DNA of 64,000 bases from NCBI RefSeq assembly GCF_002234675.1, contig NC_019870.2:2314985-2378984 (forward strand), given 5' to 3'. The notes beneath the pieces are model-generated. The model was not told the DNA's origin and made no database searches. It saw only the letters and a program-made list of their open reading frames with translations. Source of the stretch: Oryzias latipes (taxonomy: Eukaryota; Chordata; Actinopteri; Beloniformes; Adrianichthyidae). Below are positions 1 through 64,000 of the stretch, piece by piece. A program made the position numbers and the translations under genes. Numbering within the stretch: position 1 is the stretch's first letter; every line of letters begins with the position of its first letter.

Positions 1-1254
1 TTATTTTGTTTTGTGTTGTTTTTTTCTTTTGTTTTTGCTTTTCTTTAATATTTTGTTGTTGTTTTGTTCCCTAGTTTTGAAAAAAAAAATTAAATTTGGA
101 TTATTTTTGGTTTTGTTCTTTCTTTCTGCACCTTTGAGCAAAAATTCAACCCCCGCCACAAACTCTAAACTCAAACAAAACAAAATCTGCATGCTGCAGT
201 CCCCGGTGGAGATGAACTCTGGACAGAGTGGATGACCCCGCCCCCAAATAACTGATGACATCACAGCGGGACAAACCATCAAAAGAAAAATGAAGGGGGC
301 CAAAATCTCTTATAGGGTTAAAAAAATATCTTCAGAATCGACTAATAAAGCCAAAATGCACATGTCGGGGATAATGAAAATTATTATGGGATGGCCACAG
401 GACCTAAAGCTTAGTGGTAAAGTGTAAAATATTTGACATTTTTGGCATTTTATCACAATTTGACACAAGCTACAGCGATCTTCACAAAATGTCCCACACG
501 CTCTACAAGGCCTAGTCTGCAACCACAATGGAAGTTTTGTCGACCTTTGACCTCAGGAAAAAGGCCGCCATCTTGAATTTAAATGGTCATTTTTATTTCA
601 TTTTATTTATTTATTTTACAATCCGCCAATCGGCTTCTGCAAATTTAAACTCGTCTTAAGGATTTTGATCTACCGCCCCCTAACTTTCTGAGCTTCATTG
701 GGATGTTACTTGGGGAATAAACGTTGACTTTAAAGTTTGTAGAGTTTGTGGCGAACTCATAAAAGTGGCGTTTTCTTGTAGCTTCTCGTACCAGAACATT
801 AAGAAAATGTAACACGTGAATCGTTGTTCTCAAGCTGAATGAAACCATGTGACATATGATATGAACAAATTAGGAATGTGGGCGTGGTTAACAAAAAAAC
901 AGACAACTGAATATAAAATGGCTGCTATGGAGATAAAACCCACAAGAAAACCGTCTTTTTGAGAAATAAAGTGCTTTTCATTTTGTTTTACAAACTTGTC
1001 ACGTTCAGATCTGACAGGGCTGTGGGGGCAGAAGGGGGAGAGATGTGGCGTATAGCAGTTATTTACCCTGTGAGGGGGGGGGTCAAAGGGGGCGGCGAGG
1101 ACGGGGCGGTTAATTTTTTCTTGTTTGGTCTGACTTTTAAAGCTCATCCTGACAAACATTGACCTTTGACCCGACGGCTCTTTCTGTGAAAGTTGGGCGT
1201 CTCGTCCTTCATGATGGTTTCCTCTTGGCTGCTTTGTTTCGATTTTCCTTTCAG
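1..1254 (+). other. Presumed intron of the tachykinin receptor gene, no exon seen
   Basis: This stretch lies upstream of the first receptor exon in the window. The preceding receptor exon would encode TM3-TM4 and end two bases into a codon; I found no open frame with such content here, so the missing exons lie before the window. The first 120 bases are T-rich low-complexity sequence. The open frames on the minus strand here have no recognisable content. Confidence 0.6.
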
Positions 1255-1946
1255 CTACTATGTATCCGTGGCTCTGCTGATTTACTTCCTGCCCCTGTGC
1301 ATCATGGGATGGGCGTACATCACCGTCGCCGTCACCCTCTGGGCGAGTAAGATCCCCGGCGACTCGTCGGAACACTACAGACAGCAGCTGGTCGCCAAGC
1401 GCAAAGTGATGTGAACCGCCTTGAAGTATGACGGACTCTTGCTCCGGGGCGCAGGTTTGAATCCCGTCTCTCCCGTCAGGTGGTGAAGATGATGATCGTG
1501 GTGGTGTGCACTTTCGCCGTCTGCTGGCTGCCGTATCACGTCTACTTCCTGCTGCACCAGTTCTTCCCCGAGCTCTTCGAGCAGCTCTACATCCAGCAGG
1601 TGTACCTGGCCGTCATGTGGCTCGCCATGAGCTCCACCATGTACAACCCCATCATCTACTACTGCCTCAACAGCAGGTGCGCCGGCTGTGCCCTCGCCAA
1701 ATGGCGTGCTGGCGTTTGTCTCGCCGTTCACCCTGTGTAATCTCTGCCTTCACCAGGTTCAGAGCAGGTTTCCAGCAGGTGTTTTGTTGCTGCTCCTCCA
1801 GCGCCGCCAAAGAGGAGCTGGAGCTCAAATCTCCCCGGTGTCTGCAAACCCAGGTGGGTCCCAGAACCGCTTTTCCCGCCTCATCTGCTGCTCAGGCGGG
1901 AGGTGAGCGGCCAGATGAGACCTCGACGGCGCTCTCATCCTGTTGA
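1255..1946 (+). CDS. Tachykinin (neurokinin) receptor, 3' exons (partial gene)
   Basis: Class A G protein-coupled receptor for substance P/neurokinin-type peptides, acting at the plasma membrane. Exons: 1255-1405 (151 nt), 1480-1676 (197 nt), 1757-1946. From memory, the 151 and 197 nt lengths and phases equal those of mammalian TACR exons 3 and 4. Exon one covers TM5 ([12 protein letters not shown]) and the third loop ([12 protein letters not shown]). Exon two begins VVKMMIVVV and holds TM6 with CWLPYH and TM7 with [15 protein letters not shown]. The tail begins FRAGF, has a CCC palmitoylation-type cluster and the family phrase ELELKS followed by CLQTQ, which resembles TACR1 most, so tacr1-like is favoured without excluding tacr2 or tacr3. 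Reading through, the tail stops at TGA 1944-1946, shorter than mammalian TACR1. Earlier exons are outside the window. Confidence 0.88.
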
Positions 1947-1963
1947 TCCTGTTTTCAATGCAG

Positions 1964-2077
1964 ACAGAGGAGCGCTCATGCGGAAACGGGGACGTACGGA
2001 GCATCATTTGCGGCAAAATTCTCTCCGCCGGGTCATCATTTGTTTCTGTAAATGTGGGCGGAGCTCTTACTGCGTAA
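1964..2077 (+). CDS. Possible alternative terminal exon of the tachykinin receptor
   Basis: The receptor tail contains a textbook donor (CAG then GTGGGT) after base 1853, directly after LQTQ. The segment from 1964 is preceded by a pyrimidine-rich acceptor (gttttcaatgcag) and continues the same frame for 37 codons to TAA at 2075-2077. Splicing would replace the read-through tail by one starting TEERSCGNGDV. The alternative residues match no tail I know, so this is only a plausible second C-terminus. Confidence 0.25.
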   Translation, partial: TEERSCGNGDVRSIICGKILSAGSSFVSVNVGGALTA

Positions 2078-2184
2078 CAGTGCACCTGCTGAAGGTCTTC
2101 CTCCTCATTTACAGCGTCTGCAGGATGACTCAGCAAATCGGGAGAAATACTGACTCAGAAAACTGCAACTCAAAAACTATTTCT

Positions 2185-2400
2185 AGGACATAGTTTCTGC
2201 AGAGCGGCGAGCATTCATTAGAGATCGGCCTCCGAGTTGTGGGCGGGACTGCTTGTGAGGGGCAGCCCCACCCCCCACCCCTCGCCATTGCTGAGAGCTC
2301 GGAGCAAAAAACGTCACAAAAACAATCTTTTCCGTCTGCTCCTGATTCACAGTGATTTCATCAGAAACAAGGATACAAGAACATCTTGAAATATTTCTCT
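2185..2400 (-). repeat. MITE family B, reverse partial copy
   Basis: Shares 'atagtttctgcagagc' and 'tctgctcctgattcaca' with the full family B copy at 50491-51018, in reverse orientation and internally rearranged. It sits immediately 3' of the receptor gene and may supply part of its 3' UTR. Confidence 0.6.
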
Positions 2401-2444
2401 AAAATACCTAAATATGGTCACAAATAAGAAAACGAGAGCAGATA

Positions 2445-2450
2445 AATAAA
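2445..2450 (+). terminator. Candidate poly(A) signal AATAAA for the tachykinin receptor
   Basis: AATAAA about 370-500 nt after the two candidate stop codons. It lies at the edge of a MITE fragment, so use is uncertain. Confidence 0.35.
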
Positions 2451-2459
2451 GCAAATCTT

Positions 2460-4430
2460 TTAGATTCTATTTCTGAAGACATTTCTTGTTTTATTATTAT
2501 TATTAAGACCTGATGACATATTTGAGCTGACCATCTGCACGGTACTGTGGGAGTAGAACCCAAAGTGTGATGCCCACCAGGGGCGGAGCTACGGGGGAAC
2601 AGGGGAGGGGAGCTGCCCTCTCAGCAAAAAGCTTTGCCCCCCCCCCAATTTTTTTTAGCCAACATTAGCATCACTGTTGATAAAATTATCAATATAAGCT
2701 TCTTTATTGCTACGGCTTTACATTAGAAACAATCAATCAATGTATTATTAGTAGAGCTCTCATAAAAGAGAGGCAACAAGAGTGCTGAACATAAATCAAA
2801 TGTAAATAAAATCACTAAATAGGATACAATAACGAAACAATAACAACAATAAAATCAATGAAAGCAATTAAACAATGAAAACACCAAATAAGGAAATTAA
2901 CAGAAAAAACGAATAAACAGCTGTGCAATATTAAAAAAATACATATTTTAGATCCTTTATCTTGCAACGCTCTCCCATTCCGCTGCCTCCCCTCTTGCCC
3001 CCCTTAAATGTTTTAGCTCCGCCCCCTGGATGGCAGGTCTTCATGAAAAGGTGTAGCTCTTCTTCTTTTGCATGTCTTCAGACCTGGGGAACCAAGAACT
3101 GTTTCCTTCTGGGCTTTAAAGTTAATTTGATAAAATATACTTTTTTTGTTTTGTTTGTTCATTTTGGGCGCCAGCATTTAGCGGCCAGAAAAATCCAGCG
3201 TTTCCTACAAATATCTGCATGTTTCTCTGCGGCAGAAGCTCACAGCTGCTCTGTGGTCAGGCGCTGCTTTCAGGTGTGCTCAGGTGTTTCTACGCCTCGT
3301 CTCGTTTTTCAGGGGAGCATTCGCGGCAGCCGGATGGAGACGGTCGTTTCCAGCGCCGTGGATCCTGCGGCGCCGTGCGCTCCTCCTCCCGCCCACGTGG
3401 ACAGCGCCAACTGCGTCCCGGAGACGTTTGCCAGCACCTCCTGTTGATTCCTCCATGGATGTGACGGTCAGTCGTTTCTAGGCCACCCAACCATCTTCCA
3501 GGGCTAGGGCTGCGTGGAAACGGCGAGCAGAGCCAGCACCTGTTGGGCAGGATTACCGGCGGCGTTTGGGCCATGTGAGCAGCAGAGCTCGCTCCGCAGC
3601 AGGCGGATCACCGGACGGCTAAATATAGAGGACCCAAATATAGTGGAGCGGAAAACAAAGCCCCTCCAGTTGTGAGGATTTGCTCGTCACCAGACGGCAG
3701 TTTGGCTCCAGAACACAACAGAACCTGCTGTTTGACACACGCGTGGTCGGACAGGTGAGACTCACCTGCCACTTCCTGTTTGATGTGACCGGCCTCTCCG
3801 TGTGGTTTCAGAGCTGCTGGACAGGTTCCCCCAAAGCAAAAACATTGGTCTTTGATTTGCTGCAGTTCTCTGGCTGCCAAAACAAGCCCGCATCATCAGC
3901 CCTCCACCGCCATGCTTGACCATAGCAAACCAATGTTTTCCACAAACATGGTTACATGTGAAACTTCATATTTAAGGTTTCCTTCAAATTAGAATCATAT
4001 CTGCTGACCTTTTGCTTCTGAGGCGCATTTTTCCGCCTCCATGAGGAACCCCGTTCTGTCCGGGGGTGTGGTTCCAAGTGAGAGGCGGAGCCTGGCCCCC
4101 ACCTTCCACTCCTGGGGGAAAAATCACAAAACTTCTTCTGGATCCCTTTAATCGGTTTATCTGTTGTTGAACAGAATGTTTGTTTAATGTTCCCTTCTTC
4201 AGGCTACAAAAAAACTTTATTGAACTCAAGTTTGTTAACAATGATTAAACAACAAACAATTACATGTGCACCTGTAGTCAATAGTTAAACGATGGAAATT
4301 GTTGTGTGTGTGTGTGTGTGTGTGAAATACAGTTTGTTGCTGAAATTCATCGCTGACTTGCGTCTGCATTTCCTTCTTCATGCGACTAATGTTTCATCTG
4401 ACAGTCAGAACTCACAAAGACGTTCTCCTT
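2460..4430. other. Intergenic sequence, no gene recognised
   Basis: AT-rich simple sequence at 2480-2960 and GC-richer sequence at 3240-3600 with overlapping open frames on both strands that resemble no family I know. It contains one Tc1-like fossil, listed separately. Confidence 0.5.
3780..3930 (-). mobile_element. Tc1/mariner-like transposase fossil
   Basis: Read on the minus strand, bases around 3880-3920 give MVKHGGGGLMMRACF, matching the Tc1 transposase signature VKHGGGSVMVWGCF that surrounds the second catalytic acidic region. Flanking frames are broken. Only this core was recognised; the element limits are approximate. Confidence 0.55.
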
Positions 4431-4645
4431 TTAACCCTTGTTCTATCCTAGGTACTATAACATTGGGAGTTGGGTCATCTAGACCCACTAGACAGTGCTC
4501 TGAACCTTTTTTCTTCAATGATTTGTGATCTTCACTGGTGTCCATGGATTACATGAAATCTTTCCACCTTTATCCACCTTTGTCATGGTAGGGAGAACAC
4601 GTCAATGGAAGGGGGGGGGGTCATCTAAGATAGCACAAGGGTTAA
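4431..4645 (+). mobile_element. piggyBac-like MITE (family A), copy 1
   Basis: Bounded by TTAA on both sides (4431-4434 and 4642-4645). The left end reads CCCTTGTTCTATCCTAG and the right end CTAAGATAGCACAAGGG, an inverted repeat. TTAA target sites with CCC termini are the hallmark of piggyBac transposons. There is no coding capacity. Two sister copies lie at 16860-17081 and 61590-61806 with closely similar interiors. Confidence 0.8.
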
Positions 4646-7600
4646 AGGGTCAAAGAACTTTTTCTTCTAAAAAGGTTTTAAACATATTAAGATAAAAGTA
4701 AGTAGGAATAAAAAATCTTTCCTCCTTTAATTGATCTCCAGCTCTCATTAGATCCATTTTCTCCAGAAACTCTGGAAAAACGTCTAAAATGAGTTAACGT
4801 TTTTGGACAAATAGATATAATCTCATTTGAAACAGAAAGTTCTGCTCCAGAATCTGAACTTTGGTCCCGTCTCCTCTCATCCCAGCTGCAGGGAAACATG
4901 AAGGAGAACTTTGAGTTTCATCCATGTTGGAGGAAACGTTTAGGAAAAGGAACAAAGTCTCCATGAGTCTGAAACCTCCTTTAGCTCTAAGTCGACTCAG
5001 AACTTAGCATCTGGCGCCATCTACTGCTTAAACAGAGAATCGCTAACTTCTAAAGTCTTTCACCTGAATGGACCAAACGGAACCAAATCAGATCAGCTGC
5101 AGGTTTACGGGGAACCGGGACATATAAGTCAAGGAGGATCGTTTCTGGACCTGCTGCACCATCAAGAGAACATTTAAATAAGACCTCAAGGTGATGAGAA
5201 CATGGATCAGGTGGGAGTTTCTCAGCCTCAGGGAAACCTTCAACCGATCTGCTCATTTACAGATTTAGATCTTCACTGCTGCGTCTGGGACAAAGGACGG
5301 TTCTCGCCTTCTCTTTCTGAGCGCCCAGGGGAAGAACGATCTAATTACCAGGATGCAAAGCAAAAATGTTCATAGAAATTAAAATAAAAGCTGTACAAAA
5401 GAGAGAAGGTCAAAAATGTTTCCAAAAATGGTTTATGAAACAAAACGTCTAACTACTTAATACAAATCCTAAATGCTTCAAAGAAAATCTCGTCTTTGAG
5501 GTACATGTCTAGATTTTTTGCCTCCATCAGTTTTTTGTCACGGTTTGAAGTGAATCTGTAAAACCTTAACGATGTAAACAATTGGCTTGTGATTGACAGG
5601 TGCCTGTCCTGGGTGCCCCACGGTGACCCTGCACAGGTCTAAGCAGGAAACTGAAGATGAAATGGGGGGGGGGGGGGGACTGTTTTTACAAATGAAAGGA
5701 GTTTTTGAGGGGCAGAGGCACCATCAGGGACACACCCACTCACTAGAGTAGGCGGAGCTTAGTGTGGGTTTAGTTGTACAGCAAAACAGGGGACCACAGT
5801 GAATGAATGTTTACCGGACAGCACGGTTACCATGGTGATGCTGCAGGATGATGATCATCTGGATGAGATTATTGAGGTTTGTAAACAGTAAAAAGCAGAA
5901 ATCAATTCAGGATTCTTTATTGTTGTTTCACCACAGGGATAAAATGAAAGTCCTGCCTCTGGTCCCAGAATCCAGTCGATTCTGGAGCTGGAGTCGTCTG
6001 GAAGCTGAAAAACTGTGGCGTCCAGATTCAGACTCAAGGCGGCGCCCTTCACATAGGTCAAAGGTGACGCTCACACGGCTGATACTGGTCCCTATATCTC
6101 CAATATGGATCCAGACGTCTGTGGAAGACGCCATTTCAGCGCCGTAGACTTAAAAACAGTCATTTTCAAGGAAACAATTGAGTGGGCGGAGCCTCCAGAT
6201 GAGTCAGAGTCTGAGCTGAAGGTAGAGGACCCAGAAGCCCGCCTCCGTATAAAAGACACTCAAACGGGTTTCGTTTAAACTTCCGCTTCTTTATCGTTTT
6301 ACAGCGAGTAGGTGTGCAACACCAAACATGCATTTCCACGGACGGCTGAACGCCGCAGTAAACAAACAGCAGTGGCTCCGCCTCTAAAATTGGGAGTGTG
6401 AAATATTTACAAACATGCTGGAGTTCGGACAAACGTCGACTCCCCTGAAGGCACCGCGGCGGAAGATACTGACTCTTTGGCAATGATTTGATGTCTCCCT
6501 TGTTAAAAGCAACATTTGTCTAAAATGAAAGTGAAATCACGTTTTCCACCTGAAATGACACGACCAGGAAAGTCTGCAAACATCTAAAAGGCGAGCTCCG
6601 CTTTTCCTTAAAAATGGCGTTTCTTCAAGACGTGTCCATCAGCTGGCTGTGTTTGTGTCGTCCTGCAGCAGAGGGGTCCGCTCGTCTGTCCCAGAGCGTC
6701 GGCTGGAGGCGCCGTCAGCCTCATTTCTCTGTAACACCAGAAAAAAACTGCTCAGCTTCTGCTGATGCACCGGAGCGGAAGCCCACCGTGACGCCAAAAC
6801 CCACCGTGACGTCAAAACCCACCGTGACTTAAAAACATCCTAAACAAAAGAAGTTCCTTTTACTTTGAAAATTCCTGCTCTTTCCTATTTCTGAAGGCAG
6901 AAAAGACCTGAATTCTCTTCAACATAAAACCCTCCTGTACTTCATAATCGATTCCCTCAGAGAATGCAGGTCAGGGTTTCTCATCATTTCAAAAACTGCT
7001 CAAAAAAGTGGATTTTACTCAACTTTACTTGGGACATAATCAAGGACCCACTCAGGACCTGACGGACTAGGAAGAAAATCAGGTACTGACTCGGGACCTG
7101 ACCAACTCTGGACCAACTCCGGACCTGACCCAATCAGGTACCGGCTTATGACCTTACCTTTATGATCTTCTGTACTCAAAAAACAGGTCAGGACAAACAA
7201 CAAACACTTGAACAAATCCAAACAGCAAGAAGTAAAAAAATCATCAAAATAAACTTCACTGATGGCTGAGGGGTCTGTCGTGGGGGGGGGGGGCTTCCAG
7301 GACCTACAACCAAAACTTTAGTCGTCTTTCGTACAAAATGTTTGCTTTTATCTAAACTTAAGTTCCTCTCAAACTTTGACGTTTCAACAATTACAAGAAA
7401 TTCGTGTTAGACAACGAAGAGGGTCAATTAAACATGAAAATTTCCCCCGGGGGGGGGCCCAACCCCGCTCCTCCAGATCTACCCCCACATACCCCCGCCC
7501 AACCCTGTTTGCTGATGAGTACCTGGACCGCGTGTTCAGCCAATCAGAACCACCTGATCCAGATAATCCCAACAGTTTGGAACAGGAAAGGCTGGGTGGT

Positions 7601-9090
7601 AGAAGGCAGGGACCGGGGTTGGGCCCGCCCCACCCAAACCGTTGTGTTGTGTGTATGTCTTCAAGTGTGGACCCACCTGCAGCACTCAAACTTTTCTCCC
7701 GAGTGTCATAGCCGTGAGTGCCCTTTACCTGCCCGTGAGCCGAGGCCTAGAACACGACCACATTGCCTTACACATGAGCCAAGCACAACACTCGTCTGTC
7801 ACGGGGGAGGGGTCGGTACTCATGCATGATCTGGCTCGGTAACGGGTCAGTCATGCAGTTAATTTGGAGGACATGTGATTGGTAAGTTCAGTAACTGATC
7901 TGATGAGGAAGAAATTGATGATAAGAAGAAGGAAGACAAAACTTATTAGACAGGATCTGAAAACTGATCACAGACGTCCGATTCAGACTTTAAACTCAAA
8001 CTTAAGCCTTGGTCCCACGACCCGAACGGCTGCTAAGTGTTTGTGGGTGGTCCGGGTCCGTAGAAAGGAGCAGGTGAATCTTAAGGGGAGCCCAGATGTA
8101 CCTTCAAATTCTTTTGAGGCTCGTTTGGACACCTTAAGGAACGTCATGAAAGTGGAACGTACCATTGTTGTGTATGTGGTAGGTGTATCATTTCAGTTCT
8201 ATCGCCTTTAGTGGTCCTAAGGGGTTCAATTACTTTTAAATTACATCAAGCCTCACATCAAGCTACAGTAAAATGGATATTTTAATCTTTGGATCTGTCA
8301 GACAACAGAACACGTCCCGTCATCAAAAAGAAAAAGGTAAAAAATCTCTGAGATTTTTCTGAGATCTCTGAGATAAATCTGAAAAAATCTCTCTAGATCA
8401 TGTAGAGGTCCATAGGCCCAAATTCAAAGAGCTGAATCTGTCTTCACATGTGTATATCTTCACAGGCTACAGACATACCGGTCAATCGACATTCAAGACA
8501 TTTAGCCCATAGTGTTCACACTGGACCAGCAGGGAGGGGCTTCTTCTTAATTTTAATTTTTCTAGCGTTAAAGTGGCCACTTCCAATGAAAAACCTATGT
8601 AGGGTCAACATAAAAGTGCGTTTTGGGCTTCTGCGTTCAAAACTCTCACGTCTATGCATGTCTATGCATGTCTATGCATAAAACGCACGTTGAAAGTTAA
8701 ACCTGTTGAACTTTGGCCAATCAGGGACTTGGATTTGGTAGTGATGTATGAATGGCGTCCCTTTTGAAATTAATAATTGCGGTTTGTTTCCGGCTGGAAT
8801 TCCATAACACCAAGTCTTTCGTGTATCGGGATGGCGCAGTGGAAGGAAAAGTCTGGAGCGACATCCACCAGATTTGCACCACTACGACATTTCCCACCAA
8901 ATATCTTCCAGTTGAAGGTCCAAGTACCGGTTAGCGTCAGGCCTGTGTCAACACCGTATGCGAAAAGTGCTTTGTGAATCCGTGTTCAGTGCGTTCTTGA
9001 AGGTGCGTCGCATGCCTGCTGTCTACGTAGTCCAAAGGGCATATATCATGTAAAATCAACCTTTTCTGGGTTTTTTTTACCTTATTTTTT
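4646..9090. other. Intergenic sequence, no gene recognised
   Basis: No exon with family resemblance was found on either strand. It holds short G-homopolymers (5665-5680, around 7280), short degenerate GACCTGAC-type repeats at 7050-7140, and a stretch at 8500-8700 with a triplicated 'tctatgcatg'. The last scarb1 exon(s) could lie here on the minus strand, but I could not identify them. Confidence 0.45.
6780..6833 (+). repeat. Three 18-bp tandem units with a CRE-like palindrome
   Basis: Three successive copies of an 18-base unit (AAACCCACCGTGACGYCA). One junction forms the perfect palindrome TGACGTCA at 6807-6814, the consensus cAMP response element. Function is unknown. Confidence 0.6.
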
Positions 9091-9119
9091 TAAATAATTT
9101 TCTTAAAAACTTTTTAGGT

Positions 9120-9480
9120 TTTAAGTTTTTTATAAAGTTCATTCCTCACAAAAAAACCAAAGTGGTATTTGATCCATTCACGCATTTCTGAGTATCCCTT
9201 TAAGCCCAATCCACAAAACAAGTGGGTTCTCACAGTGTGATGTCACAAAGTGAGGGAAACCCCTTCCAGCTCCGCCCCCAGGGATAACAGACACACCGAT
9301 TGGTTGGACGCTTTCATGAACAAGATGCACATCCATCTCTGTGAAGTTCAGATGTCCTTTGTTTTCGTTGGTGAAAAGGAGACACGCTGCCGAGGCCGAC
9401 TCTAGGATGACATCATGAAATGGGCGGGACCCACAAGAAGGGAAAGGCGGAGCTTACTACCGGATAGGAAAATTAGCTGC
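9120..9480 (+). repeat. Dispersed repeat family D, copy 1
   Basis: Long, diverged similarity in the same orientation to 59840-60290. Shared blocks include 'gatccattcacgcat', 'gtgggttctcaca', 'gtcacaaagtgagg' and 'atgaaatgggcg'. No terminal inverted repeats were made out. Confidence 0.7.
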
Positions 9481-10386
9481 AAAAAGGACCCTTCGTCCTA
9501 AAATGCACCAAAGGTGATAGATTATCATACATATGGACACAGTCTTACTCTGAGAGGTTTAGGAAAAGCAGGATCTAAACCCTTTAAGGGTTTGGAGACT
9601 TTGGGACCTGGACCCAGTCCCACAGGTTCTGCTGGTCTCTGCCTTTATATCGGTTCTGCGACTTCTCTGAATCACAGATCAGTCGGTTTAGCTTCATGAA
9701 GCCCTTCGTCTGAGCTGAAACTCAATGATCCCTCTTCCAGCTGATTGGTTCTGAATGTGTTTACAAACCCTACCTTCCTTTCTCGTGCAGCTTCTGTTGA
9801 GAAACATTTTCAAACATCTCCATGATCACCGTTTCCAACATGCATTCATCAAAGTTCCCGTTAGAAGTTTCGAGTCCAATCTGGTCCCAGAAATCCCTGA
9901 TTTTGCAATAAATCATATTTTTTTCTGCAGAAATGTTTCTTGATGAGAATCAGAACATTAGATATTTGTATGGATTCGTTTGGGTTTGGATCAGGACGGG
10001 CTGGTTTACGAACCCCGGGGTTTTCCGTGACACTGAAGACCTCCACGGGGTTGGAAGACCTCTGCAAACAAACACCAGCCGTTACCGTGACGAAGCGACA
10101 AGAACACCGAGATCCCACGCCGCTCTCCGCTAGACCTTGACTTCTTGGTTTATGGCGTTGTAAAGAGACTGTTACCCAACGCGCACACGAGACGGCGATA
10201 AGAGCGGCGTGGTCGCTCTCTGACGGCAGGAGAAAGACTCCCACCAGGGTTTTTGGACGGAACCAAAAAGAGCAGAAGACCGTTGGAGGCTGAAGGAAAC
10301 CAGCAAGACGTCACCGGCGTCCGGCAGCGAAAGGAGCCCCCCCTCATTAAAAAGGGGGAGCAGGTGGATGACGGTTTGGACTTTAC

Positions 10387-10418
10387 CTCTGATGGTCTGT
10401 CAGTTAGAGTTCAGAGCT
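10387..10418 (-). CDS. scarb1: Weak candidate terminal micro-exon of scarb1
   Basis: On the minus strand a long C-rich tract ends in 'ccag', followed by 32 nt that in phase 0 read SSEL then TAA, and a donor GTAAAG. It fits the phase left by exon 11 but has no resemblance to the SR-BI tail, which normally ends in a PDZ-binding EAKL/EARL-type sequence. An alternative is reading through exon 11 to a stop at 10655-10657. Confidence 0.15.
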
Positions 10419-10493
10419 CTGGTTAAAGGCGGGGAGGGGGTGGGTGGGGGAGGGGGGCAGGAGCGACAGAATTTCTTTTTAAATATTTCAGTT

Positions 10494-10499
10494 TTTATT
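10494..10499 (-). terminator. scarb1: Candidate poly(A) signal downstream of scarb1 exon 11
   Basis: AATAAA on the minus strand about 195 nt beyond the exon 11 donor. It could end a short isoform that reads through that donor (12 extra codons), or be incidental. Confidence 0.3.
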
Positions 10500-10693
10500 G
10501 GTGGATCACGATGAGATGATCTACCTCCGAAGCCTCAGCCGGAACCAGAGCAGAACCAGCAGACGGGTTCTGTGTTTTCTGGCCAGCGGGCTGAGGGTTC
10601 GAATCCTTCCTGCTCCCTCTCCTACCATTCTCGCAAGGACATGCTCCCGCGGCATCATGCAGACGGAACAGTGTGTCGCGCTGGGCGCCATAC

Positions 10694-13600
10694 CTTCACT
10701 TTGTGATGGACCACGGACGCCACGACGACGGTGACGAGGCCGAGCGCGATGAGGAGGTACTGCATGTACTCCATGACGGTCGGGAGGACCACCAGGTTGG
10801 TGCGGAACGTGTTGAGGACCGGTCCATCGATGTAGCCGCTCTGTTGGCGACAGGAACGCACAGTCAGCAGTTTTCAAAACCTTTATCGACACAAACACAA
10901 GTAAACAAACTAAAGTTTACGTGTGTGTGTGTGTGTGCACAAACACACATAAGTAAAACTGAAAAAGGAAATGAAAGAAAAGAGGTAAATAAAACTCAGA
11001 AGCTGATAAATTGACTTTTTTTTCTCAACAGGTGAACTTCATTTCCTCCTACAGCAGCTGATCTTCTGCCTCCTCTACAGACAGAACTTCTGATCCTGAT
11101 CTTTCACCTGAACCCGTCCCGTTCGCTCCTCCCAAACCTTTTTCCCTGTCAGCTGACTCGCCGTCTTTCAGAGACAAACTGCAAACGACGCAGGAAAAAA
11201 CTGTTCTGCCTAAAAAAGCAGGAAGTTCCTCTACAGAAAAGTCTTTGCTGCGTGACTTCACGAAGAACCACAAACATCCGCGACCTGCGGTCCAACAGGA
11301 AATCCAAACGGCTGCGTCTTTGCCCAGCTGTTTTCAACCACAGGAAACGACTTTATATTTAAAAAAAACATCCAAACTGTTTAAACTTGATTAATGATTA
11401 AAGTGATTAAAAACACACTTTAAAAGGAACACTTTTAAAGTGATGGACTTTAAACAGGAGAACTGCTCTAGAATAGTGGATCTATATCCTTTAAAGTGAC
11501 ATTTTTTCAAAATAAAAGATTTCAAAAGTTAAAAGTTTTTATCACTTCTAAGGAAATTAAAGTCTCTCCAGAGGATTTATTGTTTATTCTAGAAGGAGAA
11601 TAATAGTCAAAACTCTCTTAACGTGTCGATTATTTTCCCAAAAATCTATTTTTTTTTTAAAAAGAAGATGCTAAATCTGTTTTTACATCTGTCATTATTT
11701 CTTTAATGCTTCAATGAAAATGAGGATTTGGCAGAATTCTGAAGACAGCTAAAAAATATATAACAAAAGTGATTTAAAGTGACGCCAACTGGCTAAAAAA
11801 TATGTATAGAAAGGACTGAAATAACATTTATAAACCAGGCTAAATCTTTGTGCTGCATCTTACCTCCTCGAACCACAGCAGCGGCATCACCACCTCAGAA
11901 ATCTTACCAGTTTCACTGAAAGAATGACAAAAACACACACAAAAACACACACAAAGGTGCAAGAAAAGCAGGAAATTGTCACCGGCTTTGAATTAGAGGA
12001 AACACAATTCATGAGAAAGTTGGAAATAATCCTCACGTGATTCCTGAAACGCTTTTAATGTAGAGGTTGAGCTGCAGGCGGATGGACACGTTCAGAGGAA
12101 CGCCCGTCAGCTGCCAGAACACAAACCCGCAGATTATCAGACCTTCTTTGAAAGTCTCCAAACAGTTTTTAAAAACAACAAAAGAAGGAAATTCTCAGGT
12201 TAGGAAGCTTCTTTTTATGGTTTGGTTCCACCATCAAGCTGCAATAAAGCTGTGAGATCCAACAATGGGAACAAAGACGCATCTTGAACTTCTATCAGCT
12301 GCAGGCCGTCCAGGCCTCAAGGCTGCAGGAGGCGTGAGGGAAGCAGGTCTGATTCCCAGAGCAGCCACTCTTCCTCTGTCACATCTGCTAAAGACGCACA
12401 GTTTCTGTTCAAATCCCTGTCCTGCCATTCCTTCTCAACGGCAAACGTCAGAGCAGGCGGCCCAACCCAAGTCTACATTACTGATGATGACCGATGATGA
12501 AGATGAGGAGCAGACTGGAGTCTTCAGGTCTTTTCTTTAAGAAGATCAGGAGTCGAAAACTCCAAACAAAACTACTTTCACAAATTCTGTTTCATGTTTT
12601 AGAGCGACAATAAAAGAAAAAAATAGACATGAGAACAAAGTCATACAACTATTGGAATAAAGTTATGAAATGATGAAAAAGGAAATTCGAAATCTTACTA
12701 GACTAAAGACGTACAATTATGAGAATAAAGTTGACATTTTACCAGAAAAAGGCGTAATTTTCAGTCTGAATACATCCAAACGGACCCTGGTCCTGGACCA
12801 GGAAAACCAAACCTAAAGTTGAATCGTTTCTGAGGAGAGCAGCAGTGGTTCGTCCCAAAGAGTGTAAATAAAGATCCTCCATGAGAGGAGATCTGCCTCT
12901 GATGCTCAAATCTTTCTGTTCAATCAAGCTTTGACAGACGCCTGAGAATGAACCCGTGGAGGGAAAATCCTCCTCTTCTATCCGTTTATCCTGGTTGCTG
13001 CACAGGAATTCCTCCCAGCTTCTCTGGATTTTGAAAAGTTGTTGGATTTAAGGAAACGTTTTTTTCTTTTTAGTTTTTTTTTTTTTTGGATACATTAATC
13101 GCTTTTTCTTCGACTTTGCAAAACGTCCAGGATTCCACTTCCTGTTTAACAATGAAGACATCTTTTTTCCTCCTAATGATGTGTGGATGCGTTTCACTGC
13201 CATGTCTCTGCATTTCCTCTAATCATTGATTATAGAAAACTGACATTTGACATTTGCTGAAGCTTCAGGTCGGAGGTTTTCAGGGACGAACGGTCTACAG
13301 ATTCAGATTCAGACGGTAGAAAAACATCATAAGCAGGATTGTGTGGGATCATTTCAGGACGAGACGTTTGGAAAGACTCGAATCGGGCTTCAGCCCGGAT
13401 GGGCTTTGGGACGACGCTCTCCTGAGATGCAGGCTCCACCCCCACCGCCAAACTCTGTGCGTCGCTGCAGGAGGACCGAGTCCGTCAGAAAACCGGGTTA
13501 GGTGGCATCAACCCAACAGTCTGATGGGAGGCAGATGTTCGGACGGTTCTGAGCCACACTGACGAGGCTTTTGGCTCCTTCTCCCTGAAGTTCAGCAAAT

Positions 13601-16600
13601 GGTCAGAAGACGCCAGAAAACTCGCCATAAAGGGTGTAGCTGACAGGAAAATGACAGCCCAAAGAGGCTCTGAATGGCAGCCACGGAGCAGATTGGGTCC
13701 ATATGCGGTTCTGATGGACAGTTAATCCCGTCCAAAGCGGACACGAGTGGCTCAGGATCAGGAGGAGGAATGCAGCTGCAGGCGGTTCTCCGTGCAGCTT
13801 CGGATGAAGGAAAACAGGATTTACTGAATAAACAAAGAAACTCGGAAAATTATTTTCATCTAAAAGAAAAGAGAATTTTCATTTCTTAGGCTGATAAAAC
13901 TAAAAGCATTTGAAAAAATGAATGAATTTGGTTTTAAATGCAGATGTTAAGAATAATTTGGTTTTAACAGCAGTAAAAATTTAAAAGATTTATGTTTAGT
14001 ATTAAAAAAAATTAAAAATCATGTCTATAACACGGACACACTGTGGCTTAAAATAGAACCAGAAACACGGAAAGAAATTACAACTAAGATCACGCCTTTG
14101 TTTTTACATTCACGATAAAATTTGTTTTAAAAAACTTTGTTTTGTTTTTTAATTGAACACATTACATTTTTTTAATCGAATACAATGTTTCCGTATAAAA
14201 TTCCTCATGGATAAAAAAATGAATCAATTCCTTTTGGTAAATCAGGTTTAATCAGATCTTAATGTTAAAAATATGTTTTTGTGCTAAATAGGGATTTTAA
14301 ATGTCAAAGTTTTAAGGTAAAAACCACATTTTCAGTCCTCTAAATACATTTTAACAGGAAAAATAAATGGATTTTTAAAAACATGTCTGCCGTTAGAAAA
14401 GTCTGAATTTTTTCTTTATTATATTTTGTCGTGGCTTATAAGGCTGAGCGGTTTCTGCAACAGAACATTTCTAAAATTCAAAGAAGCTCTTTCTCATCCC
14501 GTTTAGTGAAAAACGGTTTGGTATTTTTTAAAAACCACAAAGGAGCTGAAGATTCGCCTGCAGGAGGAGTCGAATCTGCAGATCAGCTTTCTGGAGAAGC
14601 TCCCAGCTGAGATTATCGGGTTATTTCCATTCTTCTTTCAGACTCCACTTTTCTTTTTCTTCTTCTTAAGTGACTTTATTTCTACGTCTACGCTCACACT
14701 ACAGTCAGTCACTCAGATAATTGTGTGGCAGTTGGATTTGAGATGTGCGGGTTTCCGTTTTCCCATCATGCAAATGTGTTTCCTGGATCGTCCCGATTGA
14801 GTGAGTGAGCGAGTGAGTGAGTGGGCGTGAGGGCGGACTGAAGGAACCTCTCCTGAGCTTCGATCTGCACACGCCGGCTCCTTATCCAGAGCCGCGCTAT
14901 GAACGGCCCTCATTACGGAACCTTATCGCAGCTTCCAATTACCTTATCGGCTGTGGCGCGAGCGATAAGGGGCAGCGGGCTGTTACGTAAGGAGGCGGCG
15001 CCGTTTGGTAACAGCGTTCTGTTGGGTTAACTGCTTCACATCAACAGGCGGAGCATCGAAACCGTCGGACGTCTCAGCTGCATGCCCCCCACCCCCTCCC
15101 CCCGTGCAACTCAGGGAGCGGCGCCGGGACCAGACGCGTTCCATCGCGGACGCCTCACGCTCTGAGCAAAGGACACAAGTTCTTGGACGACGCCGGACTA
15201 AGATGCTCGGTCCAGAACGCCATCAAGAACATTAACCCCCCCACCCCCACCACCCCACCTCATGAGACCTCCTTCTGCTGGAGCGTCTGACGCTACCAAA
15301 CATCTGAAAGGCATCAAACCCCTGTGAGCTTCTGCACACCCAACAGAAGGAATCCAGCAGCTTTGACGGCGAAAGGAGGAGGGGGGGGGGGGGGGGGGGT
15401 GCTCACCGGGTGGATGTCGATGAAGAGGCCGTGTTCCTCCTCGGTGGGATTCAGACCCAGCACGTAGTCCTGCAGCACTGGGTCGGCGTTGAAGAAGTGG
15501 GGATGGGAGATGAAGACCGGAGAGTCTGGAGAGAAGAGAGGAACCTGAAAACGGCGAGGATCTGACCCCGGATGATCGGACGGAGAACCGCGTTCAGATC
15601 AGGGTTGATTCTGGTTTTTTAGACACATTGTCATGACGAATCTGCTTGATCAAATGAAAAACCCAGATTATAAAAACTAACTCCTTAGCTCGGAGCTGGA
15701 GGAGCAGAAACTCCAGTTTCTCTGACAGAGTAATCAGATTACTTCATCCTGAGGGTGCAGGAGATCATCAGCCACGTTTTGAGCGCAGCACACACGTGAC
15801 AAGTTCAGAGTAAATATTTGTTGACCTTCCAGAGCGTGCGGGACCTAAATGTAAAGACGACCTTTGGGGCGCCGGCGTGCGCCAACTCACTGTGGCGGCA
15901 GCTGCTGACGTTCAGAAGACCCGACTGCCTGCAGGGGCAGAACCCCTGGTTGGGCTCGTACTGCGACCCGTTGGCAAACATGGTCCTTGGCGCCACGAAC
16001 CTATACAGGGGGATCCCCAGCATCTCGCCTGTGCGCTGGTAAACCAGCTCCAAGGATCTGAGCAGGAACAGGAAGTGACAACGTCAGGCTGAGGCGGGAG
16101 GCTGCGGGGCAGGAAGGCGGTTCACCTGCAGGCGTCGGGGCTGTAGAAGGGTAAGGTGCTCTCTTTGGTCATGAAGGGAGGCCACATCTGTCCGGCTGTG
16201 CCGTTGATCATGTTGCACTGGGGGGTCCTCCAGTAGCTCAGCTGTTGAAGGGGGGACAGTCAGATGGGTCACATGACAGGGAGACGGGTGGCGCCGACAC
16301 CTCACCTGGGTCAAACCGTTCCAGGAGTCGACTCTGTGGACCTTCCTGATGTCGTCTTTCCCCGTGTTGATGGTGAACAGGCCGGTGTTGGAGTTATTGA
16401 ACTGAAAGCACGACAGAAACGTTTAAAAGTCACAACTTCCACTGAAAATCCTGTTTTTAACGTGTTCCTGCTGCATTTTTCTGATGATGGAAGACAGAAA
16501 TGTTCAAATTAAGCTTAAAACTGCATTTACTGAGTATTTCTTTATTCAAATCGCTGTGAATCAGACCAAAAGTTTCTTTATAAAGATCGTATTTGTGACA

Positions 16601-19600
16601 TAGAAAGCCCCCTGCTCCGCTCCGTTCTGGTCCCGCCCACTGAACTCCTGCCGCTCTGCAGAAACTATGTCCTAGAAAACGACACAGGTTTACGGAGTTT
16701 GGCTAAAATCGGCATAATTCTAATGAAAAGACGACTGGGAACGCTTTTTCAAATAGATCGGAGAGGGACTTTGAGGTCCTGTACGGAGAAAAGGTTTTCA
16801 GAAGGAACAGCAGCTCCCATCCGTTTAAGTCAATCGTCCCGTTTAAAGGTGTTTGTCTTGTAACCCTTGTGCTGTCTTAGGCACTGTAACATTGGGAGTG
16901 GGGTCATCTAGACCCACTAGACAGTGCTCTGAACCTTTTTTCTTCAATGATTTGTGATCTTCACTGGTGTCCATGGATTACATGAAATCTTTCCACCTTT
17001 ATCCACCTTTGTCATGGTAGGGAGAACACCTCAATGGAAGCGTAGGGTCACCTGGACCCCATAGGACAGCACAAGGGTTAAACATGAATATTTGTTATGG
17101 TTCAATTGTCATTCATGAGTTATAGACTGATCCTGATCACTCGCGTCTCTGCTGCCTGACAGGAGTGTTTTGGTCTGAGATGCCCCGCCCACTTTGAAGC
17201 GACCAAACCTATATTCCCATTTTGGACTCGTCTGTGAAACCTTCAACCAAAATCTTGGTCTCGTGTTCTGAGCAAATGCTGATCTCTGCAGTCACACTTC
17301 CTCACACGTGTTCCTTTTTAGACAAAGTTCTGCCCCATTTAAAGAAACTGGTTTTAAAAAGGGAAAGTTACCCCGGAGTCTCTGTCCCTCAGCTGAATCT
17401 CGTGGAGAACCCCTCACCTCGGCGAAGAGTCCAAACTTCCCGGAGGAGGGAAGCATGCCGGGCAAGTACTGGTTTAGGAAGTCCACCAGTTTGCTGTCAT
17501 AGCCCCACATCAGCTCCCCCACCGTCTTGGTCAGGAAGGGACCCTCTTTGAAGGTCTTGAAGGTGGCGCTGATCAGCAGACGCAGGGCGTAGGGCAGGTT
17601 CTCCATCATCACGGCGGCACTCTGCAAAACACAGCCGAGCGTGAGGAACCAACCGCACAAATTTGGGAGACGTCCAGCGGTCGCCCGGGCCTCACCAGAA
17701 CCAGCATGTTGGGAACCGTGACCAGGTCAGACTCGTTCCCCACAGACATGGACGGCTCGAAGTAGTAGGTCCGGTATTCTCTGTAGGACACTGTGTAGTT
17801 GGGGTGAAACGTGATGTTCTCTTTCTGGCAGCGCTTCCTGGAAAACACAAAGGAAACTCCTGGTTTTCAGGAAAGACGTTGGTTCCTGAGAGGTTCCAGG
17901 CTGCCTCTTTCTCAGCCTTTCAACGTTTCTAAGCTGAACAATCTAATGCGGTTTCTGCTGATCAAAGAACCAAGGAGGTCCACCAAAACCACACGACCTC
18001 CACAGATCAGAGCGCTGGCAGAAAGGCCCACCACCTCTATGTAGATTCAGAGGACAGAAACCTTCAAGCAGCAGCACCAGTTTCTGTCAGACTTTGGATT
18101 TCTTCCTGGGTTTGACCAAAGCCTCCGGTCACAGACGTCATCACGACCTTGACCTTGGTGCAGAGGAGAAGTGGAGCCGATATATTTGATTTCATATCTT
18201 TTCAAGGCTTTCGGGTTGGAGCCTCAGACTTGACATAAATTTACAGCCCGTATGATTCTGGATTTGCAGATCTAGATCTTTACAGTAATGTTACGTCTTC
18301 TTAGGGTGATGTCACACATATTGCACTGGTGCTTTTTCTTACGTGGAAAAAGTAAAAAAAGTTGGTCTTTGCGTGAAATTTTCACAGATCAGGAATGACC
18401 CACAGAAGAAGTACGAATAAAGCACGGAAAAAAAAAACACCTAAACTAAACGAGAACTTGAACCATGTGTTAAAATTGTGCTGTTTAAATGCAATTTATA
18501 TGCGATTCGTGAATCAATAACGTAATTTGAACCCGATATGTGCGCGGAAACGCGATATTAAAGTTATACATTGGTGGTTCATGCGTGAAAAGTCCATCAG
18601 ACAAATGTAGAACCGTCGTGGAAAGACACAAATTTGCGTCTGCATTTCACGAAAAATCTCACGCAACCGCGTAAAGATTTACGTAATACTTGAGTATAGG
18701 CTACGTCAAATACGCGTAAACGCATAACTTTACACTGACCTAAAATTTTTAACAACCTAAAACCGAATTCATTGGACAAAACCCTCGACGGACATCTGTG
18801 CACATCGACGAACGCAGAAAACACGCTTGGCTCACGAAAGAACGTAACGCCATACGTGGAAAATGTGTGACGCGGCTTCCACAGCCTGTTTCTGAACGAT
18901 GGACGGAGCTGGATGGACGTGTTGGTGCAACAGGGACACAGGCGTGGAGCGTCCCGTCCCGGCGCACCTGTACACATAGGGGCCCCTCTGCTCCACCATG
19001 GGCTTCTCTCCTTTCAGGACCTCCTCAGGGTTCAGGACGTTGAAGAAGTAGACAGACATGAAGAAGGGCACGGGCAGGTCCTTCCACATGGTGTAGGACA
19101 TGTCGTTCTTCGGGTCGATCATCGTGTTCTGACAGAAACAAAAAATACAAAGTAAAAATTAAAAAAGGGGGAAAAAAGCATTTTTGGTTCTGAATCCAGA
19201 ATCTATTGAATCGTCTGGATTTGCACATTTCGGTTTAATGTCAAGACATTTGAATAAAAGAAATGAAGACAATTCAATGAATTTGATTAAGTGTGAGAAC
19301 ATGTGTCAGGGCTAAACCCTTTCAGCAGTTTTAAGGTCAGTTTTTAGGTCTATCTTCGTATTTTTTCTAATTATTCTATCAAGAATTGGATTTGAATCGG
19401 CCTAAAAACGGTCGGAGTCATTATTCGAACTGAGGTCTGTCCCGGTCCCGAGAGAATAAAAAGCGGGAAAAGAAGTGAGCCACAAAACTGGGACATCCCG
19501 CACGTTTCTACCCCTTTAATCATATCTATGCGTTTGAACAGAGATAAGTTATCTCCGGCAGCGATGCATCAGAAAACAGAACCAGGAATTTGGATCTTAT

Positions 19601-20068
19601 TTGGAAAACATCCGCGTGTTCATGACTTCTGCGACAGTAATTTAGGTTTCGTCCCATTTCTGTCACTTTTATCTTGGTATCTTCCATTTCCGTTAGTGGA
19701 GGGTCAGCAGATTTGACCGTATTTTGGGGGTTGCCTCATTCATTTTACAATAGCATTTTAGAAAATAACGTGAATTTTTTTGTGTTTATCTGACATTTCT
19801 CGTAATAAAATAATTTTTGAAAATATTTTTTACAACATTTCTACACCTAAATTGCACTTTATCGATGCTTTTATTTACAGACGTGAAGATTTTCTTCGCA
19901 CTTCTAAATAAATTCGAAGTACTTTGGCGGTTCGGTGGTTCCGCTTACCTTCTCCACCTGGTCGTCGATGATGATCGGACCCACAAAAACCAGAACGGTT
20001 CCGAAAAACACCATCAACACACCCGCCACGATGAAGCCGGCTGTCAGCCTGGCTTTATTTACGCCCAT
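10694..20068 (-). CDS. scarb1: Scavenger receptor class B member 1 (SR-BI, HDL receptor), exons 1A-11
   Basis: CD36-family plasma membrane receptor that mediates selective uptake of cholesteryl ester from HDL and, in fish, probably carotenoids. Exons in transcript order: 20068-19949, 19128-18968, 17837-17696, 17621-17418, 16401-16306, 16241-16126, 16057-15891, 15525-15407, 12110-12037, 11915-11864, 10840-10694. All junctions are GT/AG and phases join without a break to give 466 codons. Lengths 119, 74, 52 and 147 nt for exons 8-11 match human SCARB1 as I recall it. Seen: N-terminal TM (exon 1), SVYFFNVLNPEE and RGPYVYR (exon 2), AAVMMEN and TVGELMWGY (exon 4), CNMINGT (exon 6), FCPC and LNVSSC cysteines (exon 7), FISHPHFFNADPV (exon 8), and the C-terminal TM with MEYMQYLLIALGL (exon 11). 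The cytoplasmic tail exon, expected to be about 40 residues ending in a PDZ ligand, was not identified. Confidence 0.93.
14881..14970. promoter_or_regulatory. Cluster of four GATA sites in scarb1 intron 8
   Basis: CTTATC occurs at 14881-14886, 14922-14927 and 14943-14948, and GATAAG at 14964-14969: four GATAAG cores, on both strands, within 90 bases. The surrounding 200 bases are CpG-richer than the rest of the intron. GATAAG is the consensus of GATA factors. An intronic enhancer is an inference. Confidence 0.45.
15381..15399 (+). repeat. 19-base G homopolymer beside the scarb1 exon 8 donor
   Basis: Nineteen consecutive G on the plus strand, which read as a C-run starting eight bases into intron 8 of scarb1 on the transcribed strand. 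The donor GTGAGC itself is intact. Confidence 0.85.
16498..16790 (+). repeat. MITE family B, internally deleted copy in scarb1 intron 4
   Basis: Contains 'gatcgtatttgtgac', 'ctctgcagaaactatgtcct' and the right-end phrase 'atagatcggag' followed by 'agggactttga', all shared with 50491-51018. The central part is shortened. Confidence 0.65.
16860..17081 (+). mobile_element. piggyBac-like MITE (family A), copy 2, in scarb1 intron 4
   Basis: The left end reads taacccttgtgctgtctta, with the TTAA decayed to GTAA. The right end reads aggacagcacaagggttaa with intact TTAA. The interior 'gtcatctagacccactag' is shared with the copies at 4431 and 61590. Confidence 0.8.
18306..18882 (+). mobile_element. 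MITE family C, longest copy, in scarb1 intron 2
   Basis: Shares blocks with 23737-24006, 52246-52680 and 61160-61298. The family ends are an inverted repeat of the type AAGGCCGTGTCACAC, best preserved at the left end of the 52 kb copy and the right end of the 61 kb copy; here they are decayed to 'gggtgatgtcacac' and 'gtgtgacgcggc'. The interior is unusually rich in CpG and in ACG/CGT words. No coding frame survives. Confidence 0.6.
19949..20068 (-). CDS. scarb1: scarb1 first coding exon 1A (proximal)
   Basis: Forty codons beginning MGVNKARLTAGF and ending DDQVEK, followed by the donor GTAAGC in phase 0. It contains one hydrophobic segment (residues about 8-33), the N-terminal membrane anchor of CD36-family proteins, and aligns with the mammalian SR-BI start that ends QQVLK. 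The ATG has G at -3 and +4. No TATA box was seen upstream. An upstream in-frame repeat of the VNKAR codons lies at 20096-20110. Confidence 0.85.
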
Positions 20069-21188
20069 GACAGTGACAGTTCGGCAGAACCGCGCTTTGT
20101 TTACGTCCAAACTTCAGCCGAGCGGCACCAGCGAGCTAGCTTCTCTGCTTCTCCACCTTCAGCACCACCTGCACACTTTCATGGTCACCCAAAGTCCACT
20201 TCTGCACCGGTTTACTCCTTTGATCACCGTTGCCGACCTTCTGATGTTGTTGCCCCATTTAAAGTCTATTAGTGGTGACGCTTTCGACGCGCGAGGAACT
20301 CTGGGAAATGTCGTTCATCTGATACAAGTTAGATAATTTTTGGAATTTTTAGAAGATTTAAATGGAAACACATCCTGGACAGCCAGTTATTATTATTATT
20401 CTTTTTTTTGTTTTGTTAAAAAAGATTAAAAAAAATATTTTTTTTACAATAAATAAAGTTTTCCACAAATTATTTAAATTAAAATAAACCAACAATGGCC
20501 CTGTTTAAAAAAATTATTGTGTAGGCTTAGTATTATACTACAACTTTTTTAAGTAAGCTTTTTTTTTACTACTACATCAACACAACATAAGTGTGTTTTA
20601 CTTTATAACATTTGATTAGCATTTCTGCTACTTCACAGATTAAACATTAGCCACATTTATGAGAAGCTGATGCAGTTTAGACTTTTGCAGCGGCGATAGC
20701 CCCTCGTGATATAGCTGACAAAGATAAATGTTTGCTTTAGCTGTTTGCTTTTTTACATAAAAACAGGTGCAATCATATTATGATCTGCGCCACAGTTTCT
20801 TATCTGATAAATGGAGAACGTCAACTGCTGCTTGATAGTGTCATAAAGATAAGTCAATGTTGGAAACTTAACACCTACAATAAAAAATAATCAACACTGT
20901 AAATGACTTTGAATGAGTAAATCCTTTCAGCTCGATCTGCCGCACAATGAAATCCACCAAACTCAGCTGTCAATATCTCGGTAATATAACTCATTTATGA
21001 CCTTCAGTGACCATAGGTCATGTGACAAACAGACTTTTCTAGGTCTGCCACTATAATAACAGTTTCACAATTCCTCTAAGGTGGATGTCATGATGCTCCC
21101 ATAGTAACCTTTAGTCAGGGAATATATATATATATGATCCATGGGGCAATGCAAAAGTACAGATTATAGTTATTTCAAGAAGTTCAGC

Positions 21189-21510
21189 TCACAACAAAAA
21201 CAAAAAACAGCAACAAGGGAGAAAAAGAGCAAAAAAATAAAAGAGACAACTAAAAACAGAACGGGAAAGAACAACAAAATGGCCAAGAAAAAAAACAAAA
21301 GCAGCAAGAAAAATTAAAAGTAAAAGTAAAACAAAAACGAAAATAAAAAATAAAAAGAAGAACAAAAATAACAAAAACAATTAAAGAGAAATAAATAAAT
21401 AGATAAATAAATAAAAACAACAACCAAATAAAAACAATAACAAAAATAACAACAACAGCAAAGTAACAACACAAAAAAGAAGCATATAAATGACAAAAAA
21501 AACATGTTTT
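21189..21510 (+). repeat. A-rich, T-poor low-complexity tract
   Basis: About 320 bases built mainly of AACA, AAAC and AAAT words with few T. The open frames on the opposite strand (poly F/L/V/Y) are products of this composition, not genes. Confidence 0.8.
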
Positions 21511-23001
21511 ACATGGTAACTTCTGGATTTTCAGCTTTACTTTTAAGCAGAACTCACCGTTCCCGCCTGAACATTTGCTGGAAAAAGCATCTTTTCTGAA
21601 ATAGATTCTAACCTGAGGTTCACCTGTTTAATAAAATGACTCTGGAGAGAAAAGAATCCTCAATCGCCACACTTTGAAGGGAAACCAGTGTTTGTCTTGA
21701 CTCATTCTTGAGAGGAAAAGAGGAAAGGGACACAGTTTTTTTTGTCTGATGAAGTTCAAAAGAAAGAAAACCAGAATAACCTTCACCAGCTCCAAAAACC
21801 CGGTCCAGGCCTGGAGGCTTTGGAGAGCAGAAGCCTGCTGACGTAAATCCAACAGCCTTTCCTAAACTCCTTTCACGTCTCAGTTTGACAAGTTGATGTT
21901 TCTCCTCATAGAAGTACATTTTGACATTTTTACAAAAAGCTAGTGTTTGCTCGTCTGCACTGCATCTGTTTGGAGTCTTCTGGGCTCTCAGCGTTTTCCG
22001 TCACAGAGAAACGAGCGACGCCAGGATTTGGCTCCGGTTTCATATGAGATGACTGGGAGACTGTGCAGCTGAGAAACGTGGATCATATGAAGCAAACTAG
22101 TGATCCAAACCGTTCTTACGACTCTGCAAATGAGTGTTTGGAGGAAACCGATCCTGTTTTCACGGTGGTTTGATAAAAGAAGCGGCAGCGGTGACAATGT
22201 TTCCACAAAACATCTCACAAAAGCGTACAACTTTAGCTGGAGCAAAGAAAGAATTTAGAAACCCATGTTAGTAAAAACACATGAAAAGTTAACATTGATG
22301 ACATTTTTGGAAAAAAAAGAATCCAGTTGAAAGTTTGTTAATGAGACAGATTTAAAAAAAAAAAGGTTTGTCAGATAAAATAGTTGCATTCACACAAACA
22401 TGTTGTTATATTAATCCTCATCAGACACAGTTTTTAGAGTCATTACTTTAAAAATAACAAGAATCTTAAAGATAATACCATATATGACACTGTCAGTACA
22501 TTAGATTAATTTCTATAATGATGTTTTGGTTATGATTAATGTATTTATTTATCATTATTTTGTTTTTATTGTTATTTTAAATCAAAAAAGATTTTAAATT
22601 AATAGATTTGTTTACTTTTATACAGTATTTCCAGTTGTATATTGTCTTTTACCTCTTATGTACTTTTGAGTAGTTATTAAAATTAGTTTGTTTTTTCCTC
22701 TATAATATTGACCTGCTAGGGAAGTACGGGTGTTAATTAGCCTGTGGCTAAAATCCAGCATTTTTATTCTTAATTTTCCCCGTTTTAATAAATAAATATT
22801 GAAACTTTTTGCCAGGAACCACTTTTTTGTCTTATCTTACTGCTTTTGTAAGTTTTTCTCCTTTTTTGTCCATTTTAAATTCATTTTAGAACAATTATTT
22901 TGTCATTTTTATCCGTGACCTTTGACCTTTTGAGGTTCACGCAGCAGCAGGAGGAGGACGCTTTTGGGTTTCAAACCTGCAAACCGCCTCAGGGGACTCA
23001 C

Positions 23002-23121
23002 CTTCCCGACCTGGTACCTCATCATAGCCGGTCCCGTGAAGGCAGAAATAAGTCCGAACGTCAGCGTCACGGCCCCCGCCGCCACAAAGCCGATGGCTAC
23101 TTTGGCTTTATCGATGGCCAT
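23002..23121 (-). CDS. scarb1: scarb1 alternative first coding exon 1B (distal)
   Basis: Forty codons beginning MAIDKAKVAIGF and ending MMRYQVGK, then the donor GTGAGT in phase 0: exactly the length and phase of exon 1A 2.9 kb downstream. The two proteins align along their length (both have K-A-K/R at residues 5-7, GF at 11-12, AG, FG, GP at 30-31 and QV.K at the end), so the exons are duplicates. The start codon lies in an ACCATGG context, and CCAAT, GC and TATA boxes sit at 23201-23250. Splicing to exon 2 (19128) would give an SR-BI with a different N-terminal anchor. An alternative is the remnant first exon of a lost tandem gene copy. Confidence 0.7.
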
Positions 23122-23200
23122 GGTCAGAAAAACCAAAGATGTGACGGACAGAGCTGCTGAAGACCAGCAGAGACACAGCAGCAGGGCTGGGGGGGTGGGC

Positions 23201-23250
23201 TGCTTTTATGGTCCAGCTCCTCCCGCCCACCTCCATCCTCTCCTCATTGG
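23201..23250 (-). promoter_or_regulatory. scarb1: Core promoter of scarb1 exon 1B: CCAAT, GC box, TATA
   Basis: Read on the minus strand: CCAAT (ATTGG at 23246-23250), GGGCGGG (23222-23228) and a TATA-like CATAAAAG (23203-23210). The order and spacing are those of a standard RNA polymerase II promoter. A start site about 30 nt on, near 23175, would leave a 5' UTR of about 55 nt before the ATG at 23121. Confidence 0.6.
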
Positions 23251-23736
23251 CTCTGCAGCTGTGTCCATCCCACACAAGTCAGATGACTGAAGGTGTCATT
23301 GATCTGGATTGACGTTTCTGCAAACGGAGAGCTTTACTCAACACTGAGGTGATTGACGGCATCACTCAGTTGTCCTGCAGATAAACGCAACTGAATCAAG
23401 GAGCAGATATGGAGACGTTCAGACTCATGTGAGGAGAGGCAGGAGGACAAATCACAAGACACAGTGAGACGTCAGTCCTTACATCACCTGGTCTGATGGT
23501 GGCTTTCGTGTTCCTGAAGGCATCACGGACGCCGCAGTTCTCACGCACGAAGCAGAAGAGTTCAGAGGTAAATCCACGCATAAACTTCCATTTTCCTCCA
23601 TCATCCTGGCAGCTACATCAGTTTGTGTGTGGTCTGCTGTCAGGACAAAAGAGGGACAAATGAGTTAAAAACAAAAACAAATAGACAAAATTTACTGAAT
23701 AATGTTACGAAAATTCAAAATAAACTTGGAAAGGAC

Positions 23737-24006
23737 CTGTCACACAGCCACTACGCACATTTTGTGCATATTGCATGGATGAAAGTTGGTCACACGTGAA
23801 TTTACCTGCAAATAGTGAGAAAAGTTGAGGTGAAATGTTCACAGATGTCACATGAACCGCGCTAAAACCACGGAGGAGGTACGAATGAAGCACGCAGAGA
23901 ACTAAACTAAATCCAAATATGGCCCAAAATGTGTTCATCAATTCCACAATTTGAAGGTAATAAGCGTGCCGTATATGCGATGTAAAAGTTAAGTCCAGTT
24001 GTGTCA
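23737..24006 (+). mobile_element. MITE family C, partial copy
   Basis: Left end 'cctgtcacacagccactac' and interior 'tattgcatggatgaaagttggt' match the other family C copies. It abuts the L2-type LINE fossil that begins at about 24015. Confidence 0.55.
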
Positions 24007-24011
24007 CGTTC

Positions 24012-24440
24012 TGAGTTGGAGATGCTCATCCACGCTTTTATTTCATCTAGTCTTGATTACTGCAACTCCATCTTCACACGCTTCAGCAAAAACTCTTTAG
24101 AACGGCTCCAGGTTGTCCAGAACTCTGCTGCAAGGCTTTGAACGAAATCATCCAAGTTTTCACACGTCACCCCGTTGTTAATCCAGCTGCACTGGCTCCC
24201 CATCCTGGTTTTAACACACACAGCTCTTAATAGCCAAGCAGCGGTCTACATAAAAGACCTTTTGCAGCCGTACACCCCCAGCAGGTCCCTGAGGTCATGT
24301 GACCCCAGACTTTGTAAGACTGTGAGAACTGATCTGCAGCTCACAGAGCAGACTCACCGCCTGGTATGAACACGTCGGCTCTACGAGAGGCAGGAGAACC
24401 GCGGAGAACTGGAACATGAGGATTTAGGTTAAAGAAGAAT
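24012..24440 (+). mobile_element. L2/CR1-type LINE reverse transcriptase C-terminus, decayed
   Basis: Plus-strand frames give MLIHAFISSSLDYCNSIF, LERLQVVQNSAARL, LLIQLHWLP and PYTPSRSLRS, the typical C-terminal landmarks of fish L2-like ORF2 proteins. Stops and frameshifts interrupt it, so it is a dead 3' fragment. Confidence 0.75.
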
Positions 24441-24899
24441 TATGGTTTCTGAGGGGAGACTGAAGCTTTTTGGCAATGTTTGTGCGGTCTTTAATGTCAA
24501 ACTTCTCACACAGCTCCTGATCCGTGCTCTTTCCCGTCATATGAAGTCAAACTGATCTGGAGCCAGACTCCAGACCAACATTGGCTCCTCACCCTCAGGT
24601 TGGACCCCTCATGCTGCAGCTGCATTATGAGCCGCACTGCATGCTGCTGAAATGTGTAACCAAGAACAATAGAGGTGTTGTTGAGCAGAGCAGCTTCCTC
24701 CTCACTAGTACCTCCGGTTTTTCCAGCTTTAATCTCAACGTTCCTGCCTACTTCAACATCCTGCAGGTCAAACCAGCAGCTGAGCAGAACTTCAGCTTCT
24801 GCAGAGAAATGTTCAGGTTTCTGCCATCAGAGTTTAAGCTAACAGGGGAGCCACTGCGTGGATGGCCCGGCGTTTGAGATGCTCCCACCATCCCGTTTC

Positions 24900-25290
24900 A
24901 TCCTAAGAGTCTTCTCGTTAAAGAGCCCAAACGAAGGGCTGTTTGCTCCTCAACAGAGTTGGATTCATCAGGAAGTCTGTTGAGTTCAGGAGACCACCTG
25001 GTCCAGTGTGGACAAAACATGCAAACATGGTTCCTGATCTGCTTTCTAGTGGTAGGGGTGTGGCCTTCCAACAAGCTCACTCCTAATTGGGCCAGAGTAG
25101 TTGCCAGAAACGATGACTCAGACCGACTCAGACCAATCAGTGCCTACTGATGACGTCTGGCTTCGAATGGCGGCGTCAGTATCGCGAAGAAATGGCGACT
25201 TTGTTTGGTTGGAGCTGGAGGTAAACATTGGTTGACGTCACACTCTCTCACTCCAGTTCTCTGATACAGTCAATGGTTTGGACCAGAACC
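24900..25290 (-). repeat. MITE family E, reverse copy
   Basis: Reverse-orientation similarity to 36168-36653 through the words 'gtgtggccttccaacaagctcactcc' (split here by changes), the 'ccaatcag' region and 'ggttggagctgga'. The ends are less certain. Confidence 0.55.
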
Positions 25291-26009
25291 ACCTGATCCA
25301 ATCCTAAACTACACGTACAAAAAAAACAATAATAATAAATAACTTTTTTATTTCTTTTGAAGTAAGGCATCAAATATACTGCCCAATCACATGATGCTCA
25401 CCCTTAATGCAAACATTAAAAAAAGGTATTTAAAACCATTAAATCTGCTCCAGAATCTGACTGATCTGGATGAAACTTGGGACTGAAGGCCTGACAGTTT
25501 ATGTAACGCAGAGGACATTCACCAGAGGGCCGTAAACAAATGTTCCTCTGGTGGAACAGCAACGATGACAAAGGATCTGTGACGGATGCAGCAGTTTCAC
25601 TGAACAGCTGGAACCTGAGGGTTGTTCTCTGCAATCTGATCGTTGGACTTTCATCCCTTTGAACTGCATGATTTTTAGCTTTACTTACCAAATTTCCAAG
25701 AACCAACCTTCTGCCAGAACATGTCAGGCAGACGGGAGGAAGGTCTGATGACTCAAGGATGCCGCCATTGTTCCCAGAAAGGGCACCGTGGGCGATGATA
25801 AAGGTTTTCATGGAACGTTTATGCCATGATGACGTTCATGATCACGCAGAAAGGTTTGTGGTTGCTTTTACGGACGGAAAGTCTTGCTGCTGTTCACACA
25901 TTTTATTCCACTTTCAAAATGTCCAATTAGAATATGAACAGAACTACAAGCAAAGATGTTCTGTACGATCCAGACCGAAGGAGAGGACCGACAGTCGTTT
26001 TGTGGATCA

Positions 26010-26267
26010 TCCAGCCGTTTCTCTGAGTTCTTGTTGCTCAACAGTGTCTTCCTCCTTGGCCTCCATGGATCCATGTTTCTTGAAAAGTCTCTTTCTGACT
26101 GTTGGATCCAGAGTTCTGACCTGACCCGAGTCCAGCATCTCGCTGTGGTGACTGATCGTCTGGTGGTGCATCATGATGAGCATCGTTCTGAAATCTTCTG
26201 GTCTCCACAGGTCGTCTACTTTTAGCGATCCCGTGTCCCTAAACTCACGTTTGTAGACTTTTCTTCT
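26010..26267 (-). other. Unidentified 86-codon open stretch with downstream AATAAA
   Basis: On the minus strand a frame is open from 26267 to a TGA at 26007-26009. It includes LWRPEDFRTMLIMMHHQ and ends EQQELRETAG, with AATAAA (25902-25907) about 100 nt after the stop. This arrangement would suit a terminal exon, but I recognise no family and the opposite strand is also open. Confidence 0.2.
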
Positions 26268-26874
26268 TCAGAGGAAACCAGAAAACCCAGGCTGGTGCTG
26301 GCAGAAGCTCTCTAGACTCTTCATGAACCGTTTCTCATGGGCCCAGTCTTCCTGTTTTCAGGGTGGAGGGTCACGATGGGAGCAGCATATGTGGCTTTCA
26401 AGAGCGTTGCGTGAGAAACATACGGAAACAAATTTGGGTTTTGTGAGAGCAGCCCATCAAAACAGGCCTTTGTCTTCGTTCTCCTGACCGTTCCTCACAG
26501 AGAAATTCAACAATCGACGCCCGAACGTGTTCTTCACAAATCACTTCCTCTACCAACACGGCAGCGGTTCAAACCGCCGCCAAACTGAGGGTCGGAGGCC
26601 CTCAGACCCTCAGTTCCCCATAACATACAGGAGCAGCAGAAGAAGGCGGGGCGGTGCGGTGACTCCATAACTACAGCAGGGTGGTGTGACGGTGGAATCT
26701 GTGAGGAACTTTGATGTTTTTCTAAGATGTCTTTCAGAACTTCCAGATTAACAACTGACTGCCAACAGTATAAAAGTGGTGATTTTTCTGGTCAAACGTT
26801 TTAATTCGAACCCCGGGAAGTGTGGAGCTGCAGCTCCTGCAGAACTGCGAGGGGGTTTGGAGGTTTCTCTGACT

Positions 26875-27528
26875 TTAATCGGACATGAATCCTGTGAGGG
26901 AACATGAGTCTTTGTGAGACAGAAGAGCCCACAAGCGTTCGGATTCATGAGAACATATGACGCTGGCTTTGGGAGATGAAACCTTTGGATCTTTATTCAT
27001 GGTTTCTGCGGACCCGGCGGATGAAGGGCGTCCTTTCTGCCGACCGTGCACATGACGTCCGCCTCCACCACAGCCGCTCATCTGACTGCCGTGTGAAATC
27101 TGTCCCCAAATGACATTTGATTTGAAAAAGCAACGCTTCTGATCAACCAGGGAACTCAAGTCTTCCTTCCAGAATGCTGACCTGAGGCGAATGAAAGGGG
27201 GAAGTTTCCACCCAGAGCTCCTCGTGCTTCTGGGGGCAAAAAGTGCTGGCAAATCACCCTCTGCTGTGACTAATACCCCAACGCTGCGGAAATGACTGTC
27301 CATGATCACAGTGGCATTTATACAAACGGCCAAATGATTTCCATTTTCACACCGTAGTCCAACCAGTGACTGTTGGCGTCTGGATACCCAAAAGCCCATA
27401 CCATTAGCCTTCCACCACCGTGTGTGACAGCTAAAGAGATATGTTTTAATTTTACTCCAAACCTGAAAGCGTACATCAGGAGCTAAAATCTTCAGAGGTA
27501 AATCTACAAAACTTTCTGTAAGATCCAA
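26875..27528 (-). mobile_element. 217-codon open frame over a Tc1-like fossil
   Basis: The longest open frame outside the assigned genes. Its own translation resembles nothing I know. A neighbouring minus-strand frame at about 27390-27440 reads VTHGGGRLMVWAFG, the Tc1 transposase signature, so the long frame is probably a shifted reading of a dead transposon. Confidence 0.4.
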
Positions 27529-30500
27529 GAATTAGAATCTTGTCTGGTCTTGACGTTCCCTCCATTCTGTTTGGTTATTAGGAGGGTCACCCTTATCAAG
27601 TCTGGGTCCAGGAGCTGGTCAAATCCAGCTGTCAGCAGTACTTCTCTGCAGCTTTTGTTTCTAAACTCCAGTGGAAGCATCTTAAGGACGCAGAGCACCG
27701 ACTATGATCTGTTTGTTTGTGTTAGAATCTGCAGGAAACACGGACATCAGCAAAACCAAGAACCAGAACTAAAGTTTGCTGCAAAAGACAAATGTCTTCA
27801 ACTACTTCTGGCTCACAATCTTCTTTTTTGTGTAATCTGTGGTCATTTTAGCCTTGAAAGGGCGATTTTCTGAATGAAAAAAGGCTAAGAATTTGCCTTG
27901 GCCTGTTAGTCCAGCAAAATAAAATGTAATAGCAGCAAAACGTCTGCTTTGAAGGAACTTTTGTCTCGTTTATGAAACTGGAGGCTACCCTGCAGCAGAC
28001 AGTGTTTTCAGGCGTCAGAGCGGCTCTTAGTCAGTTTGAAACGGCCCCCGAGGGCCCAATTCAGACAACAACAACAACAAGACCTAAATTCTGCAGATCA
28101 TAAAACCAAGGACGGGTAAAGGAAGAGAGCCGGCGTCATGGCAACATGCGACACTTTCTGAAGCTCTGAAATGTCCCCACTTTCCCAGATTGATTTGGAA
28201 AAAGATCTGCATGAAAAAAAAGGGATTTAAACCACAAACAGAACGTTTTAGGAGTCAGTTTGTCCCCTTAGAATTAGAAGGAATGTTTTGTTTATGATCA
28301 TTTTCTTTCTTCTTCAGTTTAGTTTGCTTCAGGTGAAAGAAATTATCAAAAGAAACAAACCAAAACTTCCTGAATGACTCAAACAGGCATCTTCATCGAC
28401 AGACCAGTCTGGAGTCTCCAGACCACTGCAGTGAAAGAAGAGGAGATCCTAGCATTAAGTCTTGGAGAATTCCTCAGAAATGCATATTATGGGATGTAAT
28501 GAGAAACATGGAATGAGAGGAGCGGCAACCAGACTTGCCTGAAAGAATTGGTCAGAAAAAAGCTTTTTCTTCAGAGATTGTTGACGTGTTTTCACAAATA
28601 TTTACAGTTCATCACATAAAAAAAACTCCAGTGTAAATGTTCTGAAGTCTAGTTCCAGACGAGCAGAGTTCAGGAAAAAAATCCAGTTGGAGTCAGACAA
28701 GATGAGTGAAACAGATGCAACGCCTCCTACCGCCCAGTCTGAGGGTGGCGGGTCTCCATCGGCGTCTGATGGGAACCTGGTCTGCAGTGACAGAACCAAC
28801 AACAACAGGACTGTTCTGACTGGAACACCAGTGTTCATTACCCAGCATGCATGAGTTCACGGTCACCCAGAGGTGTTAAAATTTAAACTCAGCTGAAAAA
28901 GCTAAAAATAAAATCTTTATCAGACAAACTTGATTTGATATGAAAATGCAAACGGGTCAAAAAGCAGATGCTAATTCAGCTAAAACAAATGTAAAAGAGT
29001 TGGAAAGAACATGATGAACAAATGCTGGAAGGACTGCTGACCGAGCTCAGGTCATCAAGATAAGCTGATTCTATTCAAATAATGATCAAAACATAAGCAA
29101 CAAAAAAATGATCGTTTATTAAATGATCAAAAGTAGTTTGAAAAGTTTGACTTTAAAAGTTTCATTGAGAATAAAAGTGAGAGAACCCAAAAGAGCAAAA
29201 AGGATCTGATCCTAGAACCTTTGAGAGGAATGAAAGGAGAAAAATCCTGAAGAATTCTGAGATTTTCTGCCATTTCTATCGCTGCTCATTCATCAGTGAC
29301 CTTACATGACTTCAGCGTCACGGGACCCAGGTGATCCTCTACCTCTTCCCAGACTTGTTTTTGTTTCTCGGCGTTTGGACGGGTTCCTTCAGAACATCTT
29401 TTCTCCCTGCTGACCAAATCCTTCACAGATCTGTGGGTTAAAGGTCAGGAAGAGGAGAAAGGTCTGGTGAGGGTGAAACCTTCAGACGGTTGCAGTGATA
29501 TCTGATGTCCAGAAGAGGGCGTGGTTCTCTGAGAAATGAACCGTAAAAGCATCAGAACAGCCTGGTGGGATTTCCTTCAGAACTCCTCTGTCATGCTGAA
29601 CAAACTGACATCCATTAGGAACAATCCTGACATCCTGATAAACAAGAAAATGCTTAACTTTCCAACCCGGAAGGCATTCAGAACATGTGATTCCAGATAA
29701 AACTTTTGTTTCTTTTGAAAACTTGAAAGGAAGGTATGGATTAAGTAATAACATTTTCTTAAAATATCAGCAAATGAAATCAGAAATAATGAAAAAGTAT
29801 AGACGGTGGCGATCTTGGATGCCTGGATCGGCCGGGCTGCTGCGCTGTCTGATGGTATGACTCTGTATTATGGACTGCACCCCCCCCATCTCTAACATCC
29901 CACTCTCCCTCTCCCTCTCTTCTTTTTTGAAAGGAAAAAGGAATGCATATAAATCTTTCTTGTCCTTTGTGTGTCTTTGGAGAAGACTTTGGACTGCAGG
30001 CTTGATCCTTCCACGGCAGAAAGTCAGACCTGTTCCAGGAGAAGGTTGGAGTCCTCCAGGATTGATTTTGAGACTTGAACAGAGTTTCTCTCAGTTCAGC
30101 CAAGTGACAACGTTTAGATCTAGGAGCTTTTTGGAGAAGATGTGTTGTTTCTGTTTCTCAAAGCCATGATCCAACTGAGCAATCTGAAGTTGAGTGACAG
30201 AAGCTGGAAAAGTCTGAGGCCATGGCTGCGCCAGAAAAAGTGAAAAGGTTTGGAAAAGTCCCTCCAAGCCAATCCTAACAAGCAGTTGAGATCCCAACTA
30301 AATCAGAGCTTTCTTCAGGGAGGCTGCGATCTCCTCTGAGGTGCAGCGCTGTGGTTGACCGAGGAAACAGTGGAGACCCTGCATCTCCCTGCTGGCCAGA
30401 AACATCTCAGTATCCTTCTGAAGGAGCTGGAGGCAGATGGAGGCGTCCTCGTGAAGACTAATACTGGATTTATACTAATGTCGCGTGTAGATAGAGCGGA

Positions 30501-31440
30501 CCAGAGAACAGGTCTGTCTACAGCAGTCTGTCCGCCTAATGACTGTGCTCTCATGAAGGTCAGAGGTCAGAACACTCCTCCATTTGGATTTCCATGACTG
30601 CAGATGACTGCTGAAGACTTTTTTTGCCTGCAAGATAGATGACCCGTAGAATCTCCCACAGTGTGTAAAAGTAACTCCACCATGTTCAAACAAGTCTTTG
30701 TTTTAGAGCAGCCTTCAGTGGAAACACTTTAGTCACAGCTAGACCATCATCCCAGGGGAAAAATGGCCAAATCTGCACAAATTATCAAGGTTTGTAGACC
30801 GCTCAATGAACCCAAAGAGAAGAATACGTTCATGCACATTTTTTTCTACGAGCATGCTGCAGGCGCCAGGTCTTATTGAACACTTCGGTAAGACGCAGGC
30901 CAATTAGCCAATCAGTGTAGTTTGTCTGGACGTCCTACGGGTGTCCTATGAATACCTATGTATCACGCGCGCACTCTATATGTGCAGCACTTGTGCACGG
31001 TCAGTACTCGAACCACCTAACTACTAGTGTACCATAAGGCTGCCGTCCAACGGCCTCTCCCATACGTCATAAGTGCGTGTAACTTCCATTGGGTAGGTAG
31101 GTAATGGTAGGGTCCCCTTTTGTTATGACGTCCCTTGAGGTGGCTATACGAGGGAACAGAAACACTCGCTTAAGCTCGGATGCAGCCGCTCCTCTCTACA
31201 ACCCCCCACGGACTCAGAAACCCCCCCAATACCAACAGAACCCACATGGGGGTGCATGTGAGAAAGAGGGGCGTCAGTTTGATGTCATTTGGGGTCATTT
31301 CAGTTTCATGTTTGGTAGGACACAGGCTTTAATGTACATTTGAGTTAGAAAGATGCATATATATATGTATATCTAATTTCTTCTTTTTCTTTGGCCTGTT
31401 TATAAATTTAAATGTGTTTCATTGCTAAGATAAACAATTT

Positions 31441-31734
31441 TTAATCTGGGAATGTCTTCAACAAGAAAGCAACAATCAAATGTTGCCTTGCCAAAGGAAA
31501 AGTAGAAAAGTTGAGATACTGTAAAAAAGATTCCCTAATATTCAGTGTAGCAAAACAGACCCACAGCATGATAGAACCTCCACCATGCCTTACATTGTTT
31601 TCCTTTGGTTCATCTGCTGAGATGAGTGATGAGCCAGCCCTACACCTGGTTTGGCCCCTTTCGGTTTGGTGTTTTCCACCTGTGCATGCCGTGTTCCTAT
31701 CTTTAGATTTGGTTACACGTTTCCAAACAACCAT
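31441..31734 (-). mobile_element. Tc1/mariner-like transposase fossil
   Basis: The minus-strand frame contains VRHGGGSIMLWVCFA, a close match to the Tc1 signature VKHGGGSVMVWGCFA. The downstream residues no longer match, and the stop near 31441 truncates the frame. Confidence 0.65.
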
Positions 31735-32002
31735 CTCACTCAGACAGCTCTAGACAGGAGGCGTGGCGCCTGTGTGACGAAGGAATTCCTTGTCATCACA
31801 GAACGACACAAGTGTTTCCATTCATCTGCGAGTCGCAGGTTAGAGAGCACGCCTCAGCACTTCAAGCACCTGAAGATCTGCAGTCAGTCGCGGTTGCTGA
31901 TGAGCTCTGGTTTGGCAGTGGTTTGTGCTTGAAGGCTGGATGTCTTCTGAAGATCTGGACTACAGGACGAGGACGAGTTTTCATTCAAACTAATTCTCCA
32001 AC

Positions 32003-45155
<13,153 letters not shown>

Positions 45156-45389
45156 AGGAAAAAAGCTTGTAGCAACGCTGCAAGAGAACAGTCGTTTTTT
45201 TGGCAGGTTGGTTTGGATTTGCACTGCCCCATCCTCCAAACACTCCAGCGCCTGTTCCTCTAATGCCTTAAAGGAGAGTACTGGTATTTTATATAGCTTC
45301 TGAAAGCTTTTTTCTATCCTACATGTTAGCGTTTGAGTTGTTTTTAAATCCTATTGTGTCCGTTTGAAGATCTGTGATGATACAAAATG

Positions 45390-45395
45390 AATAAA
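45390..45395 (+). terminator. grk4: Poly(A) signal of grk4
   Basis: AATAAA 235 nt after the grk4 stop codon, followed by a T-rich stretch. It is the first such hexamer downstream. Confidence 0.7.
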
Positions 45396-45656
45396 CTGAT
45401 TTTTTTCTGGTCATCTTTTTGTTTCAAAAATGATCAAATTTGAGATTTTTTTTTAAATATTTAATACAAGAAAGTTAATTTATTGATTAAAACTTCAGTT
45501 ATTGATGGAAATGGTTGTTTTACTCAATATTCAGACAAAAAAAGAGATCAATTTAAAGCTAAACGCTACAACAGAACTAATGTACAAAAGCTGAACTGGC
45601 TTCTTCACTCCTGACAGTTTGCTAGTTGCGTTTAGCCACTAACTTATCGTGTCAGC

Positions 45657-46043
45657 TAGCCCTGCACAATAAATTGCACATTTATCGCGATATCAAGCTG
45701 TGCAATGTGCATATCGCAAAAGTCAGTAAAAATTGCGATAAATGGTTTTGCCTTAAAATTGCTAAAAACATTTTTTTAGCAGCTTTAGGGAATCAGGGAA
45801 TCAAATAAATCCCTTTTTTGAATTCGACCGATCGGATGGACGCCGGCACGTTGCTGACCAATCGGATGGAGCCGTTTCATGTTAGATGTTCACCTCCTAT
45901 GTAGACGAGGGTCCTTTGGAGTATCATTTTTAAACTGTTGCTGTGAAATGGAAATGATGTTTTTGGTCGCAAGTCATTTCGTCATCGCAATATTGATCCC
46001 TAATATCGCATATTGTGAGTTTTCCTCGTATCGTGCAGCCTTA
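45657..46043 (+). mobile_element. hAT-type MITE with imperfect 8-bp target duplication
   Basis: The left end TAGCCCTGCACAATAA and the right end, read inward, TAAGGCTGCACGATA are the 'TAGGGCTGCACGATA' termini common to fish hAT elements. The flanks GTGTCAGC (45649-45656) and ATGTTAGC (46044-46051) match at 6 of 8 bases, the 8-bp duplication expected of hAT. The interior has several GCGATA words. It lies in the grk4/ash2l tail-to-tail spacer. Confidence 0.75.
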
Positions 46044-46072
46044 ATGTTAGCTATATTTAAGCTAACATTAAG
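46040..46072. repeat. Perfect 13-bp inverted repeat, 7-base loop
   Basis: CTTAATGTTAGCT (46040-46052) and AGCTAACATTAAG (46060-46072) are exact reverse complements. The left arm overlaps the hAT right end and its target duplication. Confidence 0.8.
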
Positions 46073-46185
46073 TTGTGCTCTGTGAGAGGTAATCAAATAT
46101 TTTTAAGGTTTGGCATTATTGTACTTCAAATTAAATTTTTTTATACAGTCTTCAGATAATTCCTAGTTTAGTAAATCACTTGTCA

Positions 46186-46440
46186 TCCATCCATCTATCT
46201 ATTCATCCATATCTGAAGCCGCTGGATAACTTTTGGGGTCACAATGATGCTGGAGCCTATCCCAGCATCATTGTGTGACAGTGTTGCAGGGCCACACAGT
46301 CACACAATCGCAACTAAGAATCTTCAATTAACCGATGAAGCGTATTTTTGGACACGAGGAGAATATAGAAACTCCACACAGGATTTGAACCTTCTCGCTG
46401 TGATATGAGAGTGTTAACCACTATACCACTGTGCTCCCAA
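46186..46440 (+). repeat. Fish dispersed repeat, longer copy
   Basis: 'catccatccatctat' at the left, 'gctggagcctatcccagc' centrally, 'aactccacacaggatttgaa' and 'ttaaccactataccactgtg' at the right: the canonical order of an abundant fish repeat related to 37680-37805. Confidence 0.7.
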
Positions 46441-46577
46441 ATCAGTTATTTAATCACTGTAATGTCACAGCCTCAAATGAATTACACTTAAAAAAAAACA
46501 CAATTTCTCCAAGTATTTTTCTAAATTATTATTTTTCCCATCAAAGTCAAAGCAAAAGTTTCCATGTTGCAGTTTTT

Positions 46578-46583
46578 TTTATT
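46578..46583 (-). terminator. ash2l: Candidate poly(A) signal of ash2l
   Basis: AATAAA on the minus strand 312 nt beyond the ash2l stop codon. Confidence 0.6.
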
Positions 46584-46894
46584 TAATCCAAAGTATAAAA
46601 CAGTGAAGAACTGGCACACCATGACAACCAAATGAAATTAGAAAAACAGAGAAAGCTACGACAGGCTTTCACCTGCAGAACAGCCACCTAAAGTGATGTT
46701 TGTACAACGTCCAGTAAGTTCTCTCTAAATGTTAATATTTACCTCCCGTGAGGACGGACGGTTACAGCCGTCCGCCTGGAGCTTAAACTCAGGTAGATCT
46801 GACCTTCTGAGGCTGAATTAATGCCACAGGAAGCTGAAAGGAAGCCGCCTTCACCTGCACTGTCCTGCTGTCTGAAGATCTGCTCTGACTGACT

Positions 46895-57682
<10,788 letters not shown>

Positions 57683-57714
57683 GACAGTGGGAATCAATGA
57701 AAACAAAACTGAAG

Positions 57715-57724
57715 TCTCGCGAGA
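57715..57724. promoter_or_regulatory. ash2l: TCTCGCGAGA promoter palindrome of ash2l
   Basis: Perfect palindrome 33 bases upstream of the ash2l start codon. TCTCGCGAGA is an established vertebrate housekeeping promoter element bound by BANP. No TATA box was seen nearby, as expected for such a gene. Confidence 0.75.
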
Positions 57725-57759
57725 CTACTGCTCCGTGACTCAACAGTGACACCTCTGGT

Positions 57760-58910
57760 GCATTTTTGTCTGAAACACAAGTGAACCTGTGAGAAGGTTT
57801 TTTTTTTTAACTTCTTTAAAGAATCCTGTAGTTTCAGTTACTTTCTAGGTAATAATACAATTTTTAAAATTTTTAGAGACTTTGAATTAGAATTAGGTTA
57901 AACACTGAAATCCATCTATTGGTTCTGTGATCTGGTATCCCTTTATTTGACCAATTCAGCACCCTTTAATGAACAGAGATTGTACTACAAGAATACTTAG
58001 TTTATATACTAAAAGTGATGCAGTATGTTTGAAGTTAACTTTTTATATGCTATCCATATATTGTAAACTCAAAATGTTCCAATGTAATCTGAAAAAGTAG
58101 TCGGTTAGTATATTTCGTACACCGCTCATAAGTATATTAGCACTACTTATACTTATACTCGAGTATATTTAACAAAATAAACTTCAAGTGAACCACTTTT
58201 GGTTAAAGGAAATGCATTGTAAAACTTAATTGTGAAAAAGACCAATTACAATTGAAAAAGCATGGTAAAAATGATATTAATTGAGAATTGCCAGCTTTGT
58301 TATTAAGACACATCGACTCCATTGAGTGTTTTAAAATACGAGATAAAATGTTTTAATTCAGAAGAGCCTTTGACTTTTCATGCATGGGACAATTTTTATA
58401 ATTTCTTGTTTGTTTTATTCTATTATTTTCCTTTTGTGAAACACTTTTTCTGTGAAAAGTGCTGTAAAATTTAAACATTTCATTTTTAATGTTTATTTAT
58501 ATTTAATAACAAGATTTAGTTTTGTTTTTATCTGCTAGATGGGTAAAAAGAACTGTAGCATTTAGGTCCCATTAAATTAGGTAATTGAAATTTGTCACCA
58601 TAAACGGGTTAAATTTTTCTAACCTGCATCTGCCACATTTTTTAAATACCAATAATTTTTTCATTTGGAATCTTTTGATATTTCTTTGACATCTTCAACT
58701 GTGAAATAAAAAGCTGTGAAATGTTTTAATGATGGAATAAGACAAAGAATCCTAATGCATCGAACCTGTAATAACCTTAAATAAAGACGATTAAAAGGCG
58801 TTTGCACCAAGACACACTTCTTTAAGCTCATATGCGTTGTTTGTCCCTGACTTTTACATCCGCTGCCTGATTTTCAGATGTGCAAACGCCCGTTTCCTTT
58901 CCTCCTTTAG
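57760..58910. other. AT-rich intergenic sequence
   Basis: No exon recognised. A decayed LINE-like tail ('gtgaaacactttttctgtga' then 'aaagtgctgtaaaa') lies at 58435-58475. Confidence 0.5.
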
Positions 58911-59228
58911 ATTACAGTTGTCAGACGTAAGAAGCAGCAAAACAGAGTCTTTGTGAGGACGGCAGACCACCCCATGTTCACAGAGTTATTAAAACGTTTG
59001 CGGCGGCGTTCCAGACCTACTAAAAACACAGCCAACACAAAGGCAAGTGTGCCGTTGGACGTGGCACAAAGCAGAGTGAGGATGCTGAAAGCACCCCTGG
59101 GTGCTGCTGTAAAGACATTGTTAGGCAGATCAGAGGCTTCTCCTCCTCCTTCCTCCTCCAGCAGAGACACATCTGTGAAGTCAGGAATGTCAGCAGAGAA
59201 TCCGTTTGAGTCAGTCTGTATTGTTTAG
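58911..59228 (+). CDS. Putative terminal coding exon, unknown protein
   Basis: After a strong acceptor (a long pyrimidine tract ending cctcctttag), 106 codons stay open to TAG at 59226-59228 in phase 0. The start of the translation is basic (ITVVRRKKQQNRVFVRTADH, then LLKRLRRRSRPTKN) and the end is Ser/Pro-rich, finishing NPFESVCIV. The segment is clearly GC-richer than its flanks. No upstream exon, membrane segment or known family was found. The opposite strand also has an 87-codon frame (58907-59170), which has no splice signals in its favour. It could be the tail exon of an unrecognised gene or a pseudogene. Confidence 0.3.
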   Translation: MTVVRRKKQQNRVFVRTADHPMFTELLKRLRRRSRPTKNTANTKASVPLDVAQSRVRMLKAPLGAAVKTLLGRSEASPPPSSSSRDTSVKSGMSAENPFESVCIV

Positions 59229-59506
59229 ATGAAATTTCATCTAAAGTAAATGCACTAAAGTTAGTTTAGCTTTGGAAAATACTGCAGGATTAAAGCCACG
59301 GCACCATAAAACACTTCCTCAGGCATCAGAGGCTGCTGTGAAAGTCAGAGGTGTTACACAAAGTTTATCTTAATGGACAAAAATATCTGGAAAGTCTCAG
59401 TTTGTGTTTCACGACGGTGGTGATGTACGCTAACACTATAATTGTTCTTTGAAACAAATTTTTGCTTCATCGTCTGGACAAAAACAAACACGTGAGAGGT
59501 GAAGAT

Positions 59507-59792
59507 GTGTCAAACTCAAGGCCCGCGGGTCAAATGTGGCCCGCCATGTCATTTTATGTGACCCGCGAGAGCATAAAAGCTTTTAATTTCTATCTAGGGG
59601 GACTTGAAATATAGGATTGGGCAACTATACATTAGTTCTTAAACACTGTCCATATAACCTAACCTGACAGATTAAAATGTAAAAGGAATTATTTTTCATT
59701 ACATTTAGTTACATGTTTAAGTTATATCTGGCCCTTTGAGTACAACCACTATACTGATGTGGCCCTCAGTGAAAATGAGTTTGACACCCCTG
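59507..59792 (+). mobile_element. hAT-Charlie-type MITE
   Basis: The left end 'gtgtcaaactcaaggcccgc' and the right end 'gagtttgacacccctga' are the inverted 'CAGGGGTGTCAAACTC' termini of hAT-Charlie elements. The interior has 'aatgtggcccgcc'. There is no transposase frame. Confidence 0.75.
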
Positions 59793-59839
59793 ACTTAAAG
59801 GAACTAAACCATACAAAATCCACTTTTGGACCTTTTAAG

Positions 59840-60290
59840 TGTATTATAATGTCAATTCCTCACAAAAAACAACCCCAAAGCGGCATCTTAATCCATTCAC
59901 GCATCTCTGAATGTTCCTCTAAAAACCTGCTCTCTGAGCACCAGCCCCTCCCAAATCACGAAAACTAGTGGGTTCTCACACTGTGACGTCACAAAGTGAG
60001 GAACCGCCCCTTCCAGGAAGAGTCTGCCTTGTCAGCCCCGCCCCCAAGCTAACTCACACACACACTTTCTCCGTGGAGCTAGCAGTGATCGGCTAAAACA
60101 CTTCAATTTCACATGAACAATATGCACATCCGTCCGTGTAAAAGTTTGGATGTTGTTTGTTTTCGTGGGCGAAACACAGACACGCTGCCAAGGCCGGCTC
60201 TAGGATGACGTCATGAAATGGGCGACACCCACAAGGAGCGAAAGGCGGAGCCTCAGAGACCGAGTCCTCTCACTTGCTGGTAGGAAAATG
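59840..60290 (+). repeat. Dispersed repeat family D, copy 2
   Basis: Same order of blocks as 9120-9480, with extra sequence around 59920-59950 and 60040-60100. Confidence 0.7.
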
Positions 60291-60948
60291 ACAAATATTT
60301 CATCAAAAAAAGTGTTCTTTAGTGTGCCAAAGGCAACTGTTGGAAGAACGTATCTAAGTTATCTCATATTTGCTTTTATGCACTACCTATCTACAGTATA
60401 TAGGTAATATAATCATGCATGCAGAAGCGTCTGTGTCCAAGTTTGTTTCACAGGAAGGTGGAGGTGAAACTCATGGGAGGAGACCGACTATCTTAGCGTC
60501 TTCCCAGCATCAGCGTGAAGGCTGTGTGTTATCTGTGTCAAGACCGGAATCGAGGGCTTCTCTGTGTCAGTTATCCGTGAGAAATGACTTTGCAGGTCCA
60601 AAGATGATGTGGGAAGACTGTGAATAGACAGACGTGTTGCAATGAATGTTTTCTGATAGCGCTGCAGCTGTGTTTTATCTGTTTCCCCTCCTTAGAGCTC
60701 AGCGCATATGTAAATTAGGGAATACCAACAAACTTAATAAAAGAGGAGGTGACAGAATATGCACCAGAGTGGAGAGAGATTGTTGCTGGGTATTATCTCT
60801 GTTCGTTTTCCTCGTAAAAAGGTACCTTTGGTCTGTTGTCTTTTTTTCCTTATGTTGTCATTCTGATGTTGCAGGTTGTTTTAACCCAACAGTAACACAT
60901 GATCATTTTTGTTGATATAGTTTTACTCTGAAATGTTTAAGAAAAGAC

Positions 60949-61158
60949 CAGGACTGACCAACCTTGGTCCTCGAGAGCTTCAACCCTGCATGATTTCCAG
61001 CTCTCAATGGACTGCTTGATGCTGACCTAAAGCAGGTGTGTTCAATCAGTCAAGGATGTGGATTTACTTGAGTCAGCTAATCAGCAGAAAGACGGTCAAG
61101 GAGAACTAGGAAACAGGCGGGGTTGAGGCTCTTAAAGACCAGGGTTGGCCAGCCCTAG
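60949..61158 (+). mobile_element. Short MITE with 'caaccttggtcc' ends
   Basis: The left end 'aggactgaccaaccttggtc' and the right end 'gaccagggttggccagccct' are inverted repeats of each other with few changes. The order 'ggtcctcgagagc', 'ctgcatgatttccag', 'aaagcaggtgtgttcaatca' is that of a very common fish non-autonomous DNA element. Confidence 0.65.
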
Positions 61159-61159
61159 G

Positions 61160-61298
61160 CGGACATCTTCGCACATTGACGAATGCAAGAAACACTTACG
61201 AATGACGTCAATCACGCATGTATCACAAAAGACGGAAATGTCGTATGTGGAAAATGGGCAAAACACAAGTAGTGGCCGTGTGACACGGCCTTAAGATC
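61160..61298 (+). mobile_element. MITE family C, right-end fragment
   Basis: 'cggacatcttcgcacattgacgaa' corresponds to bases near 18788, and the fragment ends 'gtggccgtgtgacacggcct', the best-preserved family C terminus. It directly abuts the preceding MITE. Confidence 0.6.
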
Positions 61299-61589
61299 CT
61301 GGGAATTCAGGTTCATGCTGTGGAAGGTTTTTAGCCCTAATGTGCAGAGTTTACATCCTTTACTCCCTTTTGGTCCTCTGGATAGTCCATGGAGCATCGG
61401 CACAAAGTGCATAAGTGAACCCCGTCAGGTAAACCGGACGGGGGGTTGTTCACCTAAAATGAAGGTGAATTTGATGAGCGATCCCCACCAAAAAGTATAT
61501 CTGCTTTAAACATTCCCCTCATACAAGTCAATCAAGTCCTGCTTCATTCACAGCATACAATTCAATTAGTTATCCTTCCGACTACCACA

Positions 61590-61806
61590 TTAACCCTTGT
61601 GCTATCCTAGACACTTTAACGTTGGGAGTTGGGTCATCTAGACCCACTGGACAGTGCTCTGAGCCTTTTTTCTTCAATGATTTGTGATCTTCACTGGTGT
61701 CTATGGATTACATGAAATCTTTCCACCTGTAATCCACCTTTGTCATGGTAGGGAGAACACGTCAATGTAAGGGGGGGGGGGTCATCTAAGACAGCAAAAG
61801 GGTTAA
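61590..61806 (+). mobile_element. piggyBac-like MITE (family A), copy 3
   Basis: TTAA at both ends, left CCCTTGTGCTATCCTAG, right CTAAGACAGCAAAAGGG. Nearly identical interior to 4431-4645, including the G-homopolymer near the right end. Confidence 0.8.
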
Positions 61807-63330
61807 AAGTCTGTGTTTTTTTTAAATCCACCCAAAACTACAATGTCCAGAGCCCCACCCCTTCACATTTGGTGTCATTGAAAAAGCCACAGATGAGGAC
61901 ATCTGTAAATACCAATAGAAACATACAGTAGTTGGAAGATAATCAGGTTTAGAAATGTCCTCTACAGAGGACACATTTGCATTAAACACTTTATGGCATT
62001 GTCTGCTGAGATTCTCCTTCATCAAAAGGTTCCATCAAAGGTAACAATCAGTCAACTGGACTTTGTCTTTTAGTTCAGGAGACACTTCACCTCTTCTACA
62101 ACAGTCTTTTCTCAACTCATCAAAGCTCTAACTTCTCCAGGATAAAAATGTATTGACACCTTTCAGGAGGAACGGTTCAGGAGTTCGTGCCTGAGCAAAT
62201 ACATCAAACCATGACTGCATCCGTCCCTCACTGTCCAAGTGCCGGCCGGCATTCTGATCGGTTAATCATTTCTTCCGCCTCTAAGCTCTTTTTCTGCACC
62301 AGCTTCCAACTGAGTCCATCCATGTAGCTCCTTGTTGTGGCAGACAAAGCCCAGGGTCACGCCGGGTCAGGCCGGCTGAAGACATCTGCTAATTGTCCTG
62401 ATGGGACGGCCTCTCTCGTCCCTTCAATGCCAGCTTCTCTGTGGGTTTTTGTAGCTGGGAGAACAGCGGCAGCTGCCACATTCGGGAAACTTTACATCCC
62501 CCCGACTCTTAACCCCCCCAGGACTCTTCATTACCCTGAGAGGAGTGGTTACTGCGGTTATTAGGAAACCATCAGCAGTAATGTGTCTTTAAAGTGTAGT
62601 TAATGAAAAACCTAAAGGCAGAGGCTCCAAATGGTTTGGTATTTTTTATAGAAGAACGTTAGAGAAACAAATCATTGAAACCAGCAGCTGAATCTTGTTT
62701 GGCTTCATTTTTACATAAATTAAACCTTACATTTTACATAATTTTGATGCTTTACTGTTTATTTTGCCAAAAAAAAGTCATGATTTGTTATGTCTATTTT
62801 CTGATGTAGTGACTGATCTGTATGTGGTACATTCATATATAAAATAGAGTTATGTCTATTTTACATAATTATCAAGTAATTCATCATTGTCATGTCATTT
62901 GCTGTTACTTCGTAATGACCAGAAACTGTGTTGGTAAGGCATTGATATCTGATAAAAAGTTATGAACTGGATAATGATAAATCATGTGATAAAATGGTTA
63001 AGGTAGAATAGGGGTGGGATTATAGAATTTCGCTTCCTTCCACTCCCTTTCAAGCAATCTTTGTTTTAATATCTAATTATCCTAAGTTTGATAAGTTGTT
63101 GTATGAATGAAAAACTGCTGATTGTTTTGTTTTATGCATTATTTTTGCCATGATTGCTTGAAAAAAAACATTTACAAAAGTTGATTTTAAAGTGAAACAC
63201 AGAAAGGTTTTCAAAAAAAGGAAAATGTGTCATTATTTAATAAAATGACAGTGTAAAAAAAACAACAAGTTTGAGTTATTTCACTATTTACTTAATTATT
63301 TCATAGTTTGATGTGGCAGAACTTTATGAA
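61807..63330. other. Intergenic sequence with a GC-richer patch at 62220-62560
   Basis: No gene recognised. The patch at 62220-62560 stands out from AT-rich flanks and has a 75-codon plus-strand frame (62337-62564) with no known features. It might be a conserved non-coding element, which cannot be judged without alignment. Confidence 0.4.
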
Positions 63331-63338
63331 TTGATTTC

Positions 63339-63478
63339 ATCTGTCAAATTCACCCATCAAAGTCAAGCGGGCGGGGCCTGTGGCACCTGATTGGTTACCC
63401 ACCGAACGGTTGATTTCCTAGAATTAGCTGGTTTTGAATTAGCCCCGCCCACTGACTTTGACAGGTGAGTTTGACGGA
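63339..63478. repeat. 140-bp foldback element
   Basis: Left arm ATCTGTCAAATTCACCCATC continuing through 'aaagtcaagcgggcggggc'; right arm 'gccccgcccactgactttga' continuing to 'gagtttgacggat'. The arms of about 38 bases are inverted repeats at about 85% identity around a 60-base centre. Confidence 0.75.
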
Positions 63479-63699
63479 TAATAACAAAATGCTGCAACAA
63501 AAAACATGAAATAATTAAATGTGTTGCTTACATTAAATTAATTGCTATTCTAATTCATTATTGGCACATTTATATTTTAGTGATTTTTGGCACATTCATT
63601 TACTTAATTAATGTTGTATTGATTCATTTTGATTTGTCTTCTTTGTTGGCGCAGAGTAAGCCTTCCATCATTTCCCATCATCCCTTTGTTTGCACTCTC

Positions 63700-64000
63700 T
63701 TCCGCTACCTTACAGCCCCTCACACCCCCAACTTAACATCATAGGTGCAACAATATCAGATCCATCCAGACGTACAGTTCAGATCCAGACTCCAGCCCAG
63801 ACGAGGAAAACAAAGACGTCCATGGATGTATTTGTCTGCAGGTAAATGCATTAGAATGGGGGCGGAACAGGGAGAAAGTGGCCCCGCCCAGCGTATTTTC
63901 TACTTAATAAAACAATCTTTTTTATCTGCTCCTGATTCACAACATGTTAAATAAAGAAATTCTCAGAAATGCAATTTTGAGATTAATTGTCTTTCCTCCA
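63700..64000 (-). repeat. MITE family B, reverse copy running off the window
   Basis: Shares 'ttacagcccctcacac', 'ccccgcccagcgtatt' and 'tgctcctgattcacaa' in reverse orientation with 50491-51018. The copy continues past the window edge. Confidence 0.7.

Follow-up and report, generated by a model that had tools for sequence, protein, structure and literature searches.

Candidate alternative first coding exons of scarb1 in Oryzias latipes, predicted to give SR-BI two N-terminal membrane anchors

Our analysis suggests that the first coding exon of scarb1 in Oryzias latipes exists in two homologous versions, 1A and 1B, of which a transcript would contain only one, selected by promoter choice, so that two SR-BI isoforms would be made; we put the probability of this reading at roughly 0.77. 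SR-BI is a receptor through which HDL cholesterol and carotenoids are moved; Gaidukov et al. reportedly implicated its first membrane anchor in oligomerisation and lipid transport in 2011. Judging from the genomic sequence, the receptor could carry either of two such anchors.

Results

The window, meaning the whole 64-kb stretch of DNA that was analysed, contains the following features of this gene, all on the minus strand (/ denotes the exon boundary):

23182–23250, minus: predicted 1B core promoter, consensus matches only (CCAAT at 23250–23246, GGGCGG at 23228–23223, CATAAAAG at 23210–23203)
23122–23180, minus: short 5′ leader predicted for 1B, free of upstream ATGs
23002–23121, minus: alternative first coding exon 1B (predicted), 40 codons, phase-0 donor AAG/GTGAGT
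20069–20368, minus: 1A promoter region, TATA-less and CpG-rich
19949–20068, minus: canonical first coding exon 1A, 40 codons, phase-0 donor AAG/GTAAGC
18968–19128, minus: shared exon 2, acceptor TGTTTCTGTCAG
17696–17837, minus: exon 3
17418–17621, minus: exon 4
16306–16401, minus: exon 5
16126–16241, minus: exon 6
15891–16057, minus: exon 7
15407–15525, minus: exon 8
12037–12110, minus: exon 9
11864–11915, minus: exon 10
10694–10840, minus: exon 11, second hydrophobic segment

The assembled scarb1 model runs up to exon 11, short of the C-terminal exons. Exon 1A (20068–19949) translates to MGVNKARLTAGFIVAGVLMVFFGTVLVFVGPIIIDDQVEK and exon 1B (23121–23002) to MAIDKAKVAIGFVAAGAVTLTFGLISAFTGPAMMRYQVGK; the initial annotation, which gave each exon exactly 40 residues, was correct in coordinates, lengths and phases. 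Its claim that both donors fit exon 2 also holds: the GT donors (GAGAAG/GTAAGC in 1A, GGGAAG/GTGAGT in 1B) are both in phase 0 and exon 2 starts at 19128 behind its acceptor, so that either exon joins it in frame. The full GTGAGT donor of 1B lies exactly at the position homologous to the 1A donor, for which we calculate a chance of ~5e-4 at one fixed site; AAGGTRAGT, of which chance alone predicts 1.33 copies per window, is found once, at 1B. Because stop codons lie in frame upstream of each ATG (codons -31 and -16 for 1A, codon -29 for 1B), we read both exons as true N-termini.

Both 1A and 1B encode an N-terminal transmembrane anchor with conserved glycines, G11, G16, G23 and G30 being aligned and present in each, and their maximum 19-residue hydropathies are 2.65 and 2.03, respectively. 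The membrane-exit segments differ (IIIDDQVEK in 1A versus AMMRYQVGK in 1B). Since neither 40-residue exon alone matched the Pfam CD36 family (PF01130) at E ≤ 10, we scored each joined to exons 2–11. Against a cut-off of 26.5, exons 2–11 scored 525.6 bits, rising to 545.7 with 1A (a gain of 20.1) and to 538.1 with 1B (12.5), while ten controls with shuffled 1B scored 527.0–531.2 bits (gains of 1.4–5.6) and none reached 538.1. These scores support reading 1B as a CD36-family N-terminus. In the PDB, each form matched nine distinct sequences at E ≤ 0.001, from LIMP-2/SCARB2, CD36 (platelet glycoprotein 4) and SR-BI; the best stretch against LIMP-2 chains starts at residue 34 with 1A and at 50–51 with 1B, and thus 1B contributes nothing to that comparison. 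The identity of the gene as scarb1 rests on the initial annotation, our reading of the sequence and a salmon primer match: a cloning primer for Atlantic salmon SCARB1-2 encodes VGPIIID, as given in a passage of PMC3118963. Exon 1A encodes VGPIIID too, for which reason we take it to be the canonical exon.

Aligned without gaps, 1A and 1B share 15 of 40 residues (37.5%) with a BLOSUM62 score of 83, bearing out the earlier observation of a common residue pattern along their whole length. None of 200,000 shuffles of 1B, with the start Met fixed and composition kept, matched the observed score or identity. A tblastn search of the whole window with 1A (E ≤ 1, composition correction and low-complexity filter off) returned only 1A itself and 1B, the latter at E = 1.8e-7. 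Genome-wide (734 Mb, E ≤ 10, two candidates scored per search), each exon matched only itself and the other exon, with E-values of 0.032 for 1B to 1A and 0.025 for 1A to 1B, which points to 1B as having arisen by local duplication of scarb1 exon 1. Local alignment of the exon DNA was not significant (36 of 300 shuffles were equally good), so the homology rests on the protein level. Upstream of the exons no DNA homology was found (91 of 300 shuffles equally good), and a match between the intron flanks, reached by 3 of 300 mono-shuffles, is AT-rich and was treated as low complexity. From the protein comparison we conclude that 1A and 1B are homologous and that 1B arose as a local duplicate; the pair consists of tandem first exons on the same strand and in the same splice phase. 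No relative of the assembled 1B protein was confirmed in viral and bacterial/archaeal contig collections.

Every element of the CCAAT/GC/TATA promoter and optimal Kozak start initially ascribed to 1B was located, the start context being ACCATGG (full Kozak). The TATA-like CATAAAAG, of the CATAAA type, lies 89 nt upstream of the 1B ATG, and transcription would be expected to start near 23180. The nearest upstream ATG is at -115, that is, upstream of this predicted start site. The CCAAT/GC-box/CATAAA composite, a pattern modelled on this same site, occurs once in the window versus 0.01 expected from shuffles. At 1A, as had been proposed, there is no evident TATA: no match to [TC]ATA[AT]A[AT] falls within 250 nt of the ATG, leaving 1B as the only one of the two exons with a TATA-like element in that range. 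The CpG observed/expected ratio is 1.02 over 19949–20368, which includes exon 1A.

Just inside the 1B intron (22928–22916) lies a perfect AGGTCA direct repeat with spacer 1, of the HNF4/PPAR type. The window is generally rich in this motif, with 2 exact sites and 4 with one mismatch versus 0.26 expected, and we did not use it as evidence.

We consider it unlikely, though deserving of real weight, that 1B is a decaying relic of exon 1 and its promoter, or of a whole tandem scarb1 copy, and is unused or transcriptional noise. Several measures would suit such a relic. The exons are separated by 49 differences (30 transitions and 19 transversions; JC distance near 0.59), and NG86 dN/dS is ~0.6, a value without power over 40 codons. 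When the same transitions and transversions were placed randomly, in 40,000 sequences each way, about half of the sequences remained stop-free, making the intact frame of 1B weak evidence by itself. Among these, at least 15 identical residues were retained in 6,705 of 19,947 (from 1A) and 5,683 of 18,537 (from 1B), such that plain amino acid identity is not above the neutral expectation. By contrast, a BLOSUM score of at least 83 was reached in only 115 of 19,947 and 77 of 18,537 (about 0.5%), a conservative-substitution test that cannot tell in which copy constraint acted. At this distance 1B nonetheless keeps its Kozak ATG, GTGAGT donor, promoter cluster and family-like residues. If half of the distance lies on 1B, frame, ATG and GT together would survive neutrally in 14% of sequences (0.3 changes per site, substitutions alone), or in ~0.4% if 0.1 indel per substitution is assumed. 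The GC3 of 0.72 shared by both exons is a weak sign of coding use, because GC is also raised just outside exon 1B, to 0.52 both in the leader and over the first 100 bases of the intron and to 0.59 in the promoter. Overall, selection on 1B is supported only moderately. As for a whole tandem copy, a tblastn search of the window with the assembled protein (E ≤ 1) found no further duplicated scarb1 exon; a genome-wide Pfam CD36 search found four other CD36-family loci, which in the parts inspected resemble LIMP-2/CD36 genes, none of them looking like a second scarb1. A copy of this kind is thus unsupported.

Two further explanations fare worse. That 1B belongs to another gene as its first exon and is spliced elsewhere seems very improbable, given that genome-wide (E ≤ 10) it resembles scarb1 exon 1A only, that tblastn (E ≤ 1) between 1B and exon 2 yields no CD36-like coding sequence but 1A, and that the CD36-like exon that follows is exon 2 of scarb1, whose phase-0 acceptor matches. 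Mere convergence of two hydrophobic N-terminal segments strikes us as barely credible. Both segments are transmembrane-like, short hydrophobic stretches easily resemble each other, the genome-wide E-values are only ~0.03, and the exon DNA by itself yields no significant local alignment; yet composition-keeping shuffles never reach the protein score, and the sole match found in the genome (E ≤ 10) is an exon ~3 kb away, equal in orientation, length, start and splice phase.

Discussion

Under the preferred reading of two alternative first exons, exon 1 and its donor would have undergone an ancient local duplication. Of the two copies, 1A is proximal and would be the canonical exon under a CpG-rich, TATA-less promoter, and 1B lies 2.9 kb farther upstream and would have a compact CCAAT/GC-box/CATAAA promoter. 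Choice of promoter would determine which first exon is transcribed. A transcript from 1B would splice to exon 2 in phase 0 and skip 1A, for which no acceptor is evident by eye and whose ATG is preceded, at a distance of 16 codons, by an in-frame stop; we set aside an mRNA containing both exons, as no acceptor is evident between that stop and the ATG. The predicted products are two SR-BI isoforms with identical ectodomains, differing in the N-terminal cytoplasmic tail, first anchor and membrane-exit segment. As all four glycines are kept in both, both isoforms should insert and oligomerise like SR-BI.

The initial annotation had read the locus as two anchors under two promoters, one possibly tissue-specific. 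This reading is partly supported, by the homology, the family-like N-terminus of 1B, the fit to exon 2 and the TATA-like element found within 250 nt only at 1B; transcription of 1B, its splicing to exon 2, tissue specificity and membrane behaviour are predictions. It is more tentative, and on balance doubtful, that there are two functionally distinct receptors, the 1A form being expressed broadly and the 1B form tissue-specifically from its TATA promoter, with the altered anchor and exit segment affecting oligomerisation, trafficking or the choice between HDL cholesterol and carotenoids as cargo.

If the two-exon reading is true, a natural receptor pair differing only in the anchor would make the role of the anchor testable without artificial mutants, and the form of SR-BI in fish would be controlled at the promoter level. 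Work that quantifies or deletes fish scarb1 via exon 1 could miss one isoform. PMC4030837 describes such glycines as important and the first anchor as taking part in oligomerisation and lipid transport, and PMC6966818 describes fish scarb1 as affecting body colour. Among the open-licence papers listed we found no description of scarb1 alternative first exons, promoters or such isoforms, and the initial annotation likewise knew of no described SR-BI pair of this kind, although automatic annotation (Ensembl, RefSeq) of a 1B isoform may already exist.

The several promoters of the CD36 gene, which belongs to the same receptor family, feed non-coding alternative first exons and leave the protein unchanged, whereas 1A and 1B would change it. 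Alternative CD36 transcripts are noted in a portion of PMC4030837. Tandem homologous first exons with their own promoters, each spliced to constant exons, are known from the Ugt1/Ugt2 and protocadherin clusters (a passage of PMC2819257). The candidate scarb1 first exons are likewise tandem, homologous and about equal in length; in contrast to those clusters, they number only two, are strongly diverged and encode a membrane anchor rather than a ligand-recognition domain. SR-BII arises when exon 12 of Scarb1 is skipped and differs from SR-BI in its C-terminus (an excerpt of PMC9771820). There, as predicted here, one gene gives two isoforms differing at one protein end, but 1A and 1B would alter the N-terminus, and by promoter choice. 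Finally, Atlantic salmon SCARB1 and SCARB1-2, 89% identical over residues 1–462 according to part of PMC3118963, likewise represent scarb1 diversity in fish, though as two paralogous genes rather than two first exons of one gene; were the two-receptor reading true, a single exon would achieve a division of roles for which salmon may use two genes.

Two putative alternative first exons in scarb1

The window corresponds to C12:2314985-2378984 in a host genome of 734,051,031 bases and 25 contigs. Its minus strand carries a CD36-family gene, scarb1 (SR-BI), with two putative first coding exons:

23121-23002, minus strand, exon 1B, the distal first coding exon
20068-19949, minus strand, exon 1A, the proximal first coding exon
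19128-10694, minus strand, exons 2-11, assembled with canonical GT-AG splice sites

On inspection of the assembly, the donors of exons 3 and 9 were each shifted by one base and that of exon 7 by three. Counted as far as exon 11, the open frame has 466 codons, whichever of 1A and 1B is placed in front of exons 2-11. Elsewhere in the window, an open frame at ~1432-1737 (+) reads like the end of a G-protein-coupled receptor, presumably tachykinin-type by resemblance, and those at ~39900-42940 (+) resemble exons of a kinase, which we take to be a G-protein-coupled receptor kinase. Open frames at ~47510-49464 (-) resemble exons of an ASH2L-type protein, and a minisatellite (24-base unit, ~39 copies, 82% matches) occupies 32617-33588.

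As the initial annotation stated, 1A and 1B each begin with ATG, span 40 codons and end in a phase-0 GT donor. Their proteins align ungapped with 15/40 identities, and neither this identity nor the alignment score was attained by any of 200,000 shuffles of 1B. With 1A as a tblastn query against the whole window (E<=1), the only matches were 1A itself and 1B (E 1.8e-7); in a whole-genome search (E<=10), each exon matched only itself and the other, with cross E-values of 0.032 and 0.025. At the DNA level 71/120 bases agree (24/40, 26/40 and 21/40 at codon positions 1, 2 and 3). This similarity alone is not significant, with 36/300 shuffles equally good, and no homology was found in the upstream flanks; the duplication is an old one.

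The suggestion that 1B might be the leftover of a tandem scarb1 copy found no support. Genome-wide, CD36-family matches comprise 29 stretches, which belong either to the gene in the window or to four further loci: C12 at 10.5 Mb, C12 at 14.8 Mb, C9 and C23. From their fetched parts, we take the C12 and C9 loci to be LIMP-2-like and the C23 locus CD36-like, and none of the four reads as a second scarb1. Nor does the window hold a duplicated scarb1 exon besides 1A/1B at E<=1. The simplest history is thus a partial duplication, of exon 1 only.

Family character, constraint and identity of the canonical exon

Tested alone, neither 40-residue exon matches the Pfam CD36 profile (E<=10). Exons 2-11 score 525.6 bits, rising to 545.7 with 1A and 538.1 with 1B, whereas ten shuffled-1B controls ahead of exons 2-11 score 527.0-531.2. 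Exon 1B therefore has a family-type N-terminus that composition alone does not explain, weaker than that of 1A. In PDB comparisons, made with the 1A and 1B forms only, the alignment to the CD36 chain starts at residue 7 for 1A, with a score of 285.2 bits, and at residue 11 for 1B, with 273.7 bits. The LIMP-2 alignment begins at residue 34 with 1A and only at 50-51 with 1B, so 1B contributes nothing there. Both exons contain a strongly hydrophobic stretch and glycines 11, 16, 23 and 30. Conserved glycines are reported in the N-terminal anchor of CD36, and in SCARB1 such glycines have a role in oligomerisation and selective lipid uptake, according to PMC4030837.

Between 1A and 1B, NG86 gives dN 0.52 and dS 0.86, from too few codons to decide. 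In neutral simulations that scattered as many changes as separate the two exons (30 transitions, 19 transversions) at random, the observed BLOSUM score was attained in 115/19,947 and 77/18,537 stop-free outcomes; plain identity was ordinary (6,705/19,947 and 5,683/18,537). The differences are therefore conservative, and constraint on 1B is indistinguishable by simulation from constraint on 1A alone. Along one branch of 0.3 changes/site, frame, ATG and GT would survive neutrally in 14% of cases under substitutions alone, and in ~0.4% once indels are added at an assumed rate. Both exons have a GC3 of 0.72. Around 1B, GC drops to 0.27 at intron bases 100-400, but it is also raised next to the exon (promoter 0.59, leader 0.52, first 100 intron bases 0.52) and so says little.

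A forward primer used for cloning salmon SCARB1-2 cDNA, printed in PMC3118963, translates to VGPIIID, matching 1A at 7/7 residues and 1B at 2/7. A second primer from that paper gives the start MNKSKLAIG, slightly more like 1B (5/8 aligned residues) than 1A (4/8). The primers begin at cDNA positions 281 and 358, a spacing that by arithmetic sets VGPIIID in the 1A register if the salmon start is two residues shorter. Judged from this one other species, 1A is the exon that teleosts canonically use, with 1B as an addition to it.

Putative promoters and a proposed mode of use

The putative promoter cluster described for 1B was recovered upstream of the exon: its CCAAT box, GC box and CATAAAAG come one after another inside a stretch of 48 bases. 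The combined pattern, derived from the 1B site itself, occurs once in the window against 0.01 expected. Transcription of 1B is predicted to start near 23180, leaving a leader of ~58 nt without upstream ATG; the start context, described as optimal, reads ACCATGG. For exon 1A, described as having no evident TATA, a search reaching 250 nt from its ATG gave no TATA-like match. CpG observed/expected is 1.02 in the 1A region, 0.59 in that of 1B and 0.66 in the window.

Perfect AGGTCA-A-AGGTCA direct repeats, presumably of nuclear-receptor type, lie at 22916-22928 (-), just inside the 1B intron, and 38481-38493 (+); with four one-mismatch sites, the window holds six against 0.26 expected. An open frame at 24142-24366 (+), which lies ~1 kb further upstream than the putative promoter of 1B, resembles part of a LINE reverse transcriptase from fish.

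The pair probably works by promoter choice, which would set the first exon of the transcript. Transcription and splicing are inferred here; a transcript from the 1B promoter would have to pass over 1A. Exon 1A has an in-frame stop 16 codons ahead of its ATG and no acceptor by eye. Both products would have the ectodomain in common.

The two Scarb1 isoforms already described diverge at exon 12 (PMC9771820). Among the matches listed from literature on scarb1 isoforms, promoters and peptides, seen as excerpts, no description of alternative coding first exons was found. In arrangement, 1A and 1B resemble the variable first exons of Ugt1 and protocadherin as PMC2819257 describes them, with only two members here. 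Since the mechanism is already known from other genes, scarb1 would add a new case rather than a new mechanism.
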